This document shows, piece after piece, positions 1-64,000 of a stretch of 64,000 nucleotides of DNA; the stretch's first letter is position 1; each line of letters opens with the position of its first letter. This DNA is from Amantichitinum ursilacus (GTDB taxonomy: Bacteria > Pseudomonadota > Gammaproteobacteria > Burkholderiales > Chitinibacteraceae): contig NZ_LAQT01000003.1 of assembly GCF_001294205.1 (NCBI RefSeq), positions 310,001 through 374,000 on the forward strand, given 5' to 3'. The notes beneath the pieces were generated by a model. The model was not told the DNA's origin. It worked only from the letters and a program-made list of their open reading frames with translations, and did no database searches. The position numbers were made by a program, and so were the translations under genes.

Positions 1-55
1 TAAACGACAAACCAGCCAGCAGCGCGGCCAGCGGGCGAAGGGTGGGAAAGGGCAT
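1..55 (-). CDS. Start of an exported protein (partial, runs off the left edge)
   Basis: Reading leftward from the ATG at 53-55 gives MPFPTLRPLAALLAGLSF, a short hydrophobic Ala/Leu segment that looks like the start of a signal peptide or lipoprotein leader. A weak AGGA lies about nine bases upstream of the ATG. Only 18 codons are in the window, so the family cannot be named. The two palindromes at 114-179 lie just upstream and would control it. An RND efflux adaptor is one common product of a gene with this layout, but nothing in the visible residues proves it. Confidence 0.5.
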   Translation of the reverse strand, partial: MPFPTLRPLAALLAGLSF

Positions 56-113
56 GGGGGCAGTCCTGAATATTCTTGTTGATGGCGGGCGACGCCGGGG
101 GAGGGCGTCTACT

Positions 114-132
114 AATGCAACAATGTTGCATT
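114..132. promoter_or_regulatory. Operator-like palindrome 1
   Basis: The sequence is a perfect inverted repeat with arms AATGCAAC and GTTGCATT around the spacer AAT. It is near-identical to the palindrome at 159-179, and the two centres lie 46 bp apart. This size and symmetry fit a dimeric TetR- or MarR-type repressor site for the leftward gene starting at 55. The regulator is not in the window. Confidence 0.6.
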
Positions 133-158
133 TGGCGCATGGTAACGGGATATCGACG

Positions 159-179
159 AAATGCAACATTGTTGCATTT
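159..179. promoter_or_regulatory. Operator-like palindrome 2
   Basis: The second copy has arms AAATGCAAC and GTTGCATTT around the spacer ATT, so it is the same site as 114-132 with one extra matched pair. It lies between the leftward gene starting at 55 and the terminator of the hydrolase gene, in the expected promoter region. Confidence 0.6.
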
Positions 180-202
180 GGCTGGACTGCGCCCGGCAGA
201 CG

Positions 203-239
203 CAAAAAAGCCCGCAATGCAGCGCTGCAATGCGGGCTT
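203..239 (-). terminator. Rho-independent terminator of the hydrolase gene
   Basis: On the minus strand an AGCCCGCA/TGCGGGCT stem is followed by a run of T. It starts about 20 bases past the stop codon of the leftward hydrolase gene. Confidence 0.75.
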
Positions 240-257
240 CGGTAACGCAAATGGCGG

Positions 258-1316
258 TTAGCGGGTGAGCGGCAAGACGTTGTCGGTCAGCACCTTGTAT
301 TGCGCGTCCACCATGGTGCGATTGGGATCATGCCCGGTGCGCACCAGCAATACCCACAGCTTTTGCGGCGCGGTAATGCTGTCGAACCAGGCTTTGCTGA
401 CCTCGGGCGGCGTGACCAGATCATCCTCGCCCTGGATCAGAAACACCGGCATCGCAAATGTATGCGCGCTCTGGCGCAAATCCAGTCCGGCCTGCATGCC
501 ATCGCCGTGGCGGCCCACAAATTGCAGATAGGAATAATCCTCGCCCGTTGCTTCATCGGCGCGCGCCTGCTTGCTGTCGTATTCGGCAGCGCGCTTCCAC
601 CAGTCCAGCGGCGCGGCGGCGGTGACTTTGTTTTCATAAATGCGCGTTACACGCCGGAAAATGCCAAAGCTATGCGGATCAGTCCATGGCGGCGCGCCAA
701 TCTGCTTGAGCCTGGCGCGGCTGTCGGCGTCGTCGGCGATGTTCAGCAGCTTTTGATAGCCCGCCGCCATGTCAGCCGTGCCGCTGACCAACTGCGCGCT
801 GCCCACATAGGCGCTGTACAGCTCGGGCCGCGTTTGCGCCATCTGCACCGCCACGGCCGAACCCCAGGAACTGCCAAACAGGATCACTTTCTTTTGCTGC
901 AGATGCGTTTGCAACCAGGCGCTCAGCGCCACACCGTCATCGGCCAGTTGCTGCAAGGTCAGCGGCGTGTCGTCGCTGAGCGGATTGCGGCCAAAGGTTT
1001 TGCCTGCGCCGCGCTGATCCCATTGCACCAGCGTAAATTTGCCGCGCCACGGGCCATAGATGCGCTCGGCAAACGGCGTCAGCGGATTGCCCGGCCCGCC
1101 GTGCACCATCTGCACAACCGGATTACGACAATCGTCGCCATCGATGGTCACCCATTGCTCGATGCCATTGATGGGCACAAAGCGCGCTTCATGGATCGGT
1201 GCGCCAGTAGTCGGGCAGTGGGCGACATCGGCCGCAGGCGCGGCAAAGGTTGGGACCGCCAGCAACAGCGGACCCAGGCGGAGGGCAAGTCGAACAAGCG
1301 GCACAGGCAAGCGCAT
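258..1316 (-). CDS. Secreted alpha/beta hydrolase (proline iminopeptidase-like, S33 type)
   Basis: This 352-residue protein has an N-terminal signal peptide with a probable cleavage after an AFA-like site near residue 25, so it should act in the periplasm or outside. It carries the S33 hallmark HGGPG (72-76, oxyanion loop), DQRGAGK (100-106) and the nucleophile elbow GSSWG (Ser150). Later Asp (GEDDLVTPP) and His (TGHDP) complete a triad. The ATG at 1316 is preferred because the more upstream start would be a TTG, and a GGA-type site lies in front of the ATG. The family cleaves N-terminal residues from peptides or hydrolyses small esters and amides; the substrate is unknown. A paralogue lies at 39848-40936. 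It is divergent from the UvrA-like gene. Confidence 0.85.
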   Translation of the reverse strand: MRLPVPLVRLALRLGPLLLAVPTFAAPAADVAHCPTTGAPIHEARFVPINGIEQWVTIDGDDCRNPVVQMVHGGPGNPLTPFAERIYGPWRGKFTLVQWDQRGAGKTFGRNPLSDDTPLTLQQLADDGVALSAWLQTHLQQKKVILFGSSWGSAVAVQMAQTRPELYSAYVGSAQLVSGTADMAAGYQKLLNIADDADSRARLKQIGAPPWTDPHSFGIFRRVTRIYENKVTAAAPLDWWKRAAEYDSKQARADEATGEDYSYLQFVGRHGDGMQAGLDLRQSAHTFAMPVFLIQGEDDLVTPPEVSKAWFDSITAPQKLWVLLVRTGHDPNRTMVDAQYKVLTDNVLPLTR

Positions 1317-1508
1317 GGCGGGTTCCGGCAATCAAGATGGCGGTCAAGTTAGCACAATGCCATGCTGCATTCAGGCAGCCAGACGCGCTTTTGCAATACC
1401 GACCTACGCTGACTGCCTGCAGCGGCTGACAAACCGGCGTGGCCTTCGGGGCGATGATGGCAAGGTCGGCCCGCGGGGCCAGTTCCAGGCGACAGGGCAG
1501 GGCGACTT

Positions 1509-4205
1509 ATGAATCATGCAACCAGGCAGCAAGCCGGCTTTGTGCAAGTACGCGGCGCGCGCGAACACAATCTACGCGACGTGAATGTCGATATCCCGCG
1601 CGATGCGCTGGTGGTGTTTACCGGCGTATCGGGCTCGGGCAAATCGTCGCTGGCGTTTGGCACGCTGTATGCCGAGGCGCAACGGCGCTATCTGGAATCG
1701 GTAGCGCCGTATGCGCGACGTTTGATTGACCAGGCAGGCGTACCCGATGTTGACCAGATCGATGGCCTGCCGCCTGCGGTGGCGCTGCAACAGCAACGCG
1801 GCACGCCGACGGCGCGCTCGTCGGTGGGCACGGTGACGCAGATTTCCAGTTCTTTGCGCATGCTGTATTCGCGCACCGGGCGTTACCCCGCCGACCAGCC
1901 CATGTTGTATGCCGAAGATTTTTCGCCCAACACGCCGCAGGGCGCATGCCCGCAATGCCATGGTCTGGGCCGGATTTATGAAGTGACCGAGCAATCGATG
2001 GTGCCCGACCCGTCACTGACCATCCGCGAAAAAGCCGTCGCCGCCTGGCCCAGCGCGTGGCAAGGGCAAAACCTGCGCGACATCCTGACCACGCTGGGCC
2101 ACGACATCGACGTGCCGTGGCGCGATCTGCCGCAAGCCACGCGCGACTGGATACTGTTTACCGACGAAACGCCGACGGTGCCGGTATATGCCGGCTTTAA
2201 CATCGCCGAGGTCAAACGCGCCATCAAACAGCAACAGCAGCCCAGTTATATGGGCACGTTTACCGGCGCGCGGCGCTATGTGTTGCACACCTTTGCCACT
2301 AGCCAGAGCGCGATGATGAAAAAGCGCGTGGCGCAATTCATGGTGGGCAGCGTCTGCCCCTTGTGCGAAGGCAAACGGCTCAAGCGCGAGGCGCTGGCGG
2401 TGACGTTTGCCGGTTACGACATCGGCGCCTTGCAGCAGATGCCGCTCAAACAACTGGCCGAGGTATTGCGCCCGGCCGCACAGGGCCGGGGTGAAGGCGG
2501 CCAGGCGCAGGACGCCGCGCCCACGCGCAGCAAACAACAGCATCAACGCCATATCGCGGAACGCGTGGCGGCGGGCGGTTCGGCGCACACTGCCGCGCCC
2601 GATGTGCGCCGCACCGCGCATGATTCGCAAGAAAAGGTGATCGCCGCGCAACGCCTGGCGCAAGCCTTGCTGGGCAAGCTGGAAACGCTGATTGGCCTGG
2701 GCTTGGGCTACCTGGCGCTGGACCGCGCTACGCCGACCTTATCGCCGGGCGAGATGCAGCGTTTGCGCCTGGCCACCCAACTGGGCTCGCAATTGTTTGG
2801 CGTGGTGTATGTGCTGGATGAACCGTCCGCGGGCTTGCATCCGGCCGATGGCGAGGCCTTGCTGAGCGCCTTGCAACGGCTTAAAGCCGAAGGCAATTCG
2901 GTGTTTGTGGTGGAACACGATATCGCCACCATGCGCCAGGCCGACTGGCTGGTGGATGTGGGGCCTGCTGCGGGCGAGCTAGGCGGCCAAGTGTTATACA
3001 GCGGCCCGCCCGCGGGCCTGGCGCAGATCGAAAATTCGCAAACACGGCGCTATTTGTTTGACGGCGGCCGTGGCATCAGCCGCGCGGTGCGCGAGCCCGA
3101 AGCATGGCTGCGGCTGGAACAGATCGAACGCAACAATCTGCAAAACGTGGCGGCGGCGTTTCCGTTGGGCTGTTTGACCACGGTGACGGGCGTGTCGGGC
3201 TCGGGCAAATCCAGCCTGGTCACGCAGGCCTTGCTGCAACTGGTGGCGGCGCATCTGGGTAGCTCAATCGATGAGACGGACGACGCCGACGAGCATGCGC
3301 CATCACCGCCTGTTAGCGATGAAGACAGCCGCGATGTCGCCGGCGTGCCGACGCTGCCGGAGGCGCGCGCCAGTGGCCGTATCGTGGCGGGCATGGAGCA
3401 GATCAAGCGCCTGGTGCAGGTGGACCAGAAACCGATCGGGCGCACGCCACGCTCCAATTTAGCCACTTATACCGGCTTGTTCGACGCCGTTCGCAAGCTG
3501 TTTGCCGCGACGCCGGCCGCGCGCAAACATCGCTACGATGCCGGGCGCTTTTCCTTCAACGTGGCAAAAGGCCGTTGCGAAACCTGCGAAGGCGAAGGTT
3601 TTGTGATGGTGGAACTGCTGTTTTTGCCCAGCGTATATTCGCCATGCCCCACCTGCCACGGCACGCGCTATAACGCCGATACGCTGGCGATCAAATGGCA
3701 CGATCTGAGCATCGCCGATGTGCTGGGGCTGACGGTGGATGCGGCCTGCGCCGCCTTTGCCGACGAGCCCGCCGTGCTGCGGCCGTTGCAGGTGCTGCGC
3801 GATATTGGCCTGGGTTACTTGCGGCTGGGGCAACCGGCCACCGAGCTATCGGGCGGCGAAGCGCAACGCATCAAACTGGCCACCGAACTGCAACGCGCGG
3901 GCAGCCAGCGCGGTTCCACTTTGTATGTGCTGGACGAACCGACCACCGGGCTGCATCCGTCCGATGTAGATCGGCTGTTGGCGCAGCTGGACGCACTGGT
4001 GCAGGCGGGCAATACGGTGGTGCTGGTCGAGCACGATATGCGCGTAGTGGCGGCCAGCGACTGGGTGATCGACATGGGGCCGGGCGCGGGCGACGAAGGC
4101 GGGCAGATTGTGGCCAGCGGCACGCCCGCAGAGGTGGCAAAAAGCCGCGCCAGCCGCACCGCGCCATGGCTGGCAGAGGCGTTGCAACGGCCGACCGCGC
4201 CGTAA
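1509..4205 (+). CDS. UvrA-like ABC ATPase (UvrA2 type, lacks UvrB-binding domain)
   Basis: This 898-residue protein has the tandem ABC layout of UvrA: Walker A motifs at 39-47 and 561-569, signatures LSPGE (about 411) and LSGGE (about 780), and zinc-type Cys pairs at 147/150, 283/286 and around 690 (CETCEG, CPTCHG). After the first Walker A the chain goes from RTGRYP straight to the CPQCHGLG finger. The roughly 100-residue UvrB-binding insertion and the first Cys pair of the first finger of true UvrA are therefore absent. A Gln/Ala-rich linker (about 322-390) and an acidic linker (about 590-615) are further oddities. UvrA2 paralogues are linked to tolerance of DNA-damaging compounds and some antibiotics rather than to core excision repair. 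The start has AGGG upstream. Confidence 0.88.
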
Positions 4206-4209
4206 TGCG

Positions 4210-4605
4210 TTAGCCGATCTGGTTGGCGCGGTAGACCCGTTTGACGCCGTTGACGCTGTCGCGCAGCAAGGCTTTGGGAATGTCGTCGCTATCGGGCGAG
4301 GCGCTGTAGATCGTTGCCAGATCATCAAAAAACAGACTGAAGCCAAAGCGCACCATGGCCTCGAAAGCGAAATCCTGGAAGTCACGGCTGGCGCTGGGGT
4401 CGGTGAGGCTGAGGCACAAAACACCACCCTGGCCGTCGCCAATCACGCGCACGCTGTTTGCGATGCCGGCGGGCAAGGCAATCGCGGCGCTGACGTCGGG
4501 CTGCTCGACGCCGCTGTGCTCGCTGAGGAAAGGCAACACGTCGTCCAGCGCAACCACGGCCTCGTTGCCGCCCTCAAATTTCTGCAAAAACGCCGTAGTG
4601 CTCAT
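4210..4605 (-). CDS. Hypothetical protein, 131 residues
   Basis: I do not recognise this soluble, acidic protein. It has no signal peptide or membrane segment and ends with a basic VNGVKRVYRANQIG tail. The internal ATG at 4605 (MSTTAFLQ) is chosen because AGAGGG lies nine bases upstream; for the ATG at 4614 the same site would touch the start. It is convergent with the UvrA-like gene, with only four bases between the stop codons. REPIN-like repeats begin just behind its start. Confidence 0.6.
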   Translation of the reverse strand: MSTTAFLQKFEGGNEAVVALDDVLPFLSEHSGVEQPDVSAAIALPAGIANSVRVIGDGQGGVLCLSLTDPSASRDFQDFAFEAMVRFGFSLFFDDLATIYSASPDSDDIPKALLRDSVNGVKRVYRANQIG

Positions 4606-4636
4606 GCTGCCCATCCCTCTTCAAGAAGCCGCCATT

Positions 4637-4729
4637 ATAGGGTGGGGCAAGACCCACCTTACAAAACCATGTGCAAGCAGCGCGATACTGGCATTTCACT
4701 TTGAATGGTGGGTCTCGACCCACCCTATG
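4637..4729. repeat. REPIN-like hairpin repeat, copy A
   Basis: The element opens with TAGGGTGGGGC-AA-GACCCACC and closes with GGTGGGTC-TC-GACCCACC followed by CTATG. Each end is itself a palindrome and the two ends are inverted relative to each other, so the whole unit can fold into a hairpin. The 45-base interior is close to that of copy B next door, including a shared GCAAGCAGCGCGATACTGG. Confidence 0.75.
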
Positions 4730-4747
4730 TGCTGATTTCGAAAAATG

Positions 4748-4855
4748 CATAGGGTGGGTCAAGACCCACCTTCCAAAGCCATATGCAAGCAGCGCGATAC
4801 TGGCCGGCCGCTTTGGTTGGTGGGTTTCGACGGGGACGCCGAGTCCCACCCTATG
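4748..4855. repeat. REPIN-like hairpin repeat, copy B (long right end)
   Basis: This copy opens CATAGGGTGGGTC-AA-GACCCACC and closes with CCCACCCTATG. The right palindrome is enlarged by GGGGACGCCGAGT, exactly as in copy D at 49334-49441, which marks a subtype. Inner arms CCAAAGCC and CTTTGG also pair. It follows copy A after 18 bases. Confidence 0.75.
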
Positions 4856-5083
4856 TACGCCGCAGATCCGCCGTCGGGAGGGCTCGCTTGCCGCGTGGCG
4901 CGCACTTGTGGCAGCATTCCGGCCGGGTCTGCAGTTCACCCAGGCGTCGCCGGTCCGTATTGGAACCACGCTAAACCTGCCAGGCGTTACAGCCGAACTT
5001 CTCGCTTGGCCGAATCTGGTGCCGAGCCGTAATGGCGACCACGGCAGTCTTTGCAGACAGGGCACGTTGACAGGATTCTGACC

Positions 5084-5623
5084 ATGTCTCGACCCATCTA
5101 TCCGTTTTACAGCAGCAATATCTCCGAACTCGCGCGTTCGCTTAAGCAGCAATGGGCTGAACAAGCCGAAGCGCCGGGCCATCTGCAAATCCTCAACATG
5201 CTGGCCAAAGCCGCGGGCTTCGCCAACTTTCAGCATCTGCGCGCCAGTTGCGAAACCGTCAAACAACAAGAAGCGCAAGAAGCCGCCGTCGCGCCTGCGG
5301 TTAAACGCTTGCTGCGCCACTTTGACGAGCAAGGCCGTCTGCTGCGCTGGCCCAACAAGTTTTCCGAACAGCAAGTGTGCCTGTGGGCCGCGTGGGATGT
5401 ATTGCCGCCCACGGGCGAATACAGCGAAGCGCAAATCAACGAGCCGTTAAAGCAATGCCAGACCTTTAACGACCACGTGATGCTGCGGCGCGAACTGGTA
5501 TCGATGAAGCTGCTGGATCGCACCATTGATGGCCGCAAATACTGGCGGCTGGATGGCACGCCCGATGCCGATACCGCCAGTTTGCTGGCGGTGCTACGCG
5601 GGCGGCGGGCGCGGGCGGCCTGA
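5084..5623 (+). CDS. DUF2087 domain-containing protein
   Basis: This 179-residue protein begins MSRPIYPF; the ATG at 5084 is chosen because AGGA sits about nine bases upstream and the longer reading frame has no site. The C-terminal part (about 80-165) has the DUF2087 pattern: RLLRWPNK, then FSEQQVCLWA, then LRRELVSMKLLDRTIDGRKYWR. DUF2087 resembles a winged-helix fold and is often attached to transcription regulators. The N-terminal 70 residues (SSNISELARSLKQQW, GFANFQHLRA) look like a helical segment that may also bind nucleic acid or protein. It stands alone and is convergent with the serC-like gene. Confidence 0.75.
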   Translation: MSRPIYPFYSSNISELARSLKQQWAEQAEAPGHLQILNMLAKAAGFANFQHLRASCETVKQQEAQEAAVAPAVKRLLRHFDEQGRLLRWPNKFSEQQVCLWAAWDVLPPTGEYSEAQINEPLKQCQTFNDHVMLRRELVSMKLLDRTIDGRKYWRLDGTPDADTASLLAVLRGRRARAA

Positions 5624-5645
5624 TCCCGCTGGCTGATCCCGCCCT

Positions 5646-6758
5646 TTAACCCGGCGCGGCATGGCGGTGCTGATGCGCAAAATCAGCCATAAAGCTGACC
5701 AGCGTATCCACCGCCGCCAACGTCACCGCGTTGTACAGCGACGCCCGCAAACCACCCACCGACCGATGTCCGCCCAGGCCGCTCAGACCTGCGGCTTCGG
5801 CGCTGCGCAAAAACTGCTGTTCCAGCTCGGGCGTGGCCAGGTTAAACGACACGTTCATCAAAGAGCGATCTTCGCGGCGTGCGCGGCCGCGATAAAAGCC
5901 GTTGCTGGCGTCCAGTTGCGCGTACACGCGCTGCGCTTTTTGCTGGTTGATCTGGTCCATCGCGCTCAGGCTGCCGATGTCTTGCTTTAGCCAGCGCGTT
6001 ACCAACAGCATGGTGTAGATGGCAAACACCGGCGGCGTATTAAAGTTGGAACGTGCGTTGGCTTGCGCGCGGTAATCCAGAAAGCCCGGCAGATTGTCGG
6101 GCACGCGTTCGATGATCTCGTCGCGCAGCAACACCACCGTCACGCCGGCCGGGCCGATGTTTTTCTGCGCATGCGCGTAGATCAGCGCATAGCGTTCCGC
6201 CGGGCACGGCCGCGACAGAAAATCGGACGACATATCGCAAATACGCGGCACGCTATCGAGGCCCGGCACGTACTGAAACTGCATGCCTTCCACCGTTTCG
6301 TTGGAGGCGTAATGCAGATAGGGCGCGTCGGGCGCGCTGGCCAGTTCGTAGGCCTGCGGCAGCCGTTGATATTGCTCGGGCTGGCCGTTCCACAACACGC
6401 GCACCGGGCCTTCACGGCGTGCTTCGGGGATGGCCTTTTGGCTCCAGTAACCGGTTTGCAGATATTCAGCGGGCGCGCTTACGCCGCGCAACAAGGTCAT
6501 CGGAATCATCGAAAACTGCTGCGTGGCCCCGCCTTGCAAAAACAGCACCTGGTAGCCGCGTTGTATCCCGAGCAAGCCGAGGATATTGGCCTCCAGCTCA
6601 TCCACCACCTCGGCAAACCACTTCGAGCGATGGCTGATGCCCAGCACCGACAAGCCGGTGACGGGTTCGCGGATCAGCGCTTCGGATAATTGCTGCAGCA
6701 CGGTCTCGGGCAATGCGCCCGGCCCGCCAGAAAAATTGAGTGCGTTACGCGGGTTCAT
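5646..6758 (-). CDS. serC: SerC-family phosphoserine aminotransferase (likely paralogue)
   Basis: This 370-residue PLP enzyme matches the SerC family along its length: NFSGGPGALP at the start, ISHRSK, the glycine-rich FLQGGATQQF, SNETVEGM, the PLP lysine in AQKNIGPAG, FNTPPVFAIY and GHRSVGGLRASLYNA near the end. SerC makes 3-phosphoserine from 3-phosphohydroxypyruvate and glutamate. The start at 6758 is fixed by the ATGA overlap with the upstream ATP-grasp gene, which implies translational coupling. The usual betaproteobacterial neighbours of serC (gyrA, pheA, hisC, aroA) are absent, and NFSGGP replaces the usual NFSAGP. A second, specialised SerC copy is therefore plausible, though the classical reaction cannot be excluded. 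Confidence 0.85.
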   Translation of the reverse strand: MNPRNALNFSGGPGALPETVLQQLSEALIREPVTGLSVLGISHRSKWFAEVVDELEANILGLLGIQRGYQVLFLQGGATQQFSMIPMTLLRGVSAPAEYLQTGYWSQKAIPEARREGPVRVLWNGQPEQYQRLPQAYELASAPDAPYLHYASNETVEGMQFQYVPGLDSVPRICDMSSDFLSRPCPAERYALIYAHAQKNIGPAGVTVVLLRDEIIERVPDNLPGFLDYRAQANARSNFNTPPVFAIYTMLLVTRWLKQDIGSLSAMDQINQQKAQRVYAQLDASNGFYRGRARREDRSLMNVSFNLATPELEQQFLRSAEAAGLSGLGGHRSVGGLRASLYNAVTLAAVDTLVSFMADFAHQHRHAAPG

Positions 6759-7978
6759 CAATCGCCCTTGCCGCTCAGTTGCAACAGATAGTGGCGCACC
6801 GCATCGCGCGCCAGGGCAATGCAATCCTGCTTGTGCGGAAACAGCGTGTCGCTGTCCATTGCGTGGATGACCATGGCGTGGTCGATCTCGAAGATCAGCA
6901 ATTCGCCGCTGGGCATTTCGGCGCAATCAATGGCCAGATAATCGAGGCCGGAGCGCTGGAACAGCTCGTGCCAGACGCCCGCATGGCGTTGCGCAAAGGC
7001 GGCGAAATTGCGCATCCATTGCGCTTCCTCGGCGCGTTTGGCGGCTTCTTCATACATGCCGGCATTGACGTAATGGATCATCCAGTCGCTGGAAATCGCC
7101 ATATGGCAGGCAAACGGCTCGCCGCGCAGCAACAGCACGCGATATTTGCGGAACTGGCCGTCGGCGCTGCGGTAATCCATAAACGGCGCGATATAGAACT
7201 CGGCTTGCGGCGCTTGCGCCAGATATGCGGCCAGGCCGGCATCGTCGGCAATGCGCGCCAGACCGTGGCCCCCGTGCGAATCCAGCGGTCGCACAATCAG
7301 CGGGTAATGCAGATCGGGGCAGACCGAATGCACGCCGGATGCGTACAACTGCACGTCGGTGCGCGCCAGTTGCCAACACGGCGGCATCACCAGCCCTGGC
7401 AAATCCTGCAGCAGCGCGCTGGCGGTGTCGCGCGCGATATTGGGGATGTTTTGCGGTGGATTGATGACGGGGCGCGGCCAGCCCGCCAACTCGATCGACA
7501 GCCGCGCCAGGGTGTCGCGCGTTTCGGCGGATTCGCCGATTGCCACAAACACCACATCGTGATCGGGCACGCTGGCGGGCATCGGCGCGTCGGGGCGCAG
7601 ATAGCAAAACAACAGCTCGACATCGGTAAATTCCAGCAAGCAATCCAGCGGGGTATTTACGCTCAGCGGGCCGGGCGCGGCAAAGATCAGCACGGTAACG
7701 CGGGCGGGCTGCAGGGCGGCCGGGCGGCGGAACAGCGTTTGTGCGGCCAGGCCTTCTGCCTGAATCGACAAGCCCAGTTCTTCACGGCCAGCCGCCATCA
7801 TGGCGGTGGACAGATTGATCCAGCGTTCGGCCTGTTCGGGCGCGCGGTGTACCGCTTGCAAGGCCACGTCGGCCAGCGCGTTCATATCTTCGCCGGCAAT
7901 GCTGGCGCGCAAAAACGGCGCAAGCGCCACAAAGCCTTCTTCACCGGTAAACGGCGTGATGGGCTCAAGTTGTGACAT
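6758..7978 (-). CDS. ATP-grasp fold protein of unknown function
   Basis: This 406-residue protein begins MSQLEPITPF; the upstream extension in frame has no ribosome site and overlaps the regulator gene. Residues 20-85 form helical TPR-like repeats (ERWINLSTAMMAAGREELG). The C-terminal two thirds look like an ATP-grasp ligase: PLIVRPLDSHGGHGLARI (nucleotide loop), the FRKYRVLLLRG strand and ELLIFEIDHAM in place of the usual metal-binding end motif. ATP-grasp enzymes activate a carboxylate as an acyl phosphate and join it to an amine or thiol. The substrate is unknown. It is coupled by ATGA overlap to a SerC-like aminotransferase, so an aminotransfer-then-ligation sequence is the simplest guess. 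The MmyB-type regulator ends 49 bases upstream on the same strand. Confidence 0.75.
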   Translation of the reverse strand: MSQLEPITPFTGEEGFVALAPFLRASIAGEDMNALADVALQAVHRAPEQAERWINLSTAMMAAGREELGLSIQAEGLAAQTLFRRPAALQPARVTVLIFAAPGPLSVNTPLDCLLEFTDVELLFCYLRPDAPMPASVPDHDVVFVAIGESAETRDTLARLSIELAGWPRPVINPPQNIPNIARDTASALLQDLPGLVMPPCWQLARTDVQLYASGVHSVCPDLHYPLIVRPLDSHGGHGLARIADDAGLAAYLAQAPQAEFYIAPFMDYRSADGQFRKYRVLLLRGEPFACHMAISSDWMIHYVNAGMYEEAAKRAEEAQWMRNFAAFAQRHAGVWHELFQRSGLDYLAIDCAEMPSGELLIFEIDHAMVIHAMDSDTLFPHKQDCIALARDAVRHYLLQLSGKGD

Positions 7979-8027
7979 AGCCTTTTTCCCCTGTTGTTGG
8001 TCTTGTGTTGGCGCGCTGGGCGGCAGT

Positions 8028-8873
8028 TTAGCGGGTGGCCGGCGGCGCGGGTACGTCGGCTTGCGCCAGCATGCCTTGCACCACGGCCTGATCCTGCGCG
8101 GTGCTGGGCGTATACACCACCATCTGCAACTGCGGTTGGCCTTCCACCGCAAATGCGGCGTAATCCAGATGCAGCGCGCCTGCCGCCGGGTGCTGAATGT
8201 GTTTGGTGCCCTGGCCATGCTGTTCCAGCTGCTGGTCTTGCCACCACAGGCCAAATTCAGGATAGCTGGCGCTCAGTTCTTCAACCAGGGCGTGCACATG
8301 CGCATTGGCGCCGTTGCGGGTGACCTCGGCGCGGAAAGTGGCCACCGACGACCGCGCAACGGCGGCCCAGTTGGGCAAACGCTGACGTACTTCGGGCTCG
8401 CTGAACATCAGCCGCAGTAGATTGCGCCGGTCGGGCGGAATCTGGCCGTAATCGGTCAGCACCACGGCGGCGGCGCGGTTCCACGCCACCAGATTCCACT
8501 CCGGCGTTTTGATAAAGGCGGGGCTGAACACCATCGCATCCAGCACGCGTTGCAGTTGCGGCGTGATGGTGTGATCGGGCTGGTAGCGCACTTGCGGTGG
8601 CCGGTTTTGCGCCAGCAAAAACAGATGCTCGCGTTCAACCTCGGACAGCGCCAGGGCGCGCGCCAGTCGTTCCAGCACTTCGGCCGACGGCGGCCCGCCA
8701 CGGCCTTGTTCCAGCGCCGTGTACCACGTGGTGCTGACATGCGCGCGCTGCGCCACTTCTTCGCGGCGCAAACCGGGCGTGCGTCGGCGCGTCATCGATA
8801 CGCCCACATGCGCGGCATCCAGCCGGCTACGGCGATCTTTTAAAAAAACACCAAGCGCATTCTGTTCGGGCAT
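8028..8873 (-). CDS. Helix-turn-helix regulator, MmyB family
   Basis: This 281-residue protein has an N-terminal XRE-type helix-turn-helix (LRREEVAQRAHVSTTWYTAL, about 35-60) after the family signature RRRTPGLRREE, and a C-terminal PAS-like MmyB ligand domain (EWNLVAWNRAA, LLRLMFSEPEVR, GTKHIQHPAAGAL). Members bind fatty-acid-like ligands and often control an adjacent dehydrogenase. The ATG at 8873 is chosen because AGGA lies eight bases upstream; an ATG at 8882 would touch it. It is divergent from the SDR gene at 8982 and in line with the ATP-grasp/SerC genes, so it could control both sides. Confidence 0.88.
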   Translation of the reverse strand: MPEQNALGVFLKDRRSRLDAAHVGVSMTRRRTPGLRREEVAQRAHVSTTWYTALEQGRGGPPSAEVLERLARALALSEVEREHLFLLAQNRPPQVRYQPDHTITPQLQRVLDAMVFSPAFIKTPEWNLVAWNRAAAVVLTDYGQIPPDRRNLLRLMFSEPEVRQRLPNWAAVARSSVATFRAEVTRNGANAHVHALVEELSASYPEFGLWWQDQQLEQHGQGTKHIQHPAAGALHLDYAAFAVEGQPQLQMVVYTPSTAQDQAVVQGMLAQADVPAPPATR

Positions 8874-8981
8874 CGTCTTCATCCTGTTACTGCCAGTTCC
8901 AGTATAACGTCGCGGCTGTTACCGCCGCCGACACGCGCCTAATCTGCACCGCACGGATTCAGCCATTCAGGGAGAACAGCG

Positions 8982-9902
8982 ATGCGAGTATTTGTAACGG
9001 GCGCCACCGGCTTTATCGGCGCGGTGATTGTGCAGGAATTGCAGCAAGCCGGGCATCAGGTACTGGGCCTGGCGCGGTCTGACGAAGCCGCGGCCCGGTT
9101 GCAGGCGGCAGGGGTCGAGGCGCACCGCGGCGCGCTGGATGATCTGGATAGCCTGCAGCGCGGCGCCAGCGCGGCCGATGGCGTGATCCACACCGCGTTT
9201 AAACACGACTTTTTCCGCGGCCCGCCGGAGGACTTTGCCAGCGGCTGGCAAGCGGCGGCCGCAGCGGACCAGGCGGCGATTGCGGCGCTGGGACAAGCGT
9301 TGGCGGGCAGCGGCAAGCCGTTGGTGATGACCTCAGGTACCTTGCTGATGACGCCCGGCCAGCTGGCGCTGGAAACCGATGCGCCCGCGACCAACGCGGT
9401 GGCGACAATCCGGTTGCCGTCCGAGCAAACCGCGCGTGCGCTGGCGCAGCAAGGCGTGCGCAGCAGCATCGTGCGGCTGTCGCCCACCGTGCATGGCGAG
9501 GGTGATTCCGGCTTTGTGCCGGGCCTGATCGCCGTGGCGCGGCAGCATGGCGTATCGGCCTATGTGGGCGCGGGCGACAACCGCTGGCCCGCCATCCACC
9601 GGCTGGACGCCGCGCGCTTGTTCCGGCTGGCGCTGGAGCAGGCCCCGGCGGGGACGGCTTTGCATGGCGCGGCGGAAGAGGGCGTGCGTACGCGGGATAT
9701 CGCCGCAGCCATCGGCCGCCAGCTGGGCTTGCCAGTGGCCTCGATTGCGCCAGAACACGCGGCTGCGCACTTCGGTTGGCTGGCCGCGATGATCGGCATC
9801 GATAATCCGACCTCCAGCGAGCTGACGCGTCGGCTGGTGGGTTGGACGCCGCAACAGCCCGCGCTGCTGGCGGATATCGAAAGCCCGGCCTACTTCGGCT
9901 GA
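8982..9902 (+). CDS. NAD(P)-dependent SDR (epimerase/dehydratase family)
   Basis: This 306-residue protein opens MRVFVTGATGFIGAVIV, the Rossmann glycine motif of extended short-chain dehydrogenases. The middle shows a substrate-binding MTSGTLLM and LPSEQTAR, and later IHRLDAARLFRLAL, typical of NAD-dependent epimerase-like proteins. The usual YxxxK is not evident, so the catalytic step is uncertain. GGGAG lies ahead of the ATG. The divergent MmyB-type regulator is the classic partner of such genes, so ligand-controlled expression is likely. Confidence 0.85.
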   Translation: MRVFVTGATGFIGAVIVQELQQAGHQVLGLARSDEAAARLQAAGVEAHRGALDDLDSLQRGASAADGVIHTAFKHDFFRGPPEDFASGWQAAAAADQAAIAALGQALAGSGKPLVMTSGTLLMTPGQLALETDAPATNAVATIRLPSEQTARALAQQGVRSSIVRLSPTVHGEGDSGFVPGLIAVARQHGVSAYVGAGDNRWPAIHRLDAARLFRLALEQAPAGTALHGAAEEGVRTRDIAAAIGRQLGLPVASIAPEHAAAHFGWLAAMIGIDNPTSSELTRRLVGWTPQQPALLADIESPAYFG

Positions 9903-9924
9903 TCCGCCCATTTTGCCCGGCAAT

Positions 9925-9964
9925 AAAAAACGCCAGACCGATATCCCGGCCTGGCGTTTTTTTT
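9925..9964. terminator. Bidirectional terminator between SDR and tannase genes
   Basis: The stem CGCCAG/CTGGCG at 9931-9956 has a run of A on its left and a run of T on its right, so it can end transcription from both convergent genes. Confidence 0.75.
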
Positions 9965-9982
9965 CTGGACGCATCCTCCGCC

Positions 9983-11956
9983 TTATTGCGCGGTCGGCGT
10001 ATATGGCTTGAAGAAATCGCTGCCCGCCCACGGTGGCGTTACAAAGTTGATGGCCGGGCCGCGGATGTAGCTGGACGCCTGGTCGACATAGCCATTGCCC
10101 TTGTACACGGTGGTGTACGGCCACGGGTAAATCGGGCGCGAACTCAGCACGTGTTCAATCTGGCCACCCCCCTCGGGTGGGCCGCCCGCGCCCTCTTGCG
10201 GCGGTTTGCCGCCCATCGGCGGCTTGCCGGATGGCGGCTGCCCGCCACCCATGCCACCACCGCCCATGCCACCACCACCCATACCACCGCCACCCATACC
10301 ACCGCCACCCATACCACCGCCACCGCCCATGCCACCCGGAGGACCGCCGCGATGACCGCCCTTGCCGCCTTTGCCCTCGCCACCAGGGCCATCGCCGCCC
10401 ATGCCAAAGCCGTTCTGCTCGGTCCGGTTGGCCACCACGGCGTCGGGCGCGATGCCGGCTTCTACCCAGTTCAGCATCGGTGTCAGCAAATCCACCTGGT
10501 TGGCGCCTTCGCCGCCCCCGCAGTGATACATGCCGGGGAACAGATAGAGGCGCGCAAACTCATCGGTCGCTGTCTTGCCCAGTTGCTGCTGCAGCGCGCT
10601 GTAATACGCGATGCTGTTCAGCGGCGAGATATGCGGGTCCGACCAGCCATGCCAGATGATCAGGCGGCCACCCGCCTGGGCAAATGCCGACAGATCGGGA
10701 TTGGTGGCGTCATACAAAGGATGGCGCGCACGCAGGCGATTAAAGCTGGCTACGCTAAACGTCATGTCGGCCAACTGCTGGATCGGCTGCTCGGCAAAGG
10801 CCAGATGCTGCAGCACTTCCAGCGACACCGTCGCGCTCATGGTGCCGTCGTCTTGCGTCTGCGGCACATACACGCCCGCCCATGACAACTCGGAGCCATA
10901 CATGGGCTGGCCCGCCGTCAAACGCACGCCGGTTTTAGCGTCGCGCGGGCCATCGTAAAACTTGCGCACCACGCCCACTTCGGCGGCGCTCAGGCAGGCG
11001 CTTTGGTCTTGGGTGGCGGCCGGGCACTGCAGCGTGGCCGGATCAAAATGGCAGGCCAGCGGATTGCTGATCAGCCCGTCGGCCTGGCCATCGAGCTTGT
11101 CGCAGGCCGCCAACACGGCTTTGTGCAGCAAGGGCAAACGCGGCGCGAGCAAGATGGCTTTGCCGTTGGCGTCCAGATTGGCGCGCGCTTGCCACGCATG
11201 GTAGATCGCGTTTTGCGTCAGAAAATTAAGCGCCGGGGCGCCCGCCAGAATGCCGTTGAAATCCTCGGGATAACGTTGCGCTTCCATCAGCGCTTCGCGG
11301 CCGCCGTCGGAGCAACCATCAAAATAGGCATAGGCTTCTTTCTGGCCATAAAACCGGCTGAGCAGCGCCTTGCCGGTGAGCGCCGTCAAATGCTGGGCAC
11401 GATAGGCAAAGTCGGCGCGCTTTTGCGGATCTTCGCCAAACGCGGTGTCATTGCCGGTATGGCCCATATCGGTGGCGGCGGTCACAAAGCCACCGGTCTG
11501 AAACGGCACACAACCCTGCGCCACGCTGGCCTGGCCGCTGATATTGCCGCACAAGCCACCACAACCCAGTTGCAGATAACGTTGCGTCCAGCTTTGCGTG
11601 GGCAGGTTGACCTCAAATTTGATCGACGGGGCCAGCACGCCTTCCACCTTGCACACCTGCACCTTCTGCCGCGTGGTCTGCGTGCTGGCTGAAGTAATCC
11701 GGCTGCCCGCGCCACCAATGGCGGTCAGATCAAAACTGGCCAGATCGGCGCAATCGCGCTGCGCTTTCACCACGCGCAAGACGGGGGCGGCCAGTGCGGT
11801 GGCGGCTTGGCCGGGCGCCGCGCCTTCGGCTGCGGGTGGCAGTGGCGGTGGGCCAGCAGGTTCGGCGTGAGCGCTGATTGCGCCACACAGCATAAGCGCC
11901 AGCGCCTGGCTGCCCACGGCAAGCCAGCGTCGCAAATCGGGCCGATGAAGGTTCAT
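9983..11956 (-). CDS. Tannase/feruloyl esterase family protein with a Gly/Met-rich insert
   Basis: This 657-residue protein starts with a signal peptide ending near AHA (residues 1-31), so it is exported. The tannase-fold triad is visible: Cys215-Ser216 in GCSDGGRE, Asp440 in WHGWSDPHI and His478-Cys479 in MYHCGGG, where the two cysteines usually pair in a disulfide. The family hydrolyses gallate or hydroxycinnamate esters from plant polymers, or terephthalate esters. The native end SSRPIYPWPYTTVYKGNG (about 605-622) is split from the catalytic core by about 80 inserted residues (518-599), very rich in Gly, Met, Pro and Lys, including five-residue GGGGM units. It is convergent with the SDR gene. 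Confidence 0.88.
   Translation of the reverse strand: MNLHRPDLRRWLAVGSQALALMLCGAISAHAEPAGPPPLPPAAEGAAPGQAATALAAPVLRVVKAQRDCADLASFDLTAIGGAGSRITSASTQTTRQKVQVCKVEGVLAPSIKFEVNLPTQSWTQRYLQLGCGGLCGNISGQASVAQGCVPFQTGGFVTAATDMGHTGNDTAFGEDPQKRADFAYRAQHLTALTGKALLSRFYGQKEAYAYFDGCSDGGREALMEAQRYPEDFNGILAGAPALNFLTQNAIYHAWQARANLDANGKAILLAPRLPLLHKAVLAACDKLDGQADGLISNPLACHFDPATLQCPAATQDQSACLSAAEVGVVRKFYDGPRDAKTGVRLTAGQPMYGSELSWAGVYVPQTQDDGTMSATVSLEVLQHLAFAEQPIQQLADMTFSVASFNRLRARHPLYDATNPDLSAFAQAGGRLIIWHGWSDPHISPLNSIAYYSALQQQLGKTATDEFARLYLFPGMYHCGGGEGANQVDLLTPMLNWVEAGIAPDAVVANRTEQNGFGMGGDGPGGEGKGGKGGHRGGPPGGMGGGGGMGGGGMGGGGMGGGGMGGGGMGGGQPPSGKPPMGGKPPQEGAGGPPEGGGQIEHVLSSRPIYPWPYTTVYKGNGYVDQASSYIRGPAINFVTPPWAGSDFFKPYTPTAQ
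10241..10336 (-). repeat. In-frame 15-bp tandem repeat in the tannase gene
   Basis: About six near-identical 15-bp units, read on the plus strand as CATACCACCGCCACC with small variations, encode GGGGM repeats with Met at about residues 543, 549, 554, 559, 564 and 569. Because the unit is a multiple of three, copy-number change would keep the frame. Confidence 0.85.
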
Positions 11957-12138
11957 TGCGGTTCTTCTTTCTGATCGGGATGCGGATCAATCCAGCATAG
12001 CGGACGCCCACCGGGCCGGTCTTGCCGCAAGTGCAACGCCACGTAGCCGCAGCCGCACGCAGGGCGCGGGCAGATACATGCCGTGACATTTGCGGCGGTT
12101 TGGCGCGGCGTTGCCCCATTTTTTTTTCGGATATCAGC

Positions 12139-12172
12139 TTGACGCACTGTCACATGTCAACTAATGTTGACA
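12139..12172 (+). promoter_or_regulatory. Promoter with overlapping operator for the ArsR gene
   Basis: A -35 box TTGACG (12139-12144) and a -10 box TAATGT (12162-12167) are 17 bp apart. The perfect palindrome TGTCAACTAATGTTGACA (12155-12172) covers the -10 box and ends one base before the ATG. A bound repressor would block RNA polymerase. Transcription would start at about 12174, the A of the start codon. Confidence 0.6.
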
Positions 12173-12173
12173 C

Positions 12174-12500
12174 ATGACAAGCGAAACACATGTCCTTTCT
12201 GGTGATGACCTGCTGGCGCAACTGGCGGCGCTCGATAATCCGCACCGACTCCGCATCGTGGCCGCGTTGGCCAGCGGCGGGCGCAATTACGTCAGCCAGT
12301 TGGCGCGCGATCTGGGCATTAGCCGGCCTTTATTGCATCTGCATTTGCAGAAGCTGGAAGCGGCGGGGCTGGTCAGCAGCCAGCTTGAGCTGTCGCAGGA
12401 TGGCAAAGCACTCAATTACTTTGCAGTAACCGATTTCAAGCTTGAGCTAAGCCCGGCGCTGATTGCCACGGCGGCGCAGACGCTCTCAACCCCTGAATGA
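12174..12500 (+). CDS. ArsR-family winged-helix regulator, probably leaderless
   Basis: This 108-residue protein has an ArsR-type winged helix: LDNPHRLRIVAALASG, YVSQLARDLGISRPLLHLHLQKLEAAGLV (recognition helix) and a wing through QDGKALNYFAV. No metal-binding Cys pair is seen, so it is more likely to sense an organic ligand or protein than arsenic. No ribosome site precedes the ATG and the predicted transcript begins at it; no in-frame ATG follows nearby. It probably represses itself and the two small membrane-protein genes that follow after 14 bases. Confidence 0.82.
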   Translation: MTSETHVLSGDDLLAQLAALDNPHRLRIVAALASGGRNYVSQLARDLGISRPLLHLHLQKLEAAGLVSSQLELSQDGKALNYFAVTDFKLELSPALIATAAQTLSTPE

Positions 12501-12514
12501 CCTGAGGCCCACCG

Positions 12515-12772
12515 ATGTCCGAGAACATGATTTTTGCTGCGTTTTTCTTTCCTGCCGCGGCGTGCGTGATTATTTTTTTGATGCGCTATGTCAGCGCCAT
12601 CATCCAGACACGTCTGCGCACCCGGCATGACGAGGCGTATCGCGAACTGGCGCAAAACGCGGTGGCGCAGCAAGCCGAAAGCAGCGGCCAGATCGCCAGC
12701 CTGCAAGCCACGCTTAGCCGCATTGAAGCCCGCCTGGGCTCGGTCGAAAAAATCCTGAAAGAGGTGGAATGA
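12515..12772 (+). CDS. Small membrane protein with a coiled coil
   Basis: This 85-residue protein has one transmembrane helix at about 5-25 (IFAAFFFPAAACVIIFLM), a basic stop (RLRTRH) and a cytoplasmic coiled coil from about 35 to 83 (QIASLQATLSRIEARLGSVEKILKEVE). The layout resembles PspB in shape but I see no firm family. GAGG lies ahead of the ATG. It follows the ArsR gene closely and overlaps the next gene by ATGA, so the three form an operon. Confidence 0.75.
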   Translation: MSENMIFAAFFFPAAACVIIFLMRYVSAIIQTRLRTRHDEAYRELAQNAVAQQAESSGQIASLQATLSRIEARLGSVEKILKEVE

Positions 12773-13221
12773 TGCTGACGCTGAACCCGACCCCCGCCGT
12801 TGCGCCTGCGCAATCCAGCACCGCCGAAGTCTCACTGCTGCGCCTGTATGTTTTGCGCGCGATGTATTTGTTTATTACCGCGGGCCTGGGTGCGGTGGTC
12901 TGGCCCAGCGTGTTGCAAGCGGGCCAGCATTGGGAACTGATGGAGGGCACGGTCAGTTGCATGCTGGCGGCGTTTTCGCTGCTGTGTTTGCTGGGGCTGC
13001 GCTATCCGCTGCAAATGCTGCCGGTGCTGCTCTGGGAAGTACTCTGGAAAACCCTGTGGCTGGCGCGCGTGCCCTTGCCGCAATGGCTGGCCGGGCGGGT
13101 GGACCCCACGCTGATGGCGTCGGTGTTCGCGTGTTCGATGGTGCTGCTGGTGTATCTGGCGGTGCCGTGGGGCTATGTGTTCAACACCTTTGTGCGTACG
13201 CCCGGTGCGCGCTGGCGCTAA
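12769..13221 (+). CDS. Four-helix integral membrane protein of unknown function
   Basis: This 150-residue protein shows about four hydrophobic segments (residues about 26-46, 62-78, 80-98 and 115-138) and a cytoplasmic-looking Ala/Pro-rich start. No catalytic motif is seen. Its ATG overlaps the stop of the preceding coiled-coil gene, so the two are translationally coupled and may form a complex. Control is probably by the ArsR-type protein at the head of the operon. Confidence 0.75.
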   Translation: MMLTLNPTPAVAPAQSSTAEVSLLRLYVLRAMYLFITAGLGAVVWPSVLQAGQHWELMEGTVSCMLAAFSLLCLLGLRYPLQMLPVLLWEVLWKTLWLARVPLPQWLAGRVDPTLMASVFACSMVLLVYLAVPWGYVFNTFVRTPGARWR

Positions 13222-13235
13222 CGGGGCCGGGGCAT

Positions 13236-13269
13236 AAAAAAGCGGCGAGCACAGGCTCGCCGCTCTGGT
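13236..13269. terminator. Bidirectional terminator
   Basis: The stem AGCGGCGAGC (13241-13250) pairs with GCTCGCCGCT (13255-13264). A run of A on the left gives a T-run for the leftward alcohol dehydrogenase gene; a T-rich stretch follows on the right. Confidence 0.75.
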
Positions 13270-13290
13270 TTTTACACTACGTTGCGACGA

Positions 13291-14352
13291 TCAGGCTTCT
13301 TCTTTCAAAGACGCCATATCGATCACAAAGCGATATTTAACGTCGCTTTTCAGCATGCGCTCGTAGGCGTCGTTGATGTCTTGCATACGGATCATTTCGA
13401 TATCCGAAGTGATGCCATGTTCGCCGCAGAAATCCAGCATTTCTTGCGTGGCCTTGATGCCGCCAATCAACGAACCGGCCAGCGCCTTGCGCCCCATCAC
13501 CATCGGCATGGTGTTGAGCGGCGGTTCCAGATCGCCAAGGAAGCCGACCAGCGCAATGGTGCCGCCTGCAGCCAGCGTCGGCACATACGGGTTGAGGTCA
13601 TGCGCATACGGCACGGTGTCGACAATCAATTCGAAGGTGCTGGCGACTGCGGCCATTTGCGCTTCATCGGTGGACACCACCACATGCGCCGCGCCCAGAC
13701 GATGCGCATCGGCTTCCTTACCCGGCGAACGGGTAAACAGCGTTACTTCCGCGCCCATGGCCTTGGCCAGTTTGATGGCCATATGGCCCAGACCGCCCAG
13801 ACCCACCACGGCCACTTTGCTGCCGGCTTTGACGCCCCAGTTTTTCAGCGGCGACCAGGTGGTGATGCCCGCGCACAGCAGCGGTGCTGCGCCTTTCAGA
13901 TCCAGACCATCGGGCATGCGCAACACAAAGTGCTCTTTCACCACGACGTTATCGGAGTAGCCGCCCTGGGTCATGCTGCCGTCGATGCGATCAGGCGCAC
14001 CGTAAGTCATGGTGAACATCTCGGCGCAATGTTGTTCTTCGCCCTGATTACACGACGGGCAATGGCCGCACGAATCCACCATGCAACCCACGCCAACGTG
14101 GTCGCCTACCTTGAAGTTTTTGACGTCTGCACCGACGGCGGTGACGCGGCCGACGATTTCGTGGCCCGGCACCACCGGGTAGCTGCTCCAGCCCCAGTCA
14201 TTACGCGCGGTGTGCAGATCGGAATGGCACACGCCGCAATACAGAATCTCGATCGAGACATCGTCATTGCGCGGCGTGCGACGGTTAAAGCGGAACGGGC
14301 CCAATGGCGTGGTGGCCGACGTGGCGGCGTAAGCGCGAGTATTGGTGGTCAT
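13291..14352 (-). CDS. Zinc-dependent NAD(P) alcohol dehydrogenase (YahK/CAD type)
   Basis: This 353-residue medium-chain dehydrogenase has the catalytic zinc ligands in CGVCHSDLH (Cys about 40) and PGHEIVG, the structural zinc set in CGHCPSCNQGEEQHC, and the NAD(P) loop GLGGLGHMAIKLAKAMG. The pattern matches YahK/cinnamyl-alcohol-type dehydrogenases that reduce a broad range of aldehydes, usually with NADPH. The ATG at 14352 (MTTNTRAYAA) has AAGGAA upstream; the longer frame lacks a site. A LysR regulator is divergent from it, with 212 bases between, and is its likely controller. Confidence 0.9.
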   Translation of the reverse strand: MTTNTRAYAATSATTPLGPFRFNRRTPRNDDVSIEILYCGVCHSDLHTARNDWGWSSYPVVPGHEIVGRVTAVGADVKNFKVGDHVGVGCMVDSCGHCPSCNQGEEQHCAEMFTMTYGAPDRIDGSMTQGGYSDNVVVKEHFVLRMPDGLDLKGAAPLLCAGITTWSPLKNWGVKAGSKVAVVGLGGLGHMAIKLAKAMGAEVTLFTRSPGKEADAHRLGAAHVVVSTDEAQMAAVASTFELIVDTVPYAHDLNPYVPTLAAGGTIALVGFLGDLEPPLNTMPMVMGRKALAGSLIGGIKATQEMLDFCGEHGITSDIEMIRMQDINDAYERMLKSDVKYRFVIDMASLKEEA

Positions 14353-14564
14353 GGCAGGGTTCCTTGTAGAGGGTGGAAAACACACTTGCAAAACGGCGGG
14401 ATACTGCGATCAACGCTTGTGGCTTTTGCTTGACTACGCCGCCGCGGCATCCGGTGCTGACCCGCACTTTAGGGGTATCGCTATCACGCGGCTAGCGGCT
14501 TTAACCTTGTATCAGTAGCAAGTATTTGTTGATAATGGCGGCTTGCTTTTCTGCGGGATACAGC

Positions 14565-15542
14565 ATGGCTATCAACGAAATGCGCGCAATCGCCACCTTT
14601 GCCAAAGCGGTGGAACTGGGCAGCCTGCGCAAAGCCGCGGCGGCGCAAGGCATGACGCCGCAAGCGGCCAGCCAGGCATTGGCGCAACTGGAACAACATC
14701 TTGGCGTGCGACTGTTACACCGCACGACGCGCCAGATTGCGCTCACCGACGAAGGGCAACAGTTTTTAGAAGCCGCCGAGCCGGCGCTGGCCGCGCTGGA
14801 CCGCGCGCTGGAACGCGTGCGCGCCGCCAAGGGCGATATCGCCGGGCCGCTGCGTATTGTGGGACCGCGCGCCAACTTCGCCCCGGTGTTGTGGCCAGTG
14901 ATTGACGAATTCTGTCGTCGCCACCCCGATGTGCAGCCCGATGTGCAACTGGATGACACCATCGGCAACTGGGTAGAAGACCGCGTGGACGTGGGTTTTC
15001 GTATCGGCGGCCCACCTGCGGAAGGCTTGATTGCGCGTCGGTTGTTTGCGCTGCAGTTCATGATCTGCGCCGCGCCGGAATATATCGCCCGCCACGGCGC
15101 GCCGCAGACGCTGGAAGAATTGCCGATGCACCGCTGCAACGCCTTCCGCCATCCCGGCACCGGCCAACTGATGCCGTGGTTTCTGCGGGTCGGCACCGAG
15201 ATCGTGCAACGCCCGTTTACCCCAACCATGTCGACCAACGACGGCGAAGTGGAACTGCACGCGGTGTTGTCCGGCCAGGTGCTGGGCCAGTTGTGCGGCT
15301 ATGCAGTGGCTGAACACATCCGCGCCGGCCGCCTGGTTACCGTGCTGGGCCAACACATGACCGACCATATGGGCGTGTACGTCTACTACGGCAGCCGCGC
15401 CGCGCAACCTGCCCGGGTGCGCGCGTTTATCGATCTGGTGATCGAACGGCTGGGGCCGGACAGCGACTTTATGCTGAGCCCCAAGGAACTGGCCGCGGCC
15501 GAAGCGGCGGGGCGCAAGGCGGCGTTAAATCGCCGTATCTGA
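14565..15542 (+). CDS. LysR-family transcriptional regulator
   Basis: This 325-residue protein has an N-terminal winged helix (IATFAKAVELGSLRKAAAAQGMTPQAASQALAQLE split over residues 8-42) and a substrate-binding domain of the DsdC/YafC kind, with the common VDVGFRIGGPPAEGLIARRL element. MAINEMRA at 14565 is taken as the start because the helix-turn-helix follows at the normal distance. It is divergent from the alcohol dehydrogenase. The intergenic region holds TATCA-N15-TGATA (14510-14534), a possible binding site. Its last 18 bases overlap the convergent DUF3800 gene. Confidence 0.88.
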   Translation: MAINEMRAIATFAKAVELGSLRKAAAAQGMTPQAASQALAQLEQHLGVRLLHRTTRQIALTDEGQQFLEAAEPALAALDRALERVRAAKGDIAGPLRIVGPRANFAPVLWPVIDEFCRRHPDVQPDVQLDDTIGNWVEDRVDVGFRIGGPPAEGLIARRLFALQFMICAAPEYIARHGAPQTLEELPMHRCNAFRHPGTGQLMPWFLRVGTEIVQRPFTPTMSTNDGEVELHAVLSGQVLGQLCGYAVAEHIRAGRLVTVLGQHMTDHMGVYVYYGSRAAQPARVRAFIDLVIERLGPDSDFMLSPKELAAAEAAGRKAALNRRI

Positions 15543-16217
15543 TTGTGCGGTAGGTGTCGGACGCATGTAGAGCAGCGTCAATTTGATGGCAGGCGCCAAA
15601 GTGTTAAACGGTTCCGCCGCTCCATATTCAAAATGTGCCCAAATCATCGAGCAGAGAATATCCGCGCACTGGATTTCGGCCATGCTCCTGCTATCGCTGG
15701 GGACTGTGCAGATCTCGGGCACGTGTCCGGCAATGGCCAGGCGGGTTTCCAGATAGTTATGCAAGGCGTACCGGTCTTTCTCTTTGATGGAGCGCGCATC
15801 TGGATAGAAATCGACGATATCGTGCCGGGCCAACAGCGGATGCAATAGCTGTTCGGCCATATGGACGTAAAACGATTCGCAACGCTCGCGCAAGGCGAAG
15901 TTGACCACCGCCTTTTCGGCCACAATCGCATGCAGCGAAATATCCGGGTCTTTTTTCACCAGTTGCAGAAGGCGGTCTGCCACTTGCTGTCGTTCGTGTC
16001 CATTCAGGGCGGTTGATTTCAGCTCGCTGCGCAGTTCCCGCCCGTTTCGGTGGCGGTACAGATCACGCACGATGCGCTGCAAGGACTTGTTCTTGCCATG
16101 TGGCAAGGCGATGGCGCCCAGCACGATAAATCGGCTCGACCCGCCCTTGCGGTAGGGCTTGTCCAGGCTCCAGCCTACATCGCCGGATTCATCAAGAAAG
16201 ACATCATGAGTGGTCAT
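15525..16217 (-). CDS. DUF3800 domain-containing protein
   Basis: This 230-residue protein begins TTHDVFLDESGDVGW and later has SMAEIQCADILCSMIW, the two hallmark acidic motifs of DUF3800, which is predicted to have an RNase H-like fold. DUF3800 genes occur often in mobile or defence regions, but the biochemical role is unsettled. There is no strong ribosome site before the ATG. Its C-terminal codons overlap the end of the LysR gene, so transcription from either gene would interfere with the other. Confidence 0.82.
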   Translation of the reverse strand: MTTHDVFLDESGDVGWSLDKPYRKGGSSRFIVLGAIALPHGKNKSLQRIVRDLYRHRNGRELRSELKSTALNGHERQQVADRLLQLVKKDPDISLHAIVAEKAVVNFALRERCESFYVHMAEQLLHPLLARHDIVDFYPDARSIKEKDRYALHNYLETRLAIAGHVPEICTVPSDSRSMAEIQCADILCSMIWAHFEYGAAEPFNTLAPAIKLTLLYMRPTPTAQSDTAI

Positions 16218-16702
16218 CGGTACCGTTGATAAAAGCGCGCGCTGGAAATGAGAAGACCCCTCGCAAGGAGGGGTCTTCGTCGTTACATCGGTGGGCTACG
16301 CTGGCGTTGACGTACTTCCAGTACGCTTACGATCGTGACGGCATTGTCGCAACGTGTTCCAGGTGGTGGGGTTCGCTCAGGCCTCGCCCGTCACTACAGA
16401 CGCGAAGATACACAGTTGCCGCGGCGGCTGCCAGCTGTTTTTTGCAGAGGCGTTGCCGTTGCAGGTCTCTGATAATTATCAAAAAATGCGTTCTCGGCAA
16501 TGCCCACGCGGCGCGGCGTGGACGAAGATGCGGCCGCAAATTTTTTTAACCTGGCAGGCCTCGCGAATATCCGCCGGCAAGGAACATTCCTGCCCCGCCA
16601 CCTGTCTTCCACCAGAATAAATCCCAAGACCTATAGTAAGAATTCCGCCATTCGTTGGGCCAAAGCCGCCGTTGTTGCTGGCATCGCCATGGAGTATCCA
16701 AC
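16218..16702. other. Gene-free spacer with a strong hairpin and an AT palindrome
   Basis: No gene is credible here. At 16252-16278 a perfect ten-base stem GAAGACCCCT/AGGGGTCTTC with a seven-base loop stands upstream of the DUF3800 start; it lacks a T-run in either direction. At 16470-16481 there is a perfect TGATAATTATCA palindrome, close to a shortened Fur-type repeat. A TATAGT at 16632-16637 may be a -10 box for the molybdenum enzyme operon, but no convincing -35 is seen. Confidence 0.5.
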
Positions 16703-17209
16703 ATGCAATTCACTATCAATGGGCACGCGGTTGAGGTTGAAGCCGATGTGCGCACGTCTTTGCTCGATTTGTTGCGCGAGCAGCTGGGCTTAAGCGGCAC
16801 CAAAAAAGGGTGCGACCAAGGCGCATGTGGCGCCTGTACCGTGCTGGTGGACGGCGAGCGCATCAACGCCTGTCTGGCTTTGGCGGTGCAATATCAGGGC
16901 CGCGCTATTACCACCATCGAAGGGCTGGCCGATGAGCAAACCTTGCATCCGCTGCAGGCCGCGTTTGTCGAGCACGATGGCTTTCAGTGTGGCTACTGCA
17001 CGCCGGGCCAGATTTGTTCGGCCATCGGCATGGCGCACGAGCTGGAGCGCAATGTGCCCAGCGTGGTGACGGCCGATCTGACCGCGCAACGCATTGCGTT
17101 TGATCATGACGAGGTACGCGAGCGCATGAGCGGCAATCTATGCCGCTGCGGCGCATATAACGGCATTGTCGACGCGATCAACGCCACCTTCGGGAGGGCC
17201 AGCGCATGA
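16703..17209 (+). CDS. paoA: [2Fe-2S] subunit of a xanthine-dehydrogenase-family aldehyde oxidoreductase
   Basis: This 168-residue protein has the plant-type ferredoxin cluster motif GCDQGACGACTVLVDG (about 34-49) and a second, four-helix [2Fe-2S] domain with QCGYCTPGQ and LCRCGAYNGI. It passes electrons between the molybdenum and FAD subunits. It begins directly at the ferredoxin fold and has no Tat leader, unlike E. coli PaoA, so the complex should be cytoplasmic. GGAG lies eight bases before the ATG at 16703. Its stop overlaps the next start (ATGA). The symbol is by family resemblance. Confidence 0.88.
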   Translation: MQFTINGHAVEVEADVRTSLLDLLREQLGLSGTKKGCDQGACGACTVLVDGERINACLALAVQYQGRAITTIEGLADEQTLHPLQAAFVEHDGFQCGYCTPGQICSAIGMAHELERNVPSVVTADLTAQRIAFDHDEVRERMSGNLCRCGAYNGIVDAINATFGRASA

Positions 17210-18195
17210 ATCCGTTCAGCTATGAGCGCGCCACCGATGCGGCCAGCGCCATCCGCCTGGCCAACGCCACGGCCGCCACGCGCTATCTGGGCGGCGGCAC
17301 CAATCTGGTTGATCTGATGCGCGAGCACATCGAGCAGCCCGAGGTACTGGTTGATGTGACGCCGCTCGCGCAAACCATCGAAGTGCGCGCCGACGGCAGC
17401 ATGCTGATTGGCGCGGCGGTCAAGAACACCGCGCTGGCGTCTGATGCGCATGTGCGCCAGGCGTTTCCACTGCTGTCGCGCGCGATACTGGCCGGGGCCA
17501 GCGCGCAGATCCGCAATATGGCCACCGTGGCCGGCAATATTCTGCAACGCACACGCTGCACTTATTTTTATGACGAGGCCGCGCGCTGCAACAAGCGCAA
17601 GCCGGGCTGTGGCTGCGATGCGCTGCAGGGGTTTAATCGCTATCACGCCATCCTGGGCGCGTCGGATGATTGTGTGGCCACGCATCCGTCGGACTTGTGT
17701 GTGGCCTTGGTGGCCCTGGACGCGGTGGTGCATCTGCAAGGTGCCGCGGGCAGCCGCAGCTTGCCGTTGACCGAACTGCATCGCTTGCCCGGCGCGCATC
17801 CCGAGCACGAAACCGAATTGCAGCCGCATGAGTTGATCACGGCCATCGAGATTCCGGCCCTGGCGTTTGCCGGCCATTCGGCCTATCGCAAAGTGCGCGA
17901 TCGTTCCAGCTATGCGTTTGCGCTGGTGTCGGTGGCGGCGGCGCTGGATGTGGACGCCCAAGGCCGGGTGCGCGATGTGCGGCTGGCGCTGGGCGGGGTG
18001 GCGCACAAGCCGTGGCGCGCCAGCAAGGCCGAGGCCGTGTTGCGCGGGCAGGCGGCCACCGAAGCGACATTTCTGGCGGCAGCCGATGCCGAACTGGCGG
18101 CAGCGCGTGGCCTGCGTGACAACGGCTTCAAGATCGAACTGGCGCGTCGCACCATCGTTGCGGTGCTGCAGCAACTGACGGAGGCACGCGCATGA
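17206..18195 (+). CDS. paoB: FAD subunit of the molybdenum hydroxylase
   Basis: This 329-residue protein has the FAD-binding loop ATRYLGGGTNLVDLMRE (about 25-41) and ASAQIRNMATVAGNI, typical of the CoxM/PaoB FAD subunit. The segment TRCTYFYDEAARCNKRKPGCGC holds four cysteines, which in E. coli PaoB bind an additional [4Fe-4S] cluster. GGGAGG precedes the start, which overlaps the first subunit gene by four bases. Confidence 0.88.
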   Translation: MNPFSYERATDAASAIRLANATAATRYLGGGTNLVDLMREHIEQPEVLVDVTPLAQTIEVRADGSMLIGAAVKNTALASDAHVRQAFPLLSRAILAGASAQIRNMATVAGNILQRTRCTYFYDEAARCNKRKPGCGCDALQGFNRYHAILGASDDCVATHPSDLCVALVALDAVVHLQGAAGSRSLPLTELHRLPGAHPEHETELQPHELITAIEIPALAFAGHSAYRKVRDRSSYAFALVSVAAALDVDAQGRVRDVRLALGGVAHKPWRASKAEAVLRGQAATEATFLAAADAELAAARGLRDNGFKIELARRTIVAVLQQLTEARA

Positions 18196-20468
18196 ACGCC
18201 GAACAGAAACCCGCACCATCGCAATGGCAACCGGGCGTTACGCCGGATGAAGTCATGCATCGGCACGGCATGATCGGCAAACCGGTGTCACGGCTGGATG
18301 GCCCGCTCAAGGTGGCGGGCAAGGCGCGCTTTGCCGCCGAAGTGCCGTATGAGCATCTGGCCCATGCCGCGCTGGTGCACAGCTCGATTGCGCGTGGCCG
18401 CATCAGCGAGCTCAAAACCGAAGCCGCACGCGCTGCGCCCGGCGTGATTCTGGTGCTGACCTACCAGAACATGCCGCGCTTGCAGAACCCGCCGCTGTTT
18501 GGCAGCGCGCCCAAAGCGGTAGGCGCCAGCACTTTGCCGGTGATGCAGAACGAACACATTACCTGGAACGGCCAGCCGGTGGCGCTGGTGCTGGCCGAAA
18601 CGCATGAGCAAGCCGAATACGCCGCCAGCCTGATCGAAGTGCGCTACGACGTGCTGCCGGCCAAAACCGATTTTGACGCGGCCAAGCGCCAGGCGCGCGC
18701 GCCCGACACCATCCTGGGCGAACCGCCTGCCATCGAAATCGGCGATGCCGAGGCCAATCTGCAAGCGGCTGCGTTCAAAGTCGACGCCACCTATCGCACG
18801 CCGCGCTACAACCACAACGCGATCGAACTGCACGCCGCCACCGTAGCGTGGCAAGGCGATGAACTGACCGTGCATGACGCCACGCAAATGCTCAACGGCA
18901 CGGCGTGGACCATCGCGCAACTGTTCGGCATTGATGAAAAAAACGTGCGTGTGTTGTCGCCGTATGTGGGGGGCGGCTTTGGCGGCAAGGCGCTGTGGGA
19001 TCATCAGATTCTGGCGATCGCCGCGGCCAGACTGGCGCAACGGCCGGTGCGCATTGTGCTGAGCCGCGCCAGCGTGTTTCGCATTGTGGGTGGTCGCACC
19101 ACCACCGAGCAGCGCGTGGCGCTGGGTGCAACGCAAGACGGCCAGTTAACCGCGCTGATCCACACCGGCGTGGCCGCGATGACGCCGTACAACGCTTGCC
19201 CGGAGCAGTTCAGCTTTCCCGCGCGCCATCTGTATGCCACGCAGGCGCTGAAGGTGGCGCAGCAAGTGGCCGACATGGACATGATGGTCAACACGTTTAT
19301 GCGCGCGCCCGGCGAATCGATTGGCACCTTTGCGCTGGAGTCCGCCATCGACGAGCTGGCCGGCCAGATGCAGCTGTGCCCGATTGAACTGCGCCGCCGC
19401 ATTGAACCGAGCAAAGACCCGGTGTCAGGCCTGCCGTTTTCTTCGCGCCATTTGCTGGAAGCCTATCAACGCGGGGCCGAGCGTTTTGGTTGGGACCAAC
19501 GCAATCCGGTGCCACGCAGTCGTCGTGACGGTGAATGGTTGATCGGCATGGGCGTGGCCACCGCCACTTATCCCTACTACCGCATGCCCGGCGCGGCCGC
19601 GCGCATCAAGCTGACGAATGATGGTCATTTAACAGTGTCGATTGCCGCGCACGAAATGGGCATGGGCACGGCCACCGCGCAAAGCCAGCACGTCGCCGAA
19701 CGCTTTGGCTTGCCGCTGGAACAGGTGACGTTTGAACTGGGCGATACCACCCTGGCGGCGGGTTCGCTGGCGGGGGGCTCTTCGCAAACGGCGTCGATTG
19801 CCGCAGCGGTGATTGCGGCGGGCGAGCAACTGATCGACCAGTTATTGATGCTGGCCACCGGCGATTCGCCACTGGCGGGCTTCAAGCGCGATCAGGTGGA
19901 AGCCATTAACGGTGGCTTGGCCGTGCGCGGCGACACCACGCGCGCAGAAACCTATGCCGCCATCCTGCAGCGCGCCGGACGCACGGCCTTGCAATGCGAA
20001 GCGCCCGCGCCCGAACCGGCCGAACTGCAGCATTACTCGATGCATTCGTTTGGCGCGCAGTTTTGCGAGGTGAAGGTCAGCGCCATTACCGGTGAAGTGC
20101 GCGTGACGCGCTTTCTGGGCTCGTTTGATACCGGCCGTATTCTTAACCCCAAAACGGCGGCCAGCCAGTTTCGCGGTGGCATCGTGATGGGCATCGGGCT
20201 GGCGCTGACCGAGGCCACCGAGTTTGATCCGCGCAGTGGCCGCATCATGAATCCGTCGCTGGCCGAATACCACGTGCCGGTGCATCTGGACGTACCGGAA
20301 ATCGACGTGATGTGGACCGATATCGCCGACCCGCACAGCCCGATCGGCGCGCGTGGGATAGGCGAAATTGGCATTACCGGCGTGGGCGCGGCGATTGCCA
20401 ATGCGGTGTACAACGCCACCGGCAAACGCATCCGCGATCTGCCGATTACGCTGGACAAGCTGCTCTGA
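18192..20468 (+). CDS. paoC: Molybdopterin-binding catalytic subunit of the molybdenum hydroxylase
   Basis: This 758-residue subunit has the molybdenum-hydroxylase pattern: a first domain with VSRLDGPLKVAGKARF, the cofactor loops VGGGFGGKA and MRAPGE, GGSSQTAS, and near the end GARGIGEIGITGVGAA, where the Glu of GIGEIG is the catalytic base of the family. It oxidises aldehydes, probably aromatic, to carboxylic acids using water. The start is coupled by ATGA to the FAD subunit. No MocA/PaoD cofactor-insertion chaperone lies downstream, which is unusual for this operon type. Confidence 0.9.
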   Translation: MNAEQKPAPSQWQPGVTPDEVMHRHGMIGKPVSRLDGPLKVAGKARFAAEVPYEHLAHAALVHSSIARGRISELKTEAARAAPGVILVLTYQNMPRLQNPPLFGSAPKAVGASTLPVMQNEHITWNGQPVALVLAETHEQAEYAASLIEVRYDVLPAKTDFDAAKRQARAPDTILGEPPAIEIGDAEANLQAAAFKVDATYRTPRYNHNAIELHAATVAWQGDELTVHDATQMLNGTAWTIAQLFGIDEKNVRVLSPYVGGGFGGKALWDHQILAIAAARLAQRPVRIVLSRASVFRIVGGRTTTEQRVALGATQDGQLTALIHTGVAAMTPYNACPEQFSFPARHLYATQALKVAQQVADMDMMVNTFMRAPGESIGTFALESAIDELAGQMQLCPIELRRRIEPSKDPVSGLPFSSRHLLEAYQRGAERFGWDQRNPVPRSRRDGEWLIGMGVATATYPYYRMPGAAARIKLTNDGHLTVSIAAHEMGMGTATAQSQHVAERFGLPLEQVTFELGDTTLAAGSLAGGSSQTASIAAAVIAAGEQLIDQLLMLATGDSPLAGFKRDQVEAINGGLAVRGDTTRAETYAAILQRAGRTALQCEAPAPEPAELQHYSMHSFGAQFCEVKVSAITGEVRVTRFLGSFDTGRILNPKTAASQFRGGIVMGIGLALTEATEFDPRSGRIMNPSLAEYHVPVHLDVPEIDVMWTDIADPHSPIGARGIGEIGITGVGAAIANAVYNATGKRIRDLPITLDKLL

Positions 20469-20569
20469 CCTGCTGCCGGGGCTGGCGGGATACACGCTCC
20501 CGCTGGCCCCGCTAGCCAACGCTGCGCGCATCCGTATACTTGCTGCACTCAAACAAACGCAGCGCCGCG

Positions 20570-22387
20570 ATGCTCAATACGGATGTGACTTTCGATGGCC
20601 CGTTGGCCGAAGCCAGCACCAGCCGGCGCAATGCCGTGATCCGCCTGCTGCTGGGCGGCGTCCAGGGCATTTTGCTTTATGGCTTGTACCAGGCGTCCAC
20701 CGCGCAGGTCTGGCCCGCTACTGCGGAATACCTGTTTTCGCCGCTAGTGTTGCTGGCGTTTGCCATTCCACTGCAACTGATCTCCAGCCTGGGCCATTTG
20801 CCGCGTCGGGTGCTGGCGCCGTGGGTAGGCATCACTGCGTTGATTCTGATCGGCGCGGGGTGTTACGCCGTGTGGCGCAGTCCGTGTGCGCTGGAAGTGA
20901 CCACGGTCTGCAGCCAACACACGCATTACCCCACGCCGTGGTTGGTGGGCTTGCTGATCGGCGTGTTTTACGTGGGCCACAGCATGGTACTGGCGGGGGC
21001 GCGCGATCAGCGCTGGGTGGCGGCGTATCCCAGCTATTTCGAGATGGCCTGGAAACTGGCCATCCAGATCCTGTTTTCCGCCGGGTTTACGTTGGTGTTG
21101 TGGGGCACGTTGTGGCTTGGGGCAGAGTTGTTTGCGCTGGTAGGCAGCGCTTTGCTGCAGCAAGTGCTGAGCAAAGGCTGGGTGATTTTTCCGCTGACGG
21201 CGCTGGCGTTTGCCTGCGGCATGGAATTGACCGATGTGCGCCCCGGCATTATTCGCGGCATCCGCACGCTGGGGCTGAGCTTGCTGTCGTGGTTGCTGCC
21301 GGTGGCCACGGTGCTGATTGCGGCGTTTTTGCTCTGCCTGCCCGCGTTTGGCGTCGATGCTTTATGGCACACACGGCATGCCACGCAGTTGTTACTGGTG
21401 GCTGCCCTTTTGTTGATCGTCTTGCTCAATGCCGCATTCCAGAATGGTGTGGTCTACCCCGAGCTGGCCCGCATCGTACGCGGCAGTGCGCGGCTGGCGG
21501 CGGGCTTGCTGGCGCCGGTGATCGCACTGGCGCTTTACGCACTGCATTTGCGTATTAACCAATATGGCTGGACCGTCGAACGCGTGGGTGTGGCCGCTGC
21601 ATTGCTGGTGCTCAGTAGCTATGCTGCGGGCTATCTGTGGGCGACGGCGCAACGCGGCCCATGGCAATCGCGGCTGGCGCGCGTAAACATCGTGTGTGCG
21701 CTGATCACCGTCACCACCTGGCTGGCGTTGCTGTCGCCGCTGGTCGACCCGGTGCGCATCGAGGTGGATAGCCAGATGGCGCGGCTGGCCGCAGGCCAGG
21801 TGTCGGCCGAAGCGTTCGATGTAAACAGTCTGCGCTTTGAAGGCGGCCGCTTTGGCGACGCCGCTTTGCGTCAGCTGGTCCGCAGCACCCCGAATGCTGA
21901 TTTGCGTCGTCGTGCCAGCCTGGCGCTGCAATCACATAGCCGCTATGGCGATACGTCTGCCCCTGCCAACGACGCGGTGAACTGGCAAGCCAATGTGACG
22001 GTATGGCCGCGTGGGCAGCACCTGCCCGCCAGCTTCAGCACGATGGACTGGCGCAAAGGCAGCGGCGCGCTGCCTATGTGTCTGCGCCTGAAAGACCAAC
22101 CCTGCGATGTGTTCAGGCTGGACACGGATGGCCAGGGCCATCCCGATATGCTGGTCGGCGGCCAGTTTGAGTCTTTGTCTTTGCTGCGCGAAAACAGCGC
22201 CGGCCTATGGACCGTGGTGGGGCGCTTGCCATACCAGACAGTCGGCTGCGCCGCGTGGCGGCAGGCACTTCGCGATGGTCAGTATCAGGTGGCCACCGTG
22301 CCGCAGCGCGTATTGCGCATCGGCGCGGCGCAAATGCCGCTGCCCGACGACGCGCCCACGCCGGAATGCCCAGCCAATAAGAAGTGA
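20570..22387 (+). CDS. DUF4153 multi-pass membrane protein
   Basis: This 605-residue protein begins MLNTDVTF. At least nine or ten hydrophobic helices fill residues about 28-410, with the DUF4153-type stretch WTVERVGVAAALLVLSSYAAGYL near 330. A C-terminal soluble part of about 190 residues follows (from VDSQMARLAAG onward) and includes a repeat-like acidic QGHPDMLVGGQF segment. The family function is unknown. It follows the molybdenum enzyme operon by about 100 bases but shows no functional link. Confidence 0.78.
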   Translation: MLNTDVTFDGPLAEASTSRRNAVIRLLLGGVQGILLYGLYQASTAQVWPATAEYLFSPLVLLAFAIPLQLISSLGHLPRRVLAPWVGITALILIGAGCYAVWRSPCALEVTTVCSQHTHYPTPWLVGLLIGVFYVGHSMVLAGARDQRWVAAYPSYFEMAWKLAIQILFSAGFTLVLWGTLWLGAELFALVGSALLQQVLSKGWVIFPLTALAFACGMELTDVRPGIIRGIRTLGLSLLSWLLPVATVLIAAFLLCLPAFGVDALWHTRHATQLLLVAALLLIVLLNAAFQNGVVYPELARIVRGSARLAAGLLAPVIALALYALHLRINQYGWTVERVGVAAALLVLSSYAAGYLWATAQRGPWQSRLARVNIVCALITVTTWLALLSPLVDPVRIEVDSQMARLAAGQVSAEAFDVNSLRFEGGRFGDAALRQLVRSTPNADLRRRASLALQSHSRYGDTSAPANDAVNWQANVTVWPRGQHLPASFSTMDWRKGSGALPMCLRLKDQPCDVFRLDTDGQGHPDMLVGGQFESLSLLRENSAGLWTVVGRLPYQTVGCAAWRQALRDGQYQVATVPQRVLRIGAAQMPLPDDAPTPECPANKK

Positions 22388-22499
22388 AGACCGGTGGCCT
22401 CGTTATTGGACGCGGCAGCCTGGCATGCGTGCGCCACCTGGCAAAACCGACTTGCGCGCGGGTGTTGCAAGGGCGCTGACGGGCGCACTGCACCCATCG

Positions 22500-22979
22500 T
22501 TACAGCGGCTTTTGCATGGGCGTGGCGCTGAGCCCGAACAGATGCACCGGCTCGCCGCTGACTGCATAACCCATGCGTTGATAGAACCCGACAGCGCGCT
22601 GCGTGCTGTTCAGCCGGGCATGGCTGCAACCTTGGGCGGTGATCCAGCTCTCCAGGTGCGCCAGCAGCGCGCGGCCCATCTGCCGACCCTGCAACGACGG
22701 CCGCACATAGCAAAGCTGGATTTCGCCATTGCAAGTGGCTTTGCCGACGCCCGCCACCGCGCCGTCGCACTCGGCCACAATCAGCCGCGTTTGCGGGTCC
22801 GCCAGCAGACGCGCCACGGTGGCCTCGGTTTTGTTGCCCAGCCAGTGCGCAAGAATGGCGGGATCATTGTGATGATCCAGCACGCAACTCTCGCGGATCG
22901 CTTCGATTTGCACGGTACAAACGTCGGCAGCATCAGCTCGCGTAGCGGGGCGTACCAGCGGATCGATGGCGTTGGGCAT
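22500..22979 (-). CDS. GNAT-family N-acetyltransferase
   Basis: This 159-residue protein has the GNAT core: the beta-bulge IQLCYVRPSLQGRQMGRALLAHL (split near residues 93-115) with acetyl-CoA loop QGRQMGRA, and the end motif AVGFYQRMGYAVSGE. Such enzymes transfer acetyl from acetyl-CoA to an amine on a small molecule or protein. The start MPNAIDPLVRPA at 22979 matches the domain start; an ATG at 23012 is an alternative. It lies just downstream of the quinone reductase on the same strand. Confidence 0.85.
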   Translation of the reverse strand: MPNAIDPLVRPATRADAADVCTVQIEAIRESCVLDHHNDPAILAHWLGNKTEATVARLLADPQTRLIVAECDGAVAGVGKATCNGEIQLCYVRPSLQGRQMGRALLAHLESWITAQGCSHARLNSTQRAVGFYQRMGYAVSGEPVHLFGLSATPMQKPL

Positions 22980-23070
22980 GGGCGACGCGGGCGGTGGTGA
23001 TGGGGCAGCCATCGTCGCAGAGCGGGGCCGGCGTGCGCAAGCCTGCGCGCGCCGGGTTGCTGCGTGGTGA

Positions 23071-23850
23071 TCAGGCCGCGACGTGCGCGGCAAAGCCGGT
23101 GGTGTCAGGGGCGATTTCGGGTCGCAACGTCAACGCCGGAATCACATAATCGCCCGCGTTCTGTTGGCGAAACGCGATCGGCGTGGTGCTGAACAACTGG
23201 TCCATGCGCTGGCCTAGTTGCGCTTCGATGCTGGTAAAACGATCGGCGTCCATGCGGCTGCTGCGGTACACCAGAAACGGCGGCAGCACCTCAAAGCCGG
23301 GGTAATGCAGCACGCCATGATGAATCGGGAACAGCAGATCATCGATCGGACCATTGATGCCGCGCGCGCCGTAGTGGCTTTCCCAGCCGCCGGTGGTGAC
23401 GATCAGCATGGCGCGTTTGCCCGCCATATTGCCTTCGCCATAACGGTCGCCCCAATGCCGGTCGGAATGCTCGCCCACACCATAGGCAAAGCCATAGGCA
23501 TACACGCGTTCCACCCAGCCTTTGAGGATGGCGGGCATGGAAAACCACCACAGCGGGAATTGCAGAATCAGCGCATCGGCCCAGCGCAATTTGTCTTGTT
23601 CCGCGGCGATATCGGCGCTTTGCTGACCGTTGGCATAGGCGGTTTTTGAATCGGCCGATGGGTTAAACGGCTGGTTGGCGTCGCGCTGTGGCGCATCGTC
23701 GGCGTCGATTTGCGCTTTCCAGTGCATGGCATACAAATCGGACACCTGCACGCTGTGGCCTTGGGCCTGCAGCCGTTGCACCACAAAGTTTTTGATCGAA
23801 CCGTTCAGCGAGCGCGGTTCGGGATGGGCGTAGACCAACAAGACATTCAT
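23071..23850 (-). CDS. NAD(P)H:quinone oxidoreductase, flavodoxin-like fold (NQO1/MdaB type)
   Basis: This 259-residue flavoprotein starts MNVLLVYAHPEPRSLNGSI, the FMN/FAD phosphate-binding opening of the NQO1 family. It continues with QFPLWWFSMPAILKGWVERV, TTGGWESHYGARG and a C-terminal extension usual for longer members. It should reduce quinones by two electrons and so limit radical formation. AGGAG lies ahead of the ATG. The LysR gene at 23937 is divergent with only 86 bases between, and is its likely regulator. Confidence 0.88.
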   Translation of the reverse strand: MNVLLVYAHPEPRSLNGSIKNFVVQRLQAQGHSVQVSDLYAMHWKAQIDADDAPQRDANQPFNPSADSKTAYANGQQSADIAAEQDKLRWADALILQFPLWWFSMPAILKGWVERVYAYGFAYGVGEHSDRHWGDRYGEGNMAGKRAMLIVTTGGWESHYGARGINGPIDDLLFPIHHGVLHYPGFEVLPPFLVYRSSRMDADRFTSIEAQLGQRMDQLFSTTPIAFRQQNAGDYVIPALTLRPEIAPDTTGFAAHVAA

Positions 23851-23893
23851 TGCGATGACTCCTGCGTTGTGATGAAGCCAGCGTAGGCGCAGC

Positions 23894-23934
23894 GCAGGTA
23901 TAGTTGAAATGAATTTCCCGCATTGCAGGTATAG
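23894..23934. promoter_or_regulatory. Direct repeat in the quinone reductase/LysR intergenic region
   Basis: GCAGGTATAG occurs at 23894-23903 and again at 23925-23934, 31 bases apart start to start, which is close to three helical turns. It lies between the divergent genes and directly before the LysR start, so it may be the regulator's own site. Confidence 0.4.
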
Positions 23935-23936
23935 CC

Positions 23937-24830
23937 ATGATTAATTTGCGCCAGCTCGATCTCAACTTGTTACTGACGCTGGATGTGCTGCTGGCCGAGC
24001 ACAATGTCACGCGCGCCGCCGAGCGGCTGCATTTGTCGCAACCGTCAGTCAGCGTGCATCTGGCGCGCTTGCGCGAGTACTTTGGCGATCCGTTGCTGCT
24101 GCCCGGCCCGCGCGGCATGCGGCCGACCGCGCGCGCCAACGCGCTGCGTGAACCGTTGCGCGCTGCACTCGATGCGCTGGGGCATGCGGTTGCCGCCGTC
24201 GATGAATTTGATCCGGCCCCGGCGCAACACACCTGGCGCGTGGCGGCCACCGATTACGGCGGCAGCACCATCGTCTTGCCCGCGTTGGCCGCCCTGCGCC
24301 AGCATGCGCCGGGCACACGTCTGGCTGTGCTGGAAATGGTGCCGTCACGCATCGCCCGCCAGGCCGAGCAAGGCGATATCGATCTGGCGTTTCATACGCG
24401 CGATGGCGCGCCGCCAGGTTTGCATGCGCGCGTGCTGTTTGATGAGCGCTATGTGCTGGTCGGGCGCGCCGACCATCCGCAGCTGCAACGCGCGCCCACC
24501 CGCAAACAGTTTTGCGCGCTGGAACACGTGATCGTCTCGCCCGACGGCGCGGGCTTTTTTGGCATCACCGACGAGGCGCTCGCTCAGGTGGGCCTGAGCC
24601 GCAAAGTGGTGTTGTCGGTGCCGCATTTTCTGTTTGTCAAAGCCGTGGTGGCGCAGACCGATCTGGTGGCGATGTTGCCGGAGCGCCTGGTGCGCAACGC
24701 GCCCGAACTGACGGTAGTGGCACCACCGATCGAGGTGCCCGGTTATGCGATGACCATGCTGTGGCACGAGCGTGTACACCGCGATCCAGCGCATCAATGG
24801 TTGCGCGAACAGATCGCGGCGGCCGTATAA
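23937..24830 (+). CDS. LysR-family transcriptional regulator
   Basis: This 297-residue protein has a textbook start (MINLRQLDLNLLLTLDVLLAEHN) and winged helix (VTRAAERLHLSQPSVSVHLARLR). The effector domain is of the NodD/LinR-like group with a Pro-rich LLLPGPRGMRPT hinge. It is divergent from the quinone reductase and probably responds to a quinone, phenol or other electrophile, by analogy with similar pairs. No strong ribosome site precedes the ATG; only AGG at -9. Confidence 0.9.
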   Translation: MINLRQLDLNLLLTLDVLLAEHNVTRAAERLHLSQPSVSVHLARLREYFGDPLLLPGPRGMRPTARANALREPLRAALDALGHAVAAVDEFDPAPAQHTWRVAATDYGGSTIVLPALAALRQHAPGTRLAVLEMVPSRIARQAEQGDIDLAFHTRDGAPPGLHARVLFDERYVLVGRADHPQLQRAPTRKQFCALEHVIVSPDGAGFFGITDEALAQVGLSRKVVLSVPHFLFVKAVVAQTDLVAMLPERLVRNAPELTVVAPPIEVPGYAMTMLWHERVHRDPAHQWLREQIAAAV

Positions 24831-25031
24831 CCAGCGCTGTTTTTGGGCCGTTGTCCCGGCCCGTCTAGCGGCGGTTGCAGCGCTGGGGCGCTGAATGCGG
24901 TGTGGAGCGCGCCGCTCGCCGAATGCTGCTGGCGCAACGCCCCTCGCGCAACTATGTTGAGCAACAGCACTGGCTAATAAACTGACTTGGCCAGCCTCAA
25001 TATGGACGCCGTAATCCGGCAGGAGCAGTCA

Positions 25032-27269
25032 ATGTCGGCGTTTATTCGCAAGCTCTCCGGTCCGTTGCGAAGCATGCTGTTGCGTCCTGCTGCGCGCCCC
25101 GCCGCGCCCGTCCAGGCCGAGCCCGCATTGGCGTGGGCCGCCGGAACGCAGGCAGAAGTCCGCCCGCCGGTTGTGCCGCCTGCCGCCCCGCATGCGCAGC
25201 AGTTGTCGCTGTACCGCGATCTTTTCAACCGCAGCCGCGACGCGATGGTGATCGCGGATGAACAGTGCAAGGTGATCGACGTCAATCCGGCGTGGCTGCG
25301 GCTTACCGGTTTGGGTCGAGCCGAAACACTGGGTGCGCCTTTGCTGTGGCAAACCATGCCGCCGGTGACCGCGCCTGCGGCGGATGACTGGCAGCGCGAA
25401 CTGTTGCGCGACGGGGCATGGCAAGGCGAGCTGCTGGTGCGCCATCAGCAAGGTGGCGCCGCGCCCTGTCTGATTGATATCCGCGCCCTGCGGCTTCCCC
25501 CCTCGGGGCCGACACGCTTTGTGGCGGTGTGCAGCGATGTGAGCGCGCTGCGTGAAGCGCGCGCCCTGCTCGAATACCAGAATGCACACGATCTGCTGAC
25601 CGGCTTGCCCAACCGCTCGCTGCTGCAAGAGCGCATGGCGTGGTCTTTGGGCCGCTCCCAGCGCGAGGCGCGGCGTATGGCGGTGATCTATATCGATCTC
25701 GATCATTTCAAATTGCTTAACGACGGTCTGGGCCGGGCCGTGGGCGATGTGGTTTTACAGGAAAGTGGCCGCCGCATCGTTGATTGCGTTCGGCTATGCG
25801 ACACCACGGCGCGCGCGGGCGCGGATGAATTTGCGCTGCTGATCGAAGACGTGGTGAACGAAAACGATCTGCTGCGCCTGGCCGAGCGCATTCTGGCGGC
25901 GCTGGGGACGCCGGTTGAGGTGGAGGCCGATGCGCATCGCGTCACCGCGTCACTGGGCATCAGTCTGTATCCGGAAGACGGCATCGAGCCGGCGCAACTG
26001 TTGCGCAATGCCGAGCTGGCCATGCGGCGCGCCAAAGAAGCGGGCAAAGGGTGCTATGAGTTTTACAAACCCGAAATGCAGGCGCGGGTGCGCCAGCGCG
26101 CTGAACTGGATCGGCAATTGCATTACGCGCTGGACCGGGGCGAATTTGTGTTGCACTACCAGCCGCAAGTGGATTTGCGCACCGGACAGATTGCCGCCTT
26201 TGAGGCGCTGATCCGCTGGCAAACGCCCGACGGCACCTTGCTGGGGCCGGGCCGGTTTATCCCGGTGGCCGAAGAAAGCAATCTGATCCACGCCATCGGC
26301 GAATGGGTGTTGCAGGAGGCCTGCCAGGCGCTGCAACGCTGGCAGGCCTGTGGCCTGCGCCGCGTGCCGATCGCGGTGAACCTGGCGGCGTCGCAATTTG
26401 CCCGCCAACGCATCGACGTGCTGGTCGAGCGCGTGCTGGCGCAGACCGGCGTGTCGCCCGAATGGCTGGAGCTGGAACTGACCGAAAGCGTGTCGATGCA
26501 AGACCCGGTGGCCTCCATCGAGTTGATGCACAAGCTCAAGGCGATGGGCCTGAGCTTGTCGATTGATGATTTCGGGACGGGTTATTCCAATATGGCGTAT
26601 CTCAGCCGGTTTCCGGTGGACAAGCTCAAGATCGACCAGTCGTTTGTGCGCGGGCTGACCACGGGCGCGGAAGAAAAAGAAATTGCCGCGGCCGTCGTGC
26701 AACTGGCGCACGCGCTTGGCATGCAGGTAATCGCCGAGGGGGTGGAACAGCGCAGCCAGCTGCAGGTGCTGGCGGCGATGGGCTGCGATGTGATGCAGGG
26801 GTTTTATTTCAGCCCCGCGGTGGAAGAGGCGCAGGCAGTCAGTTTGCTGGCCGCAGAACGCATGCTCGATCTGAACGCGCTCAGCCGCGCGCCCTACCGG
26901 CGCACGATCTTGCTGGTAGACGACAACACCGCGCTGCGTGACGCGGTGGCGGCCATGCTGGAAGGCGAAGCGTTTGAACTGTTGCAGGCGGCCGATCCGC
27001 AAGCCGCGTACGACCTGCTGGCGGGCCACGAGGTGGGGGTGGTCATCACCGATTATCAAATGCCCCAGGAAGACGGCATTACGTTTCTGGCCAAGGTCAA
27101 GCAGATGTATCCACAGACCTTGCGGGTGCTGCTCACCGGCTATGGCAGTACGGAGCTGATTGCAGCCGCCGTGCAGCGCGGCGAGATTTTTCGCTATATC
27201 GCCAAACCATTGCTGCGCCATGAGGTGATGGATACCTTGCGCACCGCGTTCCAGCGTTATGAACGCTAA
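25032..27269 (+). CDS. PAS-GGDEF(degenerate)-EAL-REC signalling protein
   Basis: This 745-residue protein has a PAS domain (about 60-170), a GGDEF domain whose signature reads GADEF (about 263-267), an EAL domain with intact ExLxR (EALIR, Glu391), LELTES, DDFGTGYS and KIDQSFV, and a C-terminal receiver (about 620-745) with Asp674 in TDYQMP. The degenerate GGDEF makes cyclase activity unlikely; it may bind GTP and tune the EAL phosphodiesterase, which degrades cyclic di-GMP. A receiver at the C-terminus is an uncommon order. AGGAG lies six bases before the chosen ATG (25032). It overlaps the hybrid kinase by 11 bases. Confidence 0.9.
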   Translation: MSAFIRKLSGPLRSMLLRPAARPAAPVQAEPALAWAAGTQAEVRPPVVPPAAPHAQQLSLYRDLFNRSRDAMVIADEQCKVIDVNPAWLRLTGLGRAETLGAPLLWQTMPPVTAPAADDWQRELLRDGAWQGELLVRHQQGGAAPCLIDIRALRLPPSGPTRFVAVCSDVSALREARALLEYQNAHDLLTGLPNRSLLQERMAWSLGRSQREARRMAVIYIDLDHFKLLNDGLGRAVGDVVLQESGRRIVDCVRLCDTTARAGADEFALLIEDVVNENDLLRLAERILAALGTPVEVEADAHRVTASLGISLYPEDGIEPAQLLRNAELAMRRAKEAGKGCYEFYKPEMQARVRQRAELDRQLHYALDRGEFVLHYQPQVDLRTGQIAAFEALIRWQTPDGTLLGPGRFIPVAEESNLIHAIGEWVLQEACQALQRWQACGLRRVPIAVNLAASQFARQRIDVLVERVLAQTGVSPEWLELELTESVSMQDPVASIELMHKLKAMGLSLSIDDFGTGYSNMAYLSRFPVDKLKIDQSFVRGLTTGAEEKEIAAAVVQLAHALGMQVIAEGVEQRSQLQVLAAMGCDVMQGFYFSPAVEEAQAVSLLAAERMLDLNALSRAPYRRTILLVDDNTALRDAVAAMLEGEAFELLQAADPQAAYDLLAGHEVGVVITDYQMPQEDGITFLAKVKQMYPQTLRVLLTGYGSTELIAAAVQRGEIFRYIAKPLLRHEVMDTLRTAFQRYER

Positions 27270-30234
27270 TTCCGATCTACCGCGTGCGCGTTTCTGGTCA
27301 GTGGGCATGTTGCTGATGCTGCTGATCAGTGGCATTTGCGCTGCGGCGCTGTGGCAAACGCGGCCCTGGCGCGATGCGGGCCTGCACACGATGCTCGATA
27401 GCGGCATGTTTTTGCTGTCGCTGGTGCTGGCGCTGCTGTTTGGCGACCGCGGACGCTATCTGGGCCGGCCTTTCTTGCGCCGGACAGGGTTGGCGTTTGG
27501 CATTACCGCCTTGTTTGAAGCCGCGCATTTACTGACGGCGCTGCCTTTGCCGCTGCCCACGCAGTGGGCGGGCATGCTGACCGGCACCTGGCGCCCGATC
27601 AGCTGGCCCGCCCCGGCTTATCTACTGCCCGCGGCGTTGATGGTCGCCGTGCACAGCTACGAGACACCGGGCCGCGCCCGCACATTGTTTTTTGCGCTGG
27701 GCTGCGTGCTGGCGGGCGTGCTGCTATCGCTGGGGTTCAGCCTGTTGCCGCGGTATACCGAGCCGGTGTGGCTGGGCATAACCCGGCCGGCGCTGGCGGG
27801 CGTCAGTGTGCTGTGGGCGCTGGCGCTGGGCTTGTTTCTGCGCTGGCGGCGGCGTGACCGCATCCTGCCCTTGTTGATACTGGTGGCGCTGATCCAGTGG
27901 CTGGGCAGCATCGCCATGTTGTATTCGGCCGCGCCGCACGATACCTGCGCGGTGCTGGCGCATCTGGCGCGCATTACGGCGGAGCTGGCCTTGCTGACCG
28001 GCTTGATCCAGTTGTCGTCCTACGATGTGCTGATCCGCCGGCACGCCGAAGCCCAACTGGCTGCGCTGAATCAACAGCTGGAACATCGCGTGCTGGAGCG
28101 CACGCGCGCCTTGCAGGACCATATCGACGAGCGCGTGCGCGTGCAGCAAACGCTGCAGCACATGGCCGATATCATTGATTCGTCCGAAGACGCCATCATC
28201 GGCAAAACGCTGGAGGGGGTGATCACGTCGTGGAACCAGGGCGCGCGCAAAATCTTCGGCTATCAGGCCGACGAGGCCATCGGGCGGCCGCTGCTGATGT
28301 TGATTCCGCCGGATCGCCAGTTCGAGGAGGCCGATATTCTGGCGCGCATTGCCGCGGGCGAAAGCGTTGAGCATTTCGAAACCGTGCGCCAATGCAAGAA
28401 TGGCCGGCTGATTCATGTGTCCGCCACCATCTCGCCGATCCGCGATGCCCATGGCGCAATCGTGGGTGCGTCCAAAATTGCGCGGGACATTACCGAGCGC
28501 GTGCGGGTGCGTGCGGCGCTGCAGGAACAACTGGGCCGCATCAACCTGTTGAACCAGGTAACGCGCGCCACCGACGAGCGCCAGGATATGCAGAGCATCT
28601 TTCAGGTGGTGGTGCGCACCGTGGAAAAAGATCTGCCGCTCGATTTCTGCGCCATCGGCCTGTACGACCCGGTCAGCGGTCATTTGCGCTTTGATCATGT
28701 GGGCATCCAGGCCGAAGCGCTGGGGCACTGGCTCAGCGGACACGAGCGCCTGTTGCTGGACGCCGCCTCGCTGGACCGCAGTCGCATGGGGCATCTGGTG
28801 CAGTTGCCCGCCCTGGCGCGCCATGGTCTGCCCTTGACGGACCGGCTGGCGCAAGCCGGTCTGGATGCCGCCATGCTGGTGCCGATGCGGGTGGAGCAAA
28901 GCCTGTTCGGTATTATCCTGGCGGCGCGGCGCGGCAATACCTTCAGCGTGGGGGATACCGAATTCCTGCGCCAGTTGGGCGAGCATGTGGCAATGGCCGC
29001 GCACCAGGCGCAACTGCATGCCGAATTGCAGCAGGCCTATGACGAGCTACGCCAGACTCAGGAAGCGGCGCTGCAGAAAGAACGCTTGAGTGCGTTAGGA
29101 CAAATGGCCAGCGGCATTGCGCACGACATCAATAACGCCATTTCGCCCGTCGCGCTGTACACCGAAACCTTGTTACTACAAGAAGCAACGCTCAGCGCAC
29201 GCGGACGCGGGCAACTGGAGATCATCCAGCGCGCCGTCAACGATGTGGCGCAAACCGTCGCGCGTATGAAGGAGTTTTACCGGCCGCAAGCATTGCCCAC
29301 CGGTATGCAAGTGCTGGACCTTAACCAACTGGTGTCGCAAGTACTGGAACTGAGCCGGGCGCGCTGGTCCGGGATGGCGCAAGGGCAGGGCGGCGCCATC
29401 GCCGAGCGCTTGGTGATGGCGTCTGGCTTGCCCGCGATCAACGGCGTGGCCAGCGAAATCCGCGAAGCCTTGACCAATCTGGTGCTCAATGCCGCGGACG
29501 CCATGCCACAGGGCGGCACACTTACCGTGCAGACGCGGCCGACGCGGGTCGACGCAGCCGCGTTCGTGGTGCTGGAAGTAACCGACACCGGCATGGGCAT
29601 GGACGAAGACACACGCAAACGTTGCCTGGAACCGTTTTTTACCACCAAGGGCGAGCGGGGCACCGGCCTCGGGCTGGCGATGGTTTATGGCATCTGCCAG
29701 CGGCATGGCGCCGACGTACAGATCCGCAGCGCACCGGGTGCCGGCACCACCGTGCAATTGACCTTTGCCGCCTCGCCGCTGACGGCGACCACCGAAAACC
29801 TGGAGACTCCCAACGCCGCGCCCACCCCGGCGCCGCGCCGCATCCTGGTGGTGGACGATGATCCGCAATTACTGGGGGCGCTGCTGGAAACGCTGCGCGC
29901 CGACGGCCATACCGTGACCGCGGCGCACGGCGGCCAGGCCGGCATCCAGACCTATCGACAGGCTTTGCTTGAGGGCGCGCCGTTCGACATCGTCATGACG
30001 GATTGGGGCATGCCCGACGTGGACGGCGGCATGGTCGCCAGCGCCATCAAGGCGATCCGGCGCGATGCACCGATCATTCTGCTGACGGGCTGGGGCCAGC
30101 ATTTGCGCGCCAGCGGCGATATCCCGGCACAGGTTGATCTGGTGTTGTCCAAACCACCCCGGCTGCGCGAGCTGCGCGAAGCGCTGCGATATTTTGCGGC
30201 GCCGCCCGCGCGGGATGAGCGCGAGCGGGCCTGA
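27259..30234 (+). CDS. Membrane hybrid sensor histidine kinase (TM-PAS-GAF-HisKA-HATPase-REC)
   Basis: This 991-residue kinase begins with about seven transmembrane helices (residues 12-260), a MASE-like sensor region. A coiled coil (about 265-300) precedes a PAS domain (about 300-425, GKTLEGVITSWNQGA) and a GAF domain (about 435-600). The phosphoacceptor His622 lies in GIAHDINNAISP, followed by HATPase boxes (LVLNAADAMP, DTGMGMD, GERGTGLGLAMV) and a receiver with Asp915 in TDWGMPD. Its start lies inside the EAL/REC gene in another frame, so the two are co-expressed and the kinase may phosphorylate that protein's receiver. No separate response regulator is adjacent. Confidence 0.9.
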   Translation: MNANSDLPRARFWSVGMLLMLLISGICAAALWQTRPWRDAGLHTMLDSGMFLLSLVLALLFGDRGRYLGRPFLRRTGLAFGITALFEAAHLLTALPLPLPTQWAGMLTGTWRPISWPAPAYLLPAALMVAVHSYETPGRARTLFFALGCVLAGVLLSLGFSLLPRYTEPVWLGITRPALAGVSVLWALALGLFLRWRRRDRILPLLILVALIQWLGSIAMLYSAAPHDTCAVLAHLARITAELALLTGLIQLSSYDVLIRRHAEAQLAALNQQLEHRVLERTRALQDHIDERVRVQQTLQHMADIIDSSEDAIIGKTLEGVITSWNQGARKIFGYQADEAIGRPLLMLIPPDRQFEEADILARIAAGESVEHFETVRQCKNGRLIHVSATISPIRDAHGAIVGASKIARDITERVRVRAALQEQLGRINLLNQVTRATDERQDMQSIFQVVVRTVEKDLPLDFCAIGLYDPVSGHLRFDHVGIQAEALGHWLSGHERLLLDAASLDRSRMGHLVQLPALARHGLPLTDRLAQAGLDAAMLVPMRVEQSLFGIILAARRGNTFSVGDTEFLRQLGEHVAMAAHQAQLHAELQQAYDELRQTQEAALQKERLSALGQMASGIAHDINNAISPVALYTETLLLQEATLSARGRGQLEIIQRAVNDVAQTVARMKEFYRPQALPTGMQVLDLNQLVSQVLELSRARWSGMAQGQGGAIAERLVMASGLPAINGVASEIREALTNLVLNAADAMPQGGTLTVQTRPTRVDAAAFVVLEVTDTGMGMDEDTRKRCLEPFFTTKGERGTGLGLAMVYGICQRHGADVQIRSAPGAGTTVQLTFAASPLTATTENLETPNAAPTPAPRRILVVDDDPQLLGALLETLRADGHTVTAAHGGQAGIQTYRQALLEGAPFDIVMTDWGMPDVDGGMVASAIKAIRRDAPIILLTGWGQHLRASGDIPAQVDLVLSKPPRLRELREALRYFAAPPARDERERA

Positions 30235-30253
30235 TTGCGCGGCATGGGCGCGC

Positions 30254-31081
30254 TCAGTGCGACAGCAACACGCAATACTCGCCATTCAACAGAAAATCGC
30301 GGCTCACCCCACCGGCTATCCATTGCTGCGCGCGGCTATGGCCGTATAGACCGGCCACGACCAGATCGACGTCCAGCGACTGCACGACGGCACGGATGGC
30401 GTGGGGGCGTGGCGCGTGGCTGACGTCGATGCGGTAATCGGCGCGTACGCCGTGGTCGCGCAACCATTGCACCACGCCGCGCAGACGCCAGCGGCATTCT
30501 TCTTCGGCGCCTTCGTTGACCACTTCGACCACGGTGACCTTGTCGGCCTGCAGCAGCAGCGGCATGGCGTCCGCCACCGCGCGCCGTGCTTCGGCGGTTT
30601 CGCGCCAGAGCACGGCCACGTGGTCCAGCCACAGATGTTCAATGCCCGCCGGCACCACCAGCACGGGGCGGCCGGTGTGCATCACCAATTCGCCCAGATG
30701 CACATCGGAAGCGCCCGACATCGCCGTTTGCGCTTTGCCCGCGCACACCAGCAAATCTGCGCCACGCACGTTCTGGCACAGCCAGTCCAGCGTGGGCGCG
30801 CCCTGGGTATTGCAGCGCCAGCCCTGGCGGTCGGCGCTCAGGCCGGTGATGTCGTACATCTCGGCTTCCAGCCGCGCATAGGCTTCGCGCAGCGCCAGGC
30901 TGTCGGGACCATAGCGGCCCGCGTCCACGCACCATTCGCCGCAGATGACCATCGGCGTGCTGCCGGTGGCCAGCCCGGTCAGCCGTGCCGGGTAGCGTTG
31001 CGTCAGGCTCATGGCGGCGCGCAACAAGGCGGTGTTGGACTGGCCTGCGGTCAGATGCACCATGATCGAAGTGAAAGTCAT
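30254..31081 (-). CDS. Universal stress protein (UspA family), tandem-domain
   Basis: This 275-residue protein has two Usp-like halves. The second ends in VDLVVAGLYGHSRAQQWIAGGVSRDFL, the usual C-terminal GxxGxS-like loop in altered form. Such proteins bind ATP or partner proteins under stress. It is 15 bases downstream of the paralogue at 31097-31924 and ends with the same xCxLLSH-type tail (YCVLLSH against YCALVSH), so the pair arose by tandem duplication. GGGAG lies before the ATG. Confidence 0.85.
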   Translation of the reverse strand: MTFTSIMVHLTAGQSNTALLRAAMSLTQRYPARLTGLATGSTPMVICGEWCVDAGRYGPDSLALREAYARLEAEMYDITGLSADRQGWRCNTQGAPTLDWLCQNVRGADLLVCAGKAQTAMSGASDVHLGELVMHTGRPVLVVPAGIEHLWLDHVAVLWRETAEARRAVADAMPLLLQADKVTVVEVVNEGAEEECRWRLRGVVQWLRDHGVRADYRIDVSHAPRPHAIRAVVQSLDVDLVVAGLYGHSRAQQWIAGGVSRDFLLNGEYCVLLSH

Positions 31082-31096
31082 GATCGTCTCCCGGGC

Positions 31097-31924
31097 TTAG
31101 TGCGAGACCAGCGCGCAATACTGGCCGCGCAGCAACAGGTCCTGGGTAAAACCGCCGAGTATCCATTCGCGCACGCGGTGGTGCGCATACGCGCCGCCCA
31201 CAATCAGCGTTGCGCCGATCTCGTCGGCCAGTTGCTCAAACGCCTGCAGCGCATGGTCGTCGGCGGCCACCAGGCGGTATTTGGCCTGCACGCCATGCGG
31301 CCGCAACCAGGCGGCCACATCAATCAACCGGCTGCGTGCGGCGGGCACGCCTTGCTCGCTGGTCACTTCGCACAACGTGACGTGTTCGGCCAGGCGCAAC
31401 AGCGGCAGCGCATCCACCAGCGCACGACGCGTTTCACGCGTGTCTTTCCAGCCCACCAGCACATGCTCCAGCGACACCGCCTCTAGCGCCAGCGGCAGCA
31501 CCAGCACCGGTCGCCCGGCTTGCATCACCACGGCGCCCAGGTCGACCTGGCTGCCGTCGTCCATCCAGGCGGGCGCATTGGCCTGCACTACCAGCAAATC
31601 GGTCGTGCTGGCGTGGTGAATCAGAAAATCGGCCATCGAGCGTACTTCCAGCGCGCAATGCCAGCGTCGGCGCGGCACCAGCGGTTCCAGCACATGGTGG
31701 AATTCCTGTTCGGCCTCGCTGGCTTCGCGCTCCAGCGGGTCTTTGTTCAGCGCTGCCGGGTCGATGTAGCCGAAGCCGTCGGCATACACGGTTTGCGTGA
31801 GTTGGCTGCTCAGCACGCCGGTCACGCTGGCGCTGAGTGTCTCGGCCAGCTTGCCCACAATTTCGAGCAAAGGACGGTTGGATTGGCCCGTGCGCAGCAG
31901 CACGGTGATGGCGTTGTATGACAT
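31097..31924 (-). CDS. Universal stress protein (UspA family), tandem-domain
   Basis: This 275-residue protein begins MSYNAITVLLRTGQSNRPLLEIV; the start at 31924 is preferred since GAGG lies upstream and it aligns with the paralogue's start (MTFTSIMVHLTAGQSNTALL). It has the same two-domain build, with ATLIVGGAYAHHRVREWILGG in the last loop. It is first in a two-gene operon with 30254-31081. Confidence 0.85.
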   Translation of the reverse strand: MSYNAITVLLRTGQSNRPLLEIVGKLAETLSASVTGVLSSQLTQTVYADGFGYIDPAALNKDPLEREASEAEQEFHHVLEPLVPRRRWHCALEVRSMADFLIHHASTTDLLVVQANAPAWMDDGSQVDLGAVVMQAGRPVLVLPLALEAVSLEHVLVGWKDTRETRRALVDALPLLRLAEHVTLCEVTSEQGVPAARSRLIDVAAWLRPHGVQAKYRLVAADDHALQAFEQLADEIGATLIVGGAYAHHRVREWILGGFTQDLLLRGQYCALVSH

Positions 31925-32281
31925 GACGGAGGCCCTCCAGATGGGGTGCGGCGCCAGACCTGGCGCGGCTCTGGCCTCGCTCATCCGCACGCTGTGCCCG
32001 CCCGGGTCATGGGCGGTGCAGGGCGGATGAGGCCGGGGCTGATGTCAGCATACGCAGGCTATTTATCTGCAATTGCGAGAATTTTATGGATATTTGATCT
32101 GGAGCAAATGTGTAGCAGATGCGGATGTCATTACAGATTTGTCCGGGATTATGCTTCGTCCGTCATCTGCAGTAAGGGGGAAAAGTGGAGCGACCAGACC
32201 GTCGTCAGGTGTTCCCCGTGAGCCCGCCGGGCCACGTGCTGTCTGTGCATTTGCAGGCGTTATAAACGAAGGATATCGATC
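31925..32281. other. Gene-free upstream region of nagE
   Basis: No gene is seen. The segment 32060-32160 is clearly AT-richer than its surroundings and probably holds the nagE and/or universal stress gene promoters. I find no clear NagC/NagR-type or CRP-type palindrome. AAGGA lies before the nagE start. Confidence 0.5.
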
Positions 32282-33847
32282 ATGTTCAGCCAGGCATTCG
32301 CCGTTCTGCAAAAGATCGGCAAGGCATTGATGCTACCGGTAGCGGTATTGCCCGTAGCAGGTTTGCTTCTCGGGATCGGCAGTTCCAATTTCGGGTTTAT
32401 CCCGGCTGTTGTTAACCAGATCATGGCCGCCGGTGGGGGCGCCATTTTCGGAAACCTGCCCATCATCTTTGCCGTTGGGGTGGCGCTGGGTCTGGCCAAT
32501 AACGACGGTGTGGCCGCAGTGGCCGCGGTGGTGGGTTTTGTGGTGATGATTGCCACGATGGGCGTGATGGCTGGCGTGTTTGGTATTACGCCCGCCATGG
32601 TGTTGGGCATGAAGTCGATGGAGACCGGCGTGTTTGGCGGCATCATCATCGGCGCGGTGGCCGCATCGTTGTTCAACCGCTATTACCGCATCGAATTGCC
32701 GCCGTATCTGGGGTTTTTCTCCGGCAAGCGCTTTGTACCGATTGTGACCGGTATCGCCGCCATTTTTGTGGGCGTGATCCTGTCGGTGATCTGGCCGCCG
32801 GTGCAGCACGGCATTGACGTGTTCTCGCACTGGGCCGCTGCCAGCGATCCGCGTACGGCCGCCACGGTGTACGGCTTTATCGAACGCTTGCTGATTCCGT
32901 TTGGCCTGCATCACATCTGGAACGTGCCGTTCTTCTTTGAAATCGGCTCCTTCCCGCACGATGGCCAGATCATCCACGGCGATATCAACCGCTTCTTTGC
33001 GGGTGACCCTACTGCGGGCATTCTGTCGGGCGCATTCCTGTTCAAGATGTTTGGTCTGCCGGCCGCCGCCATTGCCATGTGGCATACCGCCAAGCCGGAA
33101 AAACGCGTGATGGTGGGTGGGATCATGATCTCGGCCGCGCTGACTTCCTTCCTGACCGGCATTACCGAACCAATTGAATTCTCGTTCATCTTTGTGGCGC
33201 CGGTGCTGTATGCCATCCACGCTGTCTTGGCCGCGAGCACTCAGTTCATTGCCAACACGCTCGACATGCATATGGGCTTTACCTTCTCGCAAGGCGGCAT
33301 CGACTTTCTGCTGTTTAACGCCTTTGGCAAGAACGCGCAGCACTGGGCCTACACGCTGATTCTGGGCCCGATCTATGCGGTGGTTTATTACAGCGTGTTC
33401 CGCTTTGTGATCGTCAAGTTCAACCTAAAGACCCCGGGTCGTGAGGATGACGAAGTGGCCCCCGCCGTGGCGCATAACCCGCAAGTGCTGAACCCGGTAA
33501 CACCGCCGCTGGCGCCAGTGATGGCTGCAGCCGGTGCTGACGCTGTGGCACAACCGGCTGCTGTGGCCGAACCTACCAACCCGCTGCTGGCTGACCCGCG
33601 CTTCCAACGCGCCTCCAGTCTGGTTAGCGCCTTCGGTGGCCCGGACAACATCAAAGGTCTGGACGCGTGTATTACCCGGCTGCGCATTGCCGTAGCAGAC
33701 CCGGCACGCGTGGATCAGGGCCGTCTGAAAGCCTTGGGCGCTTCGGGTGTGCTGGTGTTGGGCAATGGCATACAGGCCGTGTTTGGCACCCGCTCGGATA
33801 ACTACAAAACCGATATGGATGAGTATCTGAAGCTGGGTGGGACATAA
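32282..33847 (+). CDS. nagE: PTS N-acetylglucosamine transporter, EIICB (NagE-like)
   Basis: This 521-residue protein is a membrane EIIC domain (residues 1-370; [17 protein letters not shown] at the start, HHIWNVPFF and [10 protein letters not shown] sugar-site motifs) joined by an Ala/Pro/Val linker (about 385-440) to an EIIB domain. The EIIB phospho-cysteine is Cys463 in DACITRLR. It imports and phosphorylates N-acetylglucosamine. The EIIA domain found in E. coli NagE is missing, so phosphate must come from an EIIA encoded elsewhere. No nagA/nagB genes flank it. Confidence 0.9.
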
Positions 33848-33907
33848 GCCCCGATCCATCTGCCGTCACGTCAAATCGGGTGAGTACAGTCTGCAAGGAG
33901 CGTTGCC

Positions 33908-34192
33908 ATGGGCGACATGAAAATCAAGGTGTACCGCGTACACAGTTATGAATGTTGGGTGGATCAGGACGGACCGTCGCCCACATGGCGCACGATGGAA
34001 GAAATCCGTGCCAAAGGTCTGGCCGTCGATGAAAGCCAGTGGCTGCTGGTGAACGCCCGCGATATCCGTAGCGGCCGTTATACCGCGCCGGATCAGGGTG
34101 CGCTGGCGCGGTTCTGGGCTCGCGTGGTTAGCGTGCTGCGTTACTGGACTGACAGCCGCATCGATGGAGGGGCAGTGCAGCGTTTGCGTTAA
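33908..34192 (+). CDS. Hypothetical protein, 94 residues
   Basis: I do not recognise this small protein. It starts MGDMKIKVYRVHSYECWVD, has no membrane segment or signal, and carries several Trp (WRTMEEI, QWLLV, FWARVV, YWTDS). AAGGAG lies seven bases before the ATG, which supports translation. It follows nagE by 60 bases and is ended by the terminator at 34229. Confidence 0.6.
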   Translation: MGDMKIKVYRVHSYECWVDQDGPSPTWRTMEEIRAKGLAVDESQWLLVNARDIRSGRYTAPDQGALARFWARVVSVLRYWTDSRIDGGAVQRLR

Positions 34193-34228
34193 CCCGCAAG
34201 CGCCGAAGTGAGAGAGAGAGCGTTACTC

Positions 34229-34264
34229 GGCCGCATCCTTGATCAGGATGCGGCCTTTTTTTTT
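34229..34264 (+). terminator. Rho-independent terminator
   Basis: The perfect stem GGCCGCATCCT/AGGATGCGGCC (34229-34255) is followed by nine T. It ends the nagE transcription unit. Confidence 0.85.
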
Positions 34265-34430
34265 ATGCGGCGCTGGCGCGATGTTTTGCCCACAGCGCGA
34301 CGGCTGTCGCCGCGCCGTGACTAAGTCCGGGGCGTTTGATCCAGCGCAATTAATGCCAGGGCTTGCCGGGTAATAGTGAATGCAATCAGAGCAATCTGAA
34401 TATGCAAGCAAAGCAACCGGGAGTCGCGCG

Positions 34431-35507
34431 ATGAAAATGACGTTTCCGTGGCAAGGCCCGGCCGATCCGGTCTCGCTGAGCCTGATCAGCCAGATACCCG
34501 GCGTGCACGGCATCGCCGCCAGCCTGCCGCATATTGCCGTGGGCGAGGTGTGGCCCACCGTCGACATTCTGGATTTGCAGGCGCGCGCCGGTAGCCATGG
34601 CTTGCCGCTGCACGTGATCGAAAACCTGCCGGTGCATGAAGACATCAAGCTGGGTCGCTATACGCGCCAGAGCCTGATTGACCAGTTCATCACCACGCTG
34701 ACTCACCTGGCGCAATGCGGCATTGAGGTGGTCAGTTACAACTTCACCCCGTTGTCCGAATGGAGCACCGCCGTGCAACGGCGCTTGCAGCCGCAACCGA
34801 CTGAGGCCGCGTGCGCATCGGCGGTGCTGGCTGGCTGCCCGCTGACCGAGCAGGGCGTGCCGCCCGGTTGCGTGGCCAGCCAGTTGCCCGCGCAGATCGA
34901 AGCGCTGCAAAACGCGTGGTATGCGATCAGCCCGGCTGGGCTATGGCGCAATCTGCTGTTTTTTCTGCAACGGGTGGTGCCGGCCGCCGAAGCGCTGGGC
35001 ATCAAGCTGGCGCTGCATGCCGATGCCGCCGAATACATCCGCCCGGCCGTGCCGCTGGCCTTGGCGACGCCGGAAGATTTGCTGCGCGCCATCACCGCCG
35101 TCAACAGTCCGGCCAATGGGCTGGCGCTGCGTTGCGGCGGCCCGGCTGCAGCACGGCCACGCGATTTGCTGGAACTGGTGCGCGAATTCGGCTCGCGCCA
35201 GCGTATGCATTACCTGCATCTGGGCGAACCGGACGCGCCGGGTGGCCCCTACGACGGGTACGCCCAGGGGGTCGATGCCGCCCAGCGGCGGCACGCGCGC
35301 TGGGCCATGCAGGGCCAGGTGCTGCAGGCGTGTCGCAGCGTGGGTTATCAGGGGTTTGTCCGGCCCGGCTACGGGTTGGTCAGTCAGCAGGCGGTGGACG
35401 AAATCCGCCTGGGCATGAGTGAGCGCGCGCTCGGCGCTGCTTATTTCGAAGGCTTGTGGGATGGCCTCTATCAGCAAGCCGCAACCGACGGGAAATTGCA
35501 TCCATGA
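34431..35507 (+). CDS. UxuA-like protein (mannonate dehydratase family) with altered active site
   Basis: This 358-residue protein aligns with mannonate dehydratase UxuA: WQGPADPVSL, GEVWP, VHEDIK, HLAQCGIEVVSYNFTP, VNSPANGLAL. It is shorter than UxuA (about 394) and key metal-site motifs differ from the canonical ones as known for E. coli UxuA: HPDDP is HADAA, CTGS is RCGG and RPDHG is RPGYG. Loss of the Cys and Asp ligands would abolish the Mn-dependent dehydration. It may be a pseudoenzyme, or act on another sugar acid. The start MKMTFPW at 34431 matches UxuA. It overlaps the next gene by ATGA. Confidence 0.78.
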   Translation: MKMTFPWQGPADPVSLSLISQIPGVHGIAASLPHIAVGEVWPTVDILDLQARAGSHGLPLHVIENLPVHEDIKLGRYTRQSLIDQFITTLTHLAQCGIEVVSYNFTPLSEWSTAVQRRLQPQPTEAACASAVLAGCPLTEQGVPPGCVASQLPAQIEALQNAWYAISPAGLWRNLLFFLQRVVPAAEALGIKLALHADAAEYIRPAVPLALATPEDLLRAITAVNSPANGLALRCGGPAAARPRDLLELVREFGSRQRMHYLHLGEPDAPGGPYDGYAQGVDAAQRRHARWAMQGQVLQACRSVGYQGFVRPGYGLVSQQAVDEIRLGMSERALGAAYFEGLWDGLYQQAATDGKLHP

Positions 35508-36370
35508 TCTATCCAGAACTCCCTTTCATGCCTACCGACCTTGATGGCAAAGTGGTTGTCATCACCGGCGGCGGAGGCACCCTCTGCGCCGAACTGGGCG
35601 GCGCGCTGGCCCGGTGTGGCGCCAAAGTGGCGCTGCTCGATCTTGATCTAAAAGCGGCCGAAACCGCCGCCGCCAATATCTGCGGCGAAAACTGCGATGT
35701 CATCGGGTTGTTTGCCGATGTGCTGGACGAGAAAACCCTGCTGGCCGCGGCCGAACGCGTCAAAAACGAATTCGGCCCGTGCGATCTGTTGATCAATGGC
35801 GTGGGCGGCAACCATCCGCGCGGCACCACCACGCATGATTTTCTGGAAAAAGCCGATCTGGGCGATCCGGAAATCACCACGTTTTTTGATCTGGATACCG
35901 GCGGCATTGATTACGTGTTCAAGCTCAATTTTCTGGGCGTGTTGATGCCCACGCAGATTTTTGCGCGCCAGATGATGGGCCGCGAAGGCTGCTCGGTGAT
36001 CAATATCTCGTCGATGAACGCCACCCGGCCATATACGCGCATTCCGGCGTATAGCGCGGCCAAAGCGGCGGTCAGCAATCTGACGCAATGGCTGGCGGTG
36101 CATTTTTCGCGCACCGGCATTCGCGTTAACGCGCTGGCACCCGGCTTTTTGCTGACCTCGCAAAACTTCAATCTGATGATCGACCAGACTTCGGGCCATA
36201 CCACCGAGCGTGCCGCACGCATCCTGACGCAAACGCCGATGCAACGCTTTGGCGAGCCTAAAGAGCTGGTGGGGCCGTTGTTGTGGTTGGCCAGCGCGGC
36301 GGCGTCGGGTTATGTAAATGGCGCGGTGATTCCGGTGGATGGGGGCTTCCAGGCCTACGCCGGGGTGTAA
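35504..36370 (+). CDS. SDR-family oxidoreductase, mannonate/fructuronate reductase-like
   Basis: This 288-residue short-chain dehydrogenase has the cofactor loop TGGGGTLCAELGG (about 21-33), NGVGGN, the Ser of INISSMNA and the YSAAK catalytic pair. Its long insertion with GGNHPRGTTTHDF and the APGFLLTSQN stretch match the SDR-type D-mannonate oxidoreductases (YjmF/UxuB) that interconvert fructuronate and mannonate with NAD(H). It is coupled by ATGA to the UxuA-like gene, so both should act on one sugar-acid route. Confidence 0.82.
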   Translation: MIYPELPFMPTDLDGKVVVITGGGGTLCAELGGALARCGAKVALLDLDLKAAETAAANICGENCDVIGLFADVLDEKTLLAAAERVKNEFGPCDLLINGVGGNHPRGTTTHDFLEKADLGDPEITTFFDLDTGGIDYVFKLNFLGVLMPTQIFARQMMGREGCSVINISSMNATRPYTRIPAYSAAKAAVSNLTQWLAVHFSRTGIRVNALAPGFLLTSQNFNLMIDQTSGHTTERAARILTQTPMQRFGEPKELVGPLLWLASAAASGYVNGAVIPVDGGFQAYAGV

Positions 36371-36420
36371 CGCAGCGGGGTAGTGGCACCCCGAAAACAA
36401 CGTGACGTGCTGGACGGCGG

Positions 36421-36448
36421 CTGACATGCAACCAAATGGTTGCATAAT
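36421..36448 (+). promoter_or_regulatory. Promoter with overlapping operator for the second ArsR gene
   Basis: A -35 CTGACA (36421-36426) and -10 CATAAT (36443-36448) are 16 bp apart. The perfect 20-bp palindrome ATGCAACCAAATGGTTGCAT (36426-36445) fills the spacer and reaches into the -10 box. The predicted transcript starts at about 36455, next to the ATG at 36456. Confidence 0.6.
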
Positions 36449-36455
36449 CCAGTGC

Positions 36456-36779
36456 ATGGACGACGATGCCGTATTCAAAGCGCTGGCCGACCCACATCGC
36501 CGGCAATTACTGGACCGACTGTTTGACCGCAATGGCCAGACGCTCGGTGAGCTGTGCCACGGCCTGGAGATCTCGCGCCAGGCCGTGGCCAAGCATCTCG
36601 CCCTGCTGGAAGCAGCCAATCTGCTGTCTTGCCAATGGCAAGGCCGCGAAAAGCTGCACTACCTGAACCCGGTGCCCATCAATCAGATCGCTGAGCGCTG
36701 GATTGGCAAGTTTGACCAACACCGGCTGCGCGCGCTGTCTGCGCTCAAGCAGGCGCTGGAAGGAGATCCTCATGGCTAG
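36456..36779 (+). CDS. ArsR-family winged-helix regulator, probably leaderless
   Basis: This 107-residue regulator begins MDDDAVFKALADPHRRQLLDRL and has the recognition helix LEISRQAVAKHLALLEAA. It is of the SRPBCC-associated ArsR group (WQGREKLHYLNP wing), which lacks arsenic-binding cysteines. No ribosome site precedes its ATG and the predicted transcript start coincides with it. It overlaps the AHSA1/SRPBCC gene by eight bases, the standard arrangement for this pair. Confidence 0.87.
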   Translation: MDDDAVFKALADPHRRQLLDRLFDRNGQTLGELCHGLEISRQAVAKHLALLEAANLLSCQWQGREKLHYLNPVPINQIAERWIGKFDQHRLRALSALKQALEGDPHG

Positions 36780-37224
36780 TGCAAGCACGTTTGTGTATGT
36801 CACGTTTATCCGCACCACCCCGCAAAAACTATGGCAGGCGCTGACCACGCCGGAATTTTCGCGGCAGTACTGGTTTGGCGTCAGCACGGTTTCCAGTTGG
36901 GAAACCGGCGCGCCCTGGGCGCTGAAATTTGATGACGGCCGAGTGCCTGACAGCGGCATCGTCACCGAGAGCGACCCGCCGCGCCGCCTGGCGCTGACCT
37001 GGCGGCACGAACTGGTGGCCGAAGAAGGCTACACCCGCTGCGTGTTTGATCTGGAACCCGACGGTGACAGCGTCAAACTGACCATCACGCATACCTCTGA
37101 GCTGGAACATTCCAAAGTCATCCAGCACATCAGCAAGGGTTGGCCCAGGATTATTTCCAACCTTAAATCGCTGCTGGAAACCGGCACGGTGTTGTTTGCC
37201 GAGCGTATCCAGACGTGCAGTTGA
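36772..37224 (+). CDS. SRPBCC/AHSA1 domain protein
   Basis: This 150-residue protein is a START-like SRPBCC fold: FIRTTPQKLWQALTTPEFSRQYWFG at the start and WPRIISNLKSLLETG helix at the end. Relatives bind hydrophobic ligands or activate Hsp90-like ATPases, but bacterial members are mostly uncharacterised. AAGGAG stands seven bases before the ATG at 36772. It is co-transcribed with, and overlaps, the ArsR gene upstream, which probably represses it. Confidence 0.85.
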   Translation: MASASTFVYVTFIRTTPQKLWQALTTPEFSRQYWFGVSTVSSWETGAPWALKFDDGRVPDSGIVTESDPPRRLALTWRHELVAEEGYTRCVFDLEPDGDSVKLTITHTSELEHSKVIQHISKGWPRIISNLKSLLETGTVLFAERIQTCS

Positions 37225-37297
37225 TGCGCTAATCCTGAGCATCCAGTCAGTCGGAAAGCGGCAACCCGCGCTCGCCACCTGCCGCTATCGCCGGGCC

Positions 37298-37392
37298 CAT
37301 AGGGTGGGTCATGACCCACCATCCAGAGTGGCATGCCAAGGTATGGGTACTTGGCAATCGGCTTTGGGTGGTGGGTCGTGACCCACCCTATG
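37298..37392. repeat. REPIN-like hairpin repeat, copy C
   Basis: It opens CATAGGGTGGGTC-AT-GACCCACC and closes GGTGGGTC-GT-GACCCACC followed by CTATG, with both end palindromes intact. The interior carries ATGCCAAG and GGCTTTGGG, shared in part with copies B and D. Confidence 0.78.
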
Positions 37393-37433
37393 GCTGGCCG
37401 CGATTTGATGGTTGTTTTCTTTATCGTGTCATT

Positions 37434-37466
37434 GGGCGTTTCCGTTCGGGAAACGCCCTGTTTTTT
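37434..37466 (+). terminator. Rho-independent terminator
   Basis: The stem GGGCGTTTCC (37434-37443) pairs with GGAAACGCCC (37449-37458) and is followed by seven T. It ends the ArsR/SRPBCC operon, reading through the REPIN-like repeat. Confidence 0.85.
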
Positions 37467-37572
37467 TGTCGGTGGCAAGTAACTGGATCATCCCGCCTAA
37501 GTCAAGGCTAAGTATGTATCTGTAGCGCGATGACGTCGGCGGATACAGAGGAGGGCGATTTTATGTTAAAAA

Positions 37573-37587
37573 TGCGAACCATTCTCA
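37573..37587 (+). promoter_or_regulatory. Fur box before the TonB-dependent receptor
   Basis: TGCGAACCATTCTCA matches the 7-1-7 Fur consensus (TGATAATnATTATCA) at most positions, with a near-perfect right half ATTCTCA. It ends 18 bases before the receptor start. Iron repression of the receptor is the expected result. Confidence 0.6.
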
Positions 37588-37605
37588 TTACTAAATACGT
37601 CAACC

Positions 37606-39798
37606 ATGTCATTGCTTTCTGCGAAATCAGCGCGACGCCTCGCGCTCACCCCTCTGACTGGCGCGCTGGCGCTGGCTTGCGCCACCCCACTAAGCTTTGC
37701 CGCCGACAGCGCCGCCGATGCGCCGGTGCTGCAAGAAACCGTGGTTAAAGCCACCGCCGTCAGCGAAAGCGCCACCGGCCCCATCAACGGTTATCACGCC
37801 ACGCGCAGCAGCACCGCCACTCGCACCGATACCCCGCTCAACGAAGTGGCCCAATCGATCACCGTGATCGGCGCCGATCAGATTCGTGACCAGAACGCCC
37901 AGACCATGCAGGAAACGCTGCGCTACACCGCTGGCGTCAATGCCGATGCGTACGGCCTGGATAACCGCGGCGACTGGTTTGATCTGCGGGGCGGCAGCGA
38001 AGGCTCCACCCTGCTGGATGGCATGCGGTTGATGCTGGCGGGCAACTACGGCGATGTGCGCAACGAGCCGTATTCGTTTGAACGCGTCGAGGTTTTGCGC
38101 GGCCCGGCCTCGGTGATGAGTGGACAGAATGGCCCCGGCGGCGTGGTCAATATCGTGTCCAAGCGGCCGCTGGCCGAAGCACAACATGAGATCGCGCTGC
38201 AATACGGCAATCACGATCACAAACAACTGGCCATCGACAGCACCGGCCCGCTGACGCAAGACGGCACCGTGCTGTATCGCGTGGTGGGTTTGCTGCGCGA
38301 CGCCGGCACGCAAGTGGAGCATGCCGATGAAGAACGCCAGCTGATCGCGCCCTCGATTACTTTCAAGCCCAACGAACGCGTTAGCTTTACCGCCTACGCC
38401 GAATACCAGAACGACCGCAGCGGCAACACCGATGGTTTTTTTCCGATTGCGGGCACGCTGAATGAAGCACCCAACGGCCGCATTCCGGAAGACACCTTTG
38501 TCGGCGAGCCGTCGTTTGATGAATACGGCGGTGTGCGCACTCGCGTCGGCTATGAGTTCAACTACACCTTCAACGACACCTGGCGCATCAGCCAGAACAC
38601 GCGACACGACGCGGTTAACGGCAAGATGCGCAGCATGTACGCCAACTTCTGGGAAGTGGATCGCCAAGGCAATGGCTATGGCAGCGATGCGCTCGGCGCC
38701 AATCGCACGCTGAATCGCACGTGGTATGCCGCCGATGACAACAGCGGCGTGACCACCGCCAATGCGGTGGCGGTGGGCAAGTTTGCATGGGGCGCGACGC
38801 AACACACGGTGATGGCGGGCGTGGACGCGATGCGCTCCAACAATACCTCCACCTCGTGGAGCGGCGACGCCACCGCGCTCGACGTGTATGCGCCGGTGTA
38901 CGGCACATTTGATCTGCCCGATCTGCGCAGCACGCCCGGTTATACCGCCACCACGCACGTCAACGATTACGGCGTGTTTGCGCAAGACCAGATCAAGTTC
39001 CAGCAATGGGTTGCCACGGTGGGCGTGCGCCACGACAAGGCCACCACCACGGTCGACACCAGCAGCGGCGGCAATTCGGATAGCGGCGCGTGGAGCAAGA
39101 ACGTCGGCGTGGTGTACCTGGCCCCGGCCGGCTTATCGCCGTACCTCAGTTATTCCGAATCGTTTGAGCCCGTTACCGGCACCGATGCGCACGGCGCGGC
39201 GTTTGTGCCCAAGCGCGGCAAGCAGGTGGAAGCGGGGGTGAAATGGGTGGCCAACGCCCAGTTCGGCGCATCGGCCGCAGTCTACAAAATGAAGGAAAAG
39301 AACCGCCTGACCACCGACCCGGACAATATCAATTACTCGGTGCAGGCCGGTGAGATCACCACCGAAGGCGTCGAACTCGAAGCCACCGGCAATCTTGGCA
39401 ATTGGGATGCCGTGGGCAGCTACACCTTTACCCGCGCCCGCACCACCGCCAGCAGCGACCCCAGCGACGCCACACTGGACAAACACGTCGCCAACGTGCC
39501 GGAAAACATGGTCAAACTGTGGGCCGCCTACCGCTTTACCGGCTTTGGCCTGCCCAGATTGCGCGTCGGCGGCGGCATGCGCTTTACCGGCGTCACCTAC
39601 GATGGCACCGACCAGCTGAAGATTCCGTCGTACACGCTGTTTGATGCGATGGCGTCGTATAACGCCGGCAACTTTACCTACGCGCTTAACGCCAGCAACC
39701 TGTTTGATCGCACCTGGATTGCCAGCTGCGGTACGCGCGGCGATTGCTGGTATGGCACGCGCCGTAAAGTCATCGGCACGGTCAGCTACAACTGGTAA
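37606..39798 (+). CDS. TonB-dependent siderophore receptor
   Basis: This 730-residue outer-membrane protein has a signal peptide (ending ...SFAADS, about 1-33), a plug domain (about 60-170: PLNEVAQSITVIGADQI, RGGSEGSTLLDGMRL, VEVLRGPASVMSGQNGPGG) and a 22-strand barrel ending with the aromatic residue in KVIGTVSYNW, as required for outer-membrane insertion. The plug pattern is that of ferric-siderophore (FhuA/FpvA-like) receptors. The Fur box at 37573 supports iron control. No ribosome site precedes the ATG. No siderophore synthesis, ABC or FecIR signalling genes are adjacent, and the N-terminal signalling extension is absent. Confidence 0.92.
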   Translation: MSLLSAKSARRLALTPLTGALALACATPLSFAADSAADAPVLQETVVKATAVSESATGPINGYHATRSSTATRTDTPLNEVAQSITVIGADQIRDQNAQTMQETLRYTAGVNADAYGLDNRGDWFDLRGGSEGSTLLDGMRLMLAGNYGDVRNEPYSFERVEVLRGPASVMSGQNGPGGVVNIVSKRPLAEAQHEIALQYGNHDHKQLAIDSTGPLTQDGTVLYRVVGLLRDAGTQVEHADEERQLIAPSITFKPNERVSFTAYAEYQNDRSGNTDGFFPIAGTLNEAPNGRIPEDTFVGEPSFDEYGGVRTRVGYEFNYTFNDTWRISQNTRHDAVNGKMRSMYANFWEVDRQGNGYGSDALGANRTLNRTWYAADDNSGVTTANAVAVGKFAWGATQHTVMAGVDAMRSNNTSTSWSGDATALDVYAPVYGTFDLPDLRSTPGYTATTHVNDYGVFAQDQIKFQQWVATVGVRHDKATTTVDTSSGGNSDSGAWSKNVGVVYLAPAGLSPYLSYSESFEPVTGTDAHGAAFVPKRGKQVEAGVKWVANAQFGASAAVYKMKEKNRLTTDPDNINYSVQAGEITTEGVELEATGNLGNWDAVGSYTFTRARTTASSDPSDATLDKHVANVPENMVKLWAAYRFTGFGLPRLRVGGGMRFTGVTYDGTDQLKIPSYTLFDAMASYNAGNFTYALNASNLFDRTWIASCGTRGDCWYGTRRKVIGTVSYNW

Positions 39799-39847
39799 GC
39801 CGGGCTGGAAACGGGCGGCGGTCTGCTGGCAGTGGATCGCCGTCCGT

Positions 39848-40936
39848 TTATTGCGCCAGCGGCAGTACGTCGTTAACCAGATGCACCAGCACGCGGCCCG
39901 GCTCTTCAATCTCCATCATGTGGCTGGAATTCTCGAACCACACCAGCGCTTTCTTCGGCGCTTTCACGCGCGCCATCCAGGCGGCGGTCACCGAGGGCGG
40001 CGTGGTGGTGTCGTGCCGCCCGGCAAACATCAGGATCGGACAATCAAACTGCGTGACGTCGCTGAAATCAAATGCCAGCAGTTCGGGCAACAAGCGCGGC
40101 AAAGACAGTTCGGCGCCGTGATCGATGGCGGCAACGTTGTCGCGCGTGTATTCGGGCGACAGCAGCGCCAGCCGCGAGTAGTAATCCAGACTGTCGCGGC
40201 CGTAGACCAACCCGCCCAGCGCCATCACCCATTTGCGTTCGGTATTGATCTGCGCCAGCGTGACGTGGCCTTTGGCGTCGGGGTAGGGCGCGAGCGCGGT
40301 CAGCTCAGCGCTGGCGCTGGCGTTGGTTTTAGCCAGCTTCAGCGTCTGGGCATAGCTGGCGCGTTCGTTGTCGCTGCCATTGATGACCTGGCCCATGCCG
40401 ATATACGCGTACAACAATTCGGGATGTTGCCCCGCCAGGCTCAGCCCCACCAGGCTGCCCCATGAATGCCCCACCACAAACACTTTGGGCTTGCCGTAGC
40501 GTAACTGAATAAAGCGCACCACCTCGGCGGCATCCTGCACGATGCGTTGTAGCGACAGCGTGGGGCCCACCCTGGCCGGATCATTCAGATCGTAGCTTTT
40601 GCCCGCGCCGCGTTGGTCCCATTGCACCACGGTAAAGTAATCTTCCCAGCCGCTTTGATAGGCCCAGCTCATCGGCATCTCGGGCGAGGCCGGGCCGCCG
40701 TGGATGACCAGCAAGAGCGGGTTGGCTTTATCGCGCCCGCGCACCGACAGCGCCTGCGGGATGCCGCCGATCAAGGGCGTCAGCTGCTCGTTAACGCCTT
40801 GCGGGGTGACGATGCGTTGCCACTCGGCGATGATCTTGCGCGCGTGGGCGTCGGGGTTGGCGGGGGCAGGGGCGGCCTGGGCCAGGCTGGCGAGGATGAG
40901 CTCACCCAGACTTAGGCAGCGGTGTAGAAGGCGCAT
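39848..40936 (-). CDS. Secreted alpha/beta hydrolase (proline iminopeptidase-like, S33 type)
   Basis: This 362-residue protein has a signal peptide to about residue 22, HGGPA (79-83), DQRGAGKSYD and the elbow GHSWG (Ser158). The Asp in AGRHDTTTPP and the His in SSHMME complete the triad. It is a distant paralogue of the protein at 258-1316 and also faces the periplasm. AGGA lies ahead of the ATG. It is convergent with the TonB receptor, with no obvious functional link. Confidence 0.85.
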   Translation of the reverse strand: MRLLHRCLSLGELILASLAQAAPAPANPDAHARKIIAEWQRIVTPQGVNEQLTPLIGGIPQALSVRGRDKANPLLLVIHGGPASPEMPMSWAYQSGWEDYFTVVQWDQRGAGKSYDLNDPARVGPTLSLQRIVQDAAEVVRFIQLRYGKPKVFVVGHSWGSLVGLSLAGQHPELLYAYIGMGQVINGSDNERASYAQTLKLAKTNASASAELTALAPYPDAKGHVTLAQINTERKWVMALGGLVYGRDSLDYYSRLALLSPEYTRDNVAAIDHGAELSLPRLLPELLAFDFSDVTQFDCPILMFAGRHDTTTPPSVTAAWMARVKAPKKALVWFENSSHMMEIEEPGRVLVHLVNDVLPLAQ

Positions 40937-41142
40937 TGAGGGTCCTTGATGGCGAAATCGAAGGGGCAGTGCCTTGCAGTCTAGATGATGGGGTTGTGGG
41001 CGAAACGGATTGCGGCTTGACGTTGCTTGGGTGCGTTAGCCGAACGAGGGGTGTCGTCGCTAGCGCGGAACCACGTACATTTTGGGATATGCCTTGGAGG
41101 CGGGATGGCCGCGAATGCGGCCGGGGCCTGTGGCCCCGAATT

Positions 41143-41177
41143 GTGCGTTGCCCCCAAAAAAACGGGGGGTAACGCAC
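41143..41177. repeat. Inverted repeat with poly-A loop
   Basis: GTGCGTT-GCCCCC, seven A, then GGGGGG-T-AACGCAC fold into a long hairpin. It lies in the spacer 40937-41210, which otherwise shows no gene. The form differs from the REPIN-like repeats and may be a second extragenic repeat family. Confidence 0.6.
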
Positions 41178-41210
41178 CCTACGCGTCCAGGGCTGGCTTC
41201 ATTGAACGGA

Positions 41211-44200
41211 TCAAGGCAGCCCGCGTTGCCATAGCCGCCACCATGGTCCGCGGCCTTCGGCGTAGGCCATGCGGGCGGGGACGCTTAATTCGATTTCGGT
41301 GCCTTCGCCCGCGCGTGACCATACCGTCAGATGCGCGTCCAGCTGGCGCGCGCGTTCGCGCATGCCCGCCAGGCCAAAGTGGCCGGGGCGGCCGTTTTCG
41401 ATCAGTTCATCTGGCATGCCGATGCCGTCATCGCGCACGTGCAGTACAAACTGACGATCGCCAAACACCAGTTCCACTTCCAGATGCTGCGCCTGGGCAT
41501 GCTTCAGCGCATTCAGCACGGCTTCGCGCGCGATGGCGTAGGCCTCGGCGCGCAACGGCGCTTGCAGGCTGCGACGGCTGTGGCCCGCCACGTGCAAGGC
41601 AAAATCAATGTCGTGCGTATGCCCCAGCGCGCTGCCCATGCGGTTAAGCGCCTGCACCAGGTCGTCCGGGATGGCGCTGGCTTCGCGCAAATCCATCACC
41701 TGATCGCGGCCTTCGCTGACCGCCGCATCGGCCTGGTCCAGCGCGGCTTCAAATTCGGCGCTCAGTTGCGGATCAACGCGTTTGCCGATCGCCTGGAAGC
41801 GCAGAATCGTGCCCTGCATGCTTTGCAGCAGCGTGTCGTGCAGATTGCGCGCGATGCGCTGGCGCTCGGCGATGCGTACTTCGGTACGTTCACGCACGCG
41901 TTCCGAAATCTGGCGGATGCGCAGCAAATACAGCCCGTACAGCGCCGCCAGCGCCAGCAAGCCGCATGCGACGCGAAACGCGCGCGTCTGCGTTAACGTG
42001 GGTGGCACTTCAAAGTCCAGCGTCGCGCCCTTTTTATTCCACAGCCCGTCCTCGTTGGCGGCGATGACCTGAAAGCGGTAATGGCCCGGCCCGACATTGG
42101 TATAAAACGCCTCGCGCCGTCCGCCGGCATCCACCCAGCCCTGGTCCACGCCATCCAGCCGGTATTTGAAATGCATGCGCGCAGGAATGCGCTGGCCCAG
42201 CGCGGTATAGCTGATCTGCACATTGGCCGGGTTATGCGGCAGCGCTGGCAGTTGCGTGCCGGGCGCGCCTTGCCAATGCAGTTGGTCGGCGCGCAGGGCG
42301 GTCACTTCCACCGGCGGCACCAGCCCGTTGCGCGGAATATGTGCCGGGTCGATCCAGCCCACCGCCGAATCGGTGGCGTACCACAGCAGACCATCGCTGG
42401 CCTGCAGCAGCGATGGCCGCGCTTCCAGCATCGACGGCGTGCCTTCCATGCCTTGTTCGAAATCGAAGCGCTCGTTGTCGACGCGCCCGTTGCCCGCCAT
42501 CGCGCGCGCCAGATCGGCCGCGGCAATGCGTGTCAGGCCGTCGCGTTCCATCATCCACAGCTCGCCATTGGCGCGTTGCACGATGCCGGTGACTTGCTGA
42601 AACGTGCGGCCGTCGCTGCCCAGCAGATGATGAAAGCGGCCATTCTCAAAATAAACCAGGCCGGTTTCGCCCCCGATCCACAAGCGCGGGCCGCTGGGAT
42701 AAAAGCTCAGCGTTGCGCCAAAGTCCACGCCGTCGGCCTTGCCGAATTCGTGATACTGCGTGCCATCGATCATGCCGATATGGTTGCCCGGATAACCAAT
42801 CCACAACCGGTGTTGCGCGTCTTCCTGCAGCGACAGCGGCGTGGGGCTGACGATCTCACTATGGCCACCTTTTTTAAGCCATTGGCCATCCTTGAACAGA
42901 TACAGACCGCGCTGGATAAACGACATCCACACGCCGCCGCCCGCTGCGGGCGTCATCACCAGAATGTTGCGGCCGATGCATTCCTGCGGCACATCCCACG
43001 CCTGGCGCTGCTCGCCCTGGATATGCCAGATTTTTTTGCGGCTGCCCAACCACACCGAGCCATCGGGCGCGCGCGTGCCTGCCGTGGCGTCGAGGGTGGC
43101 GTCTTGCTGATACTGCCCGTCGGCGTGCACCACCACGGTATTCATATTCATGCTGGGCACCCAGCGCCGACCGTCGTCACCCAGCACCACGCCGTTGTGC
43201 AGCATCTGGCTGGGCATGCTCAGTTGCGTCAGCGTGTTGCTGCGGATGCGCTCCACGCCGCTGCGCGCGCCGATCCAGACGTTTTTTTCGCGGTCCTCAA
43301 ACAGGCTCATGTCGTCTTCCACCGGCCCGCGCGGATAGATCGCCAGATGCAGCGGCGCGCCGCCTTGCAGATTGCGGTCGTACAGATGCATTACGCCGTC
43401 AAACAACACGCGCGGCTGGCCGTCGTTCATCAGCCATACGCCATCCACATGATCGGGGTCGCCGGGGCGGTTAAAGGTGATGACCTGGCGCTGGGCAAAG
43501 TCATAGCGCGCGGCGTAACGGTGGTCGCGCAGCAGCCAGATATCGCCCGCCGGGTTGGTGGTCAGCGCGCTGAGCGATCGGTCCAGCGGCGCAAAATGCG
43601 CCTCGCCCGGATGGCGCACGGTGATGCCCGCATCGCTCTGGATCCAGATGCCGCCTTCGCGATCGGCCGCGGCCACCAACGCGCGGGCGTCTTCGGCGCC
43701 TGCCTCGGGCCAGCGGCGCAACCAGCGGTCATTAACCAGTTCATACAAGCCCAGCGTGGTGGACGCGTAGGTCTGGCCCTGCACGGTATGGATAACGTGC
43801 GACACCGTGCCCACCGGCAGGCCATCGGCCTTGGTGTAATCGCGCGAGCCATGCGGGCTGAAGCGCGAAATGCCGCCGTACATATAGCCTATCCACAGCG
43901 TGTCACCGATGGCCTCGATGCCGTGTATGGCGTCTGAGGGCAGGGCGTGGCCATAGATCGAGGTCATGCGCTCAAAGTGCACGCCATCAAAGCGGTACAG
44001 GCCGCTGCCCACAAACCACAGCCAGCCATCGGGCGTTTGCGCCATCGGTGGGCTGCCATCGGGCGCGCCATCGCGCGTATGCCATACCGTGCTTTGCTGC
44101 GTGACCACGTCAAACGTGCCCACTTTGGGAAAATCCGCCTCGTTGGCGAACGCCCACGGCGCGCACGCCAGCAATGCGCTGGTCGCGCTCGCGCAGAGCA

Positions 44201-44234
44201 CACGCAACAGAAAGGCTGACGGCGAAAGCGGCAT
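41211..44234 (-). CDS. Sensor histidine kinase with two-component propeller (YYY type)
   Basis: This 1007-residue protein has a signal peptide, a periplasmic beta-propeller made of two-component-propeller repeats (about 45-660, with many WLFVGSGLYRF- and IWIQSDAG-like strands), a Y_Y_Y domain (about 665-740, ISYTALGQRIPARMHFKYRLDG), one transmembrane helix (about 752-772) and a HisKA_3 kinase with His799 in NLHDTLLQ and HATPase motifs DDGIGMP and GLAGMRERA. It is an orphan: no NarL-type response regulator is adjacent. A TATAAT lies on the minus strand at 44268-44273. Confidence 0.9.
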   Translation of the reverse strand: MPLSPSAFLLRVLCASATSALLACAPWAFANEADFPKVGTFDVVTQQSTVWHTRDGAPDGSPPMAQTPDGWLWFVGSGLYRFDGVHFERMTSIYGHALPSDAIHGIEAIGDTLWIGYMYGGISRFSPHGSRDYTKADGLPVGTVSHVIHTVQGQTYASTTLGLYELVNDRWLRRWPEAGAEDARALVAAADREGGIWIQSDAGITVRHPGEAHFAPLDRSLSALTTNPAGDIWLLRDHRYAARYDFAQRQVITFNRPGDPDHVDGVWLMNDGQPRVLFDGVMHLYDRNLQGGAPLHLAIYPRGPVEDDMSLFEDREKNVWIGARSGVERIRSNTLTQLSMPSQMLHNGVVLGDDGRRWVPSMNMNTVVVHADGQYQQDATLDATAGTRAPDGSVWLGSRKKIWHIQGEQRQAWDVPQECIGRNILVMTPAAGGGVWMSFIQRGLYLFKDGQWLKKGGHSEIVSPTPLSLQEDAQHRLWIGYPGNHIGMIDGTQYHEFGKADGVDFGATLSFYPSGPRLWIGGETGLVYFENGRFHHLLGSDGRTFQQVTGIVQRANGELWMMERDGLTRIAAADLARAMAGNGRVDNERFDFEQGMEGTPSMLEARPSLLQASDGLLWYATDSAVGWIDPAHIPRNGLVPPVEVTALRADQLHWQGAPGTQLPALPHNPANVQISYTALGQRIPARMHFKYRLDGVDQGWVDAGGRREAFYTNVGPGHYRFQVIAANEDGLWNKKGATLDFEVPPTLTQTRAFRVACGLLALAALYGLYLLRIRQISERVRERTEVRIAERQRIARNLHDTLLQSMQGTILRFQAIGKRVDPQLSAEFEAALDQADAAVSEGRDQVMDLREASAIPDDLVQALNRMGSALGHTHDIDFALHVAGHSRRSLQAPLRAEAYAIAREAVLNALKHAQAQHLEVELVFGDRQFVLHVRDDGIGMPDELIENGRPGHFGLAGMRERARQLDAHLTVWSRAGEGTEIELSVPARMAYAEGRGPWWRLWQRGLP

Positions 44235-44350
44235 GAGAGTCCGGGCAGAGCGTGCGAAAAGGAGGGGATTATATTGTTCGCAATGATCTTAGCGGGACTG
44301 GCGCGCGCACTCATTCCCTCTTTTGGGGGATCAAGCGCGGGTACAAACGC

Positions 44351-44385
44351 AAAAAGCCGCAGCAAACCAGTTGGCTTGCTGCGGC
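44351..44385 (-). terminator. Rho-independent terminator of dps
   Basis: The stem GCCGCAGCAA (44356-44365) pairs with TTGCTGCGGC (44376-44385); on the minus strand five T follow. Confidence 0.8.
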
Positions 44386-44411
44386 GAGGTCAGACCAGAC
44401 CGGGCGCGGGC

Positions 44412-44930
44412 TTAGCTGCGGCGGCCTGATTCAAACAGGAACCACGTGCGGCGCTCGGCCTCGTCGATCCATTGTTCCAGCAGGCTGGCGGTGGCTACGT
44501 CGTTGTATTCGTCGCACAAGGCGTGGGTGGCGCGCATGTGGTTGGCGAAGGTCAGATTGTCTTCGCGCAGCTCGGCCAGCATGTCGTCGGGCGTGACGAA
44601 CTCGGCATCGTTATCCAGCAAACGTTGCAGACGCACGATATGGCCGGTGGAACGCAGCGTGGTGCCACCCAGCTTGCGTACGCGCTCGGCCACCGGATCA
44701 GTAATCGCAAAAATCTGATCGGCTTGCTCGTCCAGCAGCAAGTGGTAATCGCGGAAATACGGGCCCGACATATGCCAGTGATAGTTTTTGGTTTTGAGGT
44801 ACAGCGCAAAGGTGTCGGCCAGCAGCACATTAAGTTCGGCGCTGATATTGGTGACGGCTTCCTTGCTGAGTGCGGTCGGGGTTTTGAGCGGTGCGGCGCG
44901 GTGAGCGCCCAGTTTGGTGGCATCGGTCAT
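44412..44930 (-). CDS. dps: Dps-family DNA-protection ferritin
   Basis: This 172-residue protein is a four-helix Dps monomer with the inter-subunit ferroxidase residues in KNYHWHMSGPYFRDYHLLLDEQ (split around 46-67). The N-terminal tail is basic and Ala/Pro-rich (MTDATKLGAHRAAPLKTP), which in other Dps proteins helps DNA binding. Dodecamers store iron and oxidise it with hydrogen peroxide, protecting DNA in stationary phase or stress. AAGGAG lies before the ATG and a terminator follows the stop, so it is a single-gene unit. Confidence 0.93.
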   Translation of the reverse strand: MTDATKLGAHRAAPLKTPTALSKEAVTNISAELNVLLADTFALYLKTKNYHWHMSGPYFRDYHLLLDEQADQIFAITDPVAERVRKLGGTTLRSTGHIVRLQRLLDNDAEFVTPDDMLAELREDNLTFANHMRATHALCDEYNDVATASLLEQWIDEAERRTWFLFESGRRS

Positions 44931-45259
44931 GGCGTACTCCTTGGATTACGGGTTAACGAGCCACTGTAGCGGGCCACAGCGCAGGCGGGCTCGGCCATCA
45001 GCGCTGTCTCAATCTCGGTCGAATGGCAGGCGCGATGGGGGCGGGCGAGACTGACCGGATGGATATGCCTACGCGCCCGCCCGTTGCCGCGACTGCGGCG
45101 CTGATTGATCGATGCGTCCCGGGTTCTGATTGGTGCGCTGGCGGCTCCGCTTGATGCGCCTACGGCTCGGATTGATTGATGCGCCCAGGGCTTATGGCCG
45201 ACGTCAGCCCGCGCGCAGCCCGGCATCATCGTTCGCATCCAGTCCGGGAGAATTCCGCG
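44931..45259. other. Gene-free region between dps and the metallo-hydrolase
   Basis: No gene is credible. A diverged direct repeat is seen: GATTGATCGATGCGTCCCGG near 45103 and GATTGATTGATGCGCCCAGG near 45170. Both divergent promoters should be here but no clear boxes stand out. Confidence 0.45.
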
Positions 45260-46255
45260 ATGCTTTCGTCTTTGTCGCGCGCCAGGAAGGTTTTGGCTGC
45301 TGTCTGTTATTGCCTGATCGCCGCCTTGCCCATCCTTGCCGCCCCGCCCGCGCAAGCCGCCGCCCCGCAAGTGCGTACGCAAGCGCCGGGCTTCTACCGC
45401 ATGATGCTGGGCGATTTTGAGATCACCGCCTTATCTGATGGCACGCATGCCTTCCCCATCGATAGTGCGCTGCAAAACACCAGCGCCAGCGAAGTCGCGC
45501 GCGACCTGGCGCAGGCCGAGCTGACCCAGCCGGTACAAGGTTCCATCAATGCATTTCTGATCAACACCGGCAGCAAGCTGATCCTGATTGATACCGGCGC
45601 GGGCGCGTTGTATGGCCCGTGCTGCGGGCGCTTGCTGGCCCATTTGCGTGCGGCCGGCTATCAACCCGCGCAAGTCGATGAGATTTTGCTGACGCATCTG
45701 CACAAAGACCATGTTGGCGGCGTGCTGGCGCAAGGCGTGGCCGCCTTCCCCAATGCCATCTTGCGCGTGGCCGCGCCTGAAGCCGCCTACTGGCTGGACG
45801 TCAGCCACAAGGCCAGCGCACCGGATTTTCTCGGCAGCTTTTTTGATAGCGCCATCGCCGCGGTCGCGCCGTATAGAGCGGCCGGGCACTACCAACCCAT
45901 CAACGCCAATGGCCCGCTCGAACCCGGCATCAGCGTGCAGCTGGAACCGGGCCACACGCCGGGCCATGCCACCTATCGCATCGAAAGCCGCGGCAAGGTG
46001 CTGCTGGTGTGGGGCGACATCATCCACGTGGCCGCCATCCAGTTGCAAAACCCGCAGGTCTCGGTGGAGTACGACAACGACGCCGTGGCCGCCCGCGCCG
46101 CGCGCGTCAGATTGCTGCAGCAAAGCGCCAGCCAGCATGTGCTGGTGGCGGCCGCGCATATCGCGTTTCCCGGTCTGGGCCATGTGCAAGCCGCAGCGGA
46201 TGGCACGTGGCGCTGGTTGCCCATCAACTACGAAGGAGACCCGATCGCCCACTGA
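45260..46255 (+). CDS. Exported MBL-fold metallo-hydrolase
   Basis: This 331-residue protein begins MLSSLSRARKVLAAV with a signal peptide to about residue 35 (AQA). The metallo-beta-lactamase zinc motif HLHKDHVGG, then GHTPGH and WGDIIH, and a final AAHIAFPG, show a di-zinc hydrolase. It resembles the periplasmic lactonase/quorum-quenching-like or glyoxalase-type group; the substrate is unknown. GGGAG precedes the ATG at 45260, which is preferred over upstream starts. Confidence 0.88.
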   Translation: MLSSLSRARKVLAAVCYCLIAALPILAAPPAQAAAPQVRTQAPGFYRMMLGDFEITALSDGTHAFPIDSALQNTSASEVARDLAQAELTQPVQGSINAFLINTGSKLILIDTGAGALYGPCCGRLLAHLRAAGYQPAQVDEILLTHLHKDHVGGVLAQGVAAFPNAILRVAAPEAAYWLDVSHKASAPDFLGSFFDSAIAAVAPYRAAGHYQPINANGPLEPGISVQLEPGHTPGHATYRIESRGKVLLVWGDIIHVAAIQLQNPQVSVEYDNDAVAARAARVRLLQQSASQHVLVAAAHIAFPGLGHVQAAADGTWRWLPINYEGDPIAH

Positions 46256-46401
46256 GGCCACGTCCGGCTACCTCTGCCGGGTTAGCCGCAGCATGGTCGC
46301 ATCGGCGATTTGCCCGCGACGGTGGCTGCGTATCGTAGCGACGTGACATTTCATCGGCCTCTTTCAGGCAACCACCCACTACATCCCACGGAGATTTCCT
46401 C

Positions 46402-47391
46402 ATGACTCAAGACTTGGCCCCCGAGCAAGGCATGGACCGCCGCACGTTGCTTAAAACCGGCGCTGGCGCGGCGGGTGCTGCGCTGGCGGCCGCCGCCATG
46501 GCCCCGGCCGCTGCGCTGGCCGCAGGCACCACGTCTTCTTCCCACGTATCACACCACGGAAAACACAGCATGGACTTCGTAACCGTAAAAGACGGCACCA
46601 ACATTTATTTTAAAGACTGGGGCACCGGCCAACCGGTGGTGTTCTCGCATGGCTGGCCGCTGAGCAGCGATGCCTGGGAACCGCAGATGCTGTTCCTGGT
46701 GCAGAAAGGCTATCGCGTGATTGCGCATGACCGCCGCGGGCATGGCCGTTCCAGCCAGTCGGCCAATGGCAACGATATGGATACCTACGCCGACGATCTG
46801 GCTGCAGTGATCGAAGCGCTGGATCTGAAAGGCGTGACGCTGGTGGGCCATTCCACCGGGGGCGGCGAAGTGGCGCATTACATCGGCCGCCATGGCAACC
46901 AGCGCGTGGCCAAGGCCGTGCTGATCGGCGCGGTGCCGCCGCTGATGCTGAAGACCCCCAACAACCCGGAAGGCACGGATATCTCGGTGTTCGACGGCAT
47001 TCGTGCTGACGTCATCGGCAACCGTTCGCAACTGTTTAAAGACCTGGCCGTGCCGTTCTTTGGCTTTAACCGCCCCAACGCCAAAGTGTCGCAAGGCACC
47101 ATCGACGAATTCTGGCGCGAAGGCATGGCCGGTTCGGCGCTGGGCCACTATCTGTGCGTCAAGCAATTCTCCGAAGTCGATTACACCGAAGATCTGAAGA
47201 AGATCGAAGTACCGACGCTGGTGCTGCATGGCGACGATGACCAGATCGTGCCGATCGACGCCGCCGGCAAAAAATCGGTGAAGCTGCTCAAGCACGGCAC
47301 GCTGAAGATCATCGAAGGCGGCGCCCACGGCATGTGCGTGACCTCGGCCGACAAGATCAACGCCGAATTGCTGGCGTTTCTGCAGGCTTGA
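46402..47391 (+). CDS. Tat-exported alpha/beta hydrolase (non-heme chloroperoxidase-like)
   Basis: This 329-residue protein has a Tat signal ([12 protein letters not shown], then an Ala-rich stretch to about residue 42) and a mature hydrolase that opens [20 protein letters not shown]. The triad is Ser in GHSTGGGE, Asp in [10 protein letters not shown] and His in GGAHG. It belongs to the cofactor-free haloperoxidase/arylesterase group. The mature Met is at the exact start of cytoplasmic homologues, so the Tat leader looks like an added module. Confidence 0.9.
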
Positions 47392-47411
47392 TTCGGTTTG
47401 AGTTACATAAG

Positions 47412-47439
47412 CGGCCACGCACATTGCGTGGCCGTTTTT
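47412..47439 (+). terminator. Rho-independent terminator
   Basis: The stem CGGCCACGCA (47412-47421) pairs with TGCGTGGCCG (47425-47434), followed by five T. It ends the Tat-hydrolase gene. Confidence 0.85.
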
Positions 47440-47589
47440 GTTTGCTCTGCCGCCAGGGCGGGTCGCTGGATTATGGTGTGAGCCTTGTTGCCCAGACCCA
47501 CAGGCTTGCCAGTCCGCAGTTGCGCCAGCAGATCGCCTACGCACTCGCTAATCTGTACGATGCCCTGCCGCCCTACACCGGAGACCACC

Positions 47590-48027
47590 ATGACCACGCT
47601 TGATCCCGCCATCCAGCACGTTTTTGACACTTACAGCAGCAGCGTCTACGCCAAAGACGAGGCGGCGTTTCTGGCTTTGTATGACGCGGACGTGCATGTG
47701 TTTGATATGTGGGGCCAGTGGGAATATCGCGGCCTGGAGGCCTGGCGCGGCATGGTCAGCAACTGGTTTGGCGGCGTGGGCGAGGTGCGCGTGGTGGCGG
47801 AATTTGCGCAGATCGAGGTCAGCGTGCACGGCGATTTCGCGCTGGCGCACGCCATTCTGACGTTCAAAGGCGTGGGGCCGGACGGCACGGAACTGCGGCA
47901 AATGAACAACCGGATGACGTTGGCATTGCAACGCAAGGACGCTGTCTGGAAAATCATCCATGAACACACCTCGGCTCCGGCGGATTTTGAGACGGGCAAA
48001 CTGATTCTGAATCGCCAGGTGGGGTGA
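47590..48027 (+). CDS. SnoaL/NTF2-like (DUF4440) protein
   Basis: This 145-residue protein begins MTTLDPAIQHVFDTYSSSVYAKDEAAFLALYDADVHVFD, the opening helix and strand of the NTF2-like fold, and has the final WKIIHEHTSAP that lines the pocket. Members are small-molecule isomerases or hydrolases or bind ligands; no catalytic pair can be assigned. GGAG lies before the ATG at 47590. It is a single gene behind the terminator of the Tat-hydrolase gene. Confidence 0.83.
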   Translation: MTTLDPAIQHVFDTYSSSVYAKDEAAFLALYDADVHVFDMWGQWEYRGLEAWRGMVSNWFGGVGEVRVVAEFAQIEVSVHGDFALAHAILTFKGVGPDGTELRQMNNRMTLALQRKDAVWKIIHEHTSAPADFETGKLILNRQVG

Positions 48028-48154
48028 GTGCTGACGCCGCTGCGGTCGCGTGGCAGTATGCGCGGCTGCGTTTCTGCTCAATGCTTGATCAACCATCACC
48101 GCGCGCGCACAGACGCGGCACTCTGCAGCGAATGGCACGCGCGGGGAATGACCA

Positions 48155-48385
48155 ATGACTGAGAGAAATAAAGAATTACAAAGCTGGGCTAGCGAAATGT
48201 TGGCCGATGTTGATATCAGCGCATTACCGATATTTGACGCCGCGGAGTTTCTGGATGATGAAGCGGTAATTGCGGCCTATCTTGCGGAAACCCATAAAGC
48301 GGGTGATGTTGTTTTATTGGATAACGCATTGAAGACCATTGAACGCGCTCGCGCATGGCATCAATTGCCCCGCCAGATTGAGTAA
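48155..48385 (+). CDS. Truncated antitoxin-like protein (addiction module antidote family)
   Basis: This 76-residue protein carries IFDAAEFLDDEAVIAAYLAETHKAGDVVLLDNALKTIERARAWHQ (split over residues 26-70), the N-terminal half of the small putative addiction-module antidote family that normally sits with a HigB-like toxin. The usual C-terminal helix-turn-helix is absent because the frame ends after PRQIE. Its codons are richer in A and T than those of neighbours (GAGAGAAATAAAGAATTA at the start), a sign of transfer. No toxin gene lies on either side, so it is probably a remnant. Confidence 0.6.
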   Translation: MTERNKELQSWASEMLADVDISALPIFDAAEFLDDEAVIAAYLAETHKAGDVVLLDNALKTIERARAWHQLPRQIE

Positions 48386-48515
48386 GGCGCGATCGAAGAG
48401 ATTTGTATCAGCGCGGTTGAAACGAATGAATTGTGCAAGAATATTGCACTGTCATACGCGGTGACGTTTCGATACGTTTGCCCCAACCGAGACCCTATAA
48501 AAACGGAGCCCGACG

Positions 48516-48722
48516 ATGAGCCCGATCGCACGAGGATTACTGACTGCCTATGCGCCCGCAGCGGCGTTGGGGGTGGCGCGTCTGCCGGTGACGGTGGTGG
48601 CCGCCACGGTGGGCACGGCCGCCAATGTGGCCGGCGGCGCGATCTCGGCGCTGGGCAATGGCGTGACCGCCATCGGTAACGGCATCAGCAGTCTGGGTAA
48701 TTCCATCAACACCTGGGCTTGA
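48516..48722 (+). CDS. Small Gly/Ala/Asn-rich protein, 68 residues
   Basis: I do not recognise this. It starts MSPIARGLLTAYAPAAAL, then a hydrophobic stretch LPVTVVAATVGTAANVAGGAIS, then repeats of a seven-to-eight-residue unit: ISALGNGV, TAIGNGI, SSLGNSI, ending NTWA. The pattern would form an amphipathic helix. GGAG lies before the ATG, TATAAA lies 20 bases upstream and a strong terminator follows, so expression is likely. It could be a membrane-active peptide or a small structural protein. Confidence 0.6.
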   Translation: MSPIARGLLTAYAPAAALGVARLPVTVVAATVGTAANVAGGAISALGNGVTAIGNGISSLGNSINTWA

Positions 48723-48755
48723 TGCTCTGGCCGCAGCGCCCGCAACAACGCCGAT

Positions 48756-48787
48756 AAAAAACGCCGTGAATCGATCACGGCGTTTTT
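48756..48787. terminator. Bidirectional terminator
   Basis: AAAAACGCCGTGA (from 48756) pairs with TCACGGCGTTTTT (48775-48787). It serves the 68-residue gene and the convergent LprI-like gene. Confidence 0.85.
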
Positions 48788-48802
48788 GCATTGCGGCCTG
48801 GC

Positions 48803-49189
48803 TTATTGCGCCAGTTTGGCGGTTTCGCAACCGGTGCTGCTGCATTCGCGCTGGCGTTCTTTCAGAAAGGCTACGCGCGCGTCGGTCATGGTGACTGCGC
48901 AATCCAGGTTTACAAAGTAACCGGTGCTGTCTTCGCGGCTGCACTTGGCGTCGCGGTCTTTGATCCAGGCCAGCTGCGAGGTTTTCAGCGCGGCTTGTTG
49001 TTCGGTGGTCAGTTGTTTGCGCAGTTCGGTAAACGTCTGGTTCAGCGTTTTATCGGATTGCGAAAACAGATTGCCCGCACAGTAAACCTGGTCGAAGGCG
49101 TTGCGCGGTTTGGCGCAGCCGGCGGCTTGGGCGCCAGCAGCCAGCGCGAAGGAAGCGACGGCCAGCGTCAGCAGAGTTTTTTTGATCAT
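48803..49189 (-). CDS. LprI-like lysozyme inhibitor (DUF1311) domain protein
   Basis: This 128-residue protein has a signal peptide (MIKKTLLTLAVASFALAAGAQA split at about residue 22). The mature part has the conserved Cys in GCAKPRNAFDQVYCAG, a helix with TLNQTFTELRKQL and WIKDRDAKC, typical of DUF1311/LprI N-terminal domains, and paired Cys near the end (ECSSTGCETA). Such proteins are periplasmic and some bind lysozyme. It is expressed from a single-gene unit. Confidence 0.85.
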   Translation of the reverse strand: MIKKTLLTLAVASFALAAGAQAAGCAKPRNAFDQVYCAGNLFSQSDKTLNQTFTELRKQLTTEQQAALKTSQLAWIKDRDAKCSREDSTGYFVNLDCAVTMTDARVAFLKERQRECSSTGCETAKLAQ

Positions 49190-49333
49190 GAATGCACCTG
49201 AAAAGGGTTGAACACTGTCGGCACGCGCACAGTTGGGCCACAGCTTACCTTGCGCGCCAGCATGCCGCCGCTCGGTGCCGATCAGAGCACGGGATTTGAT
49301 GCCAATTGCATACAGTCGAAAGCTAACGCGGGC

Positions 49334-49441
49334 CTAGGGTGGGTCACGACCCACCATTCAAAGTGATATGCCAAGTACATCGCTCGTAGCGGGTGGCTTT
49401 GAGTGGTGGGTCATGACGGGGACGCCGAGTCCCACCCTATG
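49334..49441. repeat. REPIN-like hairpin repeat, copy D (long right end)
   Basis: It opens CTAGGGTGGGTC-AC-GACCCACC and closes with CCCACCCTATG. The right palindrome has the same GGGGACGCCGAGT insertion as copy B. The last bases supply the TAG stop codon of the nucleotidyltransferase gene on the minus strand (49437-49439). Confidence 0.78.
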
Positions 49442-50201
49442 CCGCCAGCGCTTTAATGGTTCGGGACATCAGTGCGTTGACGTCAAAGCGTTGTTCCAGC
49501 CAGGCCAGCGTGGCCAGTGCGCTGGCGGGGGTGGCGTCGTAGCCTTGCATCAGTGGCGGCAAGTCGGCGGCGGCGCTGGGGTAGCGCGCTTCAAAGCGAC
49601 GCTCATGCGCATAGATATCGCGCAAGGCGGTGGTCGCCGCTTCAAGCCGCGCGGCCAGTTGCATCACCCGGTTAACCGCATCCACCTGCACAAAGCGAAA
49701 GCCCGACAGCTTTTCGCCGCGCCGATACCGGCACAAGCCCACATACAGATTGCCCAGCGCCTCGGCCACCAGCCAGGCGTTGTCGCGCTGCGGTTCAGGC
49801 TCGGGCAGGCGGGTAGGGTTGACGATGGCAGGGTCGATGTCCGGCGTGGCCCAGACCATGCGGCCGGGCGAGTAAAAAATCTGCGGCAACTCGTCCAGTT
49901 CAAACACCGCAAATTCGCAAAAGATGCCGTCGTCGAACATCGCCTTGTGGCCATCCACGGTGTTCTGAAACTGAAACGCCAACGGCCGGATCGCGCTGAG
50001 CCAATCCAGGTCGCCAATCAATTCGGCTTTCCGCCCCGGCTGCGCAATCACAAAAAAATCGAGATCCGAATAAGCGTCGATGCGGCTGGTTTCCACGCCC
50101 ACCGAGCCCAGCCCGAACAGCGCGCGCGCTTTGCCGCTGGCGGCCAGTGATTGGCCGATCTGGTCCAGCCGTTCCAGTAATTGTTGTGCGGTTTTGCCCA
50201 T
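49437..50201 (-). CDS. Nucleotidyltransferase-domain protein
   Basis: This 254-residue protein has the pol-beta-type motif GLGSVGVETSRIDAYSDLDFFV (residues about 30-51), with the GxG and DxD that bind nucleotide and metals, and a helical C-terminal domain (LVAEALGNLYVGLCRYRRGE) like lincosamide or aminoglycoside nucleotidyltransferases. It could modify an antibiotic or another small molecule; no substrate can be assigned. GGAG precedes the ATG. The C-terminus TIKALAA runs directly into the REPIN-like repeat, whose CTA gives the TAG stop, so the original end was probably replaced by the insertion. Confidence 0.82.
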   Translation of the reverse strand: MGKTAQQLLERLDQIGQSLAASGKARALFGLGSVGVETSRIDAYSDLDFFVIAQPGRKAELIGDLDWLSAIRPLAFQFQNTVDGHKAMFDDGIFCEFAVFELDELPQIFYSPGRMVWATPDIDPAIVNPTRLPEPEPQRDNAWLVAEALGNLYVGLCRYRRGEKLSGFRFVQVDAVNRVMQLAARLEAATTALRDIYAHERRFEARYPSAAADLPPLMQGYDATPASALATLAWLEQRFDVNALMSRTIKALAA

Positions 50202-50295
50202 CTCGTCGTCTCCGTCGCCGATTGTTCCAAAGCGGTTTGAATGGCGTGGTTGCTAGCATAGACGAGGTTTCTAAAATTGCAATAAGCGCGGTGTG

Positions 50296-52188
50296 TTACA
50301 GCAGTGCGCTGACGTCGCCTTCACGCGTCAGCACCAACGCTTTGGCCATCACGGCTTCATATGAAGTCAGCAACTGATCCGCGCCGGCCGGGGTGGTTTG
50401 TGGTTGCGGGATGGTCTCAAACGGATTGGGGATAAACACCGCCCACACTTCGGCCTGGGGCCATTGCCGTTTAACGTGCGCCAGCACGGCGTCGAGTTTG
50501 TCGCGATGCTGTTCCGGCTGCATGGTGACAAAACAGATCACGCCTACCTGGCCCGGCGCCAGTTCGTGCGCCATATCCAGTTCGTCCAGCGCCAGATGGC
50601 GGCCGTCCATTTTTTGCATGCGCATGATGCGCACCAGGATTTCGGTGGCGATTTCATCGACCACGCTGCCCAGACCGGCCGCCAGAATCAGCTTGTCGCC
50701 CGGCACCACCTGGCCCGGTTGCGCCAGCTTGCGGCTTTCGCGTTCGCGCTGCTCGCGCAACTGGCGGCCGACGTTAACGCCTTCGATCACCGAATAGCCT
50801 TTGGTTCTGCGCCAGAAACGGGGCGTTTCGGTCAGCGCTTGCACCACGGCGCTCATGGCCGAACCCACCTTGATTTGCTCGGTGCGGGTGATGGCCCGGT
50901 CCGCAAAATCCATGCGCGCCAGATGCAGGGCGGGCAGCAGCACGGCGTCGCAATAGGCGGCTGGCGATTTGCGTTTTACATAGCTGCGTGCGCCCTGGAT
51001 GATTTCTTGCGAATCGCCCGAGAGCGAGCGCTGATAAAAGTTTTCCGGCAGCGTCAGCGCGGGCACTTCGCCCAGCAAGACCTCCAGGATATGCAGCGGC
51101 TGGATATAGCGCCCGGCCACCACAAGACACAAAGTCAGCGGCGTGGACAGCACCAGCCCCACCGGCCCCCAGATCCAGCCCCAGAAAATGGCGGCGATGA
51201 CCACCGCCAGCGGCGACAGCCCGGTGGTGTGGCCATACAGCTTGGGCTCTACCAGTTGCGACACCACCACTTCGATCGCGCCAAACAGAATCAGCGTCAT
51301 GATCGCCATGGTCCACGTCGGGCTGATGGCAGCCGCCAGCGCCGTGGCGGCAATGGCGGCAATCCACAGCCCCACATATGGCACAAAGCGCAGGATGGCG
51401 GCCATCGAGCCCCATAAAAACGCATGCGGCAAGCCGATCAGCGCCAGGCCCAAACCCACCAGAATGCCCACACCGCCATTGACGGCAAATTGCGACAAAA
51501 AGAAACGCGACAGCCGTTCGCCCGCATCGTTAACCGCCAGCGTGGTGGCGCGCAGATCGTTTTTGCCGATCACCGAAATCAGCCGGTCGCGCAGCGCCTC
51601 GTGTTCCAGCAACACAAAGATCAGCACCACAAACACGATGCCCATGGTGCCCAGCGGGCCGCCAATGCCGCTGGCAAAGCGGCTGATAATCTGGATGGGC
51701 CGGGCGGGCGGTTGATGCACTTCCACCTGCAGGCGGCCATTGCCCGGCGTCACGATGCTGTTGGCGGGCGAGGGCGCGGTGCTGGGTTCATCGCTCAGCC
51801 AGCGAAACACCCGGTTGGCCGGGCCTGCCACGTCGTCAAGCTTGCCCACCGTCATCTGGTCCAGCATCACCAGCTTGTCGCGCACCGTGGCTTCGTACTG
51901 CGGCAGGCTGCTGCCCATACGCACCACTTGCGCGCCGATCACCAGCCCCACCATGCCCAGGCCCAACATCAGCACCAGTACCGCCACCACCACGGACGAG
52001 GTATGCCCAAAGCCCACGCGACGGTTGGCGCGCACCAGCGGCGCAATCAGCAAACTGAGCATGATGGCCAGCGTGATGGGGATGAGCACTTCGCGGCCAA
52101 AATACAGCAGCGCCAGCATGGCGGCCGCGCCGGTGATATTGGAGAGCTGCAACGCCGTATCGGGGGGAACAAGTCTGGATTTGAGCAC
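50296..52188 (-). CDS. AI-2E family transporter with a C-terminal cytoplasmic extension
   Basis: This 630-residue protein starts at a GTG (VLKSRL). The AI-2E domain with about eight helices spans residues 15-365 and includes the conserved ISPLAVVIAAIFWGWIWGPVGLVL-like segment. The final 250 residues are a soluble region absent from short family members: a helical part (SLSGDSQEIIQGARSYV), then an alpha/beta part (GDKLILAAGLGSVVDEIATEILVRIM, DELDMAHEL) ending in a QPEQHRDKLDAVLAHVK domain. Members export autoinducer-2 or move small ions; the role here is not known. Confidence 0.87.
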   Translation of the reverse strand: MLKSRLVPPDTALQLSNITGAAAMLALLYFGREVLIPITLAIMLSLLIAPLVRANRRVGFGHTSSVVVAVLVLMLGLGMVGLVIGAQVVRMGSSLPQYEATVRDKLVMLDQMTVGKLDDVAGPANRVFRWLSDEPSTAPSPANSIVTPGNGRLQVEVHQPPARPIQIISRFASGIGGPLGTMGIVFVVLIFVLLEHEALRDRLISVIGKNDLRATTLAVNDAGERLSRFFLSQFAVNGGVGILVGLGLALIGLPHAFLWGSMAAILRFVPYVGLWIAAIAATALAAAISPTWTMAIMTLILFGAIEVVVSQLVEPKLYGHTTGLSPLAVVIAAIFWGWIWGPVGLVLSTPLTLCLVVAGRYIQPLHILEVLLGEVPALTLPENFYQRSLSGDSQEIIQGARSYVKRKSPAAYCDAVLLPALHLARMDFADRAITRTEQIKVGSAMSAVVQALTETPRFWRRTKGYSVIEGVNVGRQLREQRERESRKLAQPGQVVPGDKLILAAGLGSVVDEIATEILVRIMRMQKMDGRHLALDELDMAHELAPGQVGVICFVTMQPEQHRDKLDAVLAHVKRQWPQAEVWAVFIPNPFETIPQPQTTPAGADQLLTSYEAVMAKALVLTREGDVSALL

Positions 52189-52214
52189 GGGGGTTCCGGG
52201 TGCATCGGGCTACG

Positions 52215-52640
52215 TTACGGTGCGCGCGCCTCCAGCCCCAGCCCGCTACGCGCTGTGGCCGATACCGCGCGGGTACGTCGCCAGAAGGTGTCTTTACGAA
52301 AGCTGAGAGTATTCATGCCTGGGTTGTAGACCGCAATGCCATTGGCGATGACATTGCCGCCTTCCAGAATATTCAGCTGCAAAGTGTGCGATTGCGGGTC
52401 ATACGCGGTCACTTCCAGCCGCACGCCGTCCACGCGCTTGCCATCCGCGCCCAGCGCCGCGCCCACGCCATCGCTATCCAGCACCAGCGCCCGGCCGCTG
52501 GCCAATGCTTCGCCGCGCAACACAGAATCGCGCGTGGTCCAGATGCCGGTCAGTTCTTCGGGCAAGGCCGTCGCGGCGTACGCCGTGTGCAACAGCAATA
52601 ACAGCAAGCCAGCGCAAGCCCGGGTTAAACGCGAGGTCAT
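52215..52640 (-). CDS. Exported hypothetical protein, 141 residues
   Basis: I do not recognise this. It begins MTSRLTRACAGLLLLLLHTAYA, a signal peptide, followed by a small beta-rich domain (LTGIWTTRDSVLRGEA, VRLEVTAYDPQSHTLQLNILEG, NTLSFRKDTFW) of the lipocalin-like or DUF type. The ATG at 52640 is chosen over the upstream one because the signal peptide then starts at the first Met. It lies just upstream of the AI-2E gene on the same strand (27 bases). Confidence 0.6.
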   Translation of the reverse strand: MTSRLTRACAGLLLLLLHTAYAATALPEELTGIWTTRDSVLRGEALASGRALVLDSDGVGAALGADGKRVDGVRLEVTAYDPQSHTLQLNILEGGNVIANGIAVYNPGMNTLSFRKDTFWRRTRAVSATARSGLGLEARAP

Positions 52641-52786
52641 TGTTTTTATTCCGGTTAAAGACAACGCACTCATCATAGACAGCGCCATGCGGGCTTCAAC
52701 AGTCGTGCCTTTTTATTGCCGGCGCAGCAGGTGCGGCGGGCGGCCTCTAAGATAAGGTTTATCGCCCGCCGCCAAGGACTGCCGCC

Positions 52787-54724
52787 ATGTTGCACCACTG
52801 GTCAATCCGCAAAAAGCTGTTGGTTAGCGTCACCCTGATCTTGCTGGCGTCGCAACTGGTGGCCGCGCTGGTGCTGGGCACGCTGTTTCGCAATGCGATG
52901 ATCGATCGCGTGGAAAACGGCGAGCTCAAGCAAGGCGTGCTGGCGATTCGCAATGATCTGGATCGCTCGTTGTCACTGCCGGTGCAGGTGGCCGCCGATA
53001 TCAGCAGCAATGCCTATCTGCTGGACTGGCTGAGCGCGGGCGAACCCGAAGCCGGTATCGCCACCTGGCAACGCTACGCCAGCAAGGTTAAGGCCAGCAC
53101 GGGCTACCCGATCATCTCGCTGGTGTCCGAATCCACGCGCAAGTATTACGACGACGAACACGGCCTGCTGCGCATGCTCGACCCGGCGCATGACGGCTGG
53201 TTTGATGCCTTTATGAAAAGCGGGCAGCCCTATGGTTTTAATCTGGGCGTGGAGCCGGGCAAGCCGGTGATGATGTTTATCAACTACCTGGCCGATGACG
53301 GCCACGGCCATCGCGCCAATACCAGCGTGGGCCTGGATGTGACGGCCATGGCCAACCGCATTCGCAATTCCGCTATCGCCGGTTCGGGGCAGGTGTATGT
53401 GGTGGATGCCAGCGGCAAAATTCAGATCCACCGCGACCCGGCGCTGGTGAAGGTGGATAACAAGGTCGATTTCCGTACGCTGCCGGGTCTGAACGACGTG
53501 GCCGACAGCCTGTTGCACCAGGGCGAATTCAATCTGGCGCGTTATCAAGGCCCGCAAGGCGCGATGGTGGCGGTGTCCAGCTATGTGCCGGTGGCCAAAT
53601 GGTTTGTGATTGTCGAAATGCCCGAAGCTGAAATCAGCGCCGTGGTTAATCGCACCATGCTGTGGCTGGTGCTGGTGGACGGGCTGGCGCTGGCGGTGTC
53701 CATCATTCTGGTGATTGCGCTGGTGGGCAGCATCACGCGGCCGTTGGCGCGGCTTAGCGAGGCGATGAAAGCGCTGGCCAGCGGGCGCGGCGATCTGACC
53801 GTGCAACTGGATGCGCGCAGCGGCGACGAAATCGGCCAGATTGCCAGCAGCTTCAACGCGTTTATGGGGCAGTTGCGCGACATGATGCTGCGCGTGCGCG
53901 ACGGCACCGGCCAGCTCACGCAGAGCGTGGCCAGCATCAACGGCATGACGCAACGGCTGGCGCAGGATTCGCAACACAATGCCGAGATGGCGGGCGCAAC
54001 CGCCGCCACCATCGAGCAAATCACCGTCTCGATCAGCGTGATTGCCGACAACTCGCAAGCCGCCACCGCCAACGTGGAACAAGCCGGGCGTATGTCGGCC
54101 AACAGTGCGCAGTCGATCAGCCGCGTGGCGGTTGAAATCAACGCGGTGGCCGACGCCATGCAGCGGCTGCGCGACGTAATGGACAGTCTGGCCGACAACA
54201 GCGAAAAAATTGCCTCGATGGCCACGGTGATCAAGGACATCGCGGGCCAGACCAATCTGCTGGCGCTCAACGCCGCCATTGAAGCCGCCCGCGCGGGCGA
54301 ACAAGGCCGCGGCTTTGCCGTGGTGGCGGACGAGGTGCGCAAACTGGCCGAGCGCACCGGCCAGGCCACCATAGAAATCGCGGGCATGGTGCAGAGCATG
54401 CAGTTCGAATCGGGCGGGGCGATTGCCCACGCCCAGCAAACGCAAAGCGCGGTACGCAATGGCGTGGAGCTGGTGCAGGCCGCCATCCGCGATATCGAGG
54501 CGATTGAGGGCATGATGCAATCGGTGGTGCGCACTACCACCGATATCCGCGATGCCGCCGTTGAACAATCGCGCGCCACCGAGCAGATGGCGCAAAGCGC
54601 CGAACGCTTGTCCAGCCGCGCGCAGGAAGAAGACGAAGAGATCCGCAAGACCTCGGACGTGGCGGCGGCCATGGGCAAACTTGCCGCCGAACTTGCTGCG
54701 CTGGTCGCGCGCTTCAAGCTTTGA
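52787..54724 (+). CDS. Methyl-accepting chemotaxis protein
   Basis: This 645-residue receptor has a first membrane helix (about 10-33), a periplasmic dCache-type sensor (about 35-290, with a [16 protein letters not shown]-type membrane-proximal end), a second helix (about 295-318), a HAMP domain (about 320-372) and the signalling hairpin with [42 protein letters not shown] (split around 490-525). Methylation-type Gln/Glu pairs flank the hairpin. No C-terminal CheR tether is seen. AAGGA lies before the ATG; it stands alone. Confidence 0.93.
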
Positions 54725-54810
54725 CATCGCGGCAGCGACCGGCGCCATCCCCGGCCTTGATCAAAATTGCCGAAACCGTACGCGAGCATTCTGCGCCGCT
54801 CCAACCCGGG

Positions 54811-54845
54811 TGGCAGAAATTGAATGTTGTATGGCATTTCTGCCA
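54811..54845. promoter_or_regulatory. Inverted repeat before the MFS gene
   Basis: TGGCAGAAAT (54811-54820) and ATTTCTGCCA (54836-54845) are perfect inverse copies around 15 bases, and GGCATT/AATGCC overlap the right arm. It lies 48 bases before the MFS start. The GlxA-type regulator encoded at 56089 is the obvious candidate to bind it. Confidence 0.5.
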
Positions 54846-54892
54846 GAATGCCGCGTGCGACAGTGCAGTTTTCCTGCAGACGGGAGACTGCG

Positions 54893-56074
54893 ATGTCCTC
54901 ACGCAATGTGCGTATCCTGGCCGTGTGCCAGGCGCTTTATACCAGCGCGCTGGCGGCTGATTTAACGCTGACCGGACTGGTCGGCTATCAACTGGCGCCC
55001 AACAAAGCCATGGCCACGGTGCCGTTTTCGATCATCACACTGGCCGCGGCGTTAACCACGATTTTTGCGTCGTTATGGATGCAACGCGTCGGCCGCAAAC
55101 ACGGCTTTATGCTGGGCGCGCTGGTGGGGGCGGCCGGGGGCGGCGTCTCGGTGTACGCGATTTTGCATGCTGATTTCTGGTTGTTTTGCGTCGGCACCGC
55201 CTCGGTGGGTATCTATCAAGCCTTCGCGCAGTACTACCGACTGGCCGCAGCCGATGGTGTCGGCCCGCAAGACAAAGGTCGCGCCATCGCCACCGTGTTA
55301 ACCGGCGGCGTGATCGCGGCGGTGTGTGGCCCGGCGCTGGCCAACTGGAGCAAAGGTTTGCTGCCCGGCTCCGCCTTTGCCGGTGCCTATGCCGTCGTCA
55401 CCATACTGGGTTTGATCGCCACTGCCGTGCTGGGCGTGGGTTATCGCAACGAAGCACCGCACAGCGTGGCCAATGTCGCCGCCGAACCCGCGCGACCGCT
55501 GCGCGCCATCGTGCGCCAGCCGCGATATCAGGCTGCGTTGGCCACCAACATCATCGGCTACGCCGTGATGATGTTTTTGATGACCGCCACGCCGCTGGCC
55601 ATGATGTGCGCGCATCGCACGGTGGACGAGGGCGCGGGCGTGATCCAGTGGCATCTGGTGGGCATGTATGCGCCTGCGCTGGTGTCGGGCTGGCTGATTC
55701 GCAAACTGGGTGTTACGCCGGTGGTGATGACGGGGATTGCCTTGTCGGCGTGCACGGGCGTGCTGGCGATTTATGGCAGCAGCCTGGTCAGTTGGTATCT
55801 GGCCTTGCTGTGTCTGGGCGTGGGTTGGAATTTCATGTTTGTCGGCGGCAGTACCTGGCTGACGCAAAGTTATCGGCCGTCCGAGCGGGGCCGCGCACAG
55901 GCGCTGAGCGAGTTCAGCACCTTTGCCGCCACCGCGCTGGCCTCGTTGTTGTCCGGCCAGTTATTGGCGCACACCAGCTGGATCACCATCAATTTATTGA
56001 CGTGGCCGCTGCTGGGTGTGGCGCTGTTATTTAATTTGCGACTGTTGACGGTGCGAGCCGCGCAGCCCGCCTGA
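54893..56074 (+). CDS. Major facilitator superfamily transporter
   Basis: This 393-residue protein has 12 predicted helices and MFS motif A-like WMQRVGRKHGFMLG between helices 2 and 3, with a second copy-like stretch WLIRKLGVTPVV. The N-terminal helix 1 carries SALAADLTLTGLVGYQ. Substrate is unknown; an efflux role is suggested by the linked regulator. CGGGAG lies before the ATG at 54893. The GlxA-type regulator follows after 15 bases, so the two form an operon. Confidence 0.88.
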   Translation: MSSRNVRILAVCQALYTSALAADLTLTGLVGYQLAPNKAMATVPFSIITLAAALTTIFASLWMQRVGRKHGFMLGALVGAAGGGVSVYAILHADFWLFCVGTASVGIYQAFAQYYRLAAADGVGPQDKGRAIATVLTGGVIAAVCGPALANWSKGLLPGSAFAGAYAVVTILGLIATAVLGVGYRNEAPHSVANVAAEPARPLRAIVRQPRYQAALATNIIGYAVMMFLMTATPLAMMCAHRTVDEGAGVIQWHLVGMYAPALVSGWLIRKLGVTPVVMTGIALSACTGVLAIYGSSLVSWYLALLCLGVGWNFMFVGGSTWLTQSYRPSERGRAQALSEFSTFAATALASLLSGQLLAHTSWITINLLTWPLLGVALLFNLRLLTVRAAQPA

Positions 56075-56088
56075 ACGAGGTAAACGCA

Positions 56089-57108
56089 ATGCAAGCTGTG
56101 CCCGCGCGCCGGATCGTGATCGTGGTTTATCACAATGTGAATGTGCTGGATGTCGCCGGGCCGCTGGAGGCGTTTTCGCAAAGCGTGCGCATGCGGCCCG
56201 AGCTGCCGCCGTTTTATCAGCTGACGGTGGCGTCGCCGCAAGGCGGCGCGGTGATGACCTCGGCGGGCCTGCCCTTGCACACCGTGGCGCTGGCCGACAT
56301 CGACCCGCTCGGCATTGACACCGTACTGGTGCCAGGCGGCGCCATCGGTAACCACGTGCCCGATGACGTCGCGCTGATCGCATGGGTGCGCCAGCATCAG
56401 CACCACTGGCGACGCCTGTGTTCGGTGTGCACAGGCGCGTTCTTGCTGGCGGCGGCCGATGTACTGGGCGATGCCGCCGTCACCACGCACTGGGATCATC
56501 TGGCGCAATTGCGCGGGCTATATCCCCAACTGGATGTGCGCGATGAACCGATCTTTTTGCAGCAAGGCCGCATCTGGACCTCGGCTGGCATAAGCGCGGG
56601 CATCGATCTGGCGCTGGCGCTGATCGAACAAGATCGCGGCCACGCCATTGCCATGGAAGTGGCGCAGCGGTTGGTGGTGTTTTTAAAGCGGCCGGGCAAC
56701 CAGGCGCAGTTCAGCGCGCCGCTGCTGGCGCAACAACGCAGCCGCGCCGGCTTTGCCGAACTGCATGGCTGGATCAGCGCGCATCTGACCGCCGATTTGC
56801 GCGTCGAGCAACTGGCGGCGCGCGCGGGCATGAGCGTGCGCAGCTTCTGCCGCGCCTATCAAGAACAGCAAGGCACCACGCCCGCGCGCATGGTCGAAAC
56901 CTTGCGCCTGGAAGCCGCCTGCCGCGCGTTGCAACAACCGCGCGCCTCGATCAAACGCGTGGCCGCCGACGCCGGTTTTGGCGACGAACAAAATCTGCGT
57001 CGCGCCTTTTTACGCCGCCTGGGCGTGCTGCCGCAGGATTATCGCGAACGCTTTTGTGCCGCCACCGCGGGGCCGGCAACGCCCACAGCCGCCGCCATGC
57101 CTGCCTGA
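56089..57108 (+). CDS. GlxA-family transcriptional regulator (DJ-1/PfpI plus AraC)
   Basis: This 339-residue protein has an N-terminal DJ-1/PfpI-like domain (about 1-190; VYHNVNVLDVAGPLEAF, VPGGAIGN, and the VCTGAFLLAAADVLGDA nucleophile loop with Cys) and a C-terminal AraC/XylS DNA-binding domain (about 225-330; GMSVRSFCRAYQEQQGTTPARMVETLRLEAAC). The regulator would sense a small molecule and activate or repress the MFS gene just upstream. AGG is present at the normal spacing from the ATG. Confidence 0.9.
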   Translation: MQAVPARRIVIVVYHNVNVLDVAGPLEAFSQSVRMRPELPPFYQLTVASPQGGAVMTSAGLPLHTVALADIDPLGIDTVLVPGGAIGNHVPDDVALIAWVRQHQHHWRRLCSVCTGAFLLAAADVLGDAAVTTHWDHLAQLRGLYPQLDVRDEPIFLQQGRIWTSAGISAGIDLALALIEQDRGHAIAMEVAQRLVVFLKRPGNQAQFSAPLLAQQRSRAGFAELHGWISAHLTADLRVEQLAARAGMSVRSFCRAYQEQQGTTPARMVETLRLEAACRALQQPRASIKRVAADAGFGDEQNLRRAFLRRLGVLPQDYRERFCAATAGPATPTAAAMPA

Positions 57109-57180
57109 ACGACGCAAGCAACGCTTGCCAAGCGCCGCGTTTGATGCGACAACGCTGCCTTTCCTGGTGAGCACCTCAGC

Positions 57181-57531
57181 ATGGCCGATTCCACCCAAGA
57201 ACTGCAGATCGTCGATATCGAAACCGGTAGCGGCAAAGAAATCGCCAAAGGCGCGCTGATTACCGCGCACTACAACGGCTTTCTGGAAGACGGCACGGTG
57301 TTTGATTCGTCGTACACGCGCGGCAAGCCGTTCCAGTGCGTCATCGGTACCGGCCGCGTGATCAAAGGCTGGGATCAGGGTTTGATTGGCATGCGCGTAG
57401 GCGGCAAACGCAAACTGTGGGTGCCCGCGCATCTGGCTTATGGCGAGCGGCAAATTGGCGCGCATATCAAGCCGAACTCCAACCTGATCTTTGAAATTGA
57501 ACTGATCGAAGTGCTGACGCGCGACGAATAA
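57181..57531 (+). CDS. FKBP-type peptidyl-prolyl isomerase
   Basis: This 116-residue protein is a single FKBP domain: GSGKEIAKGALITAHYNGFLEDGTVFDSSY, then IGTGRVIKGWDQGLIGMRVGGKRKLWVP, then AYGERQIGAHIKPNSNLIFEIELIEV. The aromatic pocket residues (Tyr, Phe, Asp, Ile, Trp) are in place. There is no leader, so it acts in the cytoplasm, speeding proline isomerisation in folding. It is a single-gene unit. Confidence 0.93.
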   Translation: MADSTQELQIVDIETGSGKEIAKGALITAHYNGFLEDGTVFDSSYTRGKPFQCVIGTGRVIKGWDQGLIGMRVGGKRKLWVPAHLAYGERQIGAHIKPNSNLIFEIELIEVLTRDE

Positions 57532-57639
57532 ATCGGCCCGCGCACCTGGCGAAAACCAGTAGCGCCGCGCGCCGTCGAGCGCGCCAGCGATGAACTAGAC
57601 TGGTTTTACAACTCAGATCACTAGAGCCGGAGGAACACC

Positions 57640-57942
57640 ATGGCAATGTCGTGGCGGCAAGAAGGCGGCGTGGCGATCATCACGATCGGCGGCCAGCTTA
57701 GTTTTGATATGCACCGCGAGTTTAAAGAGATTGCGTCGGCTGCCATCCAGAGCCCGCTGGTGGACGAACTGCATCTGGATTTTACCGGCGTCACCTATCT
57801 GGATTCGGCCGCGCTGGGCATGTTGTTGCTGCTGCGCCAGCGCGTGGAGGGCTACCGCATCGTGCTGCTGAATTGCGGTCCGGGCGTGCGCTCGGTGCTG
57901 GATATCGCCAACTTCAGCAAGATTTTTGATATGCGCGACTAG
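57640..57942 (+). CDS. STAS-domain anti-sigma-factor antagonist-like protein
   Basis: This 100-residue protein is one STAS domain with the phosphorylatable Ser56 in VTYLDSAALGMLLLL. It would bind a kinase or anti-sigma factor when not phosphorylated. No kinase or phosphatase partner is adjacent. GGAGG with good spacing precedes the ATG. It is convergent with the pyruvate-kinase-like gene, 25 bases apart. Confidence 0.9.
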   Translation: MAMSWRQEGGVAIITIGGQLSFDMHREFKEIASAAIQSPLVDELHLDFTGVTYLDSAALGMLLLLRQRVEGYRIVLLNCGPGVRSVLDIANFSKIFDMRD

Positions 57943-57967
57943 GCGGCCCCGCCGGCAAACAACCCGA

Positions 57968-59719
57968 TCAGGCCGATGGGGTTGTTTGCACATTACGCGC
58001 CAGCAAGTCATCTAAAAACCGCAGTGTTTCGACGATATACGGGCCTTTGTTGAGCATCACGCAATCGGCCTGACCCGCCAGCACCACATCACTGACTTCC
58101 GCCCGCGACGGCACGCCTTTTTTGGCCATCGTCTCCAGTACTTGCGTCGCCCAGATCACCGGCAGATGCGCCACTTCGCATAATTGCAGTATGTGTTGCT
58201 GCGTCGCCGCCAGCGCGGCAAAGCCCATCTCGGCGGCCAGATCACCGCGCGCAATCATCACCGCCACATGCGGATGACGCAGCGCCGCCAGCAATACCTG
58301 CGGCAACTGGCGCACCACGCTGGCGGTTTCCAGTTTAAGAATCAGCCCGACGTGGCTGGCATCGTGCTGCGTCAGCAACTCGACAATCTGTTCGACATCG
58401 GCCGGGGTTTGCACAAACGACACCGCCAGCAAATCCGCATCGGGCAGCACTTCGGCCAGCGCCACGGTGTCGGCTTCGGTCAGCGCCGCCAACGGCAATT
58501 GCGTGTCGGGCAGGTTAATGCCACGCCCGCCTTTCAGTTTGACGCGGCCGCCTTCGGCCTGGGTGATGCGGATATCCAGCCGGTGCGCATCGGCTTGCTC
58601 GATGACGCCTTCCACCTTGCCGTCATCAAAGCGGATGCGCTGGCCGCGTTGTACATGCACAAATACGTCTTCGAGCGCGCAACTGAGGATGGCCGCCGCC
58701 ATGCTGCCATCGGGCCGCCGCACTGCGGGTTGGCCGCGCGTGGAGCCATGCATCAGCACCAGCGTATCGCCCGGGGCCAGCGCCACATAGCCGGGCCGTT
58801 GCGGCAGATCGCCCACATGGCCACGGCAGATGACATGCGCGCCACGGCGCAATTGCACCGGCGTGCCGGGCGATACATAGGCGGTGTCTTCGGCTTCGCA
58901 AATCAATACGCGGTCTTTGAGCGCGCCGATATGCAGATCACGCCGTTTGCCGCGCACGTCTTTTACCCGCAAGGTGTCGCCAGCCTGGGCTTCGCGCAGG
59001 ATGGCTTCGTCGATCGGTACGGCGAAATCGGCCTTGGCAGGCGCGGTTTCGCCCGTGATATAGAACTGCACCTGCACCGGGTTGAGGATCAAGCCGGCAT
59101 CGTTGCGTTCGGGCTTCCATTTGACGACGGCGGCGCGCGGGGTGATGTCGCCGATGCGCAATTTGGGGCCAGCCAGTTCAAACGAGCGCTTGCACGGTTT
59201 GCCGGTGCGCTCGGCGGCGTTTTGCACGGCCACGGCGTTGTCGTGCCATTGCGCGGCGTTGCCTTTGGCGCAGTTGATGCGGGCGACGGCCATGTCCTGC
59301 AGCAACAAGGCGTCGAGCAGATCAGGGCTGCGCGCGGCGTTGTCGGGCAGCGTGACCATGGTGCGGGCGCAGCCGCGGCGCGCGCCAAACAGATGCTCGG
59401 CGCGACGCAAACGCAGGCCGGCGTGGTCGTCCAGCGGGTCGGGGTCGAATTGCGGCGTGCTCAGCCAGTCGATGGCGCGCGCCACGCTGGCGGCGATGTT
59501 GCCGCTGGCGATGCCGCGCAGGCCGAGCGTGTGCAGCATCGGTTGCAGGTCGGCGGGGGCGTGCTGTTGCAGCGCCAGAAAATGCAGCAGGTTGCGGCCG
59601 CTAACGCGGTTGGCTTCGGCGAGCGGCTGCAGTTGGGCCGGATCTTCGGCCTGGCGTAGTGCGCGTTGCAGGTAGGCAAGTTGCTCTAGCGCTTGATGGA
59701 CTGCGTGGTGACGCGACAT
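57968..59719 (-). CDS. Divergent pyruvate-kinase-like protein
   Basis: This 583-residue protein has an N-terminal extension of about 115 residues of helical type, a pyruvate-kinase barrel with its B domain, and no C-terminal regulatory domain. Compared with PykF, RLNFSHG reads RINCAKG, DTKGPEIR reads ELAGPKLR and MLSGESAKG reads MLNKGPYI. The motifs ARGDL, ATQ-LETM, SRAEVSDV and the Lys of the KIEN-like strand (KLET) are kept. Mg-binding Glu and Asp are therefore present, but the ATP- and substrate-side loops differ. It may be a kinase on another substrate, or not active. GGAGG precedes the ATG. Confidence 0.78.
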   Translation of the reverse strand: MSRHHAVHQALEQLAYLQRALRQAEDPAQLQPLAEANRVSGRNLLHFLALQQHAPADLQPMLHTLGLRGIASGNIAASVARAIDWLSTPQFDPDPLDDHAGLRLRRAEHLFGARRGCARTMVTLPDNAARSPDLLDALLLQDMAVARINCAKGNAAQWHDNAVAVQNAAERTGKPCKRSFELAGPKLRIGDITPRAAVVKWKPERNDAGLILNPVQVQFYITGETAPAKADFAVPIDEAILREAQAGDTLRVKDVRGKRRDLHIGALKDRVLICEAEDTAYVSPGTPVQLRRGAHVICRGHVGDLPQRPGYVALAPGDTLVLMHGSTRGQPAVRRPDGSMAAAILSCALEDVFVHVQRGQRIRFDDGKVEGVIEQADAHRLDIRITQAEGGRVKLKGGRGINLPDTQLPLAALTEADTVALAEVLPDADLLAVSFVQTPADVEQIVELLTQHDASHVGLILKLETASVVRQLPQVLLAALRHPHVAVMIARGDLAAEMGFAALAATQQHILQLCEVAHLPVIWATQVLETMAKKGVPSRAEVSDVVLAGQADCVMLNKGPYIVETLRFLDDLLARNVQTTPSA

Positions 59720-59845
59720 GGCCGTCCTCCGGGGATATGGGTGGGGGCTAGTCTAGGCGGGGAATGTTGCAGGGTGGGGTCATATTGCTGACGGGGGTGA
59801 TGAATTCCGGATGGGTTGATGTTGTGGGTTGGGTGGACAGATGTG

Positions 59846-59987
59846 TTTAACCGCATGGGCTGCGGCGCATTTTGGGTGTTTGGCTGGTGCCAGACGGATC
59901 GTTTAAATGCTTTAGCCTGCGGTGCGGGTTTGGTGTTCTTTTGTTGGCGGGGAAAACCTTTAAACGCTTAGCCTGCGGCGCATTTTT
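59846..59987. repeat. Three imperfect 28-29-base repeats
   Basis: TTTAACCGCATGGGCTGCGG starts at 59846, TTTAAATGCTTTAGCCTGCGG-like sequence at 59902 and TTTAAACGCTTAGCCTGCGG at 59959; each continues with GCGCATTTT or a variant. The spacing is 56-57 bases. Function is unknown. Confidence 0.6.
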
Positions 59988-60012
59988 GATACCCGGGGGT
60001 GCCCGGGAGCAC

Positions 60013-60042
60013 GTTACTTTCTCCTACAGCCGAGAAAGTAAC
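60013..60042. repeat. Inverted repeat GTTACTTTCTC
   Basis: GTTACTTTCTC (60013-60023) and GAGAAAGTAAC (60032-60042) are perfect inverse copies around eight bases. The element resembles a widely scattered extragenic sequence in betaproteobacteria and gammaproteobacteria, although I cannot show that from the window alone. Confidence 0.6.
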
Positions 60043-60304
60043 CAAAGAGGCCGCCCTTAGCTGCCGCAATGCGGGGGTAGGTCAAAAGCCTCAAGCAAAT
60101 CCTTTGGGTTGCATAGCTGCCGCTCCGCGGACGCGACGCTCAGTCGGAGCCCCCCGGGTCGCCTCCCTTCGCGCGCTCAGGAGATGGCGTGGCATAGCTA
60201 CCATCGCTGGCCTCGTTGCTTCGCAACATCGGGTGGGCGTGGATGCTGGGCCGTGACAGTGTATGGGTGGCTCGCTTGCTTAACGCTTTTGGCTACTGCG
60301 GTCG

Positions 60305-60407
60305 CATAGGGTGGGTCTGGACCCACCACCCAATGTGGTGAGAGAAAGACGCAAGCGCCAGCGTTCTTGATGATGGCTTTGGGCGTTGGGTCTTGATCCA
60401 CACTATG
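60305..60407. repeat. REPIN-like hairpin repeat, copy E (degenerate)
   Basis: It opens CATAGGGTGGGTC-TG-GACCCACC and ends with GTTGGGTCTTGATCCACACTATG, where the right palindrome has three mismatches. It shares the interior GGCTTTGGG with copy C. Confidence 0.65.
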
Positions 60408-60408
60408 A

Positions 60409-60444
60409 GTGGCGGTGGCGGTGGCGGTGGCGGTGGCGGCGGCG
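60409..60444. repeat. GGTGGC hexanucleotide microsatellite
   Basis: About six units of GTGGCG run in tandem immediately after REPIN-like copy E and 60 bases before the DUF2946 gene. Slippage could alter the spacing in front of that gene. Confidence 0.75.
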
Positions 60445-60505
60445 TTGTTTGTACTGTCTTCGCGAGGTGAAACCGTTGCATCAAAGCTGTGCTATTTTGC
60501 GACTT

Positions 60506-60889
60506 ATGACTCGACGGCAATTTTCTTTGGCAGCTCGGTGTGCGCTTTGGGTGGCGCTATTGCAGTTCGCCTTGCCGTTGTTGCATATGGCTGCGGTCGG
60601 TGCGCAGCAGCAAGCGGTGGTGCTGTGTACGGGGACCGGGTCGCGGTTGGTTTTTGCGGCGGGGGCCTCGAATCCGGCTGGGGATGGCGGGGCGGGGAGT
60701 GGGGTGGGGGTGCAGCCGTGTGCCTTGTGCGCGCATCTGGCGCTCGCCTTGCCGCCGTTGCCCGCGGCCAACGTGAGCGGATTGGCGCGCTATGTGCCGA
60801 TTGCCGAGCCTGCGCTTGCCGCCATCCCGGTGCGCGCGTATGCGTTTGAATACCCACGCGGCCGGGCGCCACCGGCGGATCGGGCCTGA
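60506..60889 (+). CDS. DUF2946 family protein, exported
   Basis: This 127-residue protein begins MTRRQFSLAARCALWVALLQFALPLLH, an uncleaved or signal-anchor segment, with Cys motif QPCALCAHLAL in the second half. This is the usual small DUF2946 protein found just ahead of PCu(A)C copper chaperones, and it probably binds or inserts copper. The ATG at 60506 is chosen; the longer frame starts in the microsatellite and reads WRWRWR. It lies 83 bases before the PCu(A)C gene. Confidence 0.78.
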   Translation: MTRRQFSLAARCALWVALLQFALPLLHMAAVGAQQQAVVLCTGTGSRLVFAAGASNPAGDGGAGSGVGVQPCALCAHLALALPPLPAANVSGLARYVPIAEPALAAIPVRAYAFEYPRGRAPPADRA

Positions 60890-60972
60890 CTTTTATCCAA
60901 CGCATTCAGCTGGGCGCGCCGCAACGTGCCGCGCCGGCGTTGCATCCCGATCGCATTCAAGGAATAACCATC

Positions 60973-61437
60973 ATGACCCGTCTGGCCCTCGCCGCCGCCC
61001 TTTTGCTGACTTCAACATGGGCACTGGCGCACGAATACACCTTCAAAAACCTGTTTATCTTCCACCCCTACACGCGTGCGACGCCGCCCGGCGCGCAAAC
61101 GGCGGGGGTGTATTTCAGTGTTAAAAACAATGGCGATACGCCTGATGCGCTGCTCGGCGCGGATACGTCTGCGGCCGCGACCGCCAGCGTCCATAGCATG
61201 AGCATGCAAGGCAATATGATGAAGATGCGCAAGCTGCCGCAGTTGGACATCCCCGCGCATGGCGAAGTCAAACTGGCCCCGGCGGCGTATCACCTGATGC
61301 TGGAAGGGCTGAAGCAACCGCTCAAGCCCAAAGACAGTTTCATGATGACGCTGCACTTTAAACAGGCGGGCGACGTGCAAGTCAAAGTGGTGGTGCAAGA
61401 CATGGCGGGCGACGATATGGGCGACATGAAAATGTGA
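60973..61437 (+). CDS. Periplasmic copper chaperone PCu(A)C
   Basis: This 154-residue protein has a signal peptide (MTRLALAAALLLTSTWALA) and the copper motif with His and Met ligands in HSMSMQGNMMKMRK and, 20 residues later, PAAYHLMLEGL, the pattern H-M-x10-M-x21-H-x-M of PCu(A)C. A Met/Asp tail (DDMGDMKM) adds possible ligands. It delivers Cu(I) to cytochrome oxidase subunits. AAGGA lies before the ATG at 60973. It follows the DUF2946 gene, as in many genomes. Confidence 0.92.
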   Translation: MTRLALAAALLLTSTWALAHEYTFKNLFIFHPYTRATPPGAQTAGVYFSVKNNGDTPDALLGADTSAAATASVHSMSMQGNMMKMRKLPQLDIPAHGEVKLAPAAYHLMLEGLKQPLKPKDSFMMTLHFKQAGDVQVKVVVQDMAGDDMGDMKM

Positions 61438-61620
61438 TGCCGTAGCGCTAACGCGCCACCCGTGTCAGCCGATGCCGCAACGTGGTGTCGGCTGCCACCG
61501 CGATGTTGTGGCTGCGGCCACTTTTGATAAACAACGATACAAATTTCAAGGATTTACGCGGAACCGGTCTTCTGCGGTCAGCCCTAACCCGGGCAACCAT
61601 AACAAACAGGAGAACCTGCC

Positions 61621-62085
61621 ATGCGTTTAACCCAACTCTCTGCTGTACTTGCCGGCGCCACTTTGGCCCTGGCCAGCCTTGCTGCCCACGCCGATGACCG
61701 TGACCATGATCGCGGTGGCGATCACGGCGGCAACCGCGGCGGCCCGCAAGGCCAGCAACATCAACAGCCGCAAGGCCGTCCCGACCACGGGCCGCAGCAA
61801 GATCATCGCGCCCCGCAAGCACGCCGCCCGGCGCCGCAACGTTATCCCGCTGACTACCAATGGCGTAACCGTGACGAATGGCGTCGCGCCCACGCGCATG
61901 CGCTTAACGGCCGCTATCTGGATGACTGGCATCGCGGCTATTACTACAAGCCCGGCCAGTACGTGTGGTACAACGGCCGCGCCTGGCAACCAGCCCGCCC
62001 GCTGTCGCAAGCCGAGCTGACGCTGGTGCCGGGCCAGGCTCCCGGTTTGTGGCTGGATATTACGGCGTCGATTCCGCTGAACTAA
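61621..62085 (+). CDS. RcnB-family periplasmic protein
   Basis: This 154-residue protein has a signal peptide to about residue 24 and a His-rich linker (DDRDHDRGGDHGG, HQQPQGRPDHGPQQDHR) of about 50 residues. A C-terminal RcnB domain (WRNRDEWRRAHAHALN, YYYKPGQYVWYNGRAW) follows. RcnB of E. coli affects Ni/Co homeostasis; the His-rich linker may bind metal. It is a single gene ending at a strong terminator. Confidence 0.85.
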   Translation: MRLTQLSAVLAGATLALASLAAHADDRDHDRGGDHGGNRGGPQGQQHQQPQGRPDHGPQQDHRAPQARRPAPQRYPADYQWRNRDEWRRAHAHALNGRYLDDWHRGYYYKPGQYVWYNGRAWQPARPLSQAELTLVPGQAPGLWLDITASIPLN

Positions 62086-62115
62086 GCGCGCAACCATCCA
62101 CGCTAAAAACGCAAA

Positions 62116-62147
62116 AAGCCCGAGTCAATCATCGACTCGGGCTTTTT
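62116..62147. terminator. Bidirectional terminator between rcnB-like and modA
   Basis: AAGCCCGAGTC (62116-62126) pairs with GACTCGGGCTT (62134-62144) around seven bases, with A on the left and T on the right for the two convergent genes. Confidence 0.85.
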
Positions 62148-62183
62148 GTTTGCCGCGCACTGATCAAAACAGCATGCCAGCGC

Positions 62184-62993
<810 letters not shown>

Positions 62994-63080
62994 TCATCGC
63001 CTGCGTCAAGCCGATTGGCGCTGACACGGCGGCGTTGGCCGTGTGTTGACGCGCGTTGGTCCGCTTTATTCAAGCCAATA

Positions 63081-63116
63081 AAAAAGCCCGACACAGCATG
63101 CTGCGTCGGGCTTTTT
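63081..63116. terminator. Bidirectional terminator
   Basis: AAAAAGCCCGACACAG (63081-63096) pairs with CTGCGTCGGGCTTTTT (63101-63116) around CATG, with one A/C mismatch. On the minus strand it ends the H1-like gene. Confidence 0.82.
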
Positions 63117-63137
63117 ATTTGAGCGCTCGTCCGGCGA

Positions 63138-63779
63138 TTATTTGGCGGGACGGCCGGTTTTAACGCGTTCCACCCCACCGAGCGCGGCGGTCAGTTTGGC
63201 GTCGGTCAATTCGCTCAGCAATTGCAGGCCCGCGCGCAGGATTTCGCTTTTCTTGGCTTCGGTGCCCTGGCTAAGCAGGCGCAGCTTCAGGCTGGCGATC
63301 TTGTCGTGATCGGCTTGCGGAAAGGTGAAGGTGTCGCGCACCAGTTTCACTTTCTTGACCGTGCTTTTAACCGCGCCGCTTTTCTTGCTGGCCGATTTGG
63401 TGTCGGCTGCAGCAGTCTTGCCGGCAGCTGGTTTAGCCGGGGTCGCTTTGGCGACGGGTTTGGCGATTGCGGATTTTGCGGTTGTGGCCGCGGGCTTGGC
63501 GGCGACTGCTTTGCTGACCGGTGCTTTGGCCGCAGCGGGTTTGCTGGCGGCAGGTTTCGCAGCAGCGGCCTTGGGGGTGGCGGGCTTGGCGGAAACTGGT
63601 TTGGTGGCGGCGGGCTTGGTGGCGGGCTTAGCGGCCGCAGGTTTGGTCGCAACCGCTTTGGCAGCGACCGGTTTGCTGGCGGGCGCGGCAGTGGCCGCGC
63701 TGGCCGAGGCCGTTTTAACCGGCGTGGTTGCCTTCGGTTTTGCAGCAGATGTCGTAGCGGGTTTCTTGGTCTGAGCCAT
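63138..63779 (-). CDS. Histone-H1-like Ala/Lys/Pro-rich protein with a C-terminal DNA-binding-type domain
   Basis: This 213-residue protein has a roughly 140-residue low-complexity tail made of repeats of AAKPAA and AKPVA type, highly basic and unstructured. The C-terminal 70 residues (KLVRDTFTFPQADHDKIASLKLRLLSQG, then AKKSEILRAGLQLLSELTD, ending KTGRPAK) form a small ribbon-helix-helix-like domain and an AT-hook-like GRP motif. It should compact or coat DNA. AAGGA lies before the ATG and a promoter is proposed at 63886-63914. Confidence 0.8.
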   Translation of the reverse strand: MAQTKKPATTSAAKPKATTPVKTASASAATAAPASKPVAAKAVATKPAAAKPATKPAATKPVSAKPATPKAAAAKPAASKPAAAKAPVSKAVAAKPAATTAKSAIAKPVAKATPAKPAAGKTAAADTKSASKKSGAVKSTVKKVKLVRDTFTFPQADHDKIASLKLRLLSQGTEAKKSEILRAGLQLLSELTDAKLTAALGGVERVKTGRPAK

Positions 63780-64000
63780 GTTGCAATCCTTCGGGTTTTT
63801 GCACCCTTGGTTTAACGGTATGAACGGTTTACACCGATCCAGACGGACTGTCTTGCGCGAAAAAATATTTCTTTTTTATTACGGATGCATAGATGAGACA
63901 GATATTGAAAGCAAGTTTTGCAACGTAACCCGCACGGATTGCTAGACCTTTAACCTGCAATCGTCCACAAGCCGCGCCGTTTCTGGCGTACGGCGCCTCG
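63780..64000. other. AT-rich upstream region, no gene seen
   Basis: No coding signal is seen to the right edge. The region from 63860 to 63925 is AT-rich and holds the proposed leftward promoter at 63886-63914. Confidence 0.5.
63886..63914 (-). promoter_or_regulatory. Candidate promoter of the H1-like gene
   Basis: On the minus strand TTGCTT (63909-63914) and TATGCA (63886-63891) are 17 bases apart, in an AT-rich stretch. Transcription would start near 63879 and leave about 100 bases of leader. Confidence 0.35.

Follow-up and report, generated by a model that had tools for sequence, protein, structure and literature searches.

A conserved gene pair of an RimK/LysX-like ATP-grasp protein and a SerC paralogue in Amantichitinum ursilacus, with a link to flagella

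Introduction

Several ATP-grasp enzymes build amide bonds on proteins: RimK is the ribosomal S6 alpha-L-glutamate ligase, LysX and ArgX are amino-group carrier protein ligases, and all three couple amino acids to carboxyl groups of proteins. Flagellin, in turn, is a protein for which glycosylation and lysine methylation are the main modifications known. In Caulobacter, FlmG is the TPR-glycosyltransferase of the flagellins, and its TPR part binds them (PMC7591256). In Shewanella oneidensis, deletion of the ATP-grasp protein SfmE shifts the mass of flagellin (PMC3765264).

Here we describe an ATP-grasp protein and a SerC paralogue (SerC2) encoded side by side in a 64,000-nucleotide stretch of the Amantichitinum ursilacus genome (contig NZ_LAQT01000003.1, positions 310,001 to 374,000), which we call the window and whose own numbering we use throughout. 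The ligase shares with RimK, LysX and ArgX the overall ATP-grasp fold of its predicted model, but it alone has a TPR-like front part, a PLP-enzyme partner gene and a linkage to flagella. Our preferred reading, held tentatively and judged somewhat less likely than not, is that the pair would be a two-enzyme, flagellum-linked modification unit, in which a PLP enzyme supplies a flagellum-directed amide ligase. Amide ligases of the ATP-grasp type are known, and so is flagellin modification; their combination is new as far as an open-access search reached. Iyer et al., writing on ATP-grasp amidoligases in 2009, may mention this ligase family. The search, which covered open-access literature, returned no published account of the pair or of the related trio described below, and a paper on Bradyrhizobium flagellar systems (PMC6406911), as far as its text was searched, does not mention these enzymes.

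Results

Layout of the locus

The three genes named by the first-pass annotation are all present on the minus strand. The ATP-grasp gene (6758..7978) encodes 406 amino acids and is followed by SerC2 (5646..6758), a 370-residue phosphoserine-transaminase paralogue of the NF009112/PRK12462 clade. Ahead of them lies an MmyB-like (MLTR) regulator (8028..8882; PF17765, 2e-50), whose stop falls, just as first described, 49 bases before the ATP-grasp ATG at 7978. The junction of the pair had been given as a four-base ATGA overlap, which is the commonest form in related loci; here the ATP-grasp stop and the SerC2 ATG (6758) in fact share a single base, TGATG, within ...GAT TGA TGA ACC.... Divergent from the regulator, on the plus strand, is an NAD-dependent epimerase/SDR gene (8982..9902; PF01370).

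Two further genes of the window deserve a mention in their own right. A UvrA-like protein of 898 amino acids (1509-4205) is below the usual UvrA length and looks by eye like the second-copy type, and a tannase/esterase-like protein (9983-11956) carries a long Gly/Met-rich low-complexity insert with GGMGGGG repeats.

Conservation of the pair

The pair is maintained in many proteobacteria. Among named genomes, a scan turned up relatives of the ligase in at least 535 stretches, and the best 80 of these were surveyed for the pair. In 74 of these 80 best loci the gene immediately downstream of the ligase is this SerC paralogue, an arrangement that is thus far from chance; a contig end cuts four of the other six, and two (L078 and L095) seem to be without a nearby SerC2. 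The junction across related loci is usually tight, with a short or negative gap, and this together with the conserved order supports the view that the two genes form a working unit.

Beyond the pair, the neighbourhood differs greatly from locus to locus, so that the pair appears self-contained. A larger conserved operon was considered and rejected, as no neighbour beyond the pair recurs broadly; those that do recur are limited to lineages, such as a U32 peptidase in Gallionellaceae, a GMC-type oxidoreductase in Rhodoferax, and FlaG in some. The regulator likewise drops out of the unit: it stands beside none of the 77-78 other pairs, and none of its 19 own relatives stands beside a pair. It is a chance neighbour, and the ligand control by MmyB that had been proposed for a two-step route falls with it, leaving the other elements of that proposal (a coupled unit, a SerC paralogue and an amino-acid:carboxylate ligase fold) in place. 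The divergent SDR gene was also discarded as a member, being absent beside related regulators. Phage relatives were looked for and none was found. In Andreprevotia lacus (L048), a gene with a HEFAH motif is divergent from the pair.

The ATP-grasp ligase

Compared with Pfam and NCBIfam, the ligase stays below every cut-off. Its best match is the curated rimK_fam model (TIGR00768), which it fails by a wide distance at 17.5 bits against 143.4, and it is only about 10-18% identical to RimK, LysX and ArgX. The AlphaFold (AF2) model nevertheless has a pLDDT of 92.7 and a pTM of 0.91, and from about residue 92 onwards the solved folds nearest to the prediction are RimK, ArgX and LysX, at Z 17-18 (VIA-align). 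Searched with a profile of the ligase family, solved structures gave LysX (3vpd) as the best match, at E 6.6e-5; a profile comparison with one single RimK sequence gave no match. Alignment, model and fold search agree in placing pre-ATP-grasp and ATP-grasp domains at residues of about 94-406 (6761..7699, minus strand), and they support a predicted fold that is that of amino-acid:carboxylate ligases.

Within the family alignment R230, K278, R280, D351 and E364 are invariant. Reading the motifs against the RimK sequence makes D351, E364 and D366 the candidate metal ligands; the third of these positions is N in RimK, whereas it is D here and A in some relatives, a departure that weighs against a RimK-like, flagellum-linked ligase.

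The front of the protein (residues 18-80; 7739..7927, minus strand) is modelled as TPR-like helical hairpins, with predicted helices at 20-27, 32-45, 50-62 and 66-79. TPR-fold profiles match this short form weakly, which again counts against our preferred reading. Long homologues, on the other hand, have genuine TPR arrays in front of this ligase domain, and these arrays suggest a protein partner. In Methylophilus (L068:6092-6991 and L132:3388-4287) the ligase has about 300 extra N-terminal residues that are weakly zinc-metallopeptidase-like.

The SerC2 paralogue

SerC2 passes the NF009112 model with 583.9 bits (cut-off 563) and NF003764 with 427 against 253, and it scores 412 on TIGR01364, under that model's 443.6. 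It is about 44% identical to canonical SerC (TIGR01364/PRK05355), and in a quick tree the two fall on either side of a fully supported branch, making SerC2 a clade of its own. In the same genome the canonical gene lies on another contig (C33) in the order gyrA-serC-pheA, in line with the earlier remark that the copy in the window lacks the usual serC neighbours; the partner of SerC2 is the ATP-grasp gene, where gyrA and pheA are the canonical partners.

Residues are numbered here from the ATG, and a TTG sits one codon earlier. The PLP-, substrate-phosphate- and carboxylate-binding residues, whose roles in PSAT-type active sites have been described (PMC10031235), are the same as in SerC and invariant in 75 SerC2 sequences. 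They include the PLP-binding lysine K199 in an AQKN motif (codon at 6162..6164, minus strand), H43, R44, H331 and R332 for the phosphate, and R338 for the carboxylate. With all of them kept, a phosphorylated alpha-amino acid, perhaps phosphoserine, is still the likely product. What sets the clade apart from canonical SerC is a group of fixed changes near the active site (G40, I41, W47, Y104, H196, V244 and G327), among them H196, near K199, at a position that is G in canonical SerC.

An intact active site and a passed phosphoserine-transaminase model could also mean that SerC2 simply duplicates or replaces the usual phosphoserine transaminase and that the ATP-grasp gene has an unrelated role. 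We tested 20 genomes for this distribution: SerC2 and a canonical copy occur together in 15, one (G116) has a single, canonical copy, and one (G125), a genome just 85% complete, showed SerC2 only. In the other three, all of one genus (G247, G305 and G333), SerC2 is the sole SerC/PSAT-type gene, so that it may also serve serine synthesis there. These three genomes favour a replacement role, lend indirect support to a putative 3-phosphohydroxypyruvate/glutamate transaminase activity, and count against a flagellum-linked unit, since SerC2 may do no more than provide phosphoserine from which serine is made. Yet the adjacency to the ligase kept in most of the best loci, the changes fixed beside the active site, and the canonical serC found both in the host and in the other complete main-type pair-bearing genomes tested, which answers a check put forward with the first-pass annotation, make a mere replacement highly improbable. 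The loci of the same three genomes (L210, L209 and L211, respectively for G247, G305 and G333) have the sole SerC2 adjoining a long TPR-ATP-grasp protein.

A second arrangement with a PLP decarboxylase

Missed by the first-pass annotation, as was the flagellar link, is a second arrangement of the same ligase. In other lineages it stands beside an unnamed PLP-type protein (PLPV) and a group II PLP decarboxylase (PF00282), which has DABA and aromatic amino acid decarboxylases among its relatives. The decarboxylase and the ligase are fused in one frame in one locus (L130). The PLPV protein has the SGTD, DACQ and SK motifs of PLP enzymes; searches of Pfam, NCBIfam and solved structures gave no match. 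A decarboxylated product has no alpha-carboxylate, and the PLP product is thus more likely to be the amine partner in this arrangement. In the ligase tree most SerC-type ligases form one clade, but SerC2 is also found beside separate ligase branches (L016/L131, L135 and L290), which suggests that the coupling is functional.

The link to flagella

The ligase family and flagellin occur together. In a sample of 399 genomes of the order, flagellin is present in 66 of the 68 genomes that have the family, compared with 207 of the 331 that lack it (Fisher p 3e-10; p 0.002 at genus level); of the two exceptions, G261 has a remote homologue and G228 is a fragmented genome. Across 397 genomes sampled from the phylum, all 33 with the family have flagellin, as do 297 of the 364 others (p 0.003). 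The family itself is patchy, with the ligase in only 3 of 36 other members of the host's taxonomic family, so flagella do not require it.

Flagellar genes also lie close by, within about 8 kb of 10 of 30 loci of the second type (p 8e-5) and of 12 of 83 of the SerC type (p 0.009), against 0 of 40 random, spaced 15-kb windows from 8 genomes, in tests that ignore kinship between loci that are not independent of one another. FliA matches in L045, L055 and L081 were left out as general sigma-factor cross-hits, and L191 was left out since it had been picked with a nearby flagellin already known. The clearest cases sit within flagellar operons and, with ATPg for the ligase and PLPdec for the decarboxylase, are FlgE-FlgK-FlgL-x-PLPV-ATPg-PLPdec-FlbT-flagellins (L172 and L173), flagellin-PLPdec-ATPg-flagellin (L184), PLPdec-ATPg-PLPV-x-FliC-FlaG-FliD-FliS (L277) and, for the SerC type, FliLMNOPQR-ATPg-SerC2 (L051).

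Against a flagellum-linked unit stand the 71 of 83 SerC-type loci with no flagellar genes near, and the host itself, which has the pair on contig C3 and flagellin on C9; the co-occurrence, moreover, could partly reflect lifestyle or kinship. The pair might instead make a free small molecule, a dipeptide or amino-acid conjugate, as the first-pass annotation proposed, and the flagellar co-occurrence would then stem from shared genomic islands and a motile way of life. Free amino acids are common substrates of ATP-grasp ligases, D-Ala-D-Ala ligases also rank high for the ligase model in Foldseek, and many SerC-type loci stand alone among unrelated neighbours. The neighbourhoods of related loci, however, hold no recurring exporter, resistance or other biosynthesis genes, and the link to flagella is seen with either arrangement and in different orders. 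This favours a flagellar target over a free two-part metabolite and leaves a small-molecule product fairly unlikely.

A sugar donor is a further candidate: the pair might build or decorate one for flagellin glycosylation, placing the amide on a nucleotide sugar or glycan and not directly on the protein. Glycosylation genes are frequent in flagellin loci, and the L184 flagellin locus contains a TPR-glycosyltransferase 41 (FlmG-like) protein (L184:12425-14500); L028 has a NeuB-like gene by eye, L172 an extra gene between flgL and the trio, and SfmE is another ATP-grasp protein that affects flagellin modification in Shewanella (PMC3765264). But sugar-pathway genes are absent beside most pairs, and the TPR arrays of the long homologues speak for a protein partner; we consider this alternative unlikely.

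Some further features of these loci were noted along the way. The gene between FlgL and the trio in the Bradyrhizobium-like flagellin operon (L172:12114-12947) encodes a 277-aa protein with no match in Pfam. In L141 (5052-10352) two TPR-ATP-grasp homologues flank a short gene, just upstream of flhB-flhA and an FlhF-like gene. The host's own flagellin locus (L314; G000:C9:268000-287000) shows, by eye, genes that resemble aminotransferases and glycosyltransferases upstream of FliC and FliD. Flagellin C-termini were inspected and showed no special residue.

Discussion

Under the reading of the pair as a flagellum-linked modification unit, SerC2 would act first, its product being O-phosphoserine or some closely related phosphorylated amino acid. 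At the cost of ATP, the ligase would then link the amine of this product through an amide bond to a carboxylate, most likely one on a flagellar protein and probably on flagellin. Flagellin is the likeliest acceptor because the acceptors of RimK and LysX are protein carboxylates and the TPR part of FlmG brings its enzyme to flagellin. By analogy with FlmG, the TPR-like front part may recruit the flagellar target, and in the second arrangement the decarboxylase and PLPV may provide this ligase with another amine. What the analysis shows directly is the linkage of the genes, the separate SerC2 clade, the kept residues, the predicted ligase fold and the association with flagellar genes, whereas the chemistry, the sequence of the two steps and the choice of flagellin as target are inferred.

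The resemblance to FlmG is one of working principle: a TPR front joined to a modifying enzyme and linked to flagellin genes, with an ATP-grasp domain in place of the glycosyltransferase domain, and with flagellin binding established for FlmG alone. SfmE is comparable as an ATP-grasp protein that affects flagellin, and it differs in gene context, belonging to the sugar-acid operon sfmABCDE.

Taken further, the two arrangements could represent a previously undescribed post-translational modification of flagellin, in which TPR-guided ATP-grasp ligases join an amine from a dedicated PLP enzyme to carboxylates of flagellar proteins, the amine being phosphoserine-like in the SerC2 arrangement and decarboxylated in the other. 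We regard this joint reading as possible but doubtful. If it is true, a different chemistry would act on the flagellar filament, carried out by ligases of a family that hundreds of genomes encode, and two alternative PLP modules would feed one flagellum-tied family; this would bear on motility, on phage binding and on recognition by plant or animal hosts. The SerC2 clade would also gain a role that can be tested; its present annotation simply as phosphoserine transaminase misleads metabolic reconstructions.
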